NCBI GenBank assembly: GCA_903825305.1
Contig: CAIKAC010000005.1
Span: 62,001 to 126,000 of the forward strand
Direction of reading: 5' to 3'
Source of the DNA: an uncultured Actinomycetes bacterium
Lineage (GTDB): Bacteria; Actinomycetota; Acidimicrobiia; Acidimicrobiales; RAAP-2
Length of the DNA: 64,000 nucleotides
Every line of letters begins with the position of its first letter. The stretch's first letter is position 1. A model generated the notes under the pieces. The model was not told the DNA's origin and made no database searches. It worked only from the letters and a program-made list of their open reading frames with translations. Below, one piece after another: positions 1-64,000 of the stretch. A program made the translations under genes and the position numbers.

Positions 1-586
1 GGCTCGGTACCAAGATGTCTTCTTCACCCAACGCAGCAGCGGATCCATCAAGGTCGCGCAACGCCAAGCGGTAAGAGTCGGTAGCCACAAGGCGAAGTGC
101 TCCGTTGTGGGTAGTCAACAACACGCCAGTCAACAATGGGCGGGCATCATCATTGGAAGAAGCACGCACCACTTGACGTAGGGCGTCCGCCAACGCCGCT
201 GATGGGATGCTGAGTTGACGTTCTGAGGTGATTTGTACCTGAGGAAACTCAATAACCGGGAAAGTGCGAAGCGAGAAATTGGATCGCGCGGCGGAAATAG
301 ATACTGATTCGTCGCTTGCCTCAATGGTGACAGCACCTGGCTCGAGAGAACGGGCAATGTCATTGGCCAACTTGGCAGGAATGACTGCCGAGCCGTTTTC
401 CACGCCAATGACTTCAAGCTCCACCTTGATGGACAGGTCGCCGTCCGTTCCAGTGATCACTAAGTCGTTGTTGGTGACTGAGACCAACAAACCCGCCAAG
501 ACAGGCATGGCGAGTCGAGAGGCGACGGCCCGACCGGCAGCGCCAAGAGCTTCAACGAGTGAGTCACGTTCCGCACGGAATTTCAT
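1..586 (-). CDS. dnaN: DNA polymerase III beta subunit (sliding clamp), partial
   Basis: Encodes the ring-shaped processivity clamp of the replicative polymerase. Only the N-terminal 195 or so residues are present; the rest lies left of the window. The translation begins MKFRAERDSLVEALGAAGRA and continues with clamp-type sequence (GTDGDLSIKVE, LATDSYRLALR). The ATG at 586 is preceded by an AAAGGAAG ribosome-binding site. It follows dnaA on the same strand, separated by the putative origin, which is the usual actinobacterial dnaA-dnaN order. Identification is from recognisable family motifs plus this context. Confidence 0.95.
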   Translation of the reverse strand, partial: MKFRAERDSLVEALGAAGRAVASRLAMPVLAGLLVSVTNNDLVITGTDGDLSIKVELEVIGVENGSAVIPAKLANDIARSLEPGAVTIEASDESVSISAARSNFSLRTFPVIEFPQVQITSERQLSIPSAALADALRQVVRASSNDDARPLLTGVLLTTHNGALRLVATDSYRLALRDLDGSAAALGEEDILVPS

Positions 587-845
587 GGTGACTTCCTTTC
601 ACAGAACCCCAGGTCTTCTGGGGATGGTTGTACAAGAATGGGTATCAGTAGTAGGGCCTGGGGATTGGGGATCAAAACAAGAAATCCCTAGTCAGGACTC
701 TTTTTGTTTTCCCCAACGGTTGTGTAACTAGTGGACAACTTTGGCTGATATTTCAAAACTCTGCAATTTCTGTGGAAAACCGCGATTGTTATCCACATCA
801 AAGCCCCGAGTTTTGCTGACCAAAACCATTTTGTCCACAGGGTTA
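587..845. other. oriC: Putative replication origin (oriC) between dnaA and dnaN
   Basis: This 259-base non-coding gap holds several DnaA-box-like 9-mers: TTATCCACA at 789-797, TTGTCCACA at 831-839, TTTTCCACA on the minus strand at 771-779, and TTGTCCACT on the minus strand at 730-738. TTGTCCACA and TTATCCACA are the DnaA boxes typical of Actinobacteria. A short A/T-richer stretch lies at about 745-770. Origins in this phylum usually lie in exactly this gap. No open reading frame here looks real. Origin activity is inferred, not shown. Confidence 0.75.
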
Positions 846-2213
846 TCAATTCTCCTTAAGTAGGTGAATGAGTGAGTTGACGTTCTCATAAATCTGGCCA
901 CGTTCAGCCATTTGGCTTTCAATCTTTTCAACGGCGCTAATGCATGTTGAGTGATCTCGACCACCAAAGAGCTTGCCAATGGACGGATATGAATAATCGG
1001 TGAGGTTGCGAATGAGATACATCGCCACGTGACGCGCAGTGACAAGTGGCCGTGCCCTTCGAGGACCAACTAACTCTTCGCGGTCTAAGCCGTAATGATT
1101 GGCAACGGCATCGAGAATCATCTCTGGCGTGATCATCTTGGGTTCGGCCGAGATATCAGAGAGCACTCGTTGGGCGAGATCAAGAGAGATGGGTTCACCA
1201 CTAAGCGAAGCAAACGCCACCACTCGGGTTAAGGCACCTTCGAGCTCACGAATATTGTCCTTGACATTGGTTGCAATGAAATGACCCACATCATCTGGCA
1301 ACTCAATGCGAGCACTCGAAGCTTTGGAGCGCAAGATAGCGAGACGGGTCTCGAGTTCAGGGGCATCAATTTCTGCCGAAAGGCCAGACAACAAGCGGCT
1401 TCTTAGCCGGTCTTCAAGGGTTTCGATGTTGCGAGGGGCACGGTCCGAGGTAATGACGATCTGCTTACCAGCGGCATGGAGGTCGTTATAGGTGTGGAAC
1501 AACTCTTCTTGCAACTGCTCTTTGTTCTGGATGAATTGAATGTCGTCAATCAAGAGAACGTCGCACTCGCGATACCTATTCTTGAACGACAAGTTGGACT
1601 TGGTTCTGATCGCTTCGACAAAGTCGTTCATGAAGGTTTCAGTGGTGACGTAGAGAACGCGGTAGGTCGGATAGTTCTGCGTGACCCAGTTGCCAATGGC
1701 GTGGAGCAAGTGAGTTTTCCCCAAGCCCGAGGGGCCATAGATGAAGAGCGGGTTGTAGCTACGACCTGGTGTTTCGGCCACCGTCAAGGCGGCTGCGTGA
1801 GCCAGGCGGTTGGAACTTGCTGGCACAAATGATTCAAAAGTTTTCGAAGGATTCAGTTTGACCGAATCACGATTTCGCTCGGCCGCTGCCATGTCGGCCA
1901 TGGAGGTAGCGGGGCTGTGGGTCGGCACCGAGGCCTGTTCTTCAACCGGGTCTTTGGGCTCAAGTTCTTCAATGACTTCTATGGTCAAGTGATAGTCACG
2001 GCCAGTAATGGAGCGCATCTCATCACAGATCAAAGTCTGGAAACGATCGAGAACGCGTCGCTGAATGACAACATTGGGTACGCCAAGCGTCAGGTTTTCC
2101 CCGGAGATATCCACAGGTACGAGTTTGGATAGCCACATCTGCCAGACGGCCGTTGTCACTGAATCCTTGAGCGAACTGGATGTTTTCGCCCAAAGGGTGT
2201 CGATATCTTCCAC
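846..2213 (-). CDS. dnaA: Chromosomal replication initiator protein DnaA
   Basis: Binds DnaA boxes, melts the origin and loads the DnaB helicase. The AAA+ core has Walker A GPSGLGKT at about residues 160-167 and Walker B LLIDDIQF. The C-terminal DNA-binding domain IV has the signature GGRDHSTCISAVEKI. The first 80 or so residues match domain I and are followed by a variable linker. I chose the GTG at 2213 (455 aa) because an AAGGA site precedes it. An upstream in-frame ATG at 2297 would add 28 residues but has no clear ribosome-binding site, and the extra DNA contains DnaA-box-like repeats. Confidence 0.95.
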   Translation of the reverse strand: MEDIDTLWAKTSSSLKDSVTTAVWQMWLSKLVPVDISGENLTLGVPNVVIQRRVLDRFQTLICDEMRSITGRDYHLTIEVIEELEPKDPVEEQASVPTHSPATSMADMAAAERNRDSVKLNPSKTFESFVPASSNRLAHAAALTVAETPGRSYNPLFIYGPSGLGKTHLLHAIGNWVTQNYPTYRVLYVTTETFMNDFVEAIRTKSNLSFKNRYRECDVLLIDDIQFIQNKEQLQEELFHTYNDLHAAGKQIVITSDRAPRNIETLEDRLRSRLLSGLSAEIDAPELETRLAILRSKASSARIELPDDVGHFIATNVKDNIRELEGALTRVVAFASLSGEPISLDLAQRVLSDISAEPKMITPEMILDAVANHYGLDREELVGPRRARPLVTARHVAMYLIRNLTDYSYPSIGKLFGGRDHSTCISAVEKIESQMAERGQIYENVNSLIHLLKEN

Positions 2214-2235
2214 TACGGTTCCTTCGTTACTACGC

Positions 2236-2264
2236 TTTCCCACAGGGTAATCCACAGATGTGGA
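2236..2264. promoter_or_regulatory. Cluster of DnaA-box-like sites upstream of dnaA
   Basis: Three overlapping or adjacent near-consensus boxes are visible: TTTCCCACA at 2236-2244, TAATCCACA at 2248-2256 and a minus-strand TGTGGA core at 2259-2264. They lie just upstream of the preferred dnaA start at 2213. This fits DnaA autoregulation or an extra origin subregion. Two of the three differ from TTATCCACA, so binding strength is uncertain. Confidence 0.5.
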
Positions 2265-2444
2265 CCCATTACTATTCCAATGCGGGCTAGCGACCATAGC
2301 CCAAGAATTGGAATCGGACTAGTGGTGACCCAAAATCTGGCCTAGCATGGTCATCCAACTCGTGCACCGGGTCCCAGCTGCTCTGGGAGCCAGAGCCCCT
2401 ATCCGCTCAGGTGTGCTTAAAAATTACAAGGTAAGGAACGCATC

Positions 2445-2579
2445 GTGAAGCGCACATACCAGCCAAATAACCGCAAACGAGCCAAGACCCATGGTTTCCG
2501 CTCGCGCATGTCCACCAAGGCCGGTCGGGCCGTCTTGAAGGCACGTCGCCTTAAGGGCCGTCACAAGCTCACGGTCTAA
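2445..2579 (+). CDS. rpmH: 50S ribosomal protein L34
   Basis: Small basic protein of the large ribosomal subunit, 44 residues. It begins [20 protein letters not shown] and ends GRHKLTV, a near-perfect L34. It starts with GTG at 2445 after an AAGGAA site 5 bases upstream. It is divergent from dnaA and is the first gene of the rpmH-rnpA-yidD-yidC-jag-rsmG run, four bases before rnpA. Confidence 0.97.
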
Positions 2580-2583
2580 GTCG

Positions 2584-2943
2584 GTGGGCGGTCGCGCCCT
2601 GGGGCGAGTGACCAAACGAACCGAATTTCTGGGCTTTCGCCGGCCAACCGGCCGTGGGCGAAGTGGTCCATTTTTCGTGTCATTTGTTGCCCAAGACGAC
2701 CAAAACCCCCCAATTCGCTTGGCATTTGCCATTTCGAAGAAGTGTGGGGGAGCGGTCGAACGCAACCGCCTTCGCCGTCGGCTGAGAGAAGCGGCTCGGA
2801 TACTCGATGCACCCATGCAATCGGGGCTGTATCTGATTCGTTGTGAGCCAGAGGCTACGACGCTCAGCTTTGACCACGTGGTTGATCGCTTGGGGCAGGC
2901 AATGACTCGAGCATGCCAGACAGGAAAGGAAAACCATGGCTGA
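2584..2943 (+). CDS. rnpA: Ribonuclease P protein component
   Basis: Protein cofactor of RNase P, which matures the 5' ends of tRNAs. The 119-residue product has the RNA-binding signature around [12 protein letters not shown] and an N-terminal TKRTEF segment typical of RnpA. It starts with GTG at 2584, directly after rpmH, and its last 8 bases overlap yidD, consistent with one operon. The RNA subunit gene is not in this window. Confidence 0.93.
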
Positions 2944-3193
2944 TCAGGCAAAACCTGGGGTGGTGGCCCGAGGCCTGCTGAAAGCCATTTCGGCGTATCA
3001 GGGGGCTCGACGCAACCAGATCTCCCCGTGTCGGTTTGTTCCCAGCTGTTCGGCGTATGCCACCGAAGCAATTGAAGTTCATGGAGCCATAAAGGGTGGC
3101 TCCATGGCGATTTGGAGAATTATGCGATGCAATCCCATTGGCGGCCACGGTGTTGACCTGGTCCCCCTAAAGGCAGGAGAACACCAGTGCTAG
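2936..3193 (+). CDS. yidD: Membrane protein insertion efficiency factor YidD
   Basis: Small 85-residue protein thought to help YidC-dependent membrane insertion. It contains the family core [31 protein letters not shown], here split over two short motifs: [10 protein letters not shown] and the later [12 protein letters not shown]. The ATG at 2936 overlaps the end of rnpA, and the stop overlaps the GTG start of yidC. That tight coupling and the invariant rnpA-yidD-yidC order make the assignment firm. Confidence 0.94.
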
Positions 3194-4149
3194 CAAGCAT
3201 TACCCACAGCATCGGCGCCATTTTTCAGCCGGTCTTCAAGCTGTTCGCCCTGATTTTGGCGTTCATTTACTCGGTGGTGCCCAACTACACCTTGGCCATC
3301 ATGCTGCTCACCATCCTCATCATGGGTGCGATGACCCCGCTGACGATCAAGTCAACGAAGTCAATGATCGCGATGCAGCGGATTCAGCCCGAGATCAAGA
3401 AGCTCCAACAGAAGTACAAGGGGGCCGAGAACCGCCAGCAACTCAATGACGAGATGATGCGTCTCTATAAAGAAGAGGGCGCAAATCCCGCTGGTGGTTG
3501 CCTGCCGATGTTTATTCAGATGCCCTTCTTGTTCATCCTTTACGACGTCATTCGTGGTTTGACCAATATCTCGAAGACGGCAATTGCGGTGAACCCGGCG
3601 TGCCATCTTTCCATCGCCTACACGCACGTCGCCCCTCGGTACATCCCCAATTCCTCCAAAATGTACTGTGATTTGATCGCTTCTAATGGCAAAATGATGT
3701 CCTTTGGACTCGACATGGCGCTGAAGCCGTTTTCCCATCACAGCTCGATCTGGGCCGCGCTCCCCTATTTCGCGTTTGTCGCTGTAGCAGTGGTATTGCA
3801 GTACGTGCAGATGAGCCAGATGAGTAAGCGCAACCCAGCAAGTCAGGCCAACGCACAGATGGCAAATATTCAAAAATTCATGCCAATTTTGTTCGCTTAT
3901 ATTTATCTTTTGATCCCAGCAGCAGTCTTGGTATACATGATCGTCAGTAGTGCCATCCGAATCGGAACCCAAGATTTGATGTTCCGTACCGGCATGGTGC
4001 AGCCAGCGGCAGCAGCCGCCAAGGTGGTTGAGGGTAAAGCGACGGAAAAGGCCGCAAAGCCCAAGGCAGAAGAAATTGAAGCGCCGGTTGACCAGAAAGC
4101 CACTGGTGCCAACCGGTCTAAGAACAAGCGCAAGCGGAAGGGTCGCTAG
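3187..4149 (+). CDS. yidC: Membrane protein insertase YidC
   Basis: Inserts and folds inner-membrane proteins alone or with SecYEG. The 320-residue product has the actinobacterial short-YidC layout: N-terminal membrane segments, a cytoplasmic basic helical hairpin (about residues 58-85, [16 protein letters not shown]), then the core with [20 protein letters not shown] and further hydrophobic segments. The C-terminal tail is Lys/Ala-rich and highly basic, as expected for ribosome contact. Its GTG start lies inside the end of yidD, and jag follows 4 bases after its stop. Confidence 0.95.
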
Positions 4150-4153
4150 ACAC

Positions 4154-5002
4154 GTGGAATGGGTAGAGGTAACAGCTAAGTCACTCGATGAAGCCAGTGA
4201 GCGGGCGCTGAGCCAGCTGGGGGTTTCAGAAAAGGACGCCGAAATCCAAGTTTTGGAAGAACCCAAGACGGGAATGTTTGGTCGAGTAAAGGGTGAAGCC
4301 CGGGTGCGCGCTCGAGTTGCCCCCGCGATTCCCCGCCCTAAGCGAGGCGGTGGTCGTAATGGCGGCCGCAACCGTAATCGAAATGAAGGCCGAAGCGAGT
4401 CAGATCGCGGCGGACGTGGAGAGAGTACCCCTAAGCAGGGAACCAAGAAGAAGAACGACCGACCGGCGAAGCCGAAGGTGGAAGATGCAGCGCCTCAACG
4501 CCGCAACGAGAAGGAGCAAGACATGGCTGATGGAGTCACCCTGGAAGAGCAAGCGGCAGTAGGCAAGGAGTTCCTTGAGGGTTTGGTCTCCGTGATGGGC
4601 CTTGACGCTGCTGTGGAGATTCGGCCCCTTGAAGAGGATTTGGTCGAGCTTGCCGTTGATGGCGCTGAGGGTCTCGGCGTCTTGGTTGGCCCGCGAGGGA
4701 CGACCTTGGCTGCCTTGCAAGATGTAACCCGGACGGTTGTCCAAGGACGATTCCCGTCGAAGACCGACCGCATCTTGGTTGACGTTGCTCGTTACCGCGA
4801 GCGTCGAGTGGCTGCCCTCGGTCGGTTCACGGCTCAGATCGCCGAAGAAGTCGTGGCGTCGGGAGAAGCACAGGCGCTCGAGCCCATGTCACCTGCCGAT
4901 CGCAAGGCTGTACACGATGCTGCTAAGGACATTGCGGGTATTGAGACTCGGTCAGATGGCGAAGGTCCAAGTCGCCACGTGGTGATCGCCCCTTCGAACT
5001 AA
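4154..5002 (+). CDS. jag: Jag/KhpB RNA-binding protein (Jag-N, KH, R3H)
   Basis: RNA-binding protein (KhpB/EloR family) linked to cell elongation and division. The 282-residue form starting at GTG 4154 begins with a Jag-N domain (VEWVEVTAKSLDEASERALS). A long Arg/Asn/Gly-rich basic linker follows (about 60-120), then a KH domain with GPRGTTL, and a C-terminal R3H domain with the R-x3-H pattern in DRKAVHDAA. Longer starts would run into the basic tail of yidC in another frame and are rejected. It sits 4 bases after yidC, the standard actinobacterial arrangement. Confidence 0.92.
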   Translation: MEWVEVTAKSLDEASERALSQLGVSEKDAEIQVLEEPKTGMFGRVKGEARVRARVAPAIPRPKRGGGRNGGRNRNRNEGRSESDRGGRGESTPKQGTKKKNDRPAKPKVEDAAPQRRNEKEQDMADGVTLEEQAAVGKEFLEGLVSVMGLDAAVEIRPLEEDLVELAVDGAEGLGVLVGPRGTTLAALQDVTRTVVQGRFPSKTDRILVDVARYRERRVAALGRFTAQIAEEVVASGEAQALEPMSPADRKAVHDAAKDIAGIETRSDGEGPSRHVVIAPSN

Positions 5003-5014
5003 TTCAGCACTATC

Positions 5015-5650
5015 GTGCACATCATGGGAGGCCTCGAGGAATCGTTACTTGAGGTTTTGGATAGGAGTAAAACCCTTGGGTTTCTCGGTCCAGGTCCCGT
5101 AGAAGACCATCTCCACCACGCCCGGGCATTTGCCCGGGCGGTGGACGTTACGGCCCCCCCTTCGCGAGTGATGGACCTCGGAAGCGGTGGAGGTGTGCCC
5201 GGCCTCGTCCTAGCCGCCCATTGGGCTGAGGCACAGCTCGTATTACTTGACGGTTCTTCTAAGCGCTGTGACTTTCTCCTTGAGGCTGTGGAGAAGCTGG
5301 GGTGGGAAGCACGGGTAACGGTCCTATGTGGGAGGGCCGAAGACCTGGGACATGAGCTCAAGCTTCGAGCAACCTTTGACCTGGTGGTTGCTCGATCGTT
5401 TGCCGCACCGGCCGTGACGGCAGAATGTGCGGCTTGTTTCATGACCGTGGGTGCACACCTGGTGGTATCTGAGCCCCCTGAGGAGTTGGCCGGTGATCGT
5501 TGGAACCCTCAAGGACTTGAGACCTTAGGGCTGGGGCCGGCAACGCTCCTGAACGACGCTCCTCGCCTAGCAGTCATGGAGCTTCGGGAGTTGTGCCCCG
5601 AGCGCTACCCCCGCCGGGTCGGGGTTCCGACCAAGCGACCACTGTTTTAG
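5015..5650 (+). CDS. rsmG: 16S rRNA (guanine527-N7)-methyltransferase RsmG (GidB)
   Basis: SAM-dependent methyltransferase acting on G527 of 16S rRNA. The 211-residue product has motif I as VMDLGSGGGVPGLVLAAHW and the later acidic motif LLDGSSKRCDFL, followed by VVARSFA, all characteristic of RsmG. Start is GTG 5015 or ATG 5024; the two differ by three residues and I cannot separate them. It follows jag by 12 bases and precedes the parS cluster and parA, the usual order. Confidence 0.93.
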   Translation: MHIMGGLEESLLEVLDRSKTLGFLGPGPVEDHLHHARAFARAVDVTAPPSRVMDLGSGGGVPGLVLAAHWAEAQLVLLDGSSKRCDFLLEAVEKLGWEARVTVLCGRAEDLGHELKLRATFDLVVARSFAAPAVTAECAACFMTVGAHLVVSEPPEELAGDRWNPQGLETLGLGPATLLNDAPRLAVMELRELCPERYPRRVGVPTKRPLF

Positions 5651-5669
5651 CAAGCGCGCTCCTCCCCCA

Positions 5670-5937
5670 TGTTCCACGTGAAACATGGCTATGGAGGTGA
5701 GACGCCCTCTGAAATGTTTCACGTGAAACATTGTGAACCTGAACCACCATGGCCACGCCATTGAGGTGTCAAGAACAGGGCTCATTTCTGAATCGTAGGG
5801 TCTGTCAATCTTGAGATCCTTGGTTCCACCGCCCGATCGGTCGATTAGATCTAGATCTTGGGCGAAGAACATGGATGTTTCACGTGGAACATTGGATATT
5901 GAAGGAGAGCCGGGGCTGAGATGTTTCACGTGAAACA
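5670..5937. promoter_or_regulatory. parS: Cluster of four parS centromere sites
   Basis: The 365-base gap between rsmG and parA contains four 16-bp ParB sites. Two are perfect TGTTTCACGTGAAACA palindromes (5715-5730 and 5922-5937). Two carry one substitution (5670-5685, TGTTCCACGTGAAACA, and 5876-5891, TGTTTCACGTGGAACA), and these two are exact reverse complements of each other. ParB loads at such sites and spreads to organise origin segregation with ParA. The rest of the gap holds no convincing gene. Confidence 0.95.
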
Positions 5938-6015
5938 TGAATTCAGTACTTGACGCCGAGGGTGAAATCGGGGGAGGATGGCAGTCGTGACCTTCCTCCC
6001 CTGGAGTGCCTCCTA

Positions 6016-7062
6016 ATGGCCCTTTTTCGACGTCCCTCTCGCCCTGAAGACAAGGCAGATATGCAGCAACCACCCGAATCTGAGCCAGTTCAGGCCGATG
6101 CCGAGGTTGATGCTGCCTCTACTCCCCTGCCGTCTGACGTTGAGGAGGAAGCTGCTGTGGACACAGAAGAGACTCCAATGACTGAGGCGGATCACTCAAC
6201 TTCTCAACCAGAACCTGCCAGTGAGCTGGTTGAGGACTCAACGGCTACTCCCCCAGTTGGACCTTCAGGCAAGCCTGTTCGAGAACTTCCTCGGATTATG
6301 GCTGTTGCCAACCAAAAGGGTGGTGTTGGCAAGACCACGACCACGGTCAACCTTGGTGCGGCTCTGGCTGAGTTGGGATATCGGGTGCTGGTGGTCGACC
6401 TTGACCCTCAAGGGAATGCGACCACTGGGCTGGGTATCGAGCGCAGGAACTTCGAGTACTCGATGTATGACGTCATTATGAAGGAGCACCCCCTTGAGGA
6501 CGTGGTGGAGGCAACGTCCGTGCGAGGCCTCTTCGTGGCTCCCGCCACCCTGGACCTCTCAGGTGTGGAAATCGAGTTGGTTTCCATGTTCAGTCGAGAG
6601 CTGCGCCTCAAGCGGGCTATCGAATCAGTCATTGACGACTATGACTTCGTGATCATTGACTGCCCACCTTCTCTGGGACTGATCACCATCAACGCTCTGG
6701 CGGCCGCTAAAGAGGTGCTGGTGCCCATTCAATGTGAGTACTACGCCCTTGAGGGTTTGACCCAACTTCGGGCGACGTTGAAGCTGGTGGCGTCGAATCT
6801 CAATCCCGAACTCGAACTCTCAACCATTGTCTTGACGATGTTTGACTCGCGCACCAATTTGTCCACCGACGTCAAGAATGATGTGACTGAGCACTTCCCC
6901 GATCAGGTCTGTGCCACCATCATCCCGAGGACGGTGCGGCTCAGTGAAGCCCCCTCCTTCGGTCAACCAATTACCGTGTTCGATCCAAATTCAAAGGGTG
7001 CCAAGACCTATCGAAAGTTGGCAAAGGAGGTGAGCAATGGCGCGCCGAAGCGGGCTGGGTAA
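6016..7062 (+). CDS. parA: Chromosome partitioning ATPase ParA (Soj)
   Basis: Deviant-Walker ATPase that positions ParB-parS complexes. The ATPase domain begins near residue 93 (LPRIMAVANQKGGVGKTTTT) and contains VVDLDPQGNATTGLG and FVIIDCPPSLGL. Start ATG 6016 gives 348 residues and has a GGAG site about 9 bases upstream; an earlier in-frame start at 5950 would reach into parS site 4 spacing and looks less likely. The first 90 residues are Glu/Asp/Pro/Ser/Thr-rich and probably disordered, an extension absent from minimal ParA proteins. It overlaps parB by 26 bases. Confidence 0.95.
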   Translation: MALFRRPSRPEDKADMQQPPESEPVQADAEVDAASTPLPSDVEEEAAVDTEETPMTEADHSTSQPEPASELVEDSTATPPVGPSGKPVRELPRIMAVANQKGGVGKTTTTVNLGAALAELGYRVLVVDLDPQGNATTGLGIERRNFEYSMYDVIMKEHPLEDVVEATSVRGLFVAPATLDLSGVEIELVSMFSRELRLKRAIESVIDDYDFVIIDCPPSLGLITINALAAAKEVLVPIQCEYYALEGLTQLRATLKLVASNLNPELELSTIVLTMFDSRTNLSTDVKNDVTEHFPDQVCATIIPRTVRLSEAPSFGQPITVFDPNSKGAKTYRKLAKEVSNGAPKRAG

Positions 7063-7981
7063 GGGCCTTGGGGCTCTGATTCCCACAGACAACGCCGAAA
7101 GTGCTCAAGAAGGAGCGCTCCGGGAAGTAGCCATTGGGTCAGTACGGGCAAACACCTACCAACCCAGAGACTATTTTGACGAAGACCGAATCGCACAACT
7201 GGCCGACTCCATTCGTGAGTTGGGAGTTCTGCAGCCCATCTTGGTTCGAGAGATCGATGGTGAGCCGGGTAGCTACGAGCTCATTGCTGGCGAGCGCCGT
7301 CTTCGAGCATCAAAGCGGGCTGGCCTCGCCAGTATCCCTGCCTTGGTCCGAACGGCGATCAATAACCAAGAGAGTCTCGAGCAGGCACTGGTTGAGAACA
7401 TCCACCGGGCCGACCTCAGTGCCTTGGAAGAAGCCGCAGGTTACCAACAGCTGATCGACGAATTTGGCCTCACCCACGATGAAGTCTCAACCAGGGTCGG
7501 CAAGTCACGCACCACAGTGACGAACACCCTCCGGCTCCTCCAGCTGCCAGAAGGCGTCAAGATTGCCATCAAGGAAGGTCGAATTAGTGCGGGCCACGGC
7601 CGGGCACTGCTGGGCACACCTGATCGCATCTTGCAAGAATCATTGGTCGAGATGATCGAAGAGCAAGGCCTCTCCGTCCGCCAGGTCGAAGCCATTATTC
7701 GAGGTGATGACGAAGCAATCCCAGAGATTGGGGGAGGGGACGAACCTGCTTCAGGGGAGGGAACGACCACCGAGCCCGTTGGTCGACCCACGCCTCGCCG
7801 AACTGGACCCAGGCCATTGCCGCCGGCTGGTTTTACCGAGCTTGAAGAGTTGTTGTCTAACTACTTGAATACTCGGTGCAAGGTTGACGTGACGGGCCGT
7901 AAGGGCCGATTGGTTGTTGACTTCTCGGACATTGCCGACCTTGAGCGGATCTATCGATCCATCATCCCAAGTCAAGGCTGA
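7037..7981 (+). CDS. parB: Chromosome partitioning protein ParB (Spo0J)
   Basis: CTP-dependent DNA clamp that loads at parS. The 314-residue product starts RRSGLGKGLGALIP, the ParA-contact peptide of the family. It continues with the ParB/Srx CTPase fold (QPRDYF; ELIAGERRLRASKRAGL; the ENIHRADLSALEEA motif), the helix-turn-helix (VGKSRTTVTNTLRLLQLP), and a C-terminal dimerisation domain after a Gly/Pro-rich linker. It is translationally overlapped with parA and lies close to four parS sites. Confidence 0.96.
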   Translation: MARRSGLGKGLGALIPTDNAESAQEGALREVAIGSVRANTYQPRDYFDEDRIAQLADSIRELGVLQPILVREIDGEPGSYELIAGERRLRASKRAGLASIPALVRTAINNQESLEQALVENIHRADLSALEEAAGYQQLIDEFGLTHDEVSTRVGKSRTTVTNTLRLLQLPEGVKIAIKEGRISAGHGRALLGTPDRILQESLVEMIEEQGLSVRQVEAIIRGDDEAIPEIGGGDEPASGEGTTTEPVGRPTPRRTGPRPLPPAGFTELEELLSNYLNTRCKVDVTGRKGRLVVDFSDIADLERIYRSIIPSQG

Positions 7982-8137
7982 GACTTACCTCCACCACAGG
8001 TTTAACTTTTCCCCACGCTGTGGGTTTCCTTGTGGATATGTGTACCCCATCTCAAGGGTGAGTAAATAATTACTTTTCACTCTTGGCGGCAAGAGTTAGA
8101 AATAGCTTGGCTTTTTGACCGAGAATAGAGAAATAGT

Positions 8138-9121
8138 CTAAATCTCGCTGGTGGCCGCACTCGGCCCCGCCGCCCACGCCGTGGTGGCGAGAGCAATGGC
8201 TTGAGCAATTTCTTCAGCGTGCTCAACAACTTTGTCGAGCGGTGCGAGCTCAATAACCACGGCCACCATGGCCGTTTCGCGCAAGAGGGCGAGGTACATA
8301 CCCTCTGACATGGTGTTGAGATCTGCCACCGTGTCAAGCGCCGTGGCGAGGAGGGCTGAAAGTTCCTGTCCTTCCACCGACTCATAGGAATAACTGCGAT
8401 AGTGCGCGACCCGAGCTTGCGTCCCTAAGTGAATGGACACTACGAGATCGACGTGGTGGTCATTGGCCTGCTGGGCTTGCTCTGATTCATTGACGCCGGT
8501 TATCGCGATGACGTCGGCCCCGGCGGTGCTCAGCGTGCGGGTAGTAGCCGAAGCCACGGTGGCGAGACCAGGCGACGAGATGAGGCCAATGCGGGTTCCT
8601 GGCAATGATGCCTTGGCATTGCGGCGATTGGCTTGTTCGCGAACCGTTGTGACTAAGGCTGGGTTGTCGCGATGGGAACTCATGCGCGCGAGTTCCTCAA
8701 TCGTGATGCGCCCGGCAATGCCATCAACGGGGAGCTTGAGGTTGCGCTGGAACTCAGCCACGGCATGGGTGGTGTTATCTCCGTAGATACCGTCCACCCG
8801 GCCGGTGTCAAAGCCCAATGAACACAGTCGCGTTTGCAGATCGGCTACATCGTCGCCGCGCAAGAGTGGGTGGGCTCGATACAACAAGCGATCGCCGAGG
8901 GAGAGACCTGCTTCGACCAAGGTGGCCCAGGTGTGGCGCCCTACAATGCCGTCGATACGCAAGCCTCGCTGTCGCTGAAAGGCCTCTACTGCTGCTCTCG
9001 TGGAGGGACCAAAGTTTCCGTGGCTGTCGCTGAGTGGGGACGTCACAAAGCGCGTCAGACGATCTTGAAGATCACTGACGGCAGGCCCTGTGGCACCCTC
9101 AACGAGGGGAAGGTGGCTCAG
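8138..9121 (-). CDS. cwlM: CwlM-like peptidoglycan-binding / amidase_3 homologue, probably inactive
   Basis: Two tandem PG-binding-1 repeats are followed by an amidase_3-like domain. Only GTG 9046 is a standard start (302 aa), but in-frame codons upstream encode the front of the first repeat ([14 protein letters not shown]). The true start is therefore probably a CTG at 9121 overlapping the trxA stop (327 aa), unless there is a sequence error. The first zinc-ligand motif (DPGHGG in enzymes) reads SSPGLA here; the later SIHLGT His is kept. In mycobacteria CwlM lies next to trx genes and regulates MurA rather than cutting peptidoglycan. The same role here is inference. Confidence 0.8.
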
Positions 9122-9444
9122 TCCAGGTATGGGCTGAGCTCCTGAACCAGGGCGCCCTTGGGCTTGGCGCCAACCATGCGAGCCACTGCTTCCCCGTTCT
9201 TGAACAACAAGAGCGTAGGAATACTCATGACACCAAAGTCGCGGGTGACATTGAGGTTCTCATCGATGTTGAGTTTGGCAATCTTGACTTTGCCATCGTG
9301 TTCAGCCGCGATTTCTTCCAAAATGGGGGCGATCATCTTGCATGGGCCACACCATTCAGCCCAAAAGTCCACCAAAACGGGGACATCGGAGGCCTGAACG
9401 GTCTCATTGAAGGTGGCGTCGGTGAGGGTGATGATGTCAGCCAT
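9118..9444 (-). CDS. trxA: Thioredoxin
   Basis: Cytosolic protein disulfide reductant, 108 residues, the normal length. The active site reads [11 protein letters not shown], and the cis-proline loop is MSIPTLLLF. It lies between trxB upstream and the CwlM-like gene downstream on the same strand. The stop overlaps the presumed CwlM start. The same trxB-trxA-cwlM order is known from mycobacteria. Confidence 0.97.
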
Positions 9445-9526
9445 GTGGGGCTCCTGTCTCGTTAACTCTGGACTCTATTCAACACGCAGCGTCGGGTGAA
9501 TGTTCCCGATTACGAAAAGAAAAGAG

Positions 9527-10483
9527 CTAGTGACCCTGCGTTTCGAGCCAGCGCTCGGTGTCAATGGCGGCCATGCACCCTGAACCCGCCGCAGTAATGG
9601 CTTGCCGATACGTGTGATCGGCGACGTCACCACAGGCAAAGACGCCCTCAATCGAGGTCAGTGATCCGTCGTGCACCTTGAGATAGCCATTTTCGAGCAA
9701 CTCAAGCTGATCGGCAAAAAGTTCGGTGTTGGGTTGGTGACCAATGGCGACGAACACCCCTGATACATCCATGGTGTCCTCGGCACCCGTGACCGTGTCA
9801 ACGAGGCGTACCGATTCGACTTTTGTGTCACCCATGATTTCGGTGACCTGGGAGTTCCAGCGCACCGTGATCTTGGGATTGGCCAACGCGCGCTCTTGCA
9901 TGATCTTGGAGGCACGAAGCGAATCACGACGGTGAACCAAGGTGACCGAACTAGCAAACCGGGTCAAGAAAATGGCCTCTTCAAGGGCCGAGTCACCACC
10001 GCCCACCATGACAATGGGGAGATCGCGGAAGAAGAACCCATCACAGGTGGCGCAGGTAGAAACGCCGTGGCCCAACAGGCGGTCTTCTCCGGGAACGCCC
10101 AGCATGAGCGCGCGAGCGCCGGTGGCGATAATGACCGAGGTGGCCTCATAGGTAGGCGCAGCCTCAGTGTCGCCCACCCAAGCCTTGAAGGGGCGTTGAC
10201 TCAAATCAAGCTTCGAGACCTTGGCCGTCACGAGTTCTGCGCCAAAGCGCTCGGCCTGGCTTCGCATCTGACCCATCAACTCGGGGCCCATGATGCCCAT
10301 GGGGAAACCGGGGAAGTTTTCAACTTCTGTGGTCAACATGAGCTGGCCACCAGGCTGGTCTGAGGTGGATGAAGGTTCGCCCTCAACAATGATGGGGGAG
10401 AGTTGGGCTCGAGCGGTGTAGATCGCGGCAGTCAGGCCGGCGGGGCCTGAGCCGACGATGAGAACGTCGGTCTTGGTGGTCAT
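9527..10483 (-). CDS. trxB: Thioredoxin reductase (NADPH)
   Basis: FAD enzyme that reduces thioredoxin with NADPH. The 318-residue product has the FAD-binding motif VGSGPAGLTAAIYTAR at the N-terminus, the redox disulfide CATCDG, the NADPH-binding GGGDSALEEA and the C-terminal FAD motif GVFACGDVAD. I chose ATG 10483 (MTTKTDVLIVGSGP) because upstream in-frame sequence is not conserved-looking. It is the natural partner of the thioredoxin gene 82 bases downstream. Confidence 0.97.
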   Translation of the reverse strand: MTTKTDVLIVGSGPAGLTAAIYTARAQLSPIIVEGEPSSTSDQPGGQLMLTTEVENFPGFPMGIMGPELMGQMRSQAERFGAELVTAKVSKLDLSQRPFKAWVGDTEAAPTYEATSVIIATGARALMLGVPGEDRLLGHGVSTCATCDGFFFRDLPIVMVGGGDSALEEAIFLTRFASSVTLVHRRDSLRASKIMQERALANPKITVRWNSQVTEIMGDTKVESVRLVDTVTGAEDTMDVSGVFVAIGHQPNTELFADQLELLENGYLKVHDGSLTSIEGVFACGDVADHTYRQAITAAGSGCMAAIDTERWLETQGH

Positions 10484-10491
10484 GGATGGTC

Positions 10492-10809
10492 CTATTCGCT
10501 GGTGGTGGAGCCACGCTTCGCCCACAGGATCAACCCGATCAGGCTGAAAATGCCACCAAGCACCAAATACGAGGCCCAAATGGCGGTGGGGAAGGCGTAG
10601 ATATCGAGGATTCGCAAACCCATAATGGCGGTGCCGACCCCGGCCACCACCAAGAAGGTGGCGATCAAGATGCCAAAGACGATGCCCCTCGCAACGAGGA
10701 CGATGGGACGGACAATGCGGTCATTGATCGTGTCGACAATCGTGTCGATCAGACCAAGGGCCTTGTCAGGCAGGTCGGCTGCGAGTTTGCGGGAGAATTG
10801 CTCACTCAT
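10492..10809 (-). CDS. Small two-helix membrane protein, function unknown
   Basis: A 105-residue protein with an amphipathic N-terminal third and two hydrophobic segments: about 37-65 (VLVARGIVFGILIATFLVVAG) and 78-98 (SYLVLGGIFSLIGLILWAK). It ends in a short charged tail. It lies 8 bases upstream of trxB on the same strand and is probably cotranscribed. It resembles small phage-holin-like or DUF membrane proteins found in this actinobacterial neighbourhood, but I do not recognise the family with confidence. Confidence 0.75.
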   Translation of the reverse strand: MSEQFSRKLAADLPDKALGLIDTIVDTINDRIVRPIVLVARGIVFGILIATFLVVAGVGTAIMGLRILDIYAFPTAIWASYLVLGGIFSLIGLILWAKRGSTTSE

Positions 10810-10840
10810 TGCTCATTAACCTACTCGCCCAAGCGCGTTG

Positions 10841-11680
10841 TTAGATCTTTTCGATCCAGCACACGCCAATAATTCCTGGACCGGCGTGCGTACCGACAAC
10901 CGGCCCGATGTCGGTGACCACCAGGGGCGTGTCGCATTCAATGTGGGCGAGCATGGTGATGAGGCGAACCGCATCATCGGCTGCTCCGTGAACGACGGCG
11001 AGTCGCTCAAAGGGAGAGGCTTCGGCCGCATCGCGAGCCAAGTGGTCAAGGGCCTTTGCCCGGGTGCGCTGGCGACCGTCTTCTACGACTTCTCCGTCGC
11101 GCAAGGTCAACAATGGCTTAATCGAGAGCATGGAGCCAAGCAAGGCAGCTGCCGAGCCAATTCGGCCGCCACGCTTCAAGTGTTCCAAAGTGTCTAAAGC
11201 ACCCACGACGCCAAGACGAGGAATGATGCCTTGGGCGAGGGAAGTGCACTCATCGAAACTTGCTCCCTTCGCAGCAGCTTCGGCGACGCTGATCACCAAG
11301 AGTCCTTCAGCCATGGTGACGGCCTGAGAATCAATCACCGTAACGGGGTAGGCACCCATGGCTTCTTTGGCTGCGAGAGCTGATTGATAGGTGGCTGAGA
11401 GCTTGGAAGAAATAGTGATGACGACCACGCCATCGAAACCATCTTGTTTGGCCTGTTCGTAGGCTTGTTGGAACAAGCCCGGCGATGGCGCGGCCGTTTC
11501 TGGTAGCTCAGACGTGTTCGCACAGCGTTCCCAGAATGCGGTGGGGGTGATGTCGCGGCGGTCCACGAACTCCTCATCGCCAAAACGAATGCTCAGTGGA
11601 ATGACGTCAACATTAAGTCTTGTCGCTTCGTCGACCGGCAGGTCTGACGCGCTATCGGTAATGATCTTGATTCCGGCCAC
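10841..11680 (-). CDS. DegV family fatty-acid-binding protein
   Basis: DegV/FakB-fold protein. Family members bind a fatty acid and can present it to the kinase FakA. The 279-residue product begins IKIITDSASDLP, the family signature, and has the fatty-acid contact region TISSKLSATYQSA plus the DTLEHLKRGGRIG motif. No FakA kinase gene is in this window, so the physiological partner is unknown. It lies between the small membrane protein gene and murJ on the same strand. Confidence 0.9.
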   Translation of the reverse strand: MAGIKIITDSASDLPVDEATRLNVDVIPLSIRFGDEEFVDRRDITPTAFWERCANTSELPETAAPSPGLFQQAYEQAKQDGFDGVVVITISSKLSATYQSALAAKEAMGAYPVTVIDSQAVTMAEGLLVISVAEAAAKGASFDECTSLAQGIIPRLGVVGALDTLEHLKRGGRIGSAAALLGSMLSIKPLLTLRDGEVVEDGRQRTRAKALDHLARDAAEASPFERLAVVHGAADDAVRLITMLAHIECDTPLVVTDIGPVVGTHAGPGIIGVCWIEKI

Positions 11681-11719
11681 GGTTCCTCCCCAAAGGCGTT
11701 GGCGAACAGTCTTGCACCC

Positions 11720-13363
11720 TTATCGGGCAGGGGTATGCCGACGGCGCCCGAGCAGGCTAATTACTCCGAGATAGGCCAAACCTCCCAGAATCAGCGAGCC
11801 AAACACACGCTCTACAAGAGCGACCATGGCGGTGCTTGCCGAGAGATTAGAGATCACCAAAATCACAACACCCATGGCGATGGATGCGGCAAGGACCCGG
11901 CTGAGGGGTCGATAGCAACGAGGGGGGCCGAGGTGTCCCAAGTGGGCATGCAGGTAGGCGAGGCCCAGCATGGCCGCAACGGAGTAGGCAATGGATACCG
12001 ACAGGGTGATTCCCGCAAGACCGAGGGGATGCATCAAGAGCAAGGCCAAGCCGATATTGATGGCGTTCTCAATGACATAGAGCACGAAGGCGACCTTGAC
12101 TGATCGCATTGATTGCAAGGCGCGAATGACGTATTGGAACACGGTGAATCCCACGAGGCCCAAGGAGAGTTCCGCCAAGGCCACCCCGGTAAGGCGAGCT
12201 TCGGCGGCGTTGGCATTGCCGTGGCCAAGGAGCAATTCGATGATGGGCTTGGCCAATAAGAACATGGCAATAGAGGCAGGGATCATGATGGCCAAGGTCG
12301 AGCGAAGGCCTTTGCCAAAACGAGCAATGAATGCGTCGAGGTCCTTTTTCGAGTGATGGGTTGCGAGATCAGGCGTGACCGCATTCATCACCGAAATAGC
12401 CACGACGGCATAGGGCATCTGCATGAAGGCGTAGGCGTAAGTGTAGGAAGAAACCGGGCCACTGCCGCCGGTACCAAAGGCTAAGGCGATAACCACGAAG
12501 AGAGCGATTTGGTTGGCAACCACAAAGCCAAAGGTCCAACTACCCAAGTGCATGACGGAGCGAACCGCTCGGTCATGAATATTGAGTCGCCACCGCAAGC
12601 GGCCCAACTTGGCGCGCAGCAAGCTTGGGGTGAGCAAGAGAAATTGAATGGCAACGCCTGCTGTGGTGCCCGCCCCCAGCAAGATCAGCTGGCTTGGGTG
12701 CATGGAGACTGAAGCCACGGTGGGAGAGGGTGCCACCGAGGCGAAACAAATCAACACGGCAATGCACACCACGTTGTTGGCGATGGGCACCCACATGGGA
12801 GCGCCGAAGCGTCGGCGAACGTTGAGGAGTGCTCCGCCGATGCTGAGCAATCCGTAGAAAAACAACTGAGGAACGAACCACCGCAGCAAGACGGTGGCGA
12901 CGTGTCGCTGCTGAGCTAGCGATTGAGGGTCTTTAGCAAGTTGAACGTGATCAAAAGCCGTAAAGGCGTTAATGAGCCATGGGGCGGCCACCAAGAACAC
13001 TGCGGTGGCAGCGGCGAGCACGATGACGGCCAAGGTGACCACCGCGGAGATGGATTCCCATGCCTCGTCCTCCTCGGCGTGGGTGAGTCGTTCAATGAAT
13101 ACCGGGATAAAGGTGGCCCCGACGACACCGCCGATGACGATGTCGTAGAGCATGTTGGGAATGGTGTTGGCGAGGTTGAAGGCATCGGCAAGCGGCGAGA
13201 TACCCAAGACGTAGGTAAGAACGAGTACGCGCAGCACGCCGGTGGCGCGTGACACCACCGTGCCCATCGCCATAGAGCCAATCGCTCGATTGCTTCCCTG
13301 GGCCTTACTCAATGACGCCGTCGCTTTGTTTTGCGTCCCGCCAACCAGGTCCGCACCCACCAA
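11720..13363 (-). CDS. murJ: Lipid II flippase MurJ (MviN family)
   Basis: Polytopic MOP-superfamily protein that flips lipid II across the membrane for peptidoglycan synthesis. The 547-residue sequence has about 14 hydrophobic segments and the N-terminal motif SRATGVLRVLVLTYVLG followed by ADAFNLANTIPN, diagnostic of MurJ. There is no long cytoplasmic kinase-like tail as in mycobacterial MviN. The proposed GTG start at 13363 overlaps the upstream DUF6049 gene by 55 bases; ATGs a little downstream (near MAMGTVV) are alternatives. Confidence 0.93.
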   Translation of the reverse strand: MVGADLVGGTQNKATASLSKAQGSNRAIGSMAMGTVVSRATGVLRVLVLTYVLGISPLADAFNLANTIPNMLYDIVIGGVVGATFIPVFIERLTHAEEDEAWESISAVVTLAVIVLAAATAVFLVAAPWLINAFTAFDHVQLAKDPQSLAQQRHVATVLLRWFVPQLFFYGLLSIGGALLNVRRRFGAPMWVPIANNVVCIAVLICFASVAPSPTVASVSMHPSQLILLGAGTTAGVAIQFLLLTPSLLRAKLGRLRWRLNIHDRAVRSVMHLGSWTFGFVVANQIALFVVIALAFGTGGSGPVSSYTYAYAFMQMPYAVVAISVMNAVTPDLATHHSKKDLDAFIARFGKGLRSTLAIMIPASIAMFLLAKPIIELLLGHGNANAAEARLTGVALAELSLGLVGFTVFQYVIRALQSMRSVKVAFVLYVIENAINIGLALLLMHPLGLAGITLSVSIAYSVAAMLGLAYLHAHLGHLGPPRCYRPLSRVLAASIAMGVVILVISNLSASTAMVALVERVFGSLILGGLAYLGVISLLGRRRHTPAR

Positions 13364-15261
13364 ACGATAAGGACTGCTAGAGCGCCAATCGTCAAGATGA
13401 TGGCGACAATGGAGGTGCGAGACGCGACTACCACGAGTTTGGCTTTCGCCATGGTGAGCCTGCCCGTGGGTGTGCTCAGATTCAGAGAAGCACTAAATGA
13501 GCCGGTGGTGGGCGCTTGCGTGGGAATACGAATCACCGTCGTGGATCGAGCGATCTCGATGTGAATGTGTTGTCCCGCGGGGAAGCGCAGCTGGTCGCTC
13601 GAAATGGTGAGAATCGCGGAAATGGGGTAGTGCGCAGATGAGGTGATGGTGATGGGAATGGATTCTTTAAGTGCTGTGGTCGTGATCGATGCCGAAGAGA
13701 TCGAGAGTTGATTGAGCTGAGCATTCAACGCAGCACTGGCGTGGGCGAGTACCACGTTGCGACCAGCAACGGCGAGGGTGGCATTGGTTGCATCAAGGAG
13801 ATTGTCACTCAAGGCTGCTGTTGTGCCAGGGGCATGAGGAGTCGCCGATGCAAAGCTCGTTTGTAATCCCTGTTGCACTCGATACATCGCAACTTGTTTG
13901 GCTGGCCAGTGTGGGACGTTGACGTTCTTGAGCTGCCGGATGGTCGCGGCACCATTGCCACCAAGGGGCACGCTGGCAAAAAATTTCGACAACGTGATTG
14001 GCGCCAACAAGGCATTGTTCTTCAAGCCCTGAAGGTAGGTCGTAAGGAACAACGATGAGGGCACCCAACTGGGACTGGGCATCGCAATGATGCCTTGAGG
14101 GGTGCTCAGACTAGGTCGTTCGAAATGGTGAAAGGCCAAGTCGGCGAGCAACTGATAGGCCCGCAACACCGGATCACTTCCAGCGTTCATTTCATTCGAA
14201 ATGATGGGATCAACGGTCATGGCCGTCACGCTCGGGGGAGCGAAGGAAACCTCGAAGGGCTGGCCCCAGTAGACGCTCGACGCAGTGGGTAGCGCGAGTT
14301 GGTTATCGCTGAAGATCACGTGGGAATAGCCGAGGCTCTGAATGTGGGTGATCGTGGCGGGTGTCGGCGATCCCAATGCAACCCACCCAGCTGCGCGCGA
14401 TAGCGATTCGAAACCAGCATTGTGGCTAATGGTTCGACCTCTCACGAGGCCTTGGGTGGCTGCTGTGCCAAGACCTGAAGCGCTCAGCACGGCTGGATCA
14501 ATAGGAACGAGGGGTGAATCGAGCACCTCGTGACTTGGTGATGCATTCGCCCATTGCACCAAGGATTGAAGTCCGGCGATGCCCGATGTAGAGCCAGCAA
14601 GGTTGGTTAACGCCGACGGCGAGGCAAGCAAATCGGTGGCGACGTCTTGACTTTGGTTGAGAGCGCTGCCCATGGTGGAGGCTGCCGCGACGTCACCTCT
14701 GCCGGGATTGAGAGTGAGCAGGGTTGCAATACGCAGTGGCTGCGCGACGTGGCCGCCGACCACCGTGACAAAAGTGATGAACCTGCTGGTCTTACTCGTG
14801 ACGGCCAAGGGGTAGACCCCACCACAGGTCTGGGCGGCATACGAGCAATGGAGAGCCATCGAGGCAACGAGTGGTGCACAGCCAAACGATGACGACCCGC
14901 CCGATGCGTGCAAGGTGATGGAAAAGCTGCTTATTCCCTTATTTTGACCACCACAAGATAAGGCCATTGACTGGCTGGTCCCAAGTGCTTGGCCCAGACC
15001 CTGGCCTTGTTGTGCGGCAAGGAGACCGCTTCGGGTGGTGACGGACGGGTAGAGCGAGAACGAAACGGCGGCCGTGGATGGTCCTGCCAGGTCAATGGTG
15101 AATGCAGCCGCGCCCGATGACGTCATGACTGAGTCAACACTCTGGGAAACCAGGTGCACGCTGTCATTGGTCGCTGCCGAGGCCACGGGTGTTCCCACCC
15201 ATCCAACGAGGCCGAGCAGACCAATGAGCATGGCGGTTACCCAAGTGGCGGTGCGGCTCAT
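13309..15261 (-). CDS. Secreted/anchored DUF6049-like protein upstream of murJ
   Basis: A 650-residue protein with an N-terminal signal segment (TAMLIGLLGLVGWVGTPVASA) and a long Ser/Thr/Ala-rich extracytoplasmic region. A C-terminal membrane helix (IVAIILTIGALAVLIVWWV) is followed by a very basic tail (AGRKTKRRRH). This architecture and the position directly before murJ match the DUF6049 family (Rv3909-like) of Actinobacteria, whose function is unknown. The ATG at 15261 was chosen because it places the signal peptide at the N-terminus. Confidence 0.8.
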   Translation of the reverse strand: MSRTATWVTAMLIGLLGLVGWVGTPVASAATNDSVHLVSQSVDSVMTSSGAAAFTIDLAGPSTAAVSFSLYPSVTTRSGLLAAQQGQGLGQALGTSQSMALSCGGQNKGISSFSITLHASGGSSSFGCAPLVASMALHCSYAAQTCGGVYPLAVTSKTSRFITFVTVVGGHVAQPLRIATLLTLNPGRGDVAAASTMGSALNQSQDVATDLLASPSALTNLAGSTSGIAGLQSLVQWANASPSHEVLDSPLVPIDPAVLSASGLGTAATQGLVRGRTISHNAGFESLSRAAGWVALGSPTPATITHIQSLGYSHVIFSDNQLALPTASSVYWGQPFEVSFAPPSVTAMTVDPIISNEMNAGSDPVLRAYQLLADLAFHHFERPSLSTPQGIIAMPSPSWVPSSLFLTTYLQGLKNNALLAPITLSKFFASVPLGGNGAATIRQLKNVNVPHWPAKQVAMYRVQQGLQTSFASATPHAPGTTAALSDNLLDATNATLAVAGRNVVLAHASAALNAQLNQLSISSASITTTALKESIPITITSSAHYPISAILTISSDQLRFPAGQHIHIEIARSTTVIRIPTQAPTTGSFSASLNLSTPTGRLTMAKAKLVVVASRTSIVAIILTIGALAVLIVWWVRTWLAGRKTKRRRH

Positions 15262-15317
15262 GACTAAAGACGCTAGACGGTACCGCCTATGAGACTGAGG
15301 CGAACTAGCGTTGGCGC

Positions 15318-16712
15318 GTGTCTGAGGCCACCTATCCCGATCGATTTGAACCACTCGTAGCGGCGACCAAGAGCCTTTCCGAGCGATTTGAGGTGGCCGG
15401 ATTTCGCCTCTACTTAGTTGGCGGTTCGGTTCGCGACGCCCTCATTAATGCAGCTGCCGACCCGGCGGGCCCAAGTGATCTCGACCTGACGACGAATGCT
15501 CGACCCGATGACATTGAGCGCATCATTGCCGGCTGGGCCGACGCAGTCTGGACTCAGGGCAAGCGTTTTGGCACCATTGGCGCCAAGCATCAGGGCCGAA
15601 CCTATGAGATCACCACGCACCGGGCCGAGGTCTATGCCCCGGAATCGCGCAAGCCCGAAGTGGAATTCGGTGACTCAGTTGAAGTTGATTTGTCTCGTCG
15701 AGACTTCACCATCAATGCCATGGCCTTGGCACTGCCGAGCATGGAGCTCGTCGACCCCTATGGCGGACTCGCTGACTTGATTTCGCAACAACTCAGAACG
15801 CCCCTCGATCCAAAGGTCAGCTTCGATGACGACCCTTTGCGCATGTTGCGAGCGGCTCGCTTTGCCAGCCGTTTCGCACTGACCCCCGATCCTTCGTTGC
15901 TAGAGGCCATGACGGAACTCGCTCCTCGACTCGAAATTGTTTCGGCCGAGCGGATTCGTGACGAACTCGATCGCCTCGTCATGCTCGAGGTGCCCTCAAC
16001 GGGACTGTGGATGATTGTCAAGACGGGTCTGTCGGCCTATTTCTTGCCAGAACTCGATGCAATGGAGTTAGAGCAAGACCCCATTCATCGACACAAAGAC
16101 GTCCTCGCCCACACCTTTGCGGTCGTCGATAAGACCTCACCTGATCGGCTCTTGCGGTTAGCCGCCCTGTTCCACGACATCGGAAAGCCCAAAACGCGAG
16201 CCTTTGGTGACAACGGTGTCTCGTTTCACCACCATGAAGTGGTGGGGGCTCGCATGACAAAAAAGCGCATGGAAGCGCTGCGCTATCCCTCTGATGAGGT
16301 GGAGATTGTCACGGAACTCGTGAATCTCCATCTTCGATTCCATACCTATCGCCTTGGCTGGAGCGACAAGGCCGTTCGTCGTTACGTTCGAGATGCTGGG
16401 CCACTCCTCGAGCGACTCAATGAACTCACGCGTTGTGACTGCACCACGCGCAATGCGGCCAAGGCCAAAGCCTTGAGTCGACGCATGGATGAACTCGAAG
16501 CCCGCATCGTCGAACTTCGCGAACAAGAGGAGATCGACAGCATCCGTCCTGATCTCGATGGCCAAGCCGTTATGGAGATCTTGGAGATTCAGCCGAGCCG
16601 CGCTGTTGGTGAAGCGCTGGACTTTCTTTTGGAATTGCGACTAGACGAAGGCCCCCTCGGTGAAGAGGAGGCCCGTCGTCGACTGTTGCAATGGTGGGCG
16701 CAGCGCTCGTAG
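15318..16712 (+). CDS. cca: CCA tRNA nucleotidyltransferase (PcnA-like, HD domain)
   Basis: Adds or repairs the 3' CCA of tRNAs. The 464-residue product has the class II nucleotidyltransferase signature LVGGSVRD followed by DLDLTT. Further motifs are RRDFTINAMAL, the RNA-binding region DDPLRMLRAARFA, and a central HD phosphohydrolase domain (RLAALFHDIGKPKTR, FHHHEVVG). The GTG start at 15318 is divergent from the DUF6049 gene, the same arrangement as pcnA in mycobacteria. Whether it makes the full CCA or acts as part of a pair cannot be decided from sequence alone. Confidence 0.93.
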   Translation: MSEATYPDRFEPLVAATKSLSERFEVAGFRLYLVGGSVRDALINAAADPAGPSDLDLTTNARPDDIERIIAGWADAVWTQGKRFGTIGAKHQGRTYEITTHRAEVYAPESRKPEVEFGDSVEVDLSRRDFTINAMALALPSMELVDPYGGLADLISQQLRTPLDPKVSFDDDPLRMLRAARFASRFALTPDPSLLEAMTELAPRLEIVSAERIRDELDRLVMLEVPSTGLWMIVKTGLSAYFLPELDAMELEQDPIHRHKDVLAHTFAVVDKTSPDRLLRLAALFHDIGKPKTRAFGDNGVSFHHHEVVGARMTKKRMEALRYPSDEVEIVTELVNLHLRFHTYRLGWSDKAVRRYVRDAGPLLERLNELTRCDCTTRNAAKAKALSRRMDELEARIVELREQEEIDSIRPDLDGQAVMEILEIQPSRAVGEALDFLLELRLDEGPLGEEEARRRLLQWWAQRS

Positions 16713-16727
16713 GCGCGGCGGGGAGGA

Positions 16728-17825
16728 TTAATCCTCAGGCCAAATCGGACCTGGGTCACCAGCGGCAAAGTCTTCAACCATCTGGTGGCACACGTCGTCG
16801 TGGTACTGAACCGGTGGTGACTTCATGAAGTATGACGATGGTCCCAGCAAAGGGCCACCGATGCCACGATCGAGAGCCAACTTCGCGCAGCGAACGGCAT
16901 CGATGATGACGCCAGCCGAGTTCGGGCTGTCCCACACTTCGAGCTTGAGTTCAACGTTCAAGGGAACGTCACCAAAGTTGCGACCTTCAAGACGGATGAA
17001 GGCCCACTTACGGTCTTGCAACCACGGCACGTGGTCCGAAGGCCCAATGTGAACATCGTCGTCGGGAAGCTTGCCGTGGTCCATCTGCGAGGTCACCGCT
17101 TGGGTCTTGGAGATCTTCTTTGATTCCAGGCGATCGCGGTCCAACATGTTGCGGAAGTCCATGTTTCCGCCGACATTGAGTTGGTACGTGTGGTCAAGGG
17201 CGAGACCACGGTCTTCGAAGAGGCGGGTCAGAATGCGGTGAACGATGGTGGCGCCAACTTGGCTCTTGATGTCATCGCCGATGATAGGAACGCCAGCCGC
17301 ACGGAACTTGCGTGCCCAGTCAGGGTCAGAGGCAATAAACACGGGGACGGCATTGACGAAGGCAACGCCAGCGTCAATAGCTGCTTGGGCGTAGTAGCGC
17401 TGTGCCTCTTCTGAGCCAACGGGCAGGTAGGAGACGAGCACCTCGGCACCTGAGTCGCGCAGCGCCTGGGCTACGTCCACGGGGGCTGCAGGAGACTCTT
17501 CAACTACTTCTCGGTAGTACTTGGAGAGACCATCGAGGGTGGGTCCACGCTGTACTTCAACCCCGATGGCCTCAACGTCGGCGAAGCGAATGGTGTTGTT
17601 TTGCCCAGCCCAGATCGCTTTAGTCAACTCTTGTCCGACTTTCGATGCATCGACGTCAAAGGCGGCAACGAAGTCAATGTCGCTGACGTGGTAGCCACCA
17701 AGTTCGACGTGCATGAGACCTGGTACGAATTGTGCGGGGTCGGCGTCGCGGTAGTACGACACCCCTTGAATGAGTGAGTTGGCACAGTTACCAACACCAG
17801 CAATGGCCACCTTGATGCGGCTCAT
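16728..17825 (-). CDS. ino1: Inositol-3-phosphate synthase
   Basis: Converts glucose-6-phosphate to myo-inositol-3-phosphate with NAD, the first step toward phosphatidylinositol and related actinobacterial metabolites. The 365-residue sequence starts [19 protein letters not shown] (NAD-binding glycine motif) and contains the conserved blocks [29 protein letters not shown] and [21 protein letters not shown]. It is convergent with cca and cotranscribed after the PadR gene; that padR-ino1 linkage is widespread in Actinobacteria. Confidence 0.96.
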
Positions 17826-17854
17826 AGTTATCTCCTTATTCCCTTGTCCGACGC

Positions 17855-18502
17855 TCAGGCCGGGCTGTTCTCAGGTGTCGCTGACGCGGCACGTTCTGGT
17901 TGATCAGTTGCATTGCGAGCAGTTTCTTGAGCGATGAGTTGGTCGAGCCAGGCGATGTCTCGCCGAATGGAATCCACCGCGTGGTCCACCACGCTCCTGG
18001 CGTAGTCATCAAGTTCTTCGGACTCACCGGCTTCTTCTAGACGCGTGGCGAGTTGTCCTCGACGACGCTCAAGGAGAGAAATTCGAGCGTTCGGGGTGAG
18101 GTAGCGAGCAAAACTCCACCGCAGGCCAAAGCTGCGTGAATCATCACCTGAAGGACCGGCATTTAGCAAGGACGCGAACGTGGCTCGACCTTGTTCGGTG
18201 ATTTGGTAAGCCTTGCGAGCACGTCGGCCCCGAGGACTCACGAGGCGAATGGAACGCTGACTTGCTCGCTCGCCACTAATTGATCCCGTAGCGGGTGCTC
18301 CAGCAAGTGGCTCTGCATCGACGACCACGACATCGCCAGCCTTTTCGAGCCGGGCGAGTGCGGGGTAGAGGGAACCAAACGAGACATTAGAGAGGGAGCC
18401 CAATTGGGTGCGCAAACGCCGACGAATCTCATAGCCATGCAGCGGTCCGTCTCCGAGGAGACCCAAAATTGCGAGATCAAGCACAGAACCAATATAACGC
18501 AT
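17855..18502 (-). CDS. PadR family transcriptional regulator
   Basis: Winged-helix repressor of the PadR type, 215 residues from ATG 18502. The DNA-binding domain spans about 1-95 ([23 protein letters not shown], then [17 protein letters not shown]), with a low-complexity insert in the wing ([17 protein letters not shown]). The C-terminal part is helical and likely dimerising (Vir domain-like). It sits 29 bases upstream of ino1 and divergently from the DUF5318 gene, so it may control one or both. A longer ORF upstream overlaps the divergent gene and was rejected. Confidence 0.88.
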
Positions 18503-18569
18503 CGATATAGCGGAGAGTGCATTTAGGTGCTTAGCGTCAAAGAATCGGCCTACCGGTAGGGTTTTGTGA

Positions 18570-18986
18570 ATGGCAAAGGTCAGCGACGGCATCGAGGCAT
18601 CGGTTGAATACCGCCTGGTCCGCGATGGTCTTGCCCGCCAGGTCCGAAGCGGAAAACGCTCCCGAGAAGATGTGTGTGACGCACACCCTGAACTCTTGCG
18701 AGCCGCCAAAAACATTGGAAAACCCACCAATGAGGCCTGTCCGGTCTGCGATGAGGCCTCCACGGTGGAGGTCACCTATGTCTTTGGGGCCAAATTGCCC
18801 CCTGGTGGGACCTGTCCGGCGACCAAGACTGAGCTCAATCGCCTCTTGCGCCGCGAAGAGCCGGTGCTTGTCTACAGCGTCGAAGTCTGCACGGCGTGCA
18901 AATTTCACCACTTGATTCGGCGCTATCCCGGCGGGGGCGACAATGCACCAGCTAAACGCCGAAAGCGTTCGGTGGGCCAGCGCTAG
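18570..18986 (+). CDS. DUF5318 protein with zinc-ribbon cysteines
   Basis: A 138-residue protein matching the actinobacterial DUF5318 family in length and pattern. It has an N-terminal segment SVEYRLVRDGLARQVRSG, then CPVC and CTAC pairs (about residues 57-60 and 110-113) that can form a zinc ribbon, with a basic C-terminus. Families with this sequence are typically next to PadR and inositol phosphate synthase genes, as here. The biochemical role is unknown; nucleic-acid or protein binding is a guess. Confidence 0.82.
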   Translation: MAKVSDGIEASVEYRLVRDGLARQVRSGKRSREDVCDAHPELLRAAKNIGKPTNEACPVCDEASTVEVTYVFGAKLPPGGTCPATKTELNRLLRREEPVLVYSVEVCTACKFHHLIRRYPGGGDNAPAKRRKRSVGQR

Positions 18987-19139
18987 ACCCCGGGTGATTT
19001 AGTCACTACGCTCGTGATTACCAAGACAAAGCGTCTTGCCTAAGCGAACGGCACCCAGAGGATGGGGCTGGAACGTCGGAGGCAATGCCATGTGTACGTA
19101 TTCTTGCTCACCTCGAGCACTCGTCATTGGGTTGATGTC

Positions 19140-19982
19140 ATGAACGCGCGTCGACTGAGCGTCCCTCAGATCCGTGCGATGAAGCGTCGACGCGGTGATG
19201 CAGCCCTGACCATGGTCACGGCTTATGACGAACCAACAGCACGAATTGTCGATGCTGCTGGGGTTGACATGATTTTGGTTGGCGATTCTGTCGGCAACGT
19301 GGTCCTTGGTCGCCCAGACACCCTGAGTGTCACGATCGAAGAGATGGTTCACCACACCACTGCGGTTGCCGCCGCGCAACCCTCAGCGCTCGTGGTGGCT
19401 GACATGCCATGGATGAGCTACCACGTCAGCATTGAAGAGAGCGTGCGCAACGCCGCCTCGCTGATTCGAGCAGGAGCCGATGCGGTCAAGCTCGAGGGTG
19501 GCATGCAGCGAGTGTCGGTGATTGAAGCCATCATCGACGCTGAAATTCCGGTCATGGGGCACCTCGGTCTCACCCCCCAATCGGTTCGCGCCTTTGGCGG
19601 GTTCAAGGTTCAAGGAAAGTCGGTCGAAGCTGCCCACCACCTCTTGAGCTCTGCCAAGGCCATCGAAGCCGCTGGTTGCTTCGCCATGGTGATCGAAGGG
19701 GTTCCTGATGTGTTGGGAACCGAGATCACCAAGGCAAGCACCGTGCCGACGATTGGCATTGGGGCGGGTGCTGACACCGATGGTCAGGTGCTTGTGCTTC
19801 ATGATCTCTTGGGGCTTTCGGGGGCCAAACCACCGAAATTTGTGCGCCAGTACGTGGATTTGGCCGACATCGCGACCCAAGCATTGAAGGCTTATGTTGC
19901 CGATGTGCACCAGGGTGCCTTTCCCGATGCCACGGAGACCTACTCGGCGTCAGAAGAGCTCACGACGCATCTTCAGGCCTAG
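19140..19982 (+). CDS. panB: 3-methyl-2-oxobutanoate hydroxymethyltransferase
   Basis: First step of pantothenate (coenzyme A) synthesis: transfers a hydroxymethyl group from methylene-THF to ketoisovalerate. The 280-residue product from ATG 19140 has the metal and substrate motifs ILVGDSVGNVVLG, VVADMPWMSY, AVKLEGG and VMGHLGLTPQS, and TIGIGAG near the end. All are PanB hallmarks. It stands alone here without panC. A start further upstream at 19062 would add a non-conserved extension. Confidence 0.96.
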   Translation: MNARRLSVPQIRAMKRRRGDAALTMVTAYDEPTARIVDAAGVDMILVGDSVGNVVLGRPDTLSVTIEEMVHHTTAVAAAQPSALVVADMPWMSYHVSIEESVRNAASLIRAGADAVKLEGGMQRVSVIEAIIDAEIPVMGHLGLTPQSVRAFGGFKVQGKSVEAAHHLLSSAKAIEAAGCFAMVIEGVPDVLGTEITKASTVPTIGIGAGADTDGQVLVLHDLLGLSGAKPPKFVRQYVDLADIATQALKAYVADVHQGAFPDATETYSASEELTTHLQA

Positions 19983-20063
19983 CGAAAACGCGGGGAATCT
20001 CCAGCAAGTATGCTGGCAAGTCCCACTCGGGAGAGTCGGGTCAATGAATACCCTGCTTCGTGA

Positions 20064-20107
20064 GGTACACGGAGCCCGGCCAACAAGCCGGTCCAGAGGG
20101 AGGTACC
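20064..20107 (+). promoter_or_regulatory. Candidate ribosomal-protein leader structure before rpsF
   Basis: Immediately upstream of rpsF the RNA can form an outer stem GGTAC (20064-20068) / GTACC (20103-20107) enclosing a hairpin CCGGC (20076-20080) / GCCGG (20087-20091) with loop CAACAA. Known S6:S18 autoregulatory leaders sit at this position and carry a CCG element. Whether this one is homologous is inference from position and foldability only. Confidence 0.35.
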
Positions 20108-20111
20108 AACC

Positions 20112-20432
20112 TTGCGGCACTACGAAGCCGTCATCATCTACGACGTTGCCGTCGAGCCCCAGGCCATTCAGGCCAGTCTCGACAAGGCACTCGACACCAT
20201 GCGGGCCAACGAAGGCGTTCCCGGTGCTATCGACCGTTGGGGTCGTCGCGCATTTGCCTACGAGGTCAACCACAAGCGTGAGGGTTACTACGTCATCGTC
20301 TCGTTCACTGGCACCCCAGCGACCGTGGCCGAGCTGGACCGTTTCCTCGGTCTTGCTGACGAAGTAATTCGCCACAAGCTCATCCGCATCCCAGACAAGG
20401 TCATCGCCGCTCGCGCAGCGGTTTCGGCGTAA
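20112..20432 (+). CDS. rpsF: 30S ribosomal protein S6
   Basis: Small-subunit protein that pairs with S18. The 106-residue product starts with TTG at 20112 (MRHYEAVIIYDVAVEPQAIQ) after a GGGAGG site. It has the conserved RRAFAYEVNHKREGYYVIVSF core and normal length. It is the first gene of the rpsF-ssb-rpsR-rplI operon that encodes S6, SSB, S18 and L9. Confidence 0.97.
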   Translation: MRHYEAVIIYDVAVEPQAIQASLDKALDTMRANEGVPGAIDRWGRRAFAYEVNHKREGYYVIVSFTGTPATVAELDRFLGLADEVIRHKLIRIPDKVIAARAAVSA

Positions 20433-20441
20433 GGGATCACC

Positions 20442-20888
20442 ATGGCTGATAACACTGTCACCGTCGTGGGCAATGTGACCCGCGACCCAGAACTTCGGTT
20501 CACCAACAACGGTCAGGCGACTGCACAATTTGGCATCGCCGTTAACCGTCGTTGGCAGAACCGCCAGACCCAGGAGTGGGAAGAAGCGGTGTCATATTTT
20601 GACGTCGTGTGCTGGCGCGAAATGGCTGAGAACGTTTCTGAGTCGCTGACGAAGGGCACCCGCGTGGTCGTCTCTGGTCGTCTCGAGCAGCGTTCTTGGG
20701 AGACCCAAGATGGCGACAAGCGATCGAAGATCGAAATTGTCGCCGACGAGGTTGCACCGTCACTGCGCTGGGCAACCGCTTCCATCACGCGTAACCAGCG
20801 TGGAGACGCAGGCGGCTCACCCCGCGCTGCCACCACTCGCAGCACCCCTAACGAACCCGATTTTGACCGTAACGAGGAGCCCTTCTAA
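20442..20888 (+). CDS. ssb: Single-stranded DNA-binding protein
   Basis: OB-fold protein that coats single-stranded DNA during replication and repair; 148 residues. The N-terminus ([20 protein letters not shown]) and [23 protein letters not shown] are typical. The C-terminal tip DFDRNEEPF is an acidic tail of the kind that docks partner proteins. It lies between rpsF and rpsR, and the rpsR start follows its stop by 2 bases, so the four genes should be coexpressed. Confidence 0.96.
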
Positions 20889-20890
20889 CC

Positions 20891-21388
20891 ATGGCCCGTA
20901 ATAATGACCGAAACACATCAACGAGCTCAAAGCGCGCGCCCAAGGATCTTGGTCGCCGCATCAAGAAGAAGCCGTGCCAGTTCTGCCGTGAATCCAACAC
21001 CTGGATTGACTACAAGGACTTGAACACGCTTCGTAAATTCATGTCGGACCGCGGCAAGATCCGCGCCCGTCGCGTCACGGGTAACTGTGAGCAGCACCAG
21101 CACGACATCGCCGAGGCCATTAAGACCGCGCGCGAACTCGTGTTGCTGCCCTACACGCAGCGCACCACGACCGAGCGTGCCGGTGGCCGTGGTGGTCGAG
21201 GTGGCCGTGGTCGTGAAGACCGTGAAGGCACCCTCGAAGCAGTGCCCGAGACCAATGCTGGCAAGGACGTCGAAGTTCTTGACGCCGTGGTCGAGGAACT
21301 GATCGAAGAAGCCATCATCGAAGAGATCGTCGACGAAGTCGTCGAAGAGATCATTGAAGCTATTGAGGACGAGGAGGTGGAGGCGTAA
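20891..21388 (+). CDS. rpsR: 30S ribosomal protein S18 with long Arg-Gly and acidic C-terminal extension
   Basis: The first 90 or so residues are S18 ([39 protein letters not shown]). It is a zinc-type variant with Cys29, Cys32, Cys66 and His69. S18 is normally about 75-90 residues, yet this product is 165. Residues 97-110 form an R-G-G tract, and residues 114-165 are dominated by Glu, Asp, Ile and Val in a repetitive helical-looking pattern ([19 protein letters not shown]). The reading frame is open without interruption, and the TAA overlaps the rplI ATG by one base. The extension's role is unknown. Confidence 0.93.
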
Positions 21389-21837
21389 TGCAGGTACTCC
21401 TTCGTCAAGACGTACGTGGCGTTGGTCGCCGTGGCGACATCGTCGATGTTTCCTCGGGTTACGCCCGCAACTACCTCGTGCCTTCGGGTCTGGCTTTGGA
21501 AGCCACCGCTGGTATGGCAACGCAATCAGCGTCGATGAAGCGTGCTCGAGGCGCTCGCGATGCTCAGGACCGTGAGGCCGCCCAAGTTCAGGCAGCCACG
21601 CTCGGCGGTGCCGTCATTGGCATCTCCGCTCGCGCTGCTCAAGGTGGTCGCCTCTTTGGTTCAGTTAGCGAACTTGACATCGTCAAGGCCATTAAGGACC
21701 AAAAGGGCATCGAAATTGACGCTCACAAGGTCAACCTTGGTGAGCACCTCAAAGAAACTGGTAGCCACAGCGTCAGCATCGAACTGTTCGATGACGTCGT
21801 GGTCGCCGTGACTGTTGAGGTCATTGCTCAGGGCTAA
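21388..21837 (+). CDS. rplI: 50S ribosomal protein L9
   Basis: Large-subunit protein, 149 residues. The N-terminal domain reads [36 protein letters not shown], the family signature (quoted in parts: QVLLRQDVRGVGRRGD, GYARNYLVPSGLA). The C-terminal domain includes GRLFGSVSELDIVKAIKDQ. The ATG shares a base with the rpsR stop (TAATG), implying translational coupling. A strong intrinsic terminator follows 24 bases later. Confidence 0.97.
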   Translation: MQVLLRQDVRGVGRRGDIVDVSSGYARNYLVPSGLALEATAGMATQSASMKRARGARDAQDREAAQVQAATLGGAVIGISARAAQGGRLFGSVSELDIVKAIKDQKGIEIDAHKVNLGEHLKETGSHSVSIELFDDVVVAVTVEVIAQG

Positions 21838-21860
21838 TCGAGCAACAGCTCTAGCTAGAA

Positions 21861-21897
21861 GGACCGGGGGCCAGAAGGCCCCCGGTCCTTTGTTTTT
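21861..21897 (+). terminator. Intrinsic terminator of the rpsF-ssb-rpsR-rplI operon
   Basis: A perfect 12-bp GC-rich stem, GGACCGGGGGCC (21861-21872) and GGCCCCCGGTCC (21877-21888), with tetraloop AGAA and a following TTTGTTTTT tract. It is placed 24 bases after the rplI stop. Confidence 0.95.
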
Positions 21898-21944
21898 GCC
21901 GTGTTACAACCAAGGAGCAGACTGCCTGTGGAAGACGGAGGTAG

Positions 21945-21965
21945 TTATCCACATGCTTATCCACA
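21945..21965 (+). promoter_or_regulatory. Two perfect DnaA boxes upstream of dnaB
   Basis: TTATCCACA occurs at 21945-21953 and again at 21957-21965, same orientation, 12 bases apart start to start. They lie between the rplI terminator and the dnaB start at 22027, in the dnaB promoter region. This suggests DnaA control of the helicase gene, or a DnaA-binding accessory site. Binding is inferred from perfect matches to the consensus. Confidence 0.7.
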
Positions 21966-22026
21966 CCAATTACACGGGTTGATCTACTTGTCTTCCCCAG
22001 CCCTTATGACCGACAGTTGAGGTCTC

Positions 22027-23415
22027 ATGGTTCAAGCCTTTAACGACAACCCGCCCCGCCGCCTTCGTGCGACACCCCCAACGGGCCTTCGTGTCCCACC
22101 CAATGACACCGACGCAGAGAAATCTCTGCTTGGTGCAATGTTGCTCTCGCCAGACGCCATCTCGGTGGCGCTCGAACAGTGTCATGCCGATGACTTCTAT
22201 CACCCGACCCACGGCAATTTGTTTGAGGCAATGACTCGTCTCTATGAACGCGGCGAAGCGGTTGACGCGGTGACGGTCACCGACGAACTGCGTCGGTCCA
22301 TGGGTCCAGAGTCCGTGATCGATCCCGTCGAGCTGTTGTCGATGCAGTCCTCGACGCCGTCGTCGGCGAACGCGAGTCACTACGCCGAGATTGTTCGCGA
22401 AATGGCAACGCTTCGTCGACTCATCTCGGTGTCAGGAGAAATCGCTGACCTGGCCTACTCAGCTCCTGGCGACGTCATAGCTGTCGTCGATGAGGCTGAG
22501 CAAAAGATGCTTGAAGTTTCAGATCGCCGCAAGGCCGACTCGCTGCGAGCCATTTCTCCCTTGCTTGAAGAGTCTTTGAGTCGCATTCAAGAGTTGGCAG
22601 AAACCTCTCAAACCATCACGGGTACCCCCACGGGCTACAAGGAACTCGACAAAATTCTTGGCGGCCTCCAACCAGAGGCACTGTGCATCGTGGGTGCTCG
22701 CCCGGCCATGGGTAAGACCAGTTTTGCCCTCGGTATTTTGAGTCATGTTGGCGTGGTTGAGCGTCGACCGGCATTGCTGTTCTCGCTAGAAATGAGTCAC
22801 CTGGAACTCACTCAACGCCTCTTGTCTTCTGAGGCCAAGGTTGACGCAGCCAAGATGAAGGTTGGTCGCTTAAATGACACCGACTGGGCTCGAGTTTCTA
22901 ACGCGGTGACCAAGTTCTCAGAAGCGCCTATTTACATTGATGACAACCCACACCTCACGGTGATGGAAATTCGAGCTCGTGCTCGTCGACTGAAAAAGCA
23001 ACACGGCGAACTTGGCGTCATCATCATTGACTACTTACAGCTGATGTCTGGTCGATCAAGTGCTGAAAGCCGCCAAGTTGAAGTGGCGGAAATGAGTCGA
23101 GGTCTCAAGATCCTGGCCCGTGAACTCAAGTGTCCCGTCATAGCTCTGAGTCAGTTGTCGCGTGGTCTCGAAGCTCGTCAAGACAAGCGGCCCATGTTGT
23201 CGGACCTTCGTGAATCAGGATCTCTCGAGCAAGACGCCGACGTGGTGTTGTTTTTATATCGAGAGGAAAAGTACGACCAAGACTGTGCGCCAGACCGAAA
23301 GGGTATTGCTGAAGTCATCGTGTCGAAGAACCGAAACGGCCCCACCGCCACCGCCGACTTGGCCTTCATTTCCAACTATGCGCGATTCGACAACATGGGC
23401 AACTACGGCATCTAG
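22027..23415 (+). CDS. dnaB: Replicative DNA helicase DnaB
   Basis: Hexameric fork helicase, 462 residues. The N-terminal domain starts PPNDTDAEKSLLGAMLLSPD, and the RecA-like domain has Walker A GARPAMGKTSFAL. It also has LLFSLEMSHLELTQRLLSSEA, Walker B VIIIDYLQLM, and the DLRESGSLEQDADVV and KNRNGPT motifs. There is no intein: the coding sequence is uninterrupted, unlike in many mycobacteria. It follows the ribosomal protein operon and its terminator and has its own upstream region with DnaA boxes. Confidence 0.97.
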   Translation: MVQAFNDNPPRRLRATPPTGLRVPPNDTDAEKSLLGAMLLSPDAISVALEQCHADDFYHPTHGNLFEAMTRLYERGEAVDAVTVTDELRRSMGPESVIDPVELLSMQSSTPSSANASHYAEIVREMATLRRLISVSGEIADLAYSAPGDVIAVVDEAEQKMLEVSDRRKADSLRAISPLLEESLSRIQELAETSQTITGTPTGYKELDKILGGLQPEALCIVGARPAMGKTSFALGILSHVGVVERRPALLFSLEMSHLELTQRLLSSEAKVDAAKMKVGRLNDTDWARVSNAVTKFSEAPIYIDDNPHLTVMEIRARARRLKKQHGELGVIIIDYLQLMSGRSSAESRQVEVAEMSRGLKILARELKCPVIALSQLSRGLEARQDKRPMLSDLRESGSLEQDADVVLFLYREEKYDQDCAPDRKGIAEVIVSKNRNGPTATADLAFISNYARFDNMGNYGI

Positions 23416-23437
23416 TTCTTCTCAGTAGGCTCGAGTT

Positions 23438-23740
23438 ATGGGCATCATGATCGGCGTCATTGTTTTGGCTGCAGTTGGCGTCAGTGTCGTGGCGATGAAT
23501 CTCTCCATGAAGAAAAAGGGCTACGACATTCCTGGACGCAGCATTGTCCAATGCTCGCAGGGTCACTACTTTCGAACTCTTTGGATAGAGGGCGGATCGC
23601 TCAAAGCGGTGCGGCTCGGCCCCATGAAGCGTGCGCAGCGCTGTCCGGTATGTCACAAATTTCGCATCATTGTCCCCATCGCCGAAGCGCAGCAGACAGA
23701 CGAAATTCGAGCGGAAGCGCAACGCAACAGCCTTGAGTAG
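23438..23740 (+). CDS. Small membrane-anchored zinc-ribbon-like protein
   Basis: A 100-residue protein of unknown function. An N-terminal hydrophobic helix (residues 1-23) is followed by a basic stretch and a soluble part with a C-x3-H pair (Cys39, His43) and a C-x2-C pair (Cys69, Cys72). This spacing could hold one zinc ion. It begins 22 bases after dnaB on the same strand and may be cotranscribed. I do not recognise a named family; small anchored zinc ribbons often mediate protein or nucleic-acid contacts, but that is speculation. Confidence 0.72.
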   Translation: MGIMIGVIVLAAVGVSVVAMNLSMKKKGYDIPGRSIVQCSQGHYFRTLWIEGGSLKAVRLGPMKRAQRCPVCHKFRIIVPIAEAQQTDEIRAEAQRNSLE

Positions 23741-23777
23741 CGGAACATGTGGAGACTCCTGCCCCTAGGGTGTTTCG

Positions 23778-25037
23778 GTGCTTTCTCTGTTTCCACCCGG
23801 TTTTAAGTCCCTGCTCAGGGGGCCATTGGGCTGGTTTTACCTCGTCACCATCATTCAAGCGGTGGGTTTTGGGCTCTCTCTCGTGCTGACGGTGGTCTAC
23901 GTCCACGACATTCGTCATTTTTCAGTGTTTTTCGCAACCACCCTGCTTGCCGTGAATGCCATTGTCGGACTTGGCATTTCACCGGTCATCGGGACTTTTA
24001 CCGACCGGGTCGGACCCTTGCCGGTGTACCTGACTCTGGTGGTGACGTCGGTGGTTGCCGAGGTCAGTTGGGCCTTTGCCGATAATGCACCGTGGCTCAT
24101 CGCTACGTCGTTGTTGATGGCGGCCACAGGAGGAGCCCTGTTTGGTCCGGGATCGGTGCTGTTGACCCGACTCGTTCCAGAAGAGCTACGCCAGCAAAGC
24201 TATGGGACTAACTTCATGATTTTGAATGCCGGCATTGGTGTCGGCGGCTTGTTGTCGGCTGCGATCGTCAACTTGCATGACCCCAAGACCTTCACCATCC
24301 TTTATGTCGGCACGGCGTGCTTTACCTTGCTCGCCATTTTTCCCATGCTCAAACTCAAGGCGTTTGGCGGTCCCGTCTCAGAAGAAGAACTCAGTGATGA
24401 ACAAGCGCAAGAGGGCTGGCGTGATGTCATCAAAGATCACCGCCTGGTCTTCCTCATTATCTCGGCCATCGTGCTGTTGACCTGTGGCTATGGATCACTT
24501 GACTCAGGCTTCTCGCTGTTTGTTGTTGATCAGTACCACCTGCCAGTTCGCATGGTTTCTATCGCGCTGATCTTTAACACGGTGACGATTGTGTTTGCAC
24601 AGCTCTTTGTGCTTCGCACCCTTGAAGGTCGAAGTCGAACTAAGGCCATGGCAATGGTGGGCGTGTTTTGGGCCACGTGCTGGTTGATGATGGGACTCGC
24701 CGTGCACAGCAGTCATTGGGTAGCCATCGTGACCTTGTGTGTCGCCGAAGTGGTGTTTGCACTCGGTGAGACGCTGTGGTCACCCATGGGGCCGTCTTTG
24801 GTCAATCACATTGCGCCCGAGCATCTGCGTGGTCGATACAACGCGGCCTTTGGTGTGACCTGGGGTGTGGCGAGCATTGTGGCGCCGCTTCTCACGGGTT
24901 TGTTCCTCGGCTCATCTCACGCCACCATGTGGCCCTTCGCGCTGTGTGGTGGGGCGCTGGTGGGCGGCTTGCTGATGCTGCGCCTAGGTCACAGACTGAG
25001 TGCGGAAGAAGATGGCCGAGTGGCCAGCACTCGATAA
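23778..25037 (+). CDS. MFS transporter
   Basis: Twelve-helix major facilitator superfamily permease, 419 residues. The loop between helices 2 and 3 reads GTFTDRVGPLPVYL, the usual MFS G-x3-D-R-x-G motif, and the second half has the related ALGETLWSPMGPSLVNHIAPEHLRGRYNAA (in two parts). Such proteins of the DHA1 type export drugs or small metabolites; the substrate is not predictable. The GTG start at 23778 is 38 bases after the zinc-ribbon gene. Confidence 0.88.
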   Translation: MLSLFPPGFKSLLRGPLGWFYLVTIIQAVGFGLSLVLTVVYVHDIRHFSVFFATTLLAVNAIVGLGISPVIGTFTDRVGPLPVYLTLVVTSVVAEVSWAFADNAPWLIATSLLMAATGGALFGPGSVLLTRLVPEELRQQSYGTNFMILNAGIGVGGLLSAAIVNLHDPKTFTILYVGTACFTLLAIFPMLKLKAFGGPVSEEELSDEQAQEGWRDVIKDHRLVFLIISAIVLLTCGYGSLDSGFSLFVVDQYHLPVRMVSIALIFNTVTIVFAQLFVLRTLEGRSRTKAMAMVGVFWATCWLMMGLAVHSSHWVAIVTLCVAEVVFALGETLWSPMGPSLVNHIAPEHLRGRYNAAFGVTWGVASIVAPLLTGLFLGSSHATMWPFALCGGALVGGLLMLRLGHRLSAEEDGRVASTR

Positions 25038-25080
25038 CGAAGTGTGCGACCGCCACCATGGGCGGGATCACGTTAGCGCT

Positions 25081-26109
25081 ATGAGAATGAAGTTCTTTCC
25101 CGGAACAAGAAAGGACGAACGTGATCCTGTCTATATTGGGCTCGTGCGACGCTTCCTTTCCATCCTCCTTGCCAGTTTCCTTGCTGGCAGCATGAGCCTC
25201 CTTGTGTGGCCAAGCATCGCTAATGCCGAGACCGTCTTTGGTCATTCAGTGACGATCCCAGGAGAGAATGCCGGCAAGATTTTTACGGACTGTGTTTCGA
25301 CAGGTAACTGCGTTGCAGCCGGTATTGCGGGGACGGCAAAGTTTTGGTCGATTACCGAAACGGCGGGCCACCTTGGTTCCGTAACGGAGAGAGCGCTACC
25401 TCCTGGAACCACTGAACTCTATTCGACCATGAAGCCAACGGACTCGGGCGTCGAGGGTCTGTCTTGCAGCTCACTCACGCACTGTGCCGTGGTGGTTGGC
25501 AATGCCGTTCACGGCGTTCTTCGAAATACACAACTGCTTATTTTCACTCTCAATGGCACGTCGTGGAGCAACTACACCGAGTTCAATAATTTCCACCACG
25601 TAAGCAGCCAAGGCGCAATTCCTTCAGCAGAAGTCAGATGTTGGAGCAGCCAGTCGTGCACCTTGATGGGTGACTTCCACACCTCTCCCTATAACACATG
25701 GACCCTCTTTGCTGCCACGATTACGGGTACCACTGCTGGTGATGCCCAAACCTTCCCGGTCTCGCAGTACTACACGGGTGATGATCAATATGAAGAAACC
25801 ATGGCGTGCGTAAATGGCGAAAATTGGTGTGAGGTTGCAGGTCAAATTGATGGCATTACGTCAGGAACAGGCCGTGAAGTGTTTGTCGGCACATTGAGCA
25901 ATGGCGTTCCGGGTACCTTGACGGTGTTGCAACCCCCGTCGGGATTCAATGCTCATAATCAGTGGCTAACAGCAGACACCTTGAAGTGTGCCAGCGTTAA
26001 CAACTGCACGTTGGCTGGATCATGGGCGAACGCTGCTGGCAATGTGATTCACAAAATGAGCGCATCCATGGTGAATGGAACGTGGTCAGCCGATCAGAAA
26101 GTCTCTTGA
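25081..26109 (+). CDS. Secreted protein with five Cys-x5/6-Cys repeats
   Basis: A 342-residue exported protein of unknown function. After a basic N-terminus and a hydrophobic signal segment (FLSILLASFLAGSMSLLVW) comes an AxA-type cleavage site (SIANA-ET). The mature part carries five regularly spaced units: CVSTGNCVAAG, CSSLTHCAVVVG, CWSSQSCTLMG, CVNGENWCEVAG and CASVNNCTLAG. Each can form a local disulfide and is followed by a small-residue turn, a pattern like blades of a beta-propeller. ATG 25081 was chosen over an upstream start inside the MFS gene. Confidence 0.75.
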   Translation: MRMKFFPGTRKDERDPVYIGLVRRFLSILLASFLAGSMSLLVWPSIANAETVFGHSVTIPGENAGKIFTDCVSTGNCVAAGIAGTAKFWSITETAGHLGSVTERALPPGTTELYSTMKPTDSGVEGLSCSSLTHCAVVVGNAVHGVLRNTQLLIFTLNGTSWSNYTEFNNFHHVSSQGAIPSAEVRCWSSQSCTLMGDFHTSPYNTWTLFAATITGTTAGDAQTFPVSQYYTGDDQYEETMACVNGENWCEVAGQIDGITSGTGREVFVGTLSNGVPGTLTVLQPPSGFNAHNQWLTADTLKCASVNNCTLAGSWANAAGNVIHKMSASMVNGTWSADQKVS

Positions 26110-26204
26110 GGTACTGAGCGTCACGTCTGATACGGCGTGAGATTCCATGACTCGGCAGCCACAGCCCTCGGGATCGAGGCCAGCACCTAAGGCTTGTCAG
26201 AGCG

Positions 26205-26981
26205 TTATTTCGGCTGCATCCTGATGCCTGCATCAATACGGATGCTTTCAGCATTCATGTAGGAGTTGGCCAATAATTCAACGGCCAAAGATGCAAATTC
26301 CTCTGAGCGACCAAGGCGGTGAGGAAAGAGCACACCCGCACCAAGGCGAGCCTTGAATTCTTCAGCGGCTTCGCCGTGTCCGTAAATCGGGGTATCGATC
26401 AGGCCAGGCAGAATGCAGTTGGCTCGGATACCAGTAGCAGAGAGGTCGCGGGCGAGTGGCAGGGTGAGTCCAACAACGCCGCCCTTGGAAGATGAGTAGG
26501 CCACCTGACCAATTTGTCCATCTTCAGCTGCAACCGAAGCTGTATTCACAATGGCTCCGCGACAACCATCTTCGTCAGGTGTGTTGTGACTCATGGCGGT
26601 GGCGGCAATGCGACACATATCGAAGGTGCCGATGAGGTTGATTTCAATGACCTTGCGGTAGACAGCCAAGTCGTGAGCACTCTCATATGCTCCGTCTTTC
26701 CCTATGGTGCGCTGTGCCCAGCCAATCCCGGCGCAGTTCACCACACTCCAGAGGGGAGCTGCGTTCTTAGCTGCATCCACGGCGGCAATGATCTCGTCGG
26801 TCTTGGTTACGTCAGTCTTGACGAAGATGCCCTTGATCTCCTTAGCCAGTGATTCGCCGGCTTCACTATTGAGATCGGCGATCACGACGGTGACGCCTCG
26901 GTTGGCGAGCAGCTTGGCAGTGGCTTCACCAAGACCCGACGCTCCACCAGTGACAATGGCTGACGTTCCGTTGAGTTCCAT
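26205..26981 (-). CDS. SDR oxidoreductase, 3-hydroxyacyl-CoA dehydrogenase type-2-like
   Basis: Short-chain dehydrogenase, 258 residues from ATG 26981. The NAD-binding motif is TGGASGLGEA, the structural motif NCAGIG, and the catalytic set Ser (NTASVAAEDG) with YSSSK (Tyr-x3-Lys). The overall pattern, including ADLNSEAGESLAKEI and the late RIDAGIRMQPK tail, resembles the 17-beta-HSD10 / 3-hydroxyacyl-CoA dehydrogenase group that works in fatty-acid and branched-chain oxidation. The exact substrate is unproved. It is divergent from rlmN. Confidence 0.85.
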   Translation of the reverse strand: MELNGTSAIVTGGASGLGEATAKLLANRGVTVVIADLNSEAGESLAKEIKGIFVKTDVTKTDEIIAAVDAAKNAAPLWSVVNCAGIGWAQRTIGKDGAYESAHDLAVYRKVIEINLIGTFDMCRIAATAMSHNTPDEDGCRGAIVNTASVAAEDGQIGQVAYSSSKGGVVGLTLPLARDLSATGIRANCILPGLIDTPIYGHGEAAEEFKARLGAGVLFPHRLGRSEEFASLAVELLANSYMNAESIRIDAGIRMQPK

Positions 26982-27101
26982 GACGAGGATCACCTTTCTG
27001 TGGTGTGCGTGGGGCCGCGAGTGAACTGCGAACCAAGCAAATTCAAGCACGAAATTCCTGCGCCTTGTTTCTCTGGGTCGCGACTCGCCTAGGTTAAGTG
27101 C

Positions 27102-28130
27102 GTGAAAAGTCGCTATGAGGTGGAACAAGAGGAGCTCGCGGCCCTCCTAGAGGGCGAGCCCGCATTTCGCGCTTCTCAGATCTTTGATGCCCTTCACCAA
27201 GGGCTCAAGATTCCTAGCGAGATGACCAACATCCCGAAGACACTTCGAGGACAGATCGATGAGCTGCTTCCACCAGCATTGATTGAGCGGGTCAAGCTTG
27301 TTGGGGATAAGGGGATGACCACCAAGTGGGCTTTTGCCCTTCACGATGGGGCAATCATCGAAACCGTCTTGATGGAGTATCGCAATCGGGTGACCGTATG
27401 CGTATCGAGTCAAGCGGGTTGTGCGATGAACTGCTCATTTTGTGCCACCGGCCAAGCGGGATTTTCGAGACACCTGACGACGGGAGAAATCGTTGAGCAA
27501 GTCATCACGGCTGCTCGAGAAGCCGCCCCTCGGCGCCTAAGCAATGTCGTATTCATGGGCATGGGCGAACCCCTAGCGAATTACAACAATCTGACGAGAG
27601 CGCTGCGTCGACTATCAGGACCCGTAGGAATATCCGCTCGGCACCTCACGGTCTCCACCGTGGGAATGGTTCCGGCCATGGCCAAGTTGGCTGATGAACG
27701 CTTACCGGTGAGTCTCGCTGTTTCTCTTCATGCGGCCAATGATGAATTGCGAAGTGAACTCGTACCCATTAACAAGCGATACCCCCTCGATGTCTTGCAT
27801 GCGGCCTGCGCTTCATATTTTGACAAGACCCACCGGCGGATCAGTTTTGAGTGGGCACTGATTGATTCGGTGAATGATCGTGACCAAGACATAGAAGAAC
27901 TCGCCGAGTATGCCTCGAGTTTGGCCGCACACGTCAATTTGATTCCGTTAAACCCAACGCCGGGATACCTGGTTCGAGGCTCGACGCCTGAGCGCGTCAA
28001 GGCCTTTGCCCAAGGCCTCGAAGATCGGGGCGTTACGGTGACCGTTCGCAACACGCGAGGTCGCGAAATTGATGCAGCCTGTGGCCAGTTGGCAGGGAGT
28101 CAGGCAGTAAGCATCCGGCCTAACGCCTAG
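27102..28130 (+). CDS. rlmN: Dual-specificity 23S rRNA/tRNA adenine-C2 methyltransferase RlmN
   Basis: Radical SAM enzyme that methylates A2503 of 23S rRNA and A37 of some tRNAs. The 342-residue product has the 4Fe-4S motif CAMNCSFC, the GMGEPLANYNN and PVSLAVSLHAAND motifs, and the late Cys in AACGQL that forms the methyl-carrying residue. It starts with GTG at 27102. Its stop shares bases with the stop of the convergent MFS gene (CTAG at 28127-28130). Confidence 0.96.
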   Translation: MKSRYEVEQEELAALLEGEPAFRASQIFDALHQGLKIPSEMTNIPKTLRGQIDELLPPALIERVKLVGDKGMTTKWAFALHDGAIIETVLMEYRNRVTVCVSSQAGCAMNCSFCATGQAGFSRHLTTGEIVEQVITAAREAAPRRLSNVVFMGMGEPLANYNNLTRALRRLSGPVGISARHLTVSTVGMVPAMAKLADERLPVSLAVSLHAANDELRSELVPINKRYPLDVLHAACASYFDKTHRRISFEWALIDSVNDRDQDIEELAEYASSLAAHVNLIPLNPTPGYLVRGSTPERVKAFAQGLEDRGVTVTVRNTRGREIDAACGQLAGSQAVSIRPNA

Positions 28131-29365
28131 AGCCGCTCGGGTTCATCATCGGGAGTCTCGTGCCAGAACCGAGGCATGGCCTTAGCAAGAGCCAGGGCTC
28201 CCACGACACAGGCGAGTCCTCCAGAGATAACGGAAAAACCGGTACTGGTGACCGCGGCGACTGCACCGGCTTCGAAGTTACCGAGGCGAGGCCCACCTTG
28301 GACTACCGCCATCTGAATGGATGACAGCCGGCCTCGGAATTCATCGGGAACGTGGAGCTGCAACATGGTGCCACGCAGTACCGCTGATATGACATCGGCC
28401 CAGCCGGCGAGGGCGAGCAATACACAGCCCATCCAGAGCACATGGGTACAGCCAAAGCCCGCAATGGCGAGCCCCCAAACGATGATGGCGATCACGACGC
28501 CGCGGCCCCGACGACGGATGGCGCCCACCCAGCCGGTGGTTCCAGCACCAATGAAGGCACCGATGGCTGGCGCGGCATAGAGCAGACCAAGCCCTGTGGG
28601 GCCAACTTTGAATACCTCAGCGGCGAGCGCAGGGAAGAGGGCTACGGGCGCACCAAAAATCATGGCGTTTAAGTCCATGACGTAAATACCTTGGATGATT
28701 TGCCTTCCTTTAAGAAAGCGAAATCCTTCAGCAATGGCACCGATGCCCGGTTTTCTCGCTCCTGGCGTTGGGGTCAAGGGCCTCATCATCACTGTGGCAA
28801 GGACGTAGATCAAGAAGGTGATGGTGTCGATCGAATAGGTCCAGAACAAACCAGCTGACGCAATAATGAGGCCAGCCAAGGCTGGTCCCGCAATGGAGCC
28901 AATTTGGAAGGTCATTTGATTGAGCGAGTTGGCAGCGACGAGATCTTCGGCACCAATGAGCATGGGAATGGCAGAAGCACGAGCTGGGTTGGCGAAGCCT
29001 AAGAAGAACGCGGCACATGCGCTGATGACGTAGATAGCGGCGAGCGAATGAAACTGCCATGCGTTGATGGTGAGGCCTAAGGCGCTCAGTGCGGATGCGA
29101 GCGACGCGATCAAGATGATGCGGCGGCGATCGTGGGCGTCACCATAGGCCCCGCCGATCAGAGAACCCAGAACCAGGGGAATGAGTTGGGCTAGAGAGAC
29201 CAAGCCAACCTGAAGTGAAGAGTGAGTGATTTGGTAAGTCTGAAATGGCAACGCCACGACCGTGACGGCGTTGCCGATCACGCTGATGGTTTGGCCGAGG
29301 AAGAGAAAGCGGTAGTCGCGGCTTTTGCGCAAGGGTGCGATGTCGACGAAGAACTTGCTAGCCAT
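28127..29365 (-). CDS. MFS exporter (EntS/MFS_3-like)
   Basis: Twelve-helix transporter, 412 residues, beginning with the RDYRFLFLGQTISVIGN motif typical of the MFS_3/EntS group. It includes GGAYGDAHDRRRIIL (loop 2-3 motif) and FRGRLSSIQMAVVQGG. Members export siderophores or drugs; no siderophore synthesis genes are nearby, so the substrate is open. It is convergent with rlmN and divergent from the DUF1543 gene. Confidence 0.88.
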   Translation of the reverse strand: MASKFFVDIAPLRKSRDYRFLFLGQTISVIGNAVTVVALPFQTYQITHSSLQVGLVSLAQLIPLVLGSLIGGAYGDAHDRRRIILIASLASALSALGLTINAWQFHSLAAIYVISACAAFFLGFANPARASAIPMLIGAEDLVAANSLNQMTFQIGSIAGPALAGLIIASAGLFWTYSIDTITFLIYVLATVMMRPLTPTPGARKPGIGAIAEGFRFLKGRQIIQGIYVMDLNAMIFGAPVALFPALAAEVFKVGPTGLGLLYAAPAIGAFIGAGTTGWVGAIRRRGRGVVIAIIVWGLAIAGFGCTHVLWMGCVLLALAGWADVISAVLRGTMLQLHVPDEFRGRLSSIQMAVVQGGPRLGNFEAGAVAAVTSTGFSVISGGLACVVGALALAKAMPRFWHETPDDEPERL

Positions 29366-29429
29366 TCATGCAAGGCTAGAGAGTCAACAGCCACACCGAC
29401 GCCGTTTTGGTGTCACGAGAGGATGAAAC

Positions 29430-29699
29430 ATGAAACTCTTTGCCGTACTCCTAGGGGGAAGTGGTGGTCCAGGACGCCTGAGCGAAGACCATGAGACCGT
29501 CTTCGTTGTTGCCGAAGATGAGCGAAGTGCCAAAACGCAAGCGCGGAAAAAATGGACCGGCCATGGCCGCCCTCACGTTGATGCCCTGAGCTCTGTGGAA
29601 TCTGTCGACGGTTTTGATATCCAGGTCAGCCCCGGAGCATCGGCAACCGAACGTGAGTTTGTTTCCTACAACGATTTGCCCTACGACGAAGAGGACTAA
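29430..29699 (+). CDS. DUF1543 domain protein
   Basis: An 89-residue protein whose N-terminus (KLFAVLLGG) and central part (HETVFVVAEDERSAKTQARKKW, then HVDALSSVESVDGFDIQV) fit the DUF1543 family, a small alpha/beta domain of unknown function. It starts with an ATG after a GAGGATGAAAC context. Its stop overlaps the stop of the convergent peroxiredoxin gene by a few bases. No functional prediction is offered. Confidence 0.78.
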   Translation: MKLFAVLLGGSGGPGRLSEDHETVFVVAEDERSAKTQARKKWTGHGRPHVDALSSVESVDGFDIQVSPGASATEREFVSYNDLPYDEED

Positions 29700-30145
29700 A
29701 GCGTCGCGAGCGCGGCTAGCGCATCGTCGGCGTGCTTATTCATCGAGAGTTCTGAATTAATCACGGCGACGATACGGCCATCGGTATTGATGACAAACGT
29801 TGAGCGCTTGGTGCGAAGGAGATCGAGGGCGCGCTTGACCCCATAAGCCCGAGCGATCTCGCCATCAGGATCACTCAGGAGTGGGTAGTCAAGATTGTTA
29901 GTTGCGGCAAACTCGGCTTGCTTGGCAATGTGGTCCATGCTGATACCAACGCGTTGTGCGCCGAAGGCATCGAACTCACTCGCGAGATCACGAAAGTGGC
30001 AACTCTCGGCGGTGCACCCTTTGGTCAGCGCTGCTGGGTAGAAGAACAGCACCACGGGTCCGCGCTGGAGAAATTCATGCAAACTCCGTTCGGCGCCAAC
30101 TTGATCGGGGGCCGAAAATGCGGGGGCGAGGTCTCCGGGCTTCAT
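29696..30145 (-). CDS. bcp: Thioredoxin-dependent peroxiredoxin (Bcp/PrxQ type)
   Basis: Reduces hydrogen and organic peroxides using thioredoxin. The 149-residue sequence has the family motif KGCTAESCHFRDL with peroxidatic and resolving Cys separated by four residues (atypical 2-Cys PrxQ), preceded by VVLFFYPAALT. Later it has YPLLSDPDGEIARAYGV. The reductant could be the thioredoxin system encoded at 9-10.5 kb. It is convergent with the DUF1543 gene. Confidence 0.93.
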   Translation of the reverse strand: MKPGDLAPAFSAPDQVGAERSLHEFLQRGPVVLFFYPAALTKGCTAESCHFRDLASEFDAFGAQRVGISMDHIAKQAEFAATNNLDYPLLSDPDGEIARAYGVKRALDLLRTKRSTFVINTDGRIVAVINSELSMNKHADDALAALATL

Positions 30146-30178
30146 AGCCTCACCCTAGCGGTGAGAGCCCGATTCTGC

Positions 30179-30901
30179 TTAGGCGTCGAATCGAAAGCCC
30201 ACGCCACGCACCGTCACGATGTGGGTGGAGGCTTCGGCGTCACCTTCAAGCTTTTGGCGGAGTCGCTTGATGTGGGTGTCGAGGGTTCGAGAATCATTCA
30301 GATCCTTGTCCCACCAAAGCGCATCAATGCATTGTTCCCGGGTGACAACGGTGCCGGCATTGGAGAGCAAGAGCCAGAGCAATTCGAACTCTTTGCGGGT
30401 CAGCTCAATGGGAATGCCGTTCACTTCGTAGGTTCGTTTGGCACTGTCGATCACCATGCCACCAATAGTGATGATTTCATCTTGCTCGGCTTGTTCAGAA
30501 CTGCGCCGCAACACAGCTCGGATCCGGGCGATGAGTTCGCGCAGGCGATAGGGCTTGGGCACGTAATCGGTCGCCCCCATTTCGAGGCCGAGCACGATAT
30601 CAATTTCGCCAGATTTCGCCGAAACGAAGATGATGGGAACGCCCGAGCGCTCACGGATCTCACGGCACAAATCAACTCCGTTGCCATCAGGGAGCATGAT
30701 GTCGAGCAAGATGAGATCGGGTTGCCGGGCTTCGAAATACTCAAGCGCCTCGGCGACATTCACCGCCGCGTCAACGCTGAATCCTTCGGCCGTCAATCCG
30801 GCAACGAGGGCATCACGGTATGAAGCCTCATCGTCTACCACGAGGATGTGTGCGGTCTCAGTAGCGGTATTGCCCCGTGGCGGTGCACTTGGCGACAGCA
30901 T
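30179..30901 (-). CDS. OmpR/RegX3-family response regulator (orphan here)
   Basis: Two-component response regulator, 240 residues from ATG 30901. The receiver domain begins HILVVDDEASYRDALVAGLTAEGF with phospho-acceptor Asp in LILLDIMLPDGNGVDL and Lys in VPKPYRLRELIARIR. The C-terminal winged-helix domain includes RKEFELLWLLLSNAGTVVTREQ and the recognition segment SRTLDTHIKRLRQKL. The whole most resembles RegX3. No sensor kinase is adjacent. In-frame GTG 30907 and ATG 30913 are alternative starts near the same AGGAG site. Confidence 0.92.
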   Translation of the reverse strand: MLSPSAPPRGNTATETAHILVVDDEASYRDALVAGLTAEGFSVDAAVNVAEALEYFEARQPDLILLDIMLPDGNGVDLCREIRERSGVPIIFVSAKSGEIDIVLGLEMGATDYVPKPYRLRELIARIRAVLRRSSEQAEQDEIITIGGMVIDSAKRTYEVNGIPIELTRKEFELLWLLLSNAGTVVTREQCIDALWWDKDLNDSRTLDTHIKRLRQKLEGDAEASTHIVTVRGVGFRFDA

Positions 30902-31251
30902 TACCACTCCCATCTCCTGGCGATGGAACCAAGTAAGGGTTGGAACCCTGCGGCTCGAGTGGCGTGGTGTGAGCACGTGCGCTTAGCTCGCAGGTGTTCA
31001 CAAGAAGAACGACGTCGCGTTGGAGGAACGCGACGGCTGGCCCAACCGAGCGGGGGGACGGTCGTCGGGCCATAGGGCAACTCGAGCAAAGGGGAACGTA
31101 CTTCGCGAATCGCCACGAGGAGAACTTAAGGAATCGAAGTTAACGCTTTGAAACATTTGGGATATCTGAGAATGTTTTCTCGTTGAACTTCAAGAAAATC
31201 AAGTCAGCACTGGCTATTTCCTAGAGTGGAGGGAACCCAAGAGATGAGGCA
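30902..31251. promoter_or_regulatory. 350-base divergent intergenic region with inverted repeats
   Basis: Lies between the response regulator gene and the divergent DUF2505 gene and contains no convincing coding sequence. It holds an inverted repeat AGGGTTGGAACCCT (30936-30949) close to the regulator start, a possible operator. Two C-rich-loop hairpins on the minus strand lie at about 31013-31068 (see the ncRNA entry). The right third is AT-richer and must hold the promoter of the DUF2505 gene. Confidence 0.5.
31010..31072 (-). ncRNA. Candidate 6C-like small RNA with C-rich hairpin loops
   Basis: Read on the minus strand, the first hairpin (31068-31041) has a stem closing on ACCG/CGGT, with a 10-base loop TCCCCCCGCT. 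A second hairpin has a perfect 9-bp stem CGTCGCGTT/AACGCGACG (31035-31013) with loop CCTCC, followed by the T-rich stretch TCGTTCTTCTTG that could terminate transcription. The 6C RNA of Actinobacteria is defined by two hairpins with runs of six or more C in the loops. Only the first loop meets that rule, so the match is partial. Confidence 0.3.
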
Positions 31252-31755
31252 GTGGTGAACTTCAAAATTGAACATGACATCAGTGTGAGTCGTGAAGCAG
31301 TGATTGACGCGCTGATGAACCCCGCGTACTACGCGTATTTGGGTTCCAAGGTTGCCAATATTCATCCTCCAGAGCTCTTAAGTGCCACAGAAATGGATGG
31401 CACATGCAAGATTGCCGTTCGCTATGCCTTTGCCGGAACCTTGTCAGGACCAGCGCGTATGGCCGTTGATCCCACCAAGCTGACCTGGGTGATTCATACG
31501 GAGCTCCATCGAGATACGGGAGAGGGTGTGCTCACCATGACGCCCGATCACTATGCCGGCCTTCTTACGTGTAGCGGCACAATGATGCTGAAGGAAACGC
31601 CAACAGGATGTAGCGAACTCCTCGAGGGTGAACTCGCCGTTCACCTTCCTCTCATCGGCCAAACGGCAGAAGTCGCCATCGTTCAAGGTTTACGCAACCA
31701 TCTCTCGGATGAAGCCAGGACAATCTCTGAATTTTCACAGATGCCACCCAAATAA
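31252..31755 (+). CDS. DUF2505 family protein (START/SRPBCC-like fold)
   Basis: A 167-residue protein whose N-terminus (KIEHDISVSREAVIDALMNPAYY) and repeated beta-strand pattern fit the actinobacterial DUF2505 family, a helix-grip fold likely to bind a small hydrophobic ligand. It starts with GTG 31252 or the next-but-one GTG at 31255. It is 84 bases upstream of the iron transporter genes on the same strand, but a functional link is not evident. It contains no predicted membrane segment. Confidence 0.78.
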   Translation: MVNFKIEHDISVSREAVIDALMNPAYYAYLGSKVANIHPPELLSATEMDGTCKIAVRYAFAGTLSGPARMAVDPTKLTWVIHTELHRDTGEGVLTMTPDHYAGLLTCSGTMMLKETPTGCSELLEGELAVHLPLIGQTAEVAIVQGLRNHLSDEARTISEFSQMPPK

Positions 31756-31821
31756 TCGTCACATCCTTTTCTCGTGAAGTTTCACTAACTGCCTAAGCAA
31801 TGCCCGCTGGAGTTCATGCTC

Positions 31822-32934
31822 GTGAAGTTGGATATCGGCATGACAAAACCAACCAAGCGTTTCAGCGTTCGTAAAGCTCTTGCTGTTGCAGGAGCTCTTG
31901 GAGTGACAGCAACGGGCATGACCCTTGCGAGTCAAGTTGCTGCTTCAGCGTCAGGGCCAACGCTCTACGTATATTCAGCACAGGGCTATGACTCAGCTGC
32001 CGTAGCTGCATTCAATGCGACCAACCCCGGGTTCACCGTTGCCTTGAATGACAACTCAACGGGACCGCTACTGCAAGAAATTCAAGCCGAGCGCAACAAC
32101 CCTCGCTTCGGTGTTCTGTGGGTTGACGGACCAACGGCATTTGCGACCTTGGATCAAGAGGGATTGCTTCAACACCACATCGTTCCTAAGAGTGTGAATT
32201 TCAATGCTCGAGGCAAGGCGAACATCCCTGCAGATGGCAGCTTCGTCCCAGCAGACTTGACCGCCACCGGCGCTTTGGTTTGGGACTCAGCCCAAATGAC
32301 CAGAGCCCAACTTCCCAAGACGTGGAATGATCTCACGTTGCCTCGCTACAAGGGATGGCTGGGTATGAATGACCCGACGCAGTCGGGACCCACGTACCCG
32401 CTCATCGCTGGTGTTATGGCAAATCTTGGTAACTACACGAGTGGCTCCACCAAGCATGCGGTATCGGTCGGAGAAGCCTTCTTCAAGAAGTTGAAGGCGA
32501 ATGGACTGGTTGTGAATGCGACCAATGGCCCAACCGTGGCTGCGATCTTGTCGCACACCATCAAGATGGCGATCATTCAGAGTTCGGCTGGTTACGGCAA
32601 GATCCTGACAGGTGACCCCAGCCTTCGAGTGAGCTACTTGAACCCAGCAACCACCTTGGCTGGTGGGATGGGTATCGACGCGAAGATGCCGTGGACGGTA
32701 CGCCAAGAAGCTCAGAAGTTCGTGAACTGGGTGATGAGTCCTGCCGGACAGCACGTCATGCAAACGGGCGATCCTCAGGGTGACTCGCTGTTCTGGCCAG
32801 TGATCACTAATGAGCACCAGCCCTCTTCGCTCCCGGCTTTGCACACGGTACCCATGAAGACGATCAACCCGTACGTATGGGGTCCGCTTGAAACCAAGAT
32901 CAACACCTGGTTCTCGAGCAACATTATCGGCTGA
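31822..32934 (+). CDS. ABC transporter substrate-binding protein, iron(III)-type
   Basis: Periplasmic-type binding protein (exported, about 370 residues). A basic N-terminus (KPTKRFSVRKALAVAGALG) and hydrophobic segment end in AASASGPTL. The mature part begins TLYVYSAQGYDSAAVAAFNA, as in Fe(III)/2-aminoethylphosphonate binding proteins (FbpA/FutA class), and contains LPKTWNDLTLPRYKGWLGMNDPTQSG. GTG 31822 has a well-spaced GGAG site; ATG 31840 is an alternative. It heads a five-gene cluster. Iron is the most likely substrate, by family, but is not proven. Confidence 0.82.
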   Translation: MKLDIGMTKPTKRFSVRKALAVAGALGVTATGMTLASQVAASASGPTLYVYSAQGYDSAAVAAFNATNPGFTVALNDNSTGPLLQEIQAERNNPRFGVLWVDGPTAFATLDQEGLLQHHIVPKSVNFNARGKANIPADGSFVPADLTATGALVWDSAQMTRAQLPKTWNDLTLPRYKGWLGMNDPTQSGPTYPLIAGVMANLGNYTSGSTKHAVSVGEAFFKKLKANGLVVNATNGPTVAAILSHTIKMAIIQSSAGYGKILTGDPSLRVSYLNPATTLAGGMGIDAKMPWTVRQEAQKFVNWVMSPAGQHVMQTGDPQGDSLFWPVITNEHQPSSLPALHTVPMKTINPYVWGPLETKINTWFSSNIIG

Positions 32935-32960
32935 GTTTCTCCCCCAACTCAGTTCGTTTG

Positions 32961-32997
32961 CCTCTGCTCCGCGGCCTAGAAGGTCGCGGAGCAGAGG
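32961..32997 (+). promoter_or_regulatory. 16-bp stem-loop between binding-protein and permease genes
   Basis: CCTCTGCTCCGCGGCC (32961-32976) pairs with GGTCGCGGAGCAGAGG (32982-32997), with one G-T wobble, around loop TAGAA. No T-tract follows. Such hairpins in ABC operons stabilise the upstream mRNA, so that more binding protein than permease is made, or act as leaky terminators. The structure is certain; its role is inferred. Confidence 0.75.
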
Positions 32998-33029
32998 TGT
33001 ATTAGCAAACTCGTCCGTTCGGAGATCAC

Positions 33030-34829
33030 GTGGTTTTAAGTGGCATTGAAACCGTTCCACCTCGGGTGAAACGACGCACATATGGAGCACGTTCGCTACG
33101 CGTGCAGCGTTTTGTTTCCCCCTTGGTGATGTGGTGTGTGCTCGGCGCGCTCATTGTGATTCCCGTGGCGTGTTTTCTGGCTCTTGCCACGAGTCCTCGA
33201 CTCTTCCAACAAGGACCTGAGTGGTTCACGCTGAAATACATAGGCCAAGCATTCTCTGGAAGCACCGCCCAGGGCATCATCAATTCACTGTGGGTTTCTC
33301 TGACAGCGGGAGTCTTGTGTGTGGCGGTGGCCTTGGGGCTCGCGTGGGCAATCCATCGGACCACCCTGAAGGGTCGACGGTTTTGGAGCACCTGTGTGTG
33401 GGGGTTATTGCTGATCCCAACATGGGTCATGACCTTGGGCTGGCAGGACTTGCTCCAACCTTTTGGTGGTCTCAGCTATTTGGGTATTCCTAATCTCTGG
33501 CTCTACAACCTTCTGATGGGCCCGGTCGGCATTGTGATGATTTTGACCTTCGCTGGCGTTCCGTTTGGCTACTTCGTGATTTCGGCGAGTCTGAGAGGTT
33601 TGGGTCAAGAATATGAAGATGCGGCTCGCACGCACGGGGCGAGTAGGTGGCTGAGCTTTAAGACCATCATTCCGATGGTGATGCCAGCTTTGGTATCGGC
33701 GTTCGCGATCTGCTTTGCGGAAACCATGAGTGATTTTGGCGTTGCCTTCACGCTTGGCTACCATGCGCATTTCCCGCTCGCCACCTACACCTTGTTTAGT
33801 GCCATCGATAATTTCCCCGCCAATTTTTCGGTGGGTGCGGTAATTGCCATTGTGCTCGTCGCATCAGCAATTGTTCCCATCGTCATTCAGTCACGAATGA
33901 TGCGGGGACGAAACTTTGCGGTCTTGTCAGGCCGTAATCGTCAAATACGACCCCGGCCGTTGTCAGCTCGCGGACAAGTCATGACGACGACCGCTGTCGG
34001 ATTGTTCTTTGCGATGGCGCTTGGAGTACCGCTCTTTGGGGCATTTCTTGGCTCTTTCACGAAGAACCTCGGTAGTTTCGCCAACGGAGGCATTCAGTTC
34101 ACGCTCGATTACTACCGCCAAGTGCTCCATCCCTCCATTGTGGATAAGGGACTCGGAGCGCCACTGCTGCTGTCGAACAAATTGGCCCTCATCGTTGCGA
34201 CGGTCGCCGTCATGCTGGGCATGGTGTTGGCGCGGCAAATGCTGGTTCGCAGTCGGGGAATCTCGGCCAAGATCACTGACCTGGTTTTGCTCGGTTCCAT
34301 CGCCGTACCTGGTGTCGTGCTCGGCATTGGGTACATCTTCAGCTACAACTTGCCGTTTGTTACTAACAACATCGTCAACATCTACAAAACGCTTCCCCTC
34401 CTCATGCTCGCGCTGATTGCATCGGCACTTCCGGCGCAGACTCGCTTTGTGGCGGCACCCTTGTCGCAACTTCAACCTTCGCTCAGCGACGCTGCCCGCG
34501 TTCATGGAGCGAGTCGTTTTGGCGCGTGGCGAGCGAGTCAATTGCCACTGTTGTCACGAGTGTTGATTTGGGCGTGGCTGCTGACCTTTGCTCGAACTAT
34601 TTCTGAGTTGGCAATTGCGCAGATTCTGTATCCTCCGGGTACCGAACCAGCTTCAGTAGCGATTCAGGCCTATCTTGCAAACTTTGAAGATGGCACGGGA
34701 ACCGCTATGACCATGGTTACCTTGCTCGAAATGGTTGGCGTGATCTTGGTGGTGATTGCGCTCTTTCGCTTACTTGCCCCCAAGGGATGGCGCCGCATTG
34801 GTTGGTCGCTATCAGAAAGAACGTCGTGA
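33030..34829 (+). CDS. ABC transporter permease, fused FbpB/ThiP-type iron transporter
   Basis: Two permease halves fused in one 599-residue polypeptide with about 12 membrane segments. Each half has an EAA-type cytoplasmic loop: first YEDAARTHGASRWLSFKTIIPMVMPAL, and second LSDAARVHGASRFGAWRASQLPLLS (both in shorter form: YEDAARTHGASRW; LSDAARVHGASRF). These loops contact the ATPase. The duplicated layout is characteristic of iron(III) and thiamine importers. GTG 33030 lies 5 bases after GGAG. Two bases separate its stop from the start of the ATPase gene. Confidence 0.9.
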   Translation: MVLSGIETVPPRVKRRTYGARSLRVQRFVSPLVMWCVLGALIVIPVACFLALATSPRLFQQGPEWFTLKYIGQAFSGSTAQGIINSLWVSLTAGVLCVAVALGLAWAIHRTTLKGRRFWSTCVWGLLLIPTWVMTLGWQDLLQPFGGLSYLGIPNLWLYNLLMGPVGIVMILTFAGVPFGYFVISASLRGLGQEYEDAARTHGASRWLSFKTIIPMVMPALVSAFAICFAETMSDFGVAFTLGYHAHFPLATYTLFSAIDNFPANFSVGAVIAIVLVASAIVPIVIQSRMMRGRNFAVLSGRNRQIRPRPLSARGQVMTTTAVGLFFAMALGVPLFGAFLGSFTKNLGSFANGGIQFTLDYYRQVLHPSIVDKGLGAPLLLSNKLALIVATVAVMLGMVLARQMLVRSRGISAKITDLVLLGSIAVPGVVLGIGYIFSYNLPFVTNNIVNIYKTLPLLMLALIASALPAQTRFVAAPLSQLQPSLSDAARVHGASRFGAWRASQLPLLSRVLIWAWLLTFARTISELAIAQILYPPGTEPASVAIQAYLANFEDGTGTAMTMVTLLEMVGVILVVIALFRLLAPKGWRRIGWSLSERTS

Positions 34830-34831
34830 CG

Positions 34832-35944
34832 ATGAGCGCTTTGGTGTCAGATAACCATCAGGCCAGAGTTTCCGTGAACTCGGTCTCCAAGCGATATGGC
34901 GAAAAGGATGCCCTTTCAGGTATTGATCTTGAGATCGAGCCTGGGAGTTTTGTGGTGTTGCTTGGTCCCTCGGGCTCAGGAAAGACCACTCTGCTTCGTT
35001 GCCTTGCGGGCATTGAACGTCCAACGTCAGGTTCAATCAGCATTGATGGCACGGTGGTGGCCAGCGCCGAGACCTTCGTCGCTCCTGAGCACCGCAATCT
35101 GTCCATGGTGTTTCAGGACTATGCCCTGTGGCCCCATATGAATGTGGCGAAGAACGTGGGATTTGCGCTGCGCCGCGTGGGCATTGATCGAACGGCAGTG
35201 GATCGCAAGGTGGCGACCATGCTGGAAAAAGTTGGGCTCACATCGCTGGCTGCTCGGTATCCCAACGAACTTTCAGGAGGAGAGCAACAGCGTGTGGCTC
35301 TCGCACGAGCTCTTGTGGCCAACGTCGGTCTCATTTTGTTTGACGAACCACTCTCGAACCTTGATGCAGACCGTCGCGAATTGTTGCGAATCGAAATTGC
35401 CACCTTGGCTCGAGAGTCTGGGTCCACCTGTGTCTATATCACTCACGATCAATCCGAGGCCTTTGCTCTCGGCGACACTATTGGAGTCTTGAATCAGGGC
35501 AAGCTCGTGCAGCTGGGAACACCGGAATCGATTTATCAACGCCCGGCATCATCCTTCGTTGCGCGCTTCACCGGGATAGCTGGAGAGATCCCGGCCTCGG
35601 TATTGACCGTTGATGACCGCGGCTTTGCTGAACTTCGCTTGCACAATCTTGAGACCATGGCACCACTGCTTGCTCGAAACCCTCAAGGACTCAAGCCGGG
35701 AGACGCCGCCACCGTGTTTATCCGGGCAGCCGGAGTGTCCCTTGATGGCGAAGGAGCCGTGGTGGAAGGTCAAGTTCAAGACGTTGCTTACAATGGCCGG
35801 GGTTACGAACACGTGGTGGCATTGCGCGACGGAACAACCTTGACCAAAATCTCGTCTACTAGACGTCGAAACCGCACTTCGGCGGTTTCGATATCGGTTG
35901 ACCCTGAATTCTTAATTGCACTACCCAATGAGGAGAAGTCATGA
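34832..35944 (+). CDS. ABC transporter ATPase (Fe(III)/spermidine type, TOBE domain)
   Basis: Energises the importer. The 370-residue product has Walker A LGPSGSGKTTLL, the Q-loop VFQDYALWPHMNV, signature LSGGEQQRVALARAL, Walker B LILFDEPLSNLD and switch His in YITHDQSEAFAL. A C-terminal TOBE-like region (about 240-365) suits FbpC/PotA-type ATPases. ATG 34832 is preferred; GTG 34826, overlapping the permease stop, is also possible. Its stop overlaps the next gene as ATGA. Confidence 0.93.
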   Translation: MSALVSDNHQARVSVNSVSKRYGEKDALSGIDLEIEPGSFVVLLGPSGSGKTTLLRCLAGIERPTSGSISIDGTVVASAETFVAPEHRNLSMVFQDYALWPHMNVAKNVGFALRRVGIDRTAVDRKVATMLEKVGLTSLAARYPNELSGGEQQRVALARALVANVGLILFDEPLSNLDADRRELLRIEIATLARESGSTCVYITHDQSEAFALGDTIGVLNQGKLVQLGTPESIYQRPASSFVARFTGIAGEIPASVLTVDDRGFAELRLHNLETMAPLLARNPQGLKPGDAATVFIRAAGVSLDGEGAVVEGQVQDVAYNGRGYEHVVALRDGTTLTKISSTRRRNRTSAVSISVDPEFLIALPNEEKS

Positions 35945-36690
35945 TTGCTACCGCATTTCATTCAAGCAATCTCGTACTCGTATCGGCTGTCTTTTTGGCC
36001 TGTGCGGTTGAGATGGTCGAGGCGCTGACCATTGTGGTCGCCGTCGGCTCCACGCGAAGTTGGAAATCAGCCTTTGAGGGTGTCGCCGTTGCGGTGCTCG
36101 CTCTCGGGGCCCTGGTTGCGGTGTTTGGTCCCGCATTGGTGCACGTGCCCCTCACGACGCTGCGTCTGGTCGTAGGAGGTGTGCTCTTGATTTTCGGTCT
36201 TCAATGGCTTCGGAAGGCCATTTTGCGATCGACCGGTTACAAAGCAAAACACGATGAAGACGCCATCTTCGCGGAAACAGTGGCGGAACTCAACAGCGCA
36301 ACAGGAGATCGAGACCGTCTGGCCTTTGTCATGAGTTTCAAAGGCGTGTTCCTTGAGGGCCTCGAAGTGGTCGTCACGGTCTTGACGCTCGGTGCTTCGT
36401 CACATGAACTTGGACTCGCGACCATCACGGCGGCGGTAGCCCTGACCCTGGTAGCCATCGTGGGGGCCATTGTGGCAAAGCAGTTGTCGGGTGTGCCAGA
36501 GAACGCCATGAAGATGGCAGTTGGCATCATGCTGGTCAGTTACGGCACGTTCTGGACGGGTGAAGGACTGAAGGTCTCTTGGCCCGGTAATGACGTCATG
36601 ATTCCCGTGTTTGTTGTGTTGTACGCACTCTTCGTCTGGGTGGTCGTGGCCAGCTTGAAGACTGGCGAGATGAAAGCTGAGGTGGCGTGA
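35941..36690 (+). CDS. Polytopic membrane protein with two ExxE motifs (COG4280/FTR1-like)
   Basis: A 249-residue protein with about seven hydrophobic segments and an internal duplication. Each half begins with a Glu-x-x-Glu helix: EMVEALTIVVAVGS near residue 23 and LEGLEVVVTVLTLGAS near residue 122. High-affinity iron permeases of the FTR1/EfeU family use REGLE motifs of this kind, and COG4280 proteins share the pattern. It is translationally coupled to the iron-type ATPase (ATGA), so a metal-related role is a reasonable inference. It lacks the exact REGLE arginine in both copies. Confidence 0.8.
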   Translation: MIATAFHSSNLVLVSAVFLACAVEMVEALTIVVAVGSTRSWKSAFEGVAVAVLALGALVAVFGPALVHVPLTTLRLVVGGVLLIFGLQWLRKAILRSTGYKAKHDEDAIFAETVAELNSATGDRDRLAFVMSFKGVFLEGLEVVVTVLTLGASSHELGLATITAAVALTLVAIVGAIVAKQLSGVPENAMKMAVGIMLVSYGTFWTGEGLKVSWPGNDVMIPVFVVLYALFVWVVVASLKTGEMKAEVA

Positions 36691-36947
36691 GCATGGCTCA
36701 AGACAATCAACACTCATGGGCAGTTCGGATGCTCCGCGGGTTTGGCATGTTCTGGTGGGACTTCCTTATCGGTGATACGCCCGAGTTGTTTGTGAGCACG
36801 GTGGTGCTCATAGGAATTGTGGCTGCACTCAGCCTCGCTGGGCACTGGCGATGGGCCAGTGTCATCGTCCTTCCCCTCGGGGCCGCCTTGATGCTGCTGG
36901 GGTCAGTCTTAAAGGCCATCAAGGCTAAGAAGGCATCCTCTTCCTAG
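36687..36947 (+). CDS. Small two-helix membrane protein in the iron cluster
   Basis: An 86-residue protein with an N-terminal amphipathic start and two hydrophobic segments (PELFVSTVVLIGIVAALSLAG and WASVIVLPLGAALMLLGSVL) and a Lys-rich tail. It starts GTGA, overlapping the stop of the ExxE membrane protein gene, so it should be cotranslated with it. No family is recognised. A regulatory or assembly subunit of the preceding protein is plausible but unproven. Confidence 0.72.
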   Translation: MSMAQDNQHSWAVRMLRGFGMFWWDFLIGDTPELFVSTVVLIGIVAALSLAGHWRWASVIVLPLGAALMLLGSVLKAIKAKKASSS

Positions 36948-36963
36948 CTGACACTCAGAGGAG

Positions 36964-38235
36964 TTGAGCCTTCGGACTACATTGAAGTTCATCGTTTCTG
37001 AACCTTCACAGCAGGCGCCTCGTCATCGGATCTGGCGAGCCTTTGGCTACAGCCTCATGGGCGTTGTGGTTCTGATTGCTATTGCAATCGGCATTGTTCA
37101 ATGGACGCAACGTCACTATCAAGCGACCTTGCAGCCCTTCTATGACCCACCAGCGGGTTGGGCAGCCAAGCCAGCGGGCACCTTGCTGCGTTCAGAGCCC
37201 GTAGAGCTTGGCTATGTCAAGGGTCGGACCTGGCGCATTCTCTATGTGTCGCGCAACATTGATCATCAGCCAACGGTGTCGTCGGGGCTGATATTTGCAC
37301 CACGTTCTCGAGGGTCGAACCGAGACGTCATTGGTTTCAGTCATGGCACCCTTGGCCTGGGTGCTCAGTGTGCACCTTCTCGAACCAAGAACGTGTATCA
37401 GGGTGCTGCGTGGCTTCAAGACATGGTGGCCAAAGGATGGGTGGTAGCTGCAACGGACTATGCCGGCCTCGGCACTTCGGGGGTCTCGGGGTTCCTCGTA
37501 GGCCAAGATGAGGCGGCTGACGTCTGGAACTCGATTCGCGCCGCCCACCAACTGCCAACCGGCGCTGGAAATCAAGTGGTGCTCTTTGGACACTCCCAAG
37601 GCGGCCATGCAGCGCTGTGGAGTGCTTCGCTCGCTGGAGTAGACGGTTCGGGTTATCACTTACGGGGTGTTGTGGCATCAGCGCCAGCAGCTGAGTTGGT
37701 CCCGCTCATCAGCATGCAGTGGAACCAAGTGGCGGCCTGGGCCATTGGGCCTGACGTGATCGAATCATGGCCACCGACCTATGGGGTGCAAGCCAAAGAG
37801 GTAGTGAGTGCAGTTGGCAACCGGGTGACAGCGAGTTTGATTCAGTCATGTGTGACTAAGGCAGCGATTGTGGGAATTATTCGCCAACACTTGGGCCAGC
37901 GTTACTTCGCAGCCAATCCCGCTGAGAACAAGTCTTGGCACCGAGTGCTAGTAGCTCAAAGCGCACCTCAGTTGCCTGCCTCGCTTCCCGTTTTGATTGA
38001 ACAAGGTTTGGCCGACGATGTGGTCTTGCCAGCAACTACCGAAGACCTCATTCAACGTGAGTGTCACGGGGGAGCGTTGCTTGCCGATCAGTTCTGGCCG
38101 GGAGCTACCCACATGGATGTGGTGGCCACCGCCACCAACAGCATTGTTGCCTGGATTCAAAGTCGCTTTATGGGCCAAAGTGCGGTAAACACGTGTGGGA
38201 ATCCCCTGCCTTCTCTCGGCGTGGGTGGATCGTGA
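36964..38235 (+). CDS. Secretory lipase family alpha/beta hydrolase
   Basis: Exported or anchored lipase, about 420 residues. One N-terminal membrane helix (SLMGVVVLIAIAIGIVQW) is followed by the hydrolase domain. The nucleophile elbow is GHSQGGH; a probable acid lies in LADDVVLP and the His in GATHMDV. The long cap and DYAGLGTSG motif match the LIP (secretory lipase) family. The apparent TTG start at 36964 directly abuts a GAGGAG site, so the exact start (a second TTG lies at 36982) is uncertain. The substrate is unknown. Confidence 0.82.
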   Translation: MSLRTTLKFIVSEPSQQAPRHRIWRAFGYSLMGVVVLIAIAIGIVQWTQRHYQATLQPFYDPPAGWAAKPAGTLLRSEPVELGYVKGRTWRILYVSRNIDHQPTVSSGLIFAPRSRGSNRDVIGFSHGTLGLGAQCAPSRTKNVYQGAAWLQDMVAKGWVVAATDYAGLGTSGVSGFLVGQDEAADVWNSIRAAHQLPTGAGNQVVLFGHSQGGHAALWSASLAGVDGSGYHLRGVVASAPAAELVPLISMQWNQVAAWAIGPDVIESWPPTYGVQAKEVVSAVGNRVTASLIQSCVTKAAIVGIIRQHLGQRYFAANPAENKSWHRVLVAQSAPQLPASLPVLIEQGLADDVVLPATTEDLIQRECHGGALLADQFWPGATHMDVVATATNSIVAWIQSRFMGQSAVNTCGNPLPSLGVGGS

Positions 38236-38238
38236 TCT

Positions 38239-39921
38239 ATGGAATCTGACCTCAACGCCCCCACGCAATCGCTCGCTCCTAAGGCCGGATGGACCTTGGT
38301 GGCTTTTGGCATCACTCTGGGTGGATTTGGTGCCTGGGGATCATGGACCACCGTCCCCTTAGAGGCGCTCATAGCGCCCGTCCTCATCGCCGCTGGTTTA
38401 ATCATGGTGGCACTGATTTGGCGTGGCACGAAACCCATGAGTCAAGCGCTCGAATATTCGATTATGGGTCTGGCCACCGTATCGGCTTTCGCCAACCAAC
38501 TCATTTCCATTCTGGGTCGCTCGTATTACTCGACGGACTCTGCGGCGTTTAACGAGGCAGCAACCCGGATATTGCTCAAGGGTAAGAATCCCTATGCCAC
38601 GTCACTGCTTCCCTATGCGTCGCAACTCCTCAAAGACATCAATGGCTATTGGACCTACACCCTTGGTGGCGGTCATGTTTCGGCAGTGTCCTATCCGGCG
38701 GGGGCATTCCTCTTAGAAGTTCCGCTGCACTGGTTGGGCATCAGCCACCTGCCTGCTGACATCTTGGACCTGATTGCTGCCACCGTGGCCATCGTCTTCA
38801 TGTGGTGGGTGCTGCCACGCTCTATTCGCTGGCTCGCTCCAGCACTCTTGATGTCGTTCATTTATCTCAATGGCTTTGCCAATGGCGGAACCGACGCACT
38901 CTTTATTCCTTTCTTGATGCTGGCGGTGTGGCAGTGGGATCGCTTCAGTGACACAAGCAAAAGCGTGGTGCTTCGTTGGTCAGGCCCGGTTGCGCTCGGT
39001 ATTGCGTGCGCCATTAAGCAAAGTCCGTGGTTTGTCGTTCCTTTCCTCGTGATTGGCGTTGGGTTAGAAGCACGTCACTATGGGCGTCGGGTAGCACTCA
39101 CGGTGATTTCTTACGCCGGAGTCGTGGTCGCTACCTTCTTGGCCATCAACCTGCCCTTCATCATCTGGTCGGCATCGGCATGGTTCCACGGCATTGTGCT
39201 CCCCATGACGGATCCCTTGATCCCTGATGGCAACGGCATCGTGACCCTGGCGCTGCACGGTCTTGTGCCCAGTGTTCGTATTGGCTACCTCTCGGTCGCA
39301 GGTGTCTTGGCCGAAGTGGTCTTACTCGTGGCCTTCGTCTGTTGGTATCGAACCATGAAGCGCGCCTGGCTGTTTGTGCTGCCCTTGGTTCTCTTCGTGC
39401 CCGGTCGCAGCCTCGCGAGTTATCTGGTTGATTTTCTGCCGGTTGCCATCGTGGCGGCGGTGACCCTTCGCCCGGCTAGTGACACACCGGTGGTCTCACT
39501 TTCTCCAAGACTTCGTCAAGTAGCTCTTGGTATTCCAGCGCTTGGCATGGTCATCATGGTGCTGCTGGCCTTTGCCCGACCGCTGATCTCGATGAAGATC
39601 GTGTGGGCGGCTTCAGCAGATCAAGGTCAAGAGATGATCGCTATCCGGGTAGCCCTCACGAATGACACCAATACAAGCATCACACCGCACCTCATGGTCA
39701 ATACCAATACGGCGCATCCCAATGGCTTCTGGATCCCGGCACACCATCAATCCATCGTCCTCGGTCCTCACGAAACCAAGGTGGTGACCTTGTATCCACC
39801 AACGTGGGTGTGGGCGCCGGGTCGCGGACAATTTTGGAGCATTGAAGCCTTCACCAAGACACCAGCAGGTGTCTCAACTACGGTGCCGATGCGGTGGATG
39901 CAAGGGAAACCACCGAACTAG
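38239..39921 (+). CDS. Polytopic GT-C type glycosyltransferase-like membrane protein
   Basis: A 560-residue protein with about 11-12 membrane segments, then a soluble C-terminal beta-rich domain of 100-odd residues (from about 455). The first large loop carries an acidic YYSTDSAAFNEAATRILLKGKNPYATSL (short: STDSAAFNEAATRILL) typical of GT-C fold sugar transferases such as the GT87 group, which use polyprenyl-phosphate sugars. It begins 3 bases after the lipase and is convergent with the sulfoquinovose synthase gene. The family call is moderate; activity is inferred. Confidence 0.62.
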   Translation: MESDLNAPTQSLAPKAGWTLVAFGITLGGFGAWGSWTTVPLEALIAPVLIAAGLIMVALIWRGTKPMSQALEYSIMGLATVSAFANQLISILGRSYYSTDSAAFNEAATRILLKGKNPYATSLLPYASQLLKDINGYWTYTLGGGHVSAVSYPAGAFLLEVPLHWLGISHLPADILDLIAATVAIVFMWWVLPRSIRWLAPALLMSFIYLNGFANGGTDALFIPFLMLAVWQWDRFSDTSKSVVLRWSGPVALGIACAIKQSPWFVVPFLVIGVGLEARHYGRRVALTVISYAGVVVATFLAINLPFIIWSASAWFHGIVLPMTDPLIPDGNGIVTLALHGLVPSVRIGYLSVAGVLAEVVLLVAFVCWYRTMKRAWLFVLPLVLFVPGRSLASYLVDFLPVAIVAAVTLRPASDTPVVSLSPRLRQVALGIPALGMVIMVLLAFARPLISMKIVWAASADQGQEMIAIRVALTNDTNTSITPHLMVNTNTAHPNGFWIPAHHQSIVLGPHETKVVTLYPPTWVWAPGRGQFWSIEAFTKTPAGVSTTVPMRWMQGKPPN

Positions 39922-39933
39922 TCGTCAATGCGA

Positions 39934-41127
39934 CTACTTCATCAAGTCGGGGGCGACTTCCATGCCCTTGTTCCACACTGAGCGAGCAACGATCTTGGTG
40001 AGGTCGGCGCGATCGGCATAGCGCTTGCCGACGTCGCGAACTTCTTCGAGCAGCCCCTCGCTGAGCGTGGTTGGGTTCAACCCAAGGCCCAAGAAACGCT
40101 CGCGCGTAACGTTGAGCTCATTTTCTGCAGCTTCTTTGCGTGGATTGGGAAGCAAAGCAATCTCAACGCCCGTCAACTGCGAAATCATCTGGGCCAGTTC
40201 AATGACGCGGTGGGTCTCGGTGACTTGGTTAAAGACCGAAACTTGCTCGTAATTGGCCGGCGGGTTCGTCAAAGCAATTTCGATGCAGCGCACGGTGTCG
40301 CGAATGTGGATGAACGCTCGCGTTTGACCACCGGTGCCGTGCACGGTCAAGGGGTGACCAATGGCAGCTTGCATGAGGAAGCGGTTCAGTACTGTTCCGT
40401 AGTCCCCGTCGTAGTCGAAGCGGTTGATGAGTCGTTCATCGAGCGCCGTCTCTGGCGTTGACGTTCCCCACACGATGCCTTGGTGGAGGTCAGTAATGCG
40501 CAAGCCATCGTTCTTGGCGTAGAAGGCAAAAAGCAACTGATCGAGCGTCTTGGTCATGTGATACACCGAGCCGGGATTGGCCGGGTGAAGGATTTCACGG
40601 TCAATTTCACCATCGGGCGTTGGCACCTTCACGGTGAGATATCCCTCGGGAATCGGAGCACTACCGGACCATCCATAGCCATAAACACCCATGGTTCCCA
40701 AGTGGACAACCTGAATGTCTTGGCCTGTTTCGACGATGGCAGCTAGCAAGTTGTGGGTACCGCTGACATTGTTATCAACGGTGTAGCGCTTGGCCTTGGA
40801 GTTACGCATCGAATAAGGTGCCGCGCGTTGCTCAGCAAAATGCACCACGGCATCTGGCTTTTGACTCAAAAGCACGTCGACGAGTCGGTCGTATTCCTTA
40901 GCAAGGTCCAGGTTGATGAAGTTGATGGTCTTGCCGGAAACTTCAGTCCAAGTAGCGAGTCGCTCATGAATAGGACGAATGGGCGTGAGGGAGTCGACTT
41001 CAAGCTCGATGTCAATCATGCGACGCGACAGGTTGTCGATGATCGTGACGTCGTGACCGGTCGCTGAAAGGTGGAGGGCAGTCGGCCATCCACAGAAGCC
41101 ATCGCCGCCGAGAACCAGAACCTTCAT
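39934..41127 (-). CDS. UDP-sulfoquinovose synthase (SQD1/SqdB family)
   Basis: Makes UDP-sulfoquinovose from UDP-glucose and sulfite, the headgroup donor of sulfolipid. The 397-residue product from ATG 41127 (AGGAG site) begins VLVLGGDGFCGWPTALHLS. It shares SQD1-specific blocks: SLTPIRPIHERL, VVHFAEQRAAPYSM, LGTMGVYGYG, YHMTK (catalytic Tyr-x3-Lys), ITDLHQGIVWG, LIDAGRFDYDGDYGTVLNRF in part, and VHGTGGQTRAFIHIRDTVRC. These align well with plant and cyanobacterial SQD1 from memory. No sulfolipid transferase (SqdX) is recognised beside it. Confidence 0.85.
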   Translation of the reverse strand: MKVLVLGGDGFCGWPTALHLSATGHDVTIIDNLSRRMIDIELEVDSLTPIRPIHERLATWTEVSGKTINFINLDLAKEYDRLVDVLLSQKPDAVVHFAEQRAAPYSMRNSKAKRYTVDNNVSGTHNLLAAIVETGQDIQVVHLGTMGVYGYGWSGSAPIPEGYLTVKVPTPDGEIDREILHPANPGSVYHMTKTLDQLLFAFYAKNDGLRITDLHQGIVWGTSTPETALDERLINRFDYDGDYGTVLNRFLMQAAIGHPLTVHGTGGQTRAFIHIRDTVRCIEIALTNPPANYEQVSVFNQVTETHRVIELAQMISQLTGVEIALLPNPRKEAAENELNVTRERFLGLGLNPTTLSEGLLEEVRDVGKRYADRADLTKIVARSVWNKGMEVAPDLMK

Positions 41128-41410
41128 TGTTGTGCTCCTAGTGAAACCGATAGAGAATGAGTGGCCCAAGGCTAGTGAATACGGCCGAAACGCCTGAAGT
41201 TTGTAGGTTGGCGACCTCATCGCGCATGCTTAGGCTCACGCACCCGAAATCCTCAAAATATTGGGGATTCTGGCCCTCGAGGGGTGGATCCCGGCCGGGA
41301 GCTCGAGCATGAAATTTTTGTTATACGACCTATTTTCCTTCGAGATGACTCGCAGAAGTCTGTGAAAAGCCTGTGAGGCGATATTGCGGCTCACTCTTTA
41401 GGGTGGATGG
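41128..41410. promoter_or_regulatory. Divergent intergenic region with nested palindromes
   Basis: A 283-base gap between divergent SQD1 and LLM oxidoreductase genes. It contains a weak stem-loop at 41248-41269 and a compact cluster of palindromes: CCCTCGAGGG (41274-41283), TCCCGGCCGGGA (41289-41300) and a second CTCGAG (41302-41307). An AT-rich stretch follows at about 41310-41330 (AAATTTTTGTTATA), a possible promoter. No gene seen. Confidence 0.45.
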
Positions 41411-42391
41411 ATGACCATGTTGTCGCTCCATGAAGTTGCCTCCGTTGTCGAAGGATCCAATGCCGTCGAAGCACTTCGCGATGTCACCACGGTGGCCCAA
41501 GCAGCTGAAGCCGCTGGCTTGAACCGACTCTGGCTTGCTGAACACCACGGTATGGCTGGAGTGGCAAGTTCGGCGCCGGCCGTGCTCATCGCACACTTGG
41601 CTGCTCATACCCAACGAATTCGAGTTGGATCGGGTGGCGTCATGCTTCCGAACCATTCGCCCTATGTCATCGCTGAGCAATTTGGCACGCTCGAAGCGCT
41701 TCACCCGGGCCGGATTGACTTAGGGATAGGGAGGGCTCCAGGGTCAGACCAACGGACCATGCAAGCCGTTGGTCGTCACAACCCCCACCATTTCACCGAT
41801 GACTTGATGGAACTGGTGAGTTACTTCCTCGGCACGGCTCCCGTCTTGGCTATGCCAGGTAAGGGATTGCTTCCCGAATTGTGGCTGCTCGGATCGAGTA
41901 CCTATAGCGCCCAAGTGGCCGGGGCGTTGGGCATTCCCTACAGCTACGCGTATCACTTTGCCCCCGAACTCCTCGATCAAGCAGTTCAGATCTATCGAGA
42001 TTCATTCCGACCGTCGGGAGTTTTGGATGTTCCGCACGTCATGGTGGCTGCCACGGTGATCTGTGCTGAGGATGCTGAGCAAGCTCGGTTCATTGCTGGG
42101 CCGGCTCGACTCTCGACGCTCTTCATTCGTCAAGGTCGTCCAGCACAGTTGCTCTCACCCGAAGCTGCCGATGCATTCGAACTCAGCGATCACGAACGGG
42201 TGGCTTGTGATCGCTTTAGTGCAAATCACATTGTCGGGAGCCCCGATGAGGTCGCAAGCGGTATCGCCGATCTGGTTGCGCGAACGCAAGCGGATGAGAT
42301 CATGCTGTCGACAAGAATCCATGGCGTTGCGGATCGGGTGGCCTCTATCTCCCTTACCGCCCAAGCGTGGGAGCGTTACCAACAAGCCTGA
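41411..42391 (+). CDS. LLM-class flavin-dependent oxidoreductase (luciferase-like)
   Basis: FMN/F420-utilising TIM-barrel enzyme, 326 residues, resembling the MsnO8/YhbW group. Motifs: AAEAAGLNRLWLAEHHGM, RIRVGSGGVMLPNHSPYVIAEQF, LHPGRIDLGIGRAPGSD and VGSPDEVASGI. The family works as monooxygenases or oxidoreductases of unknown substrates. The N-terminus is short compared with many homologues (which begin several residues earlier), but no upstream in-frame start was found. It precedes the ABC exporter genes by 36 bases. Confidence 0.88.
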   Translation: MTMLSLHEVASVVEGSNAVEALRDVTTVAQAAEAAGLNRLWLAEHHGMAGVASSAPAVLIAHLAAHTQRIRVGSGGVMLPNHSPYVIAEQFGTLEALHPGRIDLGIGRAPGSDQRTMQAVGRHNPHHFTDDLMELVSYFLGTAPVLAMPGKGLLPELWLLGSSTYSAQVAGALGIPYSYAYHFAPELLDQAVQIYRDSFRPSGVLDVPHVMVAATVICAEDAEQARFIAGPARLSTLFIRQGRPAQLLSPEAADAFELSDHERVACDRFSANHIVGSPDEVASGIADLVARTQADEIMLSTRIHGVADRVASISLTAQAWERYQQA

Positions 42392-42427
42392 ACGAGATGA
42401 GCTTGCTCGTATCAGTAGGCTTCGATT

Positions 42428-43324
42428 GTGAGTGACTTCGCTATTGAAGCCCATGGCTTAACCAAACGCTTTGGGGCAACGCTTGCGCTTGACCACCTTG
42501 ATCTTGTCGTCGAGGCCGGGGAAGTCTTTGGACTGTTAGGCCCCAATGGTGCAGGTAAGACCACCGCCATCAGATTGTTGTTGGGACTTGCTCGGGCCAG
42601 TGAAGGATCTATTCGAGTATTCGGCATTGATGTGGCCGCGAATCCTGTTAGGGCACATCGCCGACTTGCCTACGTTCCCGGAGAGGTAAGCCTCTGGCCT
42701 GGATTGACGGGTCACGACTGTTTGGAACTCATGATGTCTTTGTCAGGTCGCGGAGACAAGGCGTATCGCAGTGAGTTGGTGGATCGCTTTCATCTTGATC
42801 CAACTCGCAAGATTCGAACCTTGTCAAAAGGCAATCGGCAGAAAGTCGCTCTGATTGCCGCACTGGCGAGCCGTGCTGATCTTTTGGTATTCGATGAACC
42901 AACATCGGGACTTGATCCGCTGATGGAACGAGAATTTCGCGTCGCGGTACAAGAAGCTACTCAGCGCGGCCAGACCATCTTGCTTTCCTCTCATATTTTG
43001 AGTGAAGTTGACGCACTGTGTTCCAAGGTGGCGCTCCTCCAAAACGGCAAGTTGATTGAAGTTGCCACCTTGGATGCCATGCGCGCCATAGCTTCGGTGC
43101 GAGTGGATCTCGAATTTGAGGGTCCAGCTCCTGATCTCGCGGCGGTGCCGGGCATCAAGGTGATGGAACAGCGCGACGGTCATGTCAGCCTGCAAGTTTC
43201 TGGTGGCACGCAAGCGCTCATGGCAGCACTGCGCTCCACCACCGTCACCTCCTTGTTGAGTCGAGAAGCGTCGCTCGAAGAATTGTTCTTTGCCCGCTAT
43301 GGCCCCGGTGCGACACCTCCATGA
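42428..43324 (+). CDS. ABC-2 type exporter ATP-binding protein
   Basis: ATPase of 298 residues: Walker A GLLGPNGAGKTTAI, Q-loop region YVPGEVSLWP, signature-like LSKGNRQKVALIAAL, Walker B LLVFDEPTSGLDPL and switch His in LLSSHILSEVD. The C-terminal tail is short. It overlaps the permease gene by 4 bases (ATGA), so the two form one exporter of the antibiotic/polyketide type. GTG start at 42428. Confidence 0.93.
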   Translation: MSDFAIEAHGLTKRFGATLALDHLDLVVEAGEVFGLLGPNGAGKTTAIRLLLGLARASEGSIRVFGIDVAANPVRAHRRLAYVPGEVSLWPGLTGHDCLELMMSLSGRGDKAYRSELVDRFHLDPTRKIRTLSKGNRQKVALIAALASRADLLVFDEPTSGLDPLMEREFRVAVQEATQRGQTILLSSHILSEVDALCSKVALLQNGKLIEVATLDAMRAIASVRVDLEFEGPAPDLAAVPGIKVMEQRDGHVSLQVSGGTQALMAALRSTTVTSLLSREASLEELFFARYGPGATPP

Positions 43325-44925
43325 CGCGGGCCGCATTTGCCACGTTTCGCCAAGGATTGAACCGCAGCGTCATGGGGGGAGTGATGGTGGGTCTCGTCGC
43401 GGGACTCATGGTTGCCTCAGTTGCCGGTAGCTACAACACCTTGTATCCCACCGCTCAATCGCGAGAAGATCTTTCGATCATTTTTGGTGCAAATCATGCC
43501 GTGAGTGCATTGTTCGGCCGGGCGACGAGCCTGAACTCCTTGGGTGGATTCACTAATTTCAAACTAGGGACCACCATCACCATCACGATTGCGTTGTGGG
43601 CGCTGTTGCTCGCCACCCGACTGTTACGGGGCGAAGAAGATGCCGGACGCGCTGATTGGCTGGTGATGTCGGATCAGAGCCGACGCGACGTCCTGATGGC
43701 CCAGATGGCATCAATGGTCACGGGAATCGTGGCCATGGTTGTCGTGACGGGCATCATTGTCATGGCAATTGGTCGCGAAGCTTCGGTGGGATTTTCAGCG
43801 AGCAGCGCTTGGTACTTTGCCCTCAGCTTGGGCGCTACGGCGATGCTCTTCGCCCTCGTGGGGGTTCTCAGCAGTCAGTTCTTTGCACCGCGGCATCGGG
43901 CCAGTCGTGCCGGGGGCATCGTGCTTGGCGTTGCCTACGGTATTCGAATGGTTGGCGATGCCAGCGCAGCGACCGCATGGGTGTCGTGGTTGTCACCTCT
44001 CGGCTGGATTGAATCGCTCAACCCCTTCGTGACAACCCGTCCCTTTGGATTCATCCCCATTGCGTGTCTCTCATTGGTCTTAGCGGCGGTGGCCTTGCTC
44101 AGCGTGACACAGCGAGATGTCGGCGCCGGATTCTTTGAAGAACGTGCCCCCCGACATGTTCGCCAACCACCACGCAATCTCGTCGGTCTCTTTGTTCGCC
44201 TCGAGGGCGTGACGATCAGTTCCTGGTTCATTGCTCTTGGCGTGACGGCACTGCTCTTTGGGTTTGTGGCGAAATCAGCCGGTACGGTCGTCGCCAATTC
44301 TTCTATTGCCCAAGTACTCAAACGCTTAGGGATTGCAGCATCGGGGATGAACACGTATCTATCCATTGCGTTTTTGATCACCTCGGTACTGCTGTGTCTC
44401 TTTGCCACGATCACCATGGCGGGTTTCAGTGATGAGGAACTCAGTGGTCGTCTTGATCTTGTGGCGACGAGCCCCACGCCTCGGGCGAAACTCTTGATGC
44501 AGCGCAGCATCCTCGTCGCCTTGGCGGTGCTCATCGGGAGTCTGTTGGCCGGCATGGTGGTGTCGCTGGGAGTGATGTGCGGTGGTGGACACGCAGCAGT
44601 GTTCACCATGATTGAAGCTGGGTTGGTGTCGGCATCGCCAGCGCTTTGTCTCTTGGGTCTCATCACCTTGATTGCAGCCATTCGTCCGCGCTGGGCAAAG
44701 GCAGCTGGACCGACCCTCGTTATGGCCAGTTTTGTGATCGAAGTAGCCGCCGGTATCGGGACATCAGCCCACGGCCTCTTACCCCTTTCGGTTTTTCACT
44801 GGATGGCTACGGTCCCAGCTGGATCGTTTGACCTAGCTTCCACGGCTGCCCTCATCGCTATCGGCGTGGGTGCTGGTCTTGTCGGCGTGTGGATATTTCC
44901 CCGGCGGGATTTACAAACCCGTTGA
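43321..44925 (+). CDS. ABC-2 type exporter permease (TnrB3/COG3559-like)
   Basis: A 534-residue membrane protein with about 12 hydrophobic segments in two six-helix blocks. The first block has the cytoplasmic loop LLRGEEDAGRADWLVMSDQSR; the second repeats the pattern with GFSDEELSGRLDLVATSPTPRAKLL. This matches the putative polyketide/antibiotic exporter permeases (COG3559). It is coupled to the preceding ATPase gene by an overlapping start. The transported compound is unknown, and no biosynthetic cluster is nearby. Confidence 0.86.
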   Translation: MTRAAFATFRQGLNRSVMGGVMVGLVAGLMVASVAGSYNTLYPTAQSREDLSIIFGANHAVSALFGRATSLNSLGGFTNFKLGTTITITIALWALLLATRLLRGEEDAGRADWLVMSDQSRRDVLMAQMASMVTGIVAMVVVTGIIVMAIGREASVGFSASSAWYFALSLGATAMLFALVGVLSSQFFAPRHRASRAGGIVLGVAYGIRMVGDASAATAWVSWLSPLGWIESLNPFVTTRPFGFIPIACLSLVLAAVALLSVTQRDVGAGFFEERAPRHVRQPPRNLVGLFVRLEGVTISSWFIALGVTALLFGFVAKSAGTVVANSSIAQVLKRLGIAASGMNTYLSIAFLITSVLLCLFATITMAGFSDEELSGRLDLVATSPTPRAKLLMQRSILVALAVLIGSLLAGMVVSLGVMCGGGHAAVFTMIEAGLVSASPALCLLGLITLIAAIRPRWAKAAGPTLVMASFVIEVAAGIGTSAHGLLPLSVFHWMATVPAGSFDLASTAALIAIGVGAGLVGVWIFPRRDLQTR

Positions 44926-45031
44926 GAGTAATTCTTCTGGTTTATTGAGGGGTTCCACAGGAAAAGTTCACCTATTTCTTATGTTCATCGCGTTGAATGA
45001 GTCCTAAGCAAAGCCCCCAAGGAGATGTCCC

Positions 45032-45817
45032 ATGAACAACCTTCGTCGTAGTCGTCTGATCGGTATTGGTGTGGCCACCACAGCCGTTGCTGGTTCACTG
45101 GCCTTCGCGCTGCCAGCGAGTGCCCACAGCGCATCGAATCACCACGCATCGAAGCATCATGCATCGAAGCATCACATTGCCCACGCTGTGAACAGCTCAG
45201 GATCGAACCTTCCGTCCAAACCCCATGACCTCACGGCCACCCCTGGCAACACCCAGGTGGTCTTGAATTGGTCTGCGTCCAATGGATATGGCTCGACGAT
45301 CACCGGATATTCCGTTCAGGTCTCAACCGATAGTGGGACAACATGGACCACCTTGTCAGACCCCAACACGACCACCACCTACACCGCGACAGGTCTCACC
45401 AACGGCACGAGTTATCTCTTCCGTGTAGCCGGCGAGGATTCTGCTGGCACGGGTGCGTACGCGATGGTGATTGCCAGCCCAGTTTCAGTTTCCGTCACGG
45501 CACCATCGAATGCCACCATTGAGCAAGGCTCAGTCCACGGCACCGCCTACGCCTTCTTGTCATGGGCGGCACCGCAAACTCCTGCAAATCCGGTAACGGG
45601 CTACACCGTTGACGTCTCTACTGATGGCGGCACAACGTGGACCGTGGTGGCGGCCAACATTGCCGGTACAGCCATTGCCGTTCCCACTCAATCGGGAGCG
45701 AGCTACGAAGTGGCCGCTGAATCGTCGGCGGGCTTGAGCGACTTTGCAAGTTTTGTGGCTCCGAGCAACTCCTCTTGGGGCAACGGTGGCGACAATGACC
45801 AAGGTGGCCATCACTAA
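45032..45817 (+). CDS. Secreted protein with His-rich segment and two FN3 domains
   Basis: A 261-residue exported protein. The signal peptide (ATTAVAGSLAFALPASAHS) is followed by a His-rich stretch encoded by three 15-base repeats (about residues 34-50, HASNHHASKHHASKHH). Two fibronectin type III-like domains follow (about 68-155, KPHDLTATPGNTQVVLNW..., and 160-250, with the repeated TYTVDVSTDGGTTWT-like strand). It ends GGDNDQGGHH. It has a strong GGAG ribosome-binding site and ends in an intrinsic terminator. Surface adhesion or metal binding is possible; no enzymatic motif is seen. Confidence 0.78.
   Translation: MNNLRRSRLIGIGVATTAVAGSLAFALPASAHSASNHHASKHHASKHHIAHAVNSSGSNLPSKPHDLTATPGNTQVVLNWSASNGYGSTITGYSVQVSTDSGTTWTTLSDPNTTTTYTATGLTNGTSYLFRVAGEDSAGTGAYAMVIASPVSVSVTAPSNATIEQGSVHGTAYAFLSWAAPQTPANPVTGYTVDVSTDGGTTWTVVAANIAGTAIAVPTQSGASYEVAAESSAGLSDFASFVAPSNSSWGNGGDNDQGGHH
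45131..45175 (+). repeat. Three 15-bp tandem repeats encoding a His-rich segment
   Basis: Copies at 45131-45145, 45146-45160 and 45161-45175 share GCATCGAA and end CAYCAY. The reading frame gives A-S-N/K-H-H in each unit. The last two copies are identical except for the final base, so they arose by recent duplication within the signal-proximal region of the FN3 protein gene. Confidence 0.85.
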
Positions 45818-45840
45818 TTTCCCCCGCAAGCAGTAATGAC

Positions 45841-45877
45841 AACACCCCCTATCGCCTTCCTGGCGATAGGGGGTGTT
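45841..45877 (+). terminator. Intrinsic terminator after the FN3 protein gene
   Basis: Perfect 16-bp stem AACACCCCCTATCGCC (45841-45856) / GGCGATAGGGGGTGTT (45862-45877), loop TTCCT, with a short T-rich run TTTGCTTTCT overlapping the end of the stem. It lies 24 bases after the stop at 45817. Confidence 0.92.
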
Positions 45878-45931
45878 TGCTTTCTCTGGGTCGTAGGCTG
45901 GCTCCATCACGCCAACGCATGAGGAGCAGTA

Positions 45932-47008
45932 ATGACGTCACCATTTGATCCGGTTCATTTTCGTCGAGGGCCCTCCATGGCAAATCGCTTCATGCTTGCT
46001 CCGCTCACCAATCACCAGAGCAACGTCGATGGGACCTTGTCAGAGGAAGAACTGCACTGGCTGACCCTTCGAGCTGACGGTGGTTTTGGCATGGTTATGA
46101 CCTGTGCGAGTCACGTCCAAGAAGTGGGGAATGCCTTTCCCGGGCAATTGGGTTGCTGGGGGGATCAGCACGTAGAGGGATTGCGTCGTATTGCCGATGC
46201 CATGCATGAGCGTGGAGCCTTGGCTTATGTGCAGTTGCATCATGGCGGCCGACGAGCAGACCCCGAATTGATGGGTCAGACGCCCGTGGCACCGAGCGAC
46301 GATGCCAAGACCGGCGCACGAGCACTGAGTACCCAAGAAGTGGAAGAGGTCATTGAGGCGTTCATATCGGCCGCACAACGCTGCGAAACGGCGGGCTTTG
46401 ATGGCATCGAAATTCACGGTGCCCACGACTATCTGTTGTGTGAATTCTTGAGCCCGCAGTTAAACCGGCGTGACGATCGCTTCGGTGGGAGTCGAGAAGC
46501 TCGCTTTCAGATCTTCCGCGACATTCTCGATGGCATCCGAACTCGCTGTGGGGATCAGTTCCAAATAGCCGTGCGAATTTCGCCCGAGCGATTCAGTTTG
46601 GTCACTTCCGACATCGTGTGGGTCTATGAGCAACTCATTGCAACCGGCCAGGTCGACCTTATTGACTTGTCACTCTGGGACGTGTTCAAAGAAGCGCTTG
46701 ATCCAGAATTTGAAGGCCGAAGTTTGGCAGACCTGTTTTTACCCCTTGAGCGCGGAGACACTCGAGTAGCGGTTGCAGGCAAGCTCTACGATGGCGCTGC
46801 GGTACAGCGAGCCCTTGATCTTGGCGCCGACATTGTGGCGTTGGGTCGTGCGGGAATCGTGAATCATGATTTTCCGCTCTTGATGGAGCGCGACTCAGCG
46901 GTCTCCATGAGACCGCTCCCAATTGCGCGAGACGTGCTTCTCAATGAAGGATTGAGCGAGGTGTTCATCGACTACATGGACACCTGGGATGGATTCGTCG
47001 CCCCATAG
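45932..47008 (+). CDS. Old yellow enzyme family NADH:flavin oxidoreductase
   Basis: FMN TIM-barrel enzyme, 358 residues. Motifs: NRFMLAPLTNHQSN near the N-terminus, AYVQLHHGGRRA, the substrate pair GFDGIEIHGAHDYLLCEFLSP (His/Asn-type region), RDDRFGGSREAR and VALGRAGIVNHDFP. OYE proteins reduce activated alkenes such as enones; the physiological substrate is unknown. It starts after a GAGGAG site (ATG 45932) and is convergent with the carboxypeptidase gene 14 bases downstream. Confidence 0.9.
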   Translation: MTSPFDPVHFRRGPSMANRFMLAPLTNHQSNVDGTLSEEELHWLTLRADGGFGMVMTCASHVQEVGNAFPGQLGCWGDQHVEGLRRIADAMHERGALAYVQLHHGGRRADPELMGQTPVAPSDDAKTGARALSTQEVEEVIEAFISAAQRCETAGFDGIEIHGAHDYLLCEFLSPQLNRRDDRFGGSREARFQIFRDILDGIRTRCGDQFQIAVRISPERFSLVTSDIVWVYEQLIATGQVDLIDLSLWDVFKEALDPEFEGRSLADLFLPLERGDTRVAVAGKLYDGAAVQRALDLGADIVALGRAGIVNHDFPLLMERDSAVSMRPLPIARDVLLNEGLSEVFIDYMDTWDGFVAP

Positions 47009-47022
47009 GGATTGCTCAATAC

Positions 47023-48027
47023 CTAGCTGTTCGATGCAGTCATCTGCTCCTGGACGGCAACTTGGTGAGCAATGGAGATCGCAGCATTGCCAGCAATGCC
47101 AAGATCCGGCCATCCCGTGGCGTGAAGCACGGCCACGATGATTGGGGTGGCTTGCCCATCAATGACCGGGTCAATCATGAGAACATCGCAGCCTCCAGCA
47201 GCGTTGGTGGCGCCAGATTTGATGCCAACAACGCCACGCGTACCAACTAAGGGCGTGAAACTTTGGAAAGGACCTTGGCCATTCACGGACATGGAGGTCT
47301 CGCTGACCAGGTGAGCGAGCAGCGGATAGGTTTCGAGCTTTTCGGCGGCCAGTACCTGATCTGTTGGCGTTGATACGTCACCGGCGCTGAGGCCGTTGGT
47401 GTCGGCGTAGTGGGTGTGATCCATGCCCAGTGCCGTGGCCTCACTATTCATATCGGCGATGAAGGCGCCCATGGGAATGTGGGCTAATTCCGTCAGCATG
47501 TCGGCGAAATTATTTGCTGAGTGCACCAACATTCCCTCAAGCAAACTTCGTTCACTGATCTGCTCACCGGCGGTGACACCAATTGTGATCCCGTCTTGAC
47601 CGTTCTGGTTTGCCACCGTGGCCACATCTTGGGGAGTGACCGTCCAGACTGGTCCATCGCTGTTCATGCCAAGTGGCAGATGCTGTTCAATAACAACCGC
47701 TGTCATGATCTTGGCCAGGCTCGCAATGGGTATAGCTCTGCCGGTGTAGTTAGTACCCGCGTTATCAAGACGTGGCACTCCGTAAGCCGCAGGAAGGTGG
47801 AGTGGCCAGTGGGAAATCGCCAGAGCACTCGGTGGCAACGTGGTCGACGTTGTCGTTGAGGTAACGGTGCTCGATGAAGGTGAGGAACTCGCTCCCGCAG
47901 AGTGAGTGATGCTGCGAAGAATGACCGTCACAACGATGAGCGCCGCAATGAAGGCAAGTGCTTTGGTGAGCGTTGATCGCTGAGTGGAGCGACGCCGTTG
48001 TGGACGCCGATGATCACGCATAACCAT
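47023..48027 (-). CDS. D-alanyl-D-alanine carboxypeptidase family protein (S11), copy 1
   Basis: Penicillin-binding serine peptidase, 334 residues. An N-terminal membrane helix (KALAFIAALIVVTVILRS) and a Ser/Thr-rich spacer precede the S11 domain. The active-site motifs are SLAK (Ser-x2-Lys in IPIASLAKIMTAVV), SAN (in VHSANNFADML) and KSG (in GIKSGAT) instead of the more usual KTG. It should trim pentapeptides in peptidoglycan at the membrane outer face. A clear paralogue lies at 57.6-58.6 kb. Confidence 0.9.
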   Translation of the reverse strand: MVMRDHRRPQRRRSTQRSTLTKALAFIAALIVVTVILRSITHSAGASSSPSSSTVTSTTTSTTLPPSALAISHWPLHLPAAYGVPRLDNAGTNYTGRAIPIASLAKIMTAVVIEQHLPLGMNSDGPVWTVTPQDVATVANQNGQDGITIGVTAGEQISERSLLEGMLVHSANNFADMLTELAHIPMGAFIADMNSEATALGMDHTHYADTNGLSAGDVSTPTDQVLAAEKLETYPLLAHLVSETSMSVNGQGPFQSFTPLVGTRGVVGIKSGATNAAGGCDVLMIDPVIDGQATPIIVAVLHATGWPDLGIAGNAAISIAHQVAVQEQMTASNS

Positions 48028-48096
48028 CCCAAAGGTATAGACCCAGAGCGGCTTACCAGGTTGGCATGCTTAGATCATGAAGCATTCAGACTGCGA

Positions 48097-49884
48097 TCAT
48101 TCATCGATCATGCCGCCACCACGCAGCGCGGGCTGCCCGGTTGCCCGCATGCGCTTGAGCACTCGGTGGGTGACCGTGACCGCGTCCGGGTGCGTGCCGC
48201 CATTGGCGATTACCCGTGCTTCCCAAGCAGCCATTCGGCGCTGCAACGTGGATGGATCATGGAGCTCCGCACAGTCGAGGCGGTCGGCATTGATGTCCAC
48301 GGTGATGGTGTCACCATCTTCAACCAGGGCAATGGGTCCACCCACAAAGGCTTCTGGAGCAACGTGACCGATAACGAGACCTACCGATCCTCCAGAGAAT
48401 CTCGCATCTGTCATGAGTGCGATGGTGATGTCGCGCTTGCGACACAGTGACGTGATCTTGGAGGTCGGGTCCAACATCTCGGGCATGCCGGGAGCCCCTC
48501 GGGGGCCTTCATATCGAATGACCACCATGTCGTTGTCTTGGAAGCTGTCTGAGTCTTCATCAAGGGCGTCAATGAGGGAGCGCTCTCCATTAAAGACGCG
48601 AGCTTTGCCGGTAAAGATCCCGTCAACGATGCCACGCTCCACGCCAGCGAGTTTCAAGATGGCGCCACCATCAGGGGCGAGGTTGCCAGCTAGCAAACGA
48701 AGGCCGCCAGTTTCCTTGAACGGACGCTCAACCGAGAAAATGACCTCGTGGTCTGCAGGTGGTGGGTTGAGCCGTTCAATTTGCTCGGCCAGCGTCGCTC
48801 CCGTGCAGGTGAGCGTTGTTCCGTCGATGAAGCCCGCCTTGAGGAGTTCATTGACCACCGTGGGCAGACCGCCTGATGCATCAACATCAACCATGGAGTA
48901 CTCGCCAAAGGGGCGCATATTCACAATCACAGGGAGCCGGTGGGAGAGTTCGTTGAATTCGTCTTGGCTCATCACTTGAGTCCACAGATCAATACCAGCG
49001 GCTCGAGCAATTTCGACGCTGTGCAACATGACGTTGGTCGAACCACCCATGGCCATGGCCACGATGAGCGCGTTGCGCAGAGAGGCGGGCGTGACAATGT
49101 CTCGAGGCGTGATGCCACGATCGGTCATGGTCACCAAGCAATCGACGAGTTGTTCGGGGAAGAGCTCCAGACGCCGAGCATCATCAGAAGGCGGTGCAAT
49201 CATGTGCAAGGGCTCGAGGCCGAGGACACCGATGAAGGTCTGCATGGTGTTGTACGTGAACATGCCACCGCAGCTTCCCTGCCCAGGACACGCATTCAAG
49301 GTGACGTCTTGGCGAGCCTGCTCGTCAGGGTCGGTGGCGTATTGAAAGGCCGTAACAAGGTCAATGCGCTCTCCGGTGCGAGGGTGATGGCCTGGCTTGA
49401 TTGAGCCATCAGAGAGCACCACAGCCGGAACATTGTGTTCCAAGATCGCTGCAACGGTACCCACCGGTGGCTTGTCGCAGGCCACAACAGCAATGAACCC
49501 ATTGACCTGATTGGCAGCGAGGTGGGTAGACGCAGCGTCGTTGACGAGTTCGCGCCCAATGAGTGAAAAGCGCATTTGGGGCGTGCCATTCAATTGACCA
49601 TCAGAAACGCCAACGGTGAAGGCAGGCGCAATGAGTCGATTTGCGCGGTTTTGCTCGACAATGCGCTTGGACATGGCGGCTTGTACGGCGGCCACCTTGG
49701 TTTGGACGCCGAGGTAGCACTGAGAATCGCCAAGGTTTCCCATCACGGCCCAGACAGGGTCGTGAATCTTCGTTACGTCTTCGCCTAGATATTTGGCAGT
49801 ACCGACTCGCTGAACATCTCGGCCTGGGTTCGAGTTACTACTCGCGATGGCCACCGGAGTTGAAGATTGGTTTTCTTCGGTCAT
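48097..49884 (-). CDS. ilvD: Dihydroxy-acid dehydratase
   Basis: Fe-S enzyme of valine, leucine and isoleucine synthesis, 595 residues, normal for the long IlvD class. Cluster and substrate motifs: VACDKPPVGT, NACPGQGSCGGMFTYNTMQ, MAMGGSTNVMLHSVEIA, GAPGMPEML and the late TDARFSGGSVGLVIGHVAPEA. ATG 49884. No other ilv gene is in this window. The IlvD/Edd family also contains sugar-acid dehydratases, so the precise substrate is likely but not certain. Confidence 0.87.
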   Translation of the reverse strand: MTEENQSSTPVAIASSNSNPGRDVQRVGTAKYLGEDVTKIHDPVWAVMGNLGDSQCYLGVQTKVAAVQAAMSKRIVEQNRANRLIAPAFTVGVSDGQLNGTPQMRFSLIGRELVNDAASTHLAANQVNGFIAVVACDKPPVGTVAAILEHNVPAVVLSDGSIKPGHHPRTGERIDLVTAFQYATDPDEQARQDVTLNACPGQGSCGGMFTYNTMQTFIGVLGLEPLHMIAPPSDDARRLELFPEQLVDCLVTMTDRGITPRDIVTPASLRNALIVAMAMGGSTNVMLHSVEIARAAGIDLWTQVMSQDEFNELSHRLPVIVNMRPFGEYSMVDVDASGGLPTVVNELLKAGFIDGTTLTCTGATLAEQIERLNPPPADHEVIFSVERPFKETGGLRLLAGNLAPDGGAILKLAGVERGIVDGIFTGKARVFNGERSLIDALDEDSDSFQDNDMVVIRYEGPRGAPGMPEMLDPTSKITSLCRKRDITIALMTDARFSGGSVGLVIGHVAPEAFVGGPIALVEDGDTITVDINADRLDCAELHDPSTLQRRMAAWEARVIANGGTHPDAVTVTHRVLKRMRATGQPALRGGGMIDE

Positions 49885-49999
49885 TGCTTCAGTCTACCGA
49901 TGCTTTATTTCCTTCTATTGCTCGTGGACGTGGCCTGTGGCGGGCATTGCCTCATAGGTGATTACACGGCCATGAGTTCATGATGAATGCAAGGACTCC

Positions 50000-50215
50000 T
50001 CACAGATCCCCATCGGGATAGATACTGCGCGTAGTCCCACGTCTCCGTCCTCGGCGAAACCACGACGGCCGTATCCATTTGGGAATGATCTTGGCGCACG
50101 CCAGTGCGGCAAACACCGTGGTGTTGAGCATCACGATGGTGGAGAGAACGAGGTAGAAGTGACTATGGAGCAGCGATGACGGGAAAAAGATTCCGGCGAG
50201 TAGCGAGGAAGTCAT
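50000..50215 (-). CDS. Tiny basic membrane protein coupled to the GT2 synthase
   Basis: A 71-residue protein starting at ATG 50215 and overlapping the stop of the glycosyltransferase gene as ATGA, a strong coupling sign. It has an N-terminal hydrophobic stretch and a second helix (YLVLSTIVMLNTTVFAALACA) and a very basic tail (WFRRGRRRGTTRSIY). Small membrane partners of this kind accompany processive synthases such as IcaA/PgaC. No family is recognised, and a longer ORF start upstream is ruled out by the overlap with the synthase. Confidence 0.65.
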   Translation of the reverse strand: MTSSLLAGIFFPSSLLHSHFYLVLSTIVMLNTTVFAALACAKIIPKWIRPSWFRRGRRRGTTRSIYPDGDL

Positions 50216-51633
50216 CCGTGGGCTCCCTTCTGAGCTGCGTCCGGTATTTCGTGACCCCACGCAACGCGTCGATGGAAGGCCAAGTCGGTGATTCCTTTGA
50301 GAAAGATGACATCTTGAAATGAGTCGAAGAGCAATTCGGGCACGATGAAGACCGAGAGAAACCTTGCTTTCCAGCCACCTCGCCACACCGTGATCAGGCG
50401 TTCAATGAGAAATAAACCCAAGATGGCGATCCAAAAGGGAAACCAAACCCACTGATCCGTCGCCGTGATTTGCAAGAAGATCATGAGGAAAAAAGACCAG
50501 AGGGCGAATACCGAATAGGCAATGCCAATCTGCTGTGACCAATATCGAGTGGTCGTAGGGGTGAGGCCGTAGTGGCCAATGTTGGATACCGCACCTCGCT
50601 GCCATCGAAGTCGCTGACGCCACAACGTGACCCAGGTCGGCATGACTTCCGTTTCGACCTCACAACCAGAGGGTGAATACATCAGAGCGCCGAGGGATTT
50701 GAGGGCAATGGTGAGCTCATTGTCTTCGGTGAGTGATTCGGTTTCATATACCGACCCGGGCGTTCCCGGAATGAGCGTGCCACGCGAGTTAGCCACGCAC
50801 TGCAGCGATTGAGCTCGAAAGATGGTGGCGGTGCCGGTAAGCACGAACACTTTTCCTTGCCGGCGGTCAATTTCTCGTTGATAGCGAAGATATTCGTTTC
50901 TTTGGAGTTGGCCAATAAGTCCATCGCCCGGTGCTCCTAGGAATTGACCACCCACCGCACTCAAACCCCGGTCGTCGGTGAATGCCTTGATAGCTGTCGC
51001 AAGAAATCCGGGTTGGGGTATTGAGTCAGCGTCAAGCACCATCACGGTGTCGTTGGGACCCATAGATGGCAACAAATCCCGAAGCACTTGATTTAAGGCG
51101 CCGGCCTTTTTATCTACGTTGTTGTGTGTCTCGATGACCTCAACACCGTGAGACTTTGCGATTGCCACCGTGTCATCGGTGCAATTGTCTGCGATCACAA
51201 TCACGCGGTTTGGCGGTGGCTCATGGGTGAGCAAGATCTCCAAGGTCTTCCCGACAATTGCTTCTTCATTGTGGGCTGGCATGAGCACGGTGATGGTGAC
51301 TTCGCCCGAGAAGACTCCGTGCGTCTCATCCATGATGAGGCCTGGAGATAAGGGTTTGCGCTGCCTACTTCGTGATCGCCTTGAGTCATTGAGATCCCAA
51401 ATCTCGAGTCGTGAAAACACCTGTGCAATGGATGATCCAATCACGATTGCTGCAAAGACGGCCAAGAGGGGAGGAATCTCCCATGAATAGGCAATGGTGA
51501 AGATGCCAAAGAGCTCGTAGTACTTGGGGTCAGGTACACTAAGTGCTTGCACTTGCCCAAGTGACCACCACAGCAGCAAGAAGGCAGCTAAAGCGATAGC
51601 TACGACGAGAAGCCCACTGAATCTCTTATACAT
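50212..51633 (-). CDS. Processive family-2 glycosyltransferase (membrane, QxxRW type)
   Basis: A 473-residue membrane glycosyltransferase. Two N-terminal helices precede the catalytic domain: ITVLMPAHNEEAIVGKTLE, then VMVLDADSIPQPGFL (DxD), GTATIFRAQSL, the acceptor-site TEDNELTIALKS (ED), and QRLRWQRGAVSN (QxxRW). Three to four C-terminal membrane segments follow. These motifs define processive synthases such as cellulose, chitin, hyaluronan and poly-GlcNAc synthases. The polymer and sugar cannot be read from sequence. A tiny membrane partner gene overlaps its stop. Confidence 0.88.
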   Translation of the reverse strand: MYKRFSGLLVVAIALAAFLLLWWSLGQVQALSVPDPKYYELFGIFTIAYSWEIPPLLAVFAAIVIGSSIAQVFSRLEIWDLNDSRRSRSRQRKPLSPGLIMDETHGVFSGEVTITVLMPAHNEEAIVGKTLEILLTHEPPPNRVIVIADNCTDDTVAIAKSHGVEVIETHNNVDKKAGALNQVLRDLLPSMGPNDTVMVLDADSIPQPGFLATAIKAFTDDRGLSAVGGQFLGAPGDGLIGQLQRNEYLRYQREIDRRQGKVFVLTGTATIFRAQSLQCVANSRGTLIPGTPGSVYETESLTEDNELTIALKSLGALMYSPSGCEVETEVMPTWVTLWRQRLRWQRGAVSNIGHYGLTPTTTRYWSQQIGIAYSVFALWSFFLMIFLQITATDQWVWFPFWIAILGLFLIERLITVWRGGWKARFLSVFIVPELLFDSFQDVIFLKGITDLAFHRRVAWGHEIPDAAQKGAHG

Positions 51634-51761
51634 GACTCGCCGATCCTCTCCGACCGACGAGGCAAGGCGCTGATCATGGTTTGTTGTAATACCAACGCGT
51701 AATTTAGGTCCCTAAGTCGTCTATGTCTCATCACCTGGAAAGAATTGCTCCCTGAATGGAG

Positions 51762-52151
51762 TTACACCTTTGGGCAGAAGAATTCGACGGGAATATTGTC
51801 AGGATCACGCGCCGTTACCGCCCAGCCATAAGGGGCATCTTCAACGGGACCATGAATGAAGCCCAAGGCATCGAGCTTGGCCGCCCATTCGCGTACCTGC
51901 GCTTCAGACTCACAACCAATGCCAAGGTGATCTAGGCCAGCCGTGCGGTGAGAGAACGGCGCGAGTTGCTCATTGGGGTCATATTGAGAAACGCCCAAGG
52001 TCAATCCGCTAGCAAACGCCATTCTGACGCGTCGGCCACCATCGAGGTTCCTCTCCGCTACATCGGCCTCACCGAAGAGAGCTTGATACCAAGCGGCAGA
52101 GCGATCCACATCGCTCACGGTCAACGAAATGTGGTGAATAGGCGTGGTCAT
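51762..52151 (-). CDS. Glyoxalase/bleomycin-resistance (VOC) family protein
   Basis: A 129-residue vicinal-oxygen-chelate fold protein. It starts IHHISLTVSDVDRSAAWYQALFG, with a mid-protein GLDHLGIGCESEAQVREW and a terminal DPDNIPVEFFCPKV. His and Glu residues at the usual positions (near the N-terminus, in the second HLGIG segment and in VEFF) could bind a metal. Substrate unknown. It lies in the gap between the GT2 operon and the beta-hydroxyacid dehydrogenase gene on the same strand. Confidence 0.86.
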   Translation of the reverse strand: MTTPIHHISLTVSDVDRSAAWYQALFGEADVAERNLDGGRRVRMAFASGLTLGVSQYDPNEQLAPFSHRTAGLDHLGIGCESEAQVREWAAKLDALGFIHGPVEDAPYGWAVTARDPDNIPVEFFCPKV

Positions 52152-52198
52152 ACCAGCAATCTATGCCTGCTTCGAAGCACAGGCGCGCCACCGGTGGA

Positions 52199-53149
52199 TT
52201 ACGAAGAAGCAGGCGGTGGCCACGCAAAGCCTGAAGTTTGAGCTTCAGCTATGACGAGCGCTTGCGTTCCATTCTGGCCGTAGCCCTGGTCTTGAAGTCG
52301 GCCATAGAGCTCTCGGGCATTGCTAAGACCTGCCAAGTGCAATCCCATACGCTCTGATTCAGCAATGGCGATGCCTAAGTCTTTGACAAAGTGATCAACG
52401 TAGAAACCGGGAGCAAAGTCACCACGCAAGACACGGGGCGCCAAATTCGAAAGGCTCCATGAGCCGGCTGCGCCAGGGGCTACTGAAGCCAAGACGGTTT
52501 CAAGATCGAGGCCCGCGCGCGCGGCATAAAGCAAACCCTCTGCCATTGCCACCATGGTTGAGGCCACGAGAATTTGATTCACCATCTTGGCGTGTTGGCC
52601 CGCACCATGATCACCTTGGCGCACGATGGTGGTGCCTAGTAATTCAAAACAAGGCCTGACGGCTTCCACAACGGATTCGGGACCTCCGATCATGATCGAG
52701 AGTGTCGCGTTTCGAGCACCAATGTCACCTCCCGACACGGGAGCGTCGAGGACGTGAATGGCTTGTTCCGCTGCAGCTTTGGCAACCTTGATGGCGAGTG
52801 CTGGCTCCGAGGTTGTCATGTCAACGACGATGGCGCCTGGGATAGCAGTGCTGAGCGCGCCATGCTCGCCTAAGAGCACCTCTTCAACGTCGTGGGGATA
52901 CCCCACCATGGAAAAGATGATGTCGGCTTGGTTCGCAACTTCTGCTGGTGAATCAACCCAGGACGCACCGAGCTCAAGGAGTTCGAGCGCCTTGGTTTTC
53001 GTCCTATTAGTAAGGGTGACGTGGTAACCACCGTCAAGGAGGTGCTTGACCATCGACGTACCCATTACGCCGGTGCCGATCCAGCCAATTCGAGTTGTAG
53101 TGGGGTCGGCACTAGTCACAGGTGTTTGCGGATCGATCACGGCGAGCAT
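52199..53149 (-). CDS. 3-hydroxyisobutyrate dehydrogenase family oxidoreductase
   Basis: NAD(P)-dependent beta-hydroxyacid dehydrogenase, 316 residues. The Rossmann motif is IGWIGTGVMGTSMVKHLLDGG, the substrate motif is DAPVSGGDIGARNATLSIMIGG, the catalytic Lys region is GAGQHAKMVNQ, and the late DHFVKDLGIAIAESE is typical of the 3-HIBADH/2-hydroxy-3-oxopropionate reductase group. Start ATG 53149 faces the TauE gene across a divergent gap. The exact substrate is uncertain within this family. Confidence 0.88.
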   Translation of the reverse strand: MLAVIDPQTPVTSADPTTTRIGWIGTGVMGTSMVKHLLDGGYHVTLTNRTKTKALELLELGASWVDSPAEVANQADIIFSMVGYPHDVEEVLLGEHGALSTAIPGAIVVDMTTSEPALAIKVAKAAAEQAIHVLDAPVSGGDIGARNATLSIMIGGPESVVEAVRPCFELLGTTIVRQGDHGAGQHAKMVNQILVASTMVAMAEGLLYAARAGLDLETVLASVAPGAAGSWSLSNLAPRVLRGDFAPGFYVDHFVKDLGIAIAESERMGLHLAGLSNARELYGRLQDQGYGQNGTQALVIAEAQTSGFAWPPPASS

Positions 53150-53275
53150 GTTAGGGCAACAGTGTCGAAGATGAACAGTAGGTTCTTGTCCTCACATTGA
53201 CCTAATTCTTCTATTTCGCCAATGTTGATTAAACTGGTCAAGATTTAGAAATTCAAGAAGCAAGGGACAGGCATC

Positions 53276-54199
53276 GTGAATATCAACCCGTACATCGTGC
53301 TTGGAAGCTCCATCGTGGGTTTCTTGGTGGGTCTAACCGGTGCAGGTGGAGGGGCGCTGATGACACCCATGCTCATCTTGCTCTTTGGGGTGAAACCATC
53401 AACAGCAATTTCGAGTGACCTCGTTGCTGCCGTCTTCATGCGACCCTTCGGCGCTGGGGTTCACATTGCAAAGAAGACGGTGAATTTTCGGCTTGTTGGC
53501 TGGATGGTGCTCGGGTCCGTTCCTATGGCGCTTGTGGGTTCTTACGTTTTGCACCTCATGGGACACGCGAAGACGTCGCAAACCAATATCGAACGAGCAC
53601 TCGGTGCAGCACTTCTCGTCGGCGCGGCTGCCATGGTCATTCGCTACTTCCTTGATCGTCGTTCCGGTCAACAACGCCGCAGTGTCGTTCACGAGATGAA
53701 GCTTCGACCGCTTCCTACCGTGGGTATAGGCATGGTGGGAGGTCTCATTGTTGGGATGACGTCCGTGGGTTCGGGATCTCTCATGATCGTGTTGTTGCTT
53801 TTCGTCTATCCCATGCTTGGAGCAAACCAATTAGTCGGCACTGATCTCACGCAAGCCGTACCACTCACTGCGGCCGCGGCGTTGGGAGCCTTGTTGTTTG
53901 GAAGCGTGCAATTTGCGGTCACGACGTCGATCATTCTTGGGAGTGTCCCCGCTGTCATTGTGGGTGCGTTTCTATCCTCGCGGGCGCCAGACAAATACAT
54001 TCGCCCCGTGATCACCTTTGTGATTTTCGCCTCAGGGCTCAAATACGCTGGCCTCGGCACTACCGCTCTTGGATGGGTGCTGTGTGTTGCGCTTGCAGGA
54101 TCAGCCATGTTTTGGCTCGTGAAGGTGCGGCCATGGCGTGGTGGCCAGGACCAAGACGGAGGCGTAGTTGACCATGACCTTGAGGACTATGAGATTTAG
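53276..54199 (+). CDS. TauE/SafE-type sulfite/organic anion exporter
   Basis: Polytopic membrane protein of 307 residues, about eight hydrophobic segments. The family signature GFLVGLTGAGGGALMTPML near the N-terminus recurs in the second half as GGLIVGMTSVGSGSLMIVLL. Members export sulfite, sulfoacetate or similar anions. GTG 53276 follows an AAGGGA site. A sulfoquinovose synthase lies 12 kb away, so a sulfur-compound link is possible but not shown by linkage. Confidence 0.85.
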   Translation: MNINPYIVLGSSIVGFLVGLTGAGGGALMTPMLILLFGVKPSTAISSDLVAAVFMRPFGAGVHIAKKTVNFRLVGWMVLGSVPMALVGSYVLHLMGHAKTSQTNIERALGAALLVGAAAMVIRYFLDRRSGQQRRSVVHEMKLRPLPTVGIGMVGGLIVGMTSVGSGSLMIVLLLFVYPMLGANQLVGTDLTQAVPLTAAAALGALLFGSVQFAVTTSIILGSVPAVIVGAFLSSRAPDKYIRPVITFVIFASGLKYAGLGTTALGWVLCVALAGSAMFWLVKVRPWRGGQDQDGGVVDHDLEDYEI

Positions 54200-54263
54200 T
54201 TTCGCTACTACTGGATGGTGAATCTTCAGTACGACTGAGTCCGAACCCTAAGGTGACAGGTAT

Positions 54264-55472
54264 ATGACCATCACCTCAGAAGTAACCAAACCACCTTTTG
54301 CAAAGGCCCTACTTCGCCGAGGGGTAGTCGCAGTCGCCTTGATTGGGCTCATGCTTATTCCCGCCATCATTTTGATGGCCATCACCCGCCAGCCGTCCGC
54401 AACATACGCCGCGATGGGCGGGCTCATTGGAGCCATTGCGGTAGTCGCTGGTGGGCGCCGAATTGGCGTGGTGACGTCCATCGTGTTGGGACTTCTGGCA
54501 CCCATTGCGATCATTACTGGATTAAGTCCGATCACCGGTGCCGCTGTCATGGCCATCATGACCCTGGCGGTAGGGAGGATGTCACGCTACGGACTTCACC
54601 GGGCTGTGTTTCTCGTTCCCGCCATGCTGGCATGGCCCATCCTGTCGCCAATTCCGTGGATTCCTAAGGGTGATCTCGCCAAACTCGATGCACTGTTGGC
54701 AAAACCCGGAGCGTCGCTGTCAGGCATCGTAGGTCACCTCCATGCCAGTGCTACCTCGGGTCACACGGGCCATTCACTCCAAGAGATCCTTATTCAACAG
54801 CGAATGGACACGACGTACTTGACCTGGGTGGCGTTGTTTTTCTTCATTGGTGCGATCATTCCCACGCTGCTTCTGCCTCTTGTCCTCCATCGAGCTCATG
54901 CACCGACATTGACGCCGCATTCAAGGCGAGAGGCGATGCCCTACACGATCACCATCACGGTTCTGACTGCAGTCGCAACCTATTACTTCCTTGATCACCC
55001 AAAGCAAGCGGCGGGTGCTTTCATGATCGCCACCATCTTGGTGCTCACGCAAGTAGGTATGGATATTGAGTGGAGCGTCACCCTCCAGCGAGTGCTCGGC
55101 ACGCTCGGAGGGTTATTCCTCACCTTTGGCGTTATGGCATTGATTGGTGCTAATTCCTTTACGCAAGTCTTTGGTATGCCGTTTCCCTTGAAGCTCTACA
55201 TCGTCGGCATTGTCTTTGGTATGGCTGCCATCATGTTGAAGTTCAATTCGAAACAGTGGCCCTATTACCTGCTCATGACGCCTACGACGGCGCTGCTCAA
55301 TGCTTATACGACGAGCCAAGTAATTTCTCTGGGCCGACAGCGCGTTACCGACAACCTGGTGGGCGCGGTACTGGTCATCCTGGCTGGACTGATTACCGTT
55401 GGTACCAATCGCTTCCTGAAGCAGCCAGCTGATGAGCATGCGGTCGTTGCCCCACCGGCCACACCTGCGTGA
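54264..55472 (+). CDS. FUSC-like membrane protein
   Basis: A 402-residue membrane protein with about 10 hydrophobic segments in two blocks separated by a hydrophilic loop (about 135-185). The second block contains VTLQRVLGTLGGLFLTFGVM and RVTDNLVGAVLVILAG, matching the paired R-x-x-x-T/N-L-x-G-x-L motifs of FUSC/aromatic-acid exporters. Substrate unknown; the call is from these local motifs and topology only. It follows the TauE gene by 64 bases on the same strand. Confidence 0.68.
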   Translation: MTITSEVTKPPFAKALLRRGVVAVALIGLMLIPAIILMAITRQPSATYAAMGGLIGAIAVVAGGRRIGVVTSIVLGLLAPIAIITGLSPITGAAVMAIMTLAVGRMSRYGLHRAVFLVPAMLAWPILSPIPWIPKGDLAKLDALLAKPGASLSGIVGHLHASATSGHTGHSLQEILIQQRMDTTYLTWVALFFFIGAIIPTLLLPLVLHRAHAPTLTPHSRREAMPYTITITVLTAVATYYFLDHPKQAAGAFMIATILVLTQVGMDIEWSVTLQRVLGTLGGLFLTFGVMALIGANSFTQVFGMPFPLKLYIVGIVFGMAAIMLKFNSKQWPYYLLMTPTTALLNAYTTSQVISLGRQRVTDNLVGAVLVILAGLITVGTNRFLKQPADEHAVVAPPATPA

Positions 55473-55546
55473 TCAATTTCGTCCAAGCACAAACCACGTA
55501 GCGAACTACTGCCTGAGGTGCTTACAGTTTTGAAAGGAAAAAGCAA

Positions 55547-56410
55547 ATGTGGGATGAAGCAGAGTTACCCGATCTCCATGGTCGCCATATCGTCATCACA
55601 GGAGCCAACAGTGGCATTGGCCGTAGTGCTGCGATCGCGCTAGCTCGAGCTGGTGCACGTCTGACCTTGGCAGTTCGTAACCTCGCAAAAGGTGAAGCCG
55701 TCGCATCAACACTTGGTGCCTCGGCAACGGTACGTCATTTGGACCTGGCGAGCTTGGTGTCAGTTCGAGCATTTGCCCAAGAGACAACCGAGCCGATCTC
55801 AATACTGATCGCCAATGCCGGAGTGATGGCGATTCCGCTACAGCGAACCGTCGATGGCTTCGAAATGCAAATGGGCACCAATCATCTCGGCCACTTCGCG
55901 CTTGTCAATTTGTTGCTTCCACACATTGAAGATCGAATTGTGGTGGTCTCTTCTGAGGTTCATCGACAAGGTCGCATTGATCTCGATGACCTGAATTGGG
56001 AGCACCGCCGCTATCGCCGGTGGGCGGCCTATGCCCAGTCGAAGTTGGCGAACCTTTTGTTCGTTCAAGAACTGGAACGACGCTTCCAAGCACAAGGCTC
56101 ATCGCTTCGGGCGATTGCGGTCCATCCTGGATACGCCGCCACGAACTTGCAGGGCCAAACGGGCAGTGCGGTGTTCTCATCAGTTGCTGGTATCGGGAAT
56201 CGTTTGCTCGCCCAGAGCGAACGAATGGGGGCGTTGCCAACGCTCTATGGCGCAACGATGGATGTAGTTGGTGGAAGTTACCTAGGGCCAGATGGATTTC
56301 TTAACTTGCGGGGTTTTCCAGCAATAGGTGCGCCTTCAAAGAAGGCGCATGACCCACTCGTTGCGCAGCAACTATGGGAGTTATCGGCGAAAATTACCGG
56401 AATCGCTTGA
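55547..56410 (+). CDS. SDR oxidoreductase, retinol-dehydrogenase-like
   Basis: Short-chain dehydrogenase of 287 residues. The NADP-binding motif is VITGANSGIGRSAAIALARAGA with a following Arg/Lys-rich loop (AVRNLAKGE). NNAG is replaced by IANAGVMAIP. The catalytic Ser (VVVSSEVH) and YAQSK (Tyr-x3-Lys) are present, as is a lengthened C-terminal substrate region (YLGPDGFLNLRGFP). It resembles the WWOX/retinol dehydrogenase-type subgroup. It starts with an ATG after GAAAGGAAAAAG. Substrate unknown. Confidence 0.86.
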   Translation: MWDEAELPDLHGRHIVITGANSGIGRSAAIALARAGARLTLAVRNLAKGEAVASTLGASATVRHLDLASLVSVRAFAQETTEPISILIANAGVMAIPLQRTVDGFEMQMGTNHLGHFALVNLLLPHIEDRIVVVSSEVHRQGRIDLDDLNWEHRRYRRWAAYAQSKLANLLFVQELERRFQAQGSSLRAIAVHPGYAATNLQGQTGSAVFSSVAGIGNRLLAQSERMGALPTLYGATMDVVGGSYLGPDGFLNLRGFPAIGAPSKKAHDPLVAQQLWELSAKITGIA

Positions 56411-56477
56411 TTCTCCGTAGCGTTCGGTCTCGGCTCAGCCTTGGTGGCTTGGGAACATCATGGTTGGCACTCATGGC

Positions 56478-57029
56478 CTACGTATCAGAAACTTCGTTTC
56501 GAATCTTGAGTAGTTCTTTCACTCGTTCGTCTTCGAGACCAAGATGCTCGACGAGTATTCCGAGCACGTAGCTCACGTCAATCTGCTTTGCTCTCATCAT
56601 TGCTTCGATGTCAGCCCAATCTTTGCGGCGGTTGTAGAAACATTTAAATACGGCAAGATCGTCACAACACAAGAAGGGGAGCTGTCGTTCTGCGATCGTA
56701 TGGTTCGTGGTCCTGATAACGAGGTCCTTGTGGAAGTTGGTGGTGTTGAAAAAAACATCAACAGGAATGTCTTCGTAGAAGAGTCGGTGCTGGCCCTCCT
56801 TAACCAGAATTGCGTGATCGTGCTCGTTGACCGTGATGCCGGTTGGCAAAGCAGACAGAACAAGGTCAAGGTCGGCAATGGGCGTAAAGACATTGAGATC
56901 AATATCGATCGTTGTTCGGGGTTCACCCGTACACCACATCAGCGCAAGCGCACCACCAAAGGCATGGGGAATCTCGGCGCTAGACAAGCAATCATGAAGT
57001 TCGACGATGGTCGCTAAGAGTTCTCTCAT
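56478..57029 (-). CDS. Nucleotidyltransferase-fold protein, possible toxin of a TA-like pair
   Basis: A 183-residue protein of the minimal nucleotidyltransferase superfamily (AbiEii/MenT-like). The GG-x-A-L-x6 segment (PHAFGGALALMW) is followed by RTTIDIDLNVFTP with the DxD metal pair, and further on YEDIPVDVFF supplies a third acidic residue. A helical C-terminal half follows. Its ATG overlaps the stop of the XRE regulator gene as ATGA. Such pairs act as toxin-antitoxin or phage-defence modules in other bacteria; that role here is inference. Confidence 0.75.
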   Translation of the reverse strand: MRELLATIVELHDCLSSAEIPHAFGGALALMWCTGEPRTTIDIDLNVFTPIADLDLVLSALPTGITVNEHDHAILVKEGQHRLFYEDIPVDVFFNTTNFHKDLVIRTTNHTIAERQLPFLCCDDLAVFKCFYNRRKDWADIEAMMRAKQIDVSYVLGILVEHLGLEDERVKELLKIRNEVSDT

Positions 57030-57340
57030 TGCTTCACCATGTCGGCGAGGAGTGGATAGTGAAGGGAACCAGGGCGTTGGCGAGGTACTTGGTCAGCGAA
57101 TCGGAGTAACTGTTCTATCTCCGTGATCCGCGTCTCATCGAAGGATTGTTTGTGCAAGCTCACGATGAGCCGGTTACCCGTCGCATTGATGATGCGATTC
57201 AAGGTTGAAAACGAGGGAATCGAGGTTCCCGCTTCATAGGCGGAAAGCGTTGACGCTGACGTGCCGGCAAGCCGGGCTGTGGCCCTCACTGATAGGCCGG
57301 CTCGCTGACGAGCAGTTTTCAGGATGAGTGAAGCTTCCAC
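57026..57340 (-). CDS. XRE-family HTH regulator, possible antitoxin
   Basis: A 104-residue protein with an N-terminal lambda-repressor-like helix-turn-helix (about 8-60: TARQRAGLSVRATARLAGTSASTLSAYEAG). A short helical C-terminal part may bind the partner enzyme. It starts with GTG 57340, and no ribosome-binding site is visible, because a 26-bp palindrome begins 4 bases upstream. Translation is probably leaderless. It is followed, with ATGA overlap, by the nucleotidyltransferase gene. Confidence 0.8.
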   Translation of the reverse strand: MEASLILKTARQRAGLSVRATARLAGTSASTLSAYEAGTSIPSFSTLNRIINATGNRLIVSLHKQSFDETRITEIEQLLRFADQVPRQRPGSLHYPLLADMVKQ

Positions 57341-57344
57341 GATT

Positions 57345-57370
57345 AAATGATACCAAATTTGGTATCATTT
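57345..57370 (-). promoter_or_regulatory. 26-bp perfect palindromic operator of the XRE/nucleotidyltransferase operon
   Basis: Arms of 13 bases, AAATGATACCAAA (57345-57357) and its exact reverse complement (57358-57370), abut without spacer. On the minus strand the palindrome contains TATCAT, which could be the -10 element about 6 bases before the GTG start. The XRE protein most likely binds here and represses its own operon. Palindrome seen directly; function inferred. Confidence 0.88.
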
Positions 57371-57478
57371 TTTGACGAATTTTCGCGCTGTCGCGTTGTG
57401 GCCTAGGAAATTTTCGTGCCAACTGACCTCACGGGACGAGTTGAGACGACCGGGCAATCTGAGGAGTTTAAGAAAAGG

Positions 57479-57552
57479 TGGAGCGGGCGACGGGAATCGA
57501 ACCCGCGTATTCAGCTTGGGAAGCTGATGTTCTGCCATTGAACTACGCCCGC
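57479..57552 (-). tRNA. glyT: tRNA-Gly (anticodon CCC)
   Basis: On the minus strand the sequence starts GCGGGCGTAGTTCAATGGCA, has anticodon stem TCAGC/GCTGA around loop TTCCCAA (anticodon CCC), T-arm CGGGTTCGATTCCCG, and acceptor end CGCCCGC with discriminator T and an encoded CCA (57481-57479). All four arms are intact. It reads codon GGG. Confidence 0.95.
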
Positions 57553-57597
57553 GAAGGACTCCTACCCTACAAGAGGAAGCTGGGGCTCTTCCAATGC

Positions 57598-58596
57598 CTA
57601 GGGCAGCGTCGTCGTCGGACCAGAGGTGGTCGTCGAACTCGTGGTCGAACTTGTCGATGAGGTCGGGGGTTGCGTTGTCGTCGTGGTTGGTGGGTGGGCC
57701 TTGATGTACGAGGCCACTTCTCGCTCAATGGTGAGGGCAATGTTCCCAGCACTTGCCAGCACGTCATTGCCATGAGCGCCAAAGACGGCAACGTAGACCG
57801 GGGTGGCAATCTTTCCTACGTGAGGCAGAACCAACATGACATCACAGCCACCTGCGGTATCGGTGGTGCCGGTCTTGACCCCGATGATGCCGTAGTGGCC
57901 CAGCATGGGCGTCCACGTAGCCACCGATCCATCGATCGGCACGGCAACCGATGTCATCGCGGCGATTTTTGCCAAGAGTGGGTAGGTCTCAAGTTTTTGC
58001 GCGACGATGAGTTGGTCGGCAGGTGTCGAGGTGTCTCCATCGTTAAGACCATGGGGATCGACATAGTGGGTGTGATTCATCCCTAGGACTCTGGCTTCTT
58101 GATTCATGTCCCACACGAAACTGCTCAACCGCATGCCGGTGAGTTCACTCAACATGACAGCGAAATTGTTGGCAGATCGAATGAGGAGCCCTTCGAGCAA
58201 CAAATGTTCTGAAAGCTGCTCGCCAACACGAACGGTGATGGTTACCCCGCCAACTTTGGCAATGGCCTTCGTGAGTTTCACATCAGCAGCCGTGACCGTC
58301 CATGAAGGCCCAGTGCCACTAGTGCCAAGGGGGAGGTGCTGTTCCACGACCACAGCCGTCATCATTTTGGTCAGACTTGCGATGGCCACGGGGGCGCTGT
58401 GAAAGTTGGTTTGAAAATAACCTTCAGACGGCACTGCGTAGGCAGCGGGTAATCCTTGAGGCCAGGTTGGGTGGGAAATCGTTGAAGGAGTTGCTGATCT
58501 CGGCGACGATGCGGTGGCAGCAATAGCCGGCAGGCTCGCCACTGCCCCGACGCCTAGTGCAAGGCTGGCAAAGAGCGCGGCGGTGCGAGAACCCAT
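57598..58596 (-). CDS. D-alanyl-D-alanine carboxypeptidase family protein (S11), copy 2
   Basis: Secreted penicillin-binding serine peptidase, 332 residues, with a cleavable-looking signal (TAALFASLALGVGAVASLPAIAATA). The motifs are SLTK (VAIASLTKMMTAVVVEQ), SAN (RSANNFAVML) and KTG (GVKTGTTD). A 30-residue Thr/Ser/Pro tail (TTTTTQPPTSSTSSTTSSTT) ends the protein, probably glycosylated or wall-associated. It shares much of its sequence with the copy at 47-48 kb (for example HLPLGT/MN.GP.WTVT and ADQ blocks), so the two arose by duplication. Confidence 0.9.
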   Translation of the reverse strand: MGSRTAALFASLALGVGAVASLPAIAATASSPRSATPSTISHPTWPQGLPAAYAVPSEGYFQTNFHSAPVAIASLTKMMTAVVVEQHLPLGTSGTGPSWTVTAADVKLTKAIAKVGGVTITVRVGEQLSEHLLLEGLLIRSANNFAVMLSELTGMRLSSFVWDMNQEARVLGMNHTHYVDPHGLNDGDTSTPADQLIVAQKLETYPLLAKIAAMTSVAVPIDGSVATWTPMLGHYGIIGVKTGTTDTAGGCDVMLVLPHVGKIATPVYVAVFGAHGNDVLASAGNIALTIEREVASYIKAHPPTTTTTQPPTSSTSSTTSSTTTSGPTTTLP

Positions 58597-58613
58597 GGGA
58601 TCTATGGTGCCAC

Positions 58614-58651
58614 CTTCCTGAGAGACCCCACGTGCGGTCTCTCAGGAAGGA
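58614..58651 (-). terminator. Stem-loop after the secreted-protein gene
   Basis: A 15-bp perfect stem CCTTCCTGAGAGACC (58614-58628) / GGTCTCTCAGGAAGG (58637-58651) with an 8-base loop lies 14 bases beyond the stop of the gene that ends at 58666. The downstream bases (TGGCACCATAG) have no T-run, so it may act as a Rho-assisted terminator or mRNA stabiliser rather than a classical terminator. Confidence 0.7.
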
Positions 58652-58665
58652 ATCAGCACCGGTGT

Positions 58666-59250
58666 TTAGTAGTTGTTTTCGGTGAAGTGAATGAAGTTGG
58701 TGAGCGCGGCTGAGGGCTTGGCTGATGCCGGGTTCACAAAGGTCAAGAAGATGTAGTTCCCAGCCACCCAAGCATCGAGGCGAATGCTGCCGGCCTTGAT
58801 CATGGAGCCCACGCCGTCTTCCTTACCGTTACCGAAGTCAAGGTAGTCATTCACGCCAGCGACCGGAGTCTTGGTCATAGCTCCCGCTGATTGGGCGACG
58901 AGGTACTTCATGTAGGCGGTAGCACCCGTGGTCTTGAGCTTGGCCTCGGCGGAGAGTTTCTTGATGTCACTGGGGCTTACACACGAAACCACGATGGAGG
59001 ATTTGCCGAAGTCTCGAGTTTGGCCCAAGGCGTTGGCTTCGTTCTTGGAGGGATTGGCGTAGTTGTAGTTCGTGACGACCGGGCCGGTGGCTTTGGTGAA
59101 ACCTTCTGAAACCACCAAGCTCTTGGTGATGGAGCCACAGGTGGCCATCATCGATGAGGCCGAGCTGGGCGTGGCTTGGGCCGCCAAAACGCCGACTGAT
59201 GGGGCAATGAGGGCGCCGGAGACGGCGAGAGCAGTGAGGGTGCGCTTCAT
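58666..59250 (-). CDS. Secreted protein of unknown function
   Basis: A 194-residue exported protein: the signal peptide (KRTLTALAVSGALIAPSVGVLAAQA) is preceded by a clear AAGGAG site and ATG 59250. The mature part contains two Cys residues (MATCGSITKS and VVSCVSPSD) likely disulfide-bonded, several Tyr/Asn-rich strands, and ends IHFTENNY. It resembles small wall- or medium-exposed actinobacterial proteins, but no family is recognised. A strong hairpin follows the stop. Confidence 0.78.
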   Translation of the reverse strand: MKRTLTALAVSGALIAPSVGVLAAQATPSSASSMMATCGSITKSLVVSEGFTKATGPVVTNYNYANPSKNEANALGQTRDFGKSSIVVSCVSPSDIKKLSAEAKLKTTGATAYMKYLVAQSAGAMTKTPVAGVNDYLDFGNGKEDGVGSMIKAGSIRLDAWVAGNYIFLTFVNPASAKPSAALTNFIHFTENNY

Positions 59251-59439
59251 GGATAACTCCTTGGTGAGAAATGTTCGGGGACTCAATAGTAAAGAGGTCA
59301 GGGGCTAAATCGGCAGTCGGGACATAAGAAGATCATGAAAATGTGGGGACGAGCAATGCAAGGTCAGCGACCGCGTTGTGGAGAGGGCTGAGGTGAGGCT
59401 TCCCAAGGACTTGCGCTCGGGGCACTATCGTTAAACGCA

Positions 59440-60012
59440 ATGGTGCTCTCAGACCGATCAATCAAAGAAGCGCTCGATGCAGGACGGATCGTTATTGACC
59501 CGCTTGGAGACGGCGCGATTCAGCCGTCCTCGGTAGATGTCCACGTGGACCAGTTCTTCCGAGTGTTCCGCAATCACACGGCACGCGTGATTGACGTCAA
59601 GGAAGATCAAGAGGATCTCACCGAACTCGTTGATGTGGGTTCCGAAACGCCCTTTATCTTGCACCCCGGTGAATTTGTGTTGGGATCAACGCTTGAGCGC
59701 GTTGCCATCAGTGACGATCTCGTCGGTCGCATTGAGGGAAAGAGCTCCCTTGGTCGACTCGGTCTCTTGATCCACACCACGGCTGGCTTTGTTGATGCGG
59801 GCTGGGATGGATACCTCACCTTGGAGTTCTCCAACGTGGCCAATCTGCCCATCACCATTTACCCCGGCATGAAGATCGGCCAAATCAGTTTCTTTGAAAT
59901 GTCCACTCCTGCGGATCGCCCCTACGGCGCTTCAGGTTTGAACTCGAAGTACAAGGGTCAACGTGGTCCAACCCCAAGTCGTTACGTCGACAACTTTCGC
60001 GCTACGAAGTAA
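59440..60012 (+). CDS. dcd: dCTP deaminase (possibly dUMP-forming)
   Basis: Deaminates dCTP toward dUTP/dUMP for thymidylate synthesis. The 190-residue product has LSDRSIKEALDAGRIVIDPL, the GDGAIQPSSVDVHVD block, FVLGSTLERVAI, the catalytic-site segment RIEGKSSLGRLGL, TTAGFVDAGWDGYLTLEFSNVAN and the terminal KYKGQRGPTPSR. Length and sequence are very like the mycobacterial Dcd, which is bifunctional and makes dUMP directly, so that activity is plausible. Confidence 0.94.
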   Translation: MVLSDRSIKEALDAGRIVIDPLGDGAIQPSSVDVHVDQFFRVFRNHTARVIDVKEDQEDLTELVDVGSETPFILHPGEFVLGSTLERVAISDDLVGRIEGKSSLGRLGLLIHTTAGFVDAGWDGYLTLEFSNVANLPITIYPGMKIGQISFFEMSTPADRPYGASGLNSKYKGQRGPTPSRYVDNFRATK

Positions 60013-60034
60013 CTAACTCATAAGAGGAGCAAGC

Positions 60035-62080
60035 ATGGCTGTGCGTATCATCCTTGGCCTTGGCGTCACCATTGTGTGTTTCGCTATTGCAGGACGTCGG
60101 TTTCACTGGCTCTCCAAGCTGATTCGATCAGGTCAACCGGCCAAGCGTCCCTATCAAGGCTTTGCGCGTGCTGCTGAAGCTGAAGTTGTAGAAGTTGCCG
60201 GTCAGAAGAAGATTCTCAAGTGGACGATTCCCGGTCTTGCTCACTTCTTCACCATGTGGGGCTTTACGGTCTTGCTCCTCACCATCATCGAGGCCTACGG
60301 CGCACTGTTTAACCGCAACTTCCACATTCCCCTCATCGGAACCTGGTCAGCAGTTGGTTTCATCGAAGACTTCTTCGCCGTTGCGGTGTTGATTTCTCTG
60401 GGTGTGTTCTCCATCATTCGTTTGAAGAATGCTCCGGCTCGCAAACAACGCGAATCTCGGTTCTATGGTTCGCACACGGGCGCGGCGTGGTTAGTCCTTG
60501 CCATGATCGCTGCAGTCATCGTGACCTTGTTGCTCTATCGGGCCGAACAAGAGAAGATGGGGCACTTCCCCTTCCAAAACAATGCGTGGGCTTTTGCCAG
60601 TTATGAGCTGGCCAAGATTCTTCCCGGTGGCTCACTCGGCAACGTTCTTGAAACCGTGTTCTTGTTGGCCAACGTTGCCGTGATTGCCGGCTTCATGGTC
60701 TTTGTTTCGTACTCCAAGCACCTGCACATCTTCATGGCGCCCATCAACATCGCGACGTCGCGTCGTCCACGCGCGCTAGGTGGTCTCGACAAGACCCCCG
60801 ACATGGACATGGAAAATGTCACCGAGGACACCGTCTTTGGCGTTGGGAAAATCGATGACTTCACTTGGAAGCAGATGCTGGACTTTGCCACCTGTACCGA
60901 GTGTGGGCGTTGCCAGTCAGTGTGTCCTGCTTGGAACACAGGCAAGCCGCTCAGCCCGAAACTGCTCATCATGGGCCTTCGCGACAACATGTTCGCCTCG
61001 GCCAATCGACTGCTTGGTGAAGGAGGCGACAGTGTCGCCGAAGCCGAGACCTTGGTGCCCTCGGTGATTGATCCCGACGTGCTCTGGAGTTGCACGACTT
61101 GTGGTTCTTGTGTTGAACAGTGCCCGGTAGACATCGAGCACGTTGATGCCATCATCGATATGCGTCGCTACGAAGTGTTGATGGAGTCACGCTTCCCAAC
61201 GGAAGCTGGATTGTTGCTTCGCAACATGGAAAACCAAGGCGATCCGTGGGGCCTTGGTGGTTCCAAGCGGGCCGATTGGCTGGCGAACTTGGACTTTGAC
61301 GTCCCCGTCATCAGCGGCGAAATTCCCGACGACGTGGAATACCTCTACTGGGTGGGTTGTGCAGGAGCACTTGATGACCGTGGTCGCAAGCAGGCTGAAT
61401 CAACAGCGCGCATGCTGCACCGCGCAGGTGTCACCTTTGGCATCTTGGGCCCCCAAGAGAACTGCTCGGGTGACCCGGCTCGTCGTATGGGTAACGAGTA
61501 CCTCTTCCAAGAGATGGCCAAGGCCAACATTGAAACGCTCAACGGCGTGGGCACCAAGAAGATTGTGGCTTCATGCCCGCACTGCTTTAACACCATCAAG
61601 AACGAATACCCCTCACTCGGTGGTGAGTTCGAAGTCATTCACCACGCCGAGTTGCTCGCGCACCTGGTCAAGACTGGTGCGCTCACCGCTGGGGGCGGCT
61701 ACCAAGGCACCGTGACCTATCACGACCCTTGTTACCTCGGACGTCACAACCGCGTCTTGGCTGAGCCCCGTGAAGTACTCGATGCCATCCCTGGCGTGAA
61801 GCAGGTCGAAATGGGTCGTTGCCGGGAAAAGGGTTTCTGCTGTGGAGCCGGTGGCGCACGGATGTGGATGGAAGAAAACATCGGCAAACGCGTCAACATG
61901 GAGCGAGCCGAAGAAGCTTTGGGAACCGGCGCCGACATCGTGTCGACAGCGTGTCCTTTCTGCATGATCATGCTTGATGACGCGGTCCAAGCACAGGGCC
62001 GTGGCGATGAAGTCCGCGTGATGGACATTTCTCAAGTAGTGGAAGCGTCGCTTGAGGCAGCTCCTGCGTCCAATAGCTGA
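60035..62080 (+). CDS. EtfD-like membrane Fe-S oxidoreductase (HdrE/NarI-like, two 4Fe-4S, CCG domains)
   Basis: A 681-residue membrane protein. The N-terminal third has about six helices of a NarI/gamma-type heme b domain ([36 protein letters not shown]). Two ferredoxin motifs follow: [14 protein letters not shown] and [12 protein letters not shown]. The C-terminal part has two CCG-type domains ([29 protein letters not shown]). Rv0338c/EtfD of mycobacteria has this architecture and passes electrons from beta-oxidation flavoproteins to the quinone pool. The same role here is likely but inferred. Confidence 0.85.
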
Positions 62081-62085
62081 TTGGG

Positions 62086-62157
62086 CCAAGTCTGATTTTG
62101 TTCATGCTGCGTTAACAACGCAGGAACAGCTGCGAAATCCTCCTCGTTGAGACTTGG
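62086..62157 (+). promoter_or_regulatory. Structured leader upstream of amtB with possible GlnR site
   Basis: An 8-bp pair CCAAGTCT (62086-62093) / AGACTTGG (62150-62157) encloses a perfect hairpin CTGCGTT/AACGCAG (62107-62123). Inside lies TTAAC-n6-GGAAC (62112-62127 region), one mismatch from the GlnR consensus GTNAC-n6-GNAAC. Either an RNA leader or a regulator site for ammonium genes is suggested. Not established. Confidence 0.35.
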
Positions 62158-62227
62158 ATTCACAAGAAGCCCTCATTCGTCGACGCTGTCGGTGGGTGAT
62201 GGCCTCCAAGCGAGAGGAGAATGACGC

Positions 62228-63625
62228 GTGTTGTACGCAGTCACGAATATCCCATACCCCGGGTGGGTAAACCCAGGCGATAACACCTGGCAACTCGTTG
62301 CGGCCACCTTGGTGGGCCTCATGAGTCTTCCCGGCATCGCCGTGTTGTACGGCGGGTTGCTGCAGCGCAAATGGGTCGTCAACACCATGCTGATGGTCTT
62401 TTCGGGCTTCAGCTTGGTGGTGCTGGTCTGGATCCTCTGGGGTTACAACCTCGGCTTTGGACCGCTCGCTCACTTGGGAAGTACCGGATCATTCTGGTCA
62501 GGCTTCATTGGCAAGTTCCACCCCATCACGAGTCACTACGGTGAGCAGAACCAAGCTGTCTCTGGTGCAAACACGCTGATTCCCTTCCACTACTCGACGG
62601 CCACGCTGGCGTACTTCCAGTTGGTCTTCGCCGCGATCACACCTCTGCTGTTCTTGGGCTCGCTGCTGAGCCGCTTTAAGTTCAAGGCTTGGCTGTTGTT
62701 TGTGCCGCTGTGGATTACCTTCGTCTACTGCGTGAATGCGGCGCTCCTCTGGGGTGGTGGCTTCTTCGCTCAAAAGGGCGCCGTTGACTATTCCGGTGGC
62801 TACGTCATTCACCTTTCAGCTGGTGTGACCGGCTTCGTGGCTGCAGCCATTGTTGGTCCTCGCTTGGCTCGTGACCGCAACCACGCACTCCCCAACAACT
62901 TGATGATGGTGGCTATTGGTGCCGGCATCTTGTGGTTGGGTTGGAACGGCTTTAACGGCGGTGACCCCTTCTATGCCGGCATCGATGCGGCTTCAGCGGT
63001 GCTCAACACCAACGTGGCAACCGCAGCTGGACTCCTCACCTGGATGGGCATGGACATGGTGTTCACCAAGGAACATAAGCCAACCTTCTTGGGAGCCATT
63101 AACGGCATGATCTGTGGTCTGGTCGGCATCACGCCTTCGGCTGGCTGGGTCGATGGCTATGGCGCGATCTTGGTTGGTCTGATTTGCTCGACCATCGTGT
63201 GGTTCGCTTGGAATTATCTCTCCAAGGTTCGCCCCTTCTCCAAGGTCGACGACGCACTGGGCGTGGTCTACACCCACGGCATCGCCGGACTCTGCGGCGG
63301 CCTGTTGGTTGGGCTTCTCGCCGACCCAGGCATGGTGGAATACGGCGTAGCTGGCAAGAACTACACCGGCTCTGGATCATTCAGCGTCGGCGGATGGTTC
63401 TACACGCACAGTTTCCACCAGCTGTGGGAGCAGTTCTTGGCGGCGGTATGGGTGATTAGCTTCTCGGCCATTGCCACGGCGATCTTGCTCTACATCGTCA
63501 AGTTCGTCTGCCGAGGCTTGCGTGAATCTGATGAGGTCCTCGAGATTGGTGACCTCGCCATCCACGATGAAGAAGCCTTCCCTCGTGAAACCTTCGCCGA
63601 GCGTGTGTCGTCGCTTTCTCGATGA
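62228..63625 (+). CDS. amtB: Ammonium transporter
   Basis: Eleven-to-twelve-helix Amt channel of 465 residues. Twin pore histidines lie in GYVIHLSAGVTGF and VYTHGIAGL. Typical motifs are GIAVLYGGLLQRKWVVNT, FHYSTATLAYFQLVFAAITP and LGWNGFNGGD. GTG 62228 follows GAGAGGAG. The glnB-type PII gene follows 52 bases later, a classic pair. The C-terminal tail (about 40 residues, acidic then basic) should contact PII. Confidence 0.95.
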   Translation: MLYAVTNIPYPGWVNPGDNTWQLVAATLVGLMSLPGIAVLYGGLLQRKWVVNTMLMVFSGFSLVVLVWILWGYNLGFGPLAHLGSTGSFWSGFIGKFHPITSHYGEQNQAVSGANTLIPFHYSTATLAYFQLVFAAITPLLFLGSLLSRFKFKAWLLFVPLWITFVYCVNAALLWGGGFFAQKGAVDYSGGYVIHLSAGVTGFVAAAIVGPRLARDRNHALPNNLMMVAIGAGILWLGWNGFNGGDPFYAGIDAASAVLNTNVATAAGLLTWMGMDMVFTKEHKPTFLGAINGMICGLVGITPSAGWVDGYGAILVGLICSTIVWFAWNYLSKVRPFSKVDDALGVVYTHGIAGLCGGLLVGLLADPGMVEYGVAGKNYTGSGSFSVGGWFYTHSFHQLWEQFLAAVWVISFSAIATAILLYIVKFVCRGLRESDEVLEIGDLAIHDEEAFPRETFAERVSSLSR

Positions 63626-63662
63626 CCACGCAAGGCACCATGATGTTGACAGTTCTGATTAA

Positions 63663-64000
<338 letters not shown>

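Follow-up and report, generated by a model that had tools for sequence, protein, structure and literature searches.

bS18 belongs to the core proteins of bacterial ribosomes and is small and otherwise compact. The Mycobacterium protein (84 residues, PDB 5v93 and others) is homologous to the core of the S18 described here, with residues 11-90 aligning, and differs from it in having no tail; the best 60 of 75 PDB matches are chains of 52-104 residues. Flexible extensions of other ribosomal proteins are already known in Actinomycetota (PMC10085706). The disordered extensions of Cutibacterium acnes (uS5, uS9, bS16, uL22, uL4 and others) are likewise actinobacterial, lineage-specific and flexible, some of them near the mRNA path, and bS18 is not among the extended proteins named in the accessible part of that report (PMC10085706).

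Three further systems offer partial likenesses, as far as the accessible parts of the reports describe them. Hfq has an arginine-rich RNA-contacting part and a disordered acidic C-terminal end, the tip of which mimics nucleic acid and is proposed to screen the protein itself (PMC5606850). The basic-then-acidic layout that such screening would need is found in S18 tails, a possible likeness of mechanism; the two proteins are not homologous, and in bS18 the arginine part lies within the tail itself. The E. coli bS6 tail, with its RimK glutamylation, is likewise an acidic tail at the bS6-bS18 place on the platform (PMC10931766); it belongs to another protein, and 27 of 106 S18 tails end in Glu. 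In the Bacteroidia pocket of bS21, bS18 and bS6, bS18 is likewise part of a site that handles the 16S 3' end (PMC9976891, PMC8710568), which in F. johnsoniae occupies a groove formed by bS18 and the C-terminal region of bS6 (PMC10085706, PMC9976891). That pocket, as described there, involves no bS18 tail, and among 41 genomes of the tailed order none matched bS21 (PF01165; 6 of 14 controls positive). No paper on a bS18 tail was found in the open-access literature, a scope outside which most subscription papers fall.

The gene studied here lies in a 64,000-nucleotide stretch, called the window below, of a genome of the order Acidimicrobiales in class Acidimicrobiia. The gene order is rpsF-ssb-rpsR-rplI, followed by a strong terminator-like hairpin and then dnaB (Table 1). 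The rpsR gene (20891-21388) encodes 165 residues, with a core up to about residue 91 and a tail of 74 residues.

Table 1. Features of the rpsR operon, in window coordinates.
Feature	Position	Strand	Remarks
rpsF (bS6)	20112..20432	+	106 residues, TTG start as listed; PF01250, TIGR00166; bS18 assembly partner
ssb	20442..20888	+	148 residues, C-terminal end NEEPF
rpsR, bS18 core	20891..21163	+	residues 1-91; tailless relatives stop within a few residues of 91
rpsR, joint TTTER	21164..21178	+	residues 92-96
rpsR, arginine/glycine (RGG) tract	21179..21223	+	residues 97-111, the RGG units at 98-108; 9-base repeat unit in the DNA
rpsR, acidic part	21224..21385	+	residues 112-165; EE-hydrophobic-hydrophobic repeat
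AGGAGG, rplI ribosome-binding site within the final rpsR codons	21372..21377	+	
rplI (bL9)	21388..21837	+	one-base overlap with rpsR
Terminator-like hairpin	21858..21891	+	15 pairs, then a T run; operon end

The whole core was matched above curated cut-offs, by PF01084 on residues 36-86 (79 bits, cut-off 21) and by TIGR00165 on residues 24-90 (92.7 bits, cut-off 38.75), and the operon also fits the rpsF-(ssb)-rpsR-rplI arrangement of the bS18 family. The preliminary description had reported a 165-residue S18 in which an RGG tract and then an acidic region follow in frame, overlapping rplI by one base. All of this was confirmed from the open reading frame, where the last A of the rpsR TAA stop (21386-21388) is the first base of the rplI ATG (21388), giving TAATG. 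The AGGAGG of rplI sits 10 bases ahead of its start and overlaps the codons of the last few Glu residues, so these are partly dictated by it. A mere ribosome-binding site accounts for those few residues and not for the other ~65 of the tail; a GAGG-like or better purine run occurs near the gene end in 92 of 103 tailed genes and is absent from the other 11, the spacing to the start being unscored. Terminator-type hairpin patterns numbered 3, as against 2.3 ± 1.6 in shuffled sequences, and the stem at 21858-21891 is by far the longest. An autoregulatory RNA before rpsF was also considered: the Rfam scan gave no leader-motif match at gathering score there, its nearest candidate being at chance level (E 0.54), and unlisted variants fall outside what Rfam tests. 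Across the window, Rfam reached gathering score only once, for a tRNA at 57482-57552 on the minus strand.

We aligned 34 S18 sequences: our own and those of 33 Acidimicrobial loci, out of a set of 36 from which L098 was dropped because it extends past its contig end, and L111 and L123 for doubtful starts. C29, C32, C66 and H69, which we take to be the zinc-ligand residues of bS18, are invariant in all 34. The CxxC pair and the further Cys and His are thus kept, in agreement with the earlier assignment as a zinc-type S18, and the protein is, as expected, a predicted zinc-type (C+) bS18. A second, zinc-free S18 was rejected, since a protein search of our own assembly (97% complete) gave a single S18 match. 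Conservation extends past the usual end of S18, because T89, Q90, R91, T92, T94, E95, R96 and R100 are also invariant in the 34 sequences.

The preliminary description proposed looking for the tail in S18 of related genomes. S18 genes were gathered from 171 genomes, with 20 further ones from other Actinomycetota, the survey remaining within this phylum. The tail proved to be a constant feature of one branch: 106 of its 109 S18 genes, from 37 families of Acidimicrobiia, carry 42-111 residues past the LLPY motif, and the remaining three are either truncated at a contig end or broken. At order level the tail is found in 78 of 81 genes, the exceptions being two that leave their contig and a broken one. 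Elsewhere in the class it occurs in 28 genomes of 10 families, while 35 genomes of 12 other families have 3-24 residues past LLPY. Cut genes aside, no family mixes tailed and tailless S18. The stop codon lies inside the fetched stretch in 104 of the 106 tailed genes, and small genomes of ~1.6 Mb also keep the tail. Outside the class we took 47 of 176 matches, made up of the 27 best-scoring and 20 chosen, among the matches listed, for open frames long enough to hold a tail. The former have 3-14 residues past LLPY and the latter at most 25. Two sequences whose alignment stopped early (G304 and G273, at 88 and 78 residues) were read by eye and end in LLPYVVR and LLPYVAS, respectively. In family f33, 22 of 23 matched genomes were left out (their open frames span 96-108 residues, apart from one that breaks off at 60), and G013 and four genomes of the class gave no S18 match. 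Outside the tailed branch, the S18 ends of G282 (L266; 25 residues), G312 (L270; 20) and G075 (L182; 24) are Arg/Gly-rich and have no acidic part; they are possible independent beginnings of a similar tail.

We inferred a quick IQ-TREE phylogeny from concatenated bS6, SSB, S18 core and L9 of 101 of the 171 genomes (at most three per family of the order, five per other family, and 14 others), leaving the cut genes of G037 and G048 unscored. The tree shows one change of tail state. SH-aLRT, the one support measure used, gives the split between tailed and tailless members 94, just below the level of 95 starred by the program. The tree has two weak points: G158 and G272, both on long branches, group together in a suspicious way, and no single branch quite separates the outgroup from the rest. 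Given the single change on the tree and the tailless outgroups, the tail was probably gained once, in the ancestor of one branch of Acidimicrobiia, and then kept. Read-through of a stop codon into the downstream spacer is not favoured as its source, because tailless relatives mostly have no rpsR-rplI spacer: their rpsR overlaps rplI by four bases in 21 of 35 members of the class.

A frameshift or assembly error, which the preliminary description had set down beforehand as the case against a real tail, was rejected as extremely improbable. The same frame and general plan recur in 106 separately assembled genomes, and the differences have a protein-like codon pattern: between our gene (G000) and that of a congener (G001), tail differences at codon positions 1, 2 and 3 number 6, 4 and 30. 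For this pair pS and pN are 0.50 and 0.09 in the tail, and 0.37 and 0.03 in the core. Pooled over 34 overlapping pairs, the corresponding values are 0.58 and 0.22 in the tail, and 0.45 and 0.09 in the core; selecting the pairs at ≥60% protein identity lowers pN. By these measures the tail is under clearly weaker constraint than the core, yet is read and selected as protein, and it looks like a genuine inherited C-terminal extension of bS18 rather than a sequencing error.

The tails share a general plan in which a conserved joint is followed by an Arg/Gly part of varying length and an acidic end. Across 106 tails, position LLPY+3 holds R in 104, position +6 holds T or S in 94, and position +8 holds R or K in 101. 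Tested against 500 shuffles of each tail, the order of charges, arginine first and acid last, is stronger than in the shuffled tails in 100 of 106 cases (p<0.05), and in 88 at p<0.01. The first 30 residues are net positive in 98 tails and the last 30 net negative in 105; divided into halves, 87 of the 106 are net positive and then net negative and 19 are otherwise. As the 106 tails share ancestry, these charge counts are not independent. Arginine is strongly preferred over lysine (R:K of 903:79 in the tails vs 1439:1000 in the cores), to which base composition may contribute in part. At least two RG/GR units are present in 82 of the 106 tails, our own having repeated RGG/RG units, and many tails contain repeated peptide units of the RGD type. 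The tail drifts fast in sequence and length, while its charge order is nearly constant.

This drift bears on the view that the tail is tolerated growth, that is, that slippage in one ancestor spread charged low-complexity tails over several of its ribosomal proteins, and that these tails persist as near-neutral ballast that needs only to be soluble. The range of 42-111 residues, the short DNA repeats and the repeated units such as RGD are what this view would lead one to expect, as are the lengthening of uL22 and bS6 on the same branch and the short RG-rich ends that occur elsewhere (25, 20 and 24 residues in G282, G312 and G075). It fits poorly with the lack of any observed loss: 106 of 109 genes, from 37 families, retain the tail (the other three being unreadable), even in genomes of ~1.6 Mb. 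It also fits poorly with the kept charge order and with the pooled tail pN/pS of 0.22/0.58, given the overlapping pairs and identity threshold mentioned above. We regard it as a serious rival, if a fairly unlikely one.

A single AlphaFold run on 34 sequences yielded no confidently folded tail (mean pLDDT 56.9); it models a helix at residues 123-164 of our own protein, but a pLDDT of about 50 does not count as evidence of folding. An acidic helical end could serve as a docking site that recruits a protein to the ribosome, such as an RNase, a factor or the transcription machinery, and the alternation of EE with hydrophobic pairs in our own acidic part, together with an EEIIEE run in the distant G146, would suit such a role. 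No part of the tail is less conserved than the acidic end, however, and such a helix-like repeat is missing from most relatives, so that we consider docking quite improbable.

The suggestion that the tail acts on the SSB encoded in the same operon found no support in gene order. It drew on gene neighbourhood only, and the ssb neighbour does not track the tail: it is present in 34/34 tailless loci of the class (with rplI in reach) and 27/27 tailless loci of other Actinomycetota, as against 104/106 tailed loci. The SSB moreover keeps an acidic EEPF tip of its own, and such an action is very improbable. In the tailed branch most SSBs end in EEPF, as against PDEAPF in 26 of 34 tailless members of the class, which makes the tip a second marker of the split.

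A ribosome-associated binding arm, the platform idea put forward in the preliminary description, would be the best reading of the tail, and we retain it because the tail is carried by the only S18 found in this genome, is kept in 37 families and is constrained as a protein. In its specific form, which we advance tentatively as possible by analogy with the systems above, the tail would be tethered to the 30S platform as an arm that contacts RNA and is screened by the acidic residues at its own end, in ribosomes that lack bS21. Its retention after a single probable gain, the charge order, the preference for Arg over Lys, the conserved joint residues, the low pN relative to pS in the nearest pair and the lack of bS21 matches count in favour of this form. 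bS18 would sit beside bS6 on the platform, close to where mRNA leaves and the 16S rRNA 3' end lies, and the joint would lead the chain away from the S18 core. The RG-rich part could then contact the mRNA leader or the 16S 3' tail weakly, while the acidic end, as a nucleic-acid mimic, would compete for the tail arginines and keep binding weak and reversible; it might also keep free S18 from sticking to RNA. Such an arm could stand in for contacts made elsewhere by bS21 and by a long bS6 tail. An S1 protein is present, with four S1 domains in one frame. No 16S rRNA match was found in our own assembly (1.94 Mb in 27 contigs; 9 of 14 controls positive), which leaves the anti-Shine-Dalgarno end unreadable.

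Simple compensation for the bS6 tail or bS21 is weakened by the fact that bS6 is itself somewhat longer in the tailed branch, extending a median of 18 residues (range 7-91) past its IRIP motif, vs 2 in tailless genomes, where the maximum of 104 belongs to the mis-scored G093. A VYGPPK-like motif is seen at the bS6 ends of several families outside the order. As to bS21, the tailless sister families probably also lack it, and other Actinomycetota are known to have neither bS21 nor a bS18 tail, so its loss is not specific to the tailed branch. In the accessible part of the C. acnes study, C. acnes and M. smegmatis are described as lacking bS21, and the 40-residue E. coli bS6 tail as missing in C. 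acnes (PMC10085706).

By sequence comparison, the S18 tail is one of several ribosomal tails that lengthened on the same branch. All 13 tailed genomes compared (our own plus 12 of the class) have a long uL22 tail, as against 0 of 18 tailless ones, which have 5-18 residues. Six genomes missed by the search pattern were read individually: G071, G080 and G069 (5 residues each), G068 (139), G157 (about 100) and G160. Our own uL22 (L222:2738-3439) has 233 residues, with a tail that is arginine-rich and then acidic; in G106, G146 and G157 the ends are lysine-rich, a plan that differs from that of the S18 tail. In uS3 (our own at L222:3439-4395; L224-L253), read by eye, the ends in tailed genomes (…KEADPELERLLAEEEEIERR…) differ in kind from the LIEAGGGKR repeats of tailless ones. 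uL22 lies far from the 30S platform, and its parallel tails suggest a general cause. Together with the 19 of 106 tails that lack the positive-then-negative halves and the lack of a confident fold, they speak against the platform arm. The S18, uL22 and bS6 changes, all on one branch, amount to one statistical event (n=1). A broader proposal, in which an arginine arm with an acidic brake on bS18 handles the 16S 3' end and leaving mRNA in a clade-specific initiation without bS21, with coordinated uL22 and bS6 tails, is in our judgement unlikely.

The parallel uL22 tails would likewise be explained if the tail were an aid to assembly or solubility, whereby, in free S18 or the S6-S18 pair, the acidic end folds onto the RG tract and the basic core and blocks wrong RNA until 16S rRNA is met, with no role in the finished ribosome. 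The negative median net charge of the tails (-8), with the acid end last, is consistent with this, as is the assembly of bS6 and bS18 as a heterodimer that also binds its own mRNA leader, according to the accessible part of the report (PMC10931766). It leaves unexplained why the joint and arginine tract are the best-kept parts of the tail, and no leader motif listed in Rfam was found before rpsF. This other serious rival to the platform arm we judge somewhat unlikely.

In one probable step, then, bS18 was nearly doubled in length in this branch of Acidimicrobiia, and it was apparently never reduced again. The tailless sister group, the single origin and the near-constant charge plan together would provide a clean natural experiment on whether charged disordered tails of ribosomal proteins are functional or tolerated.
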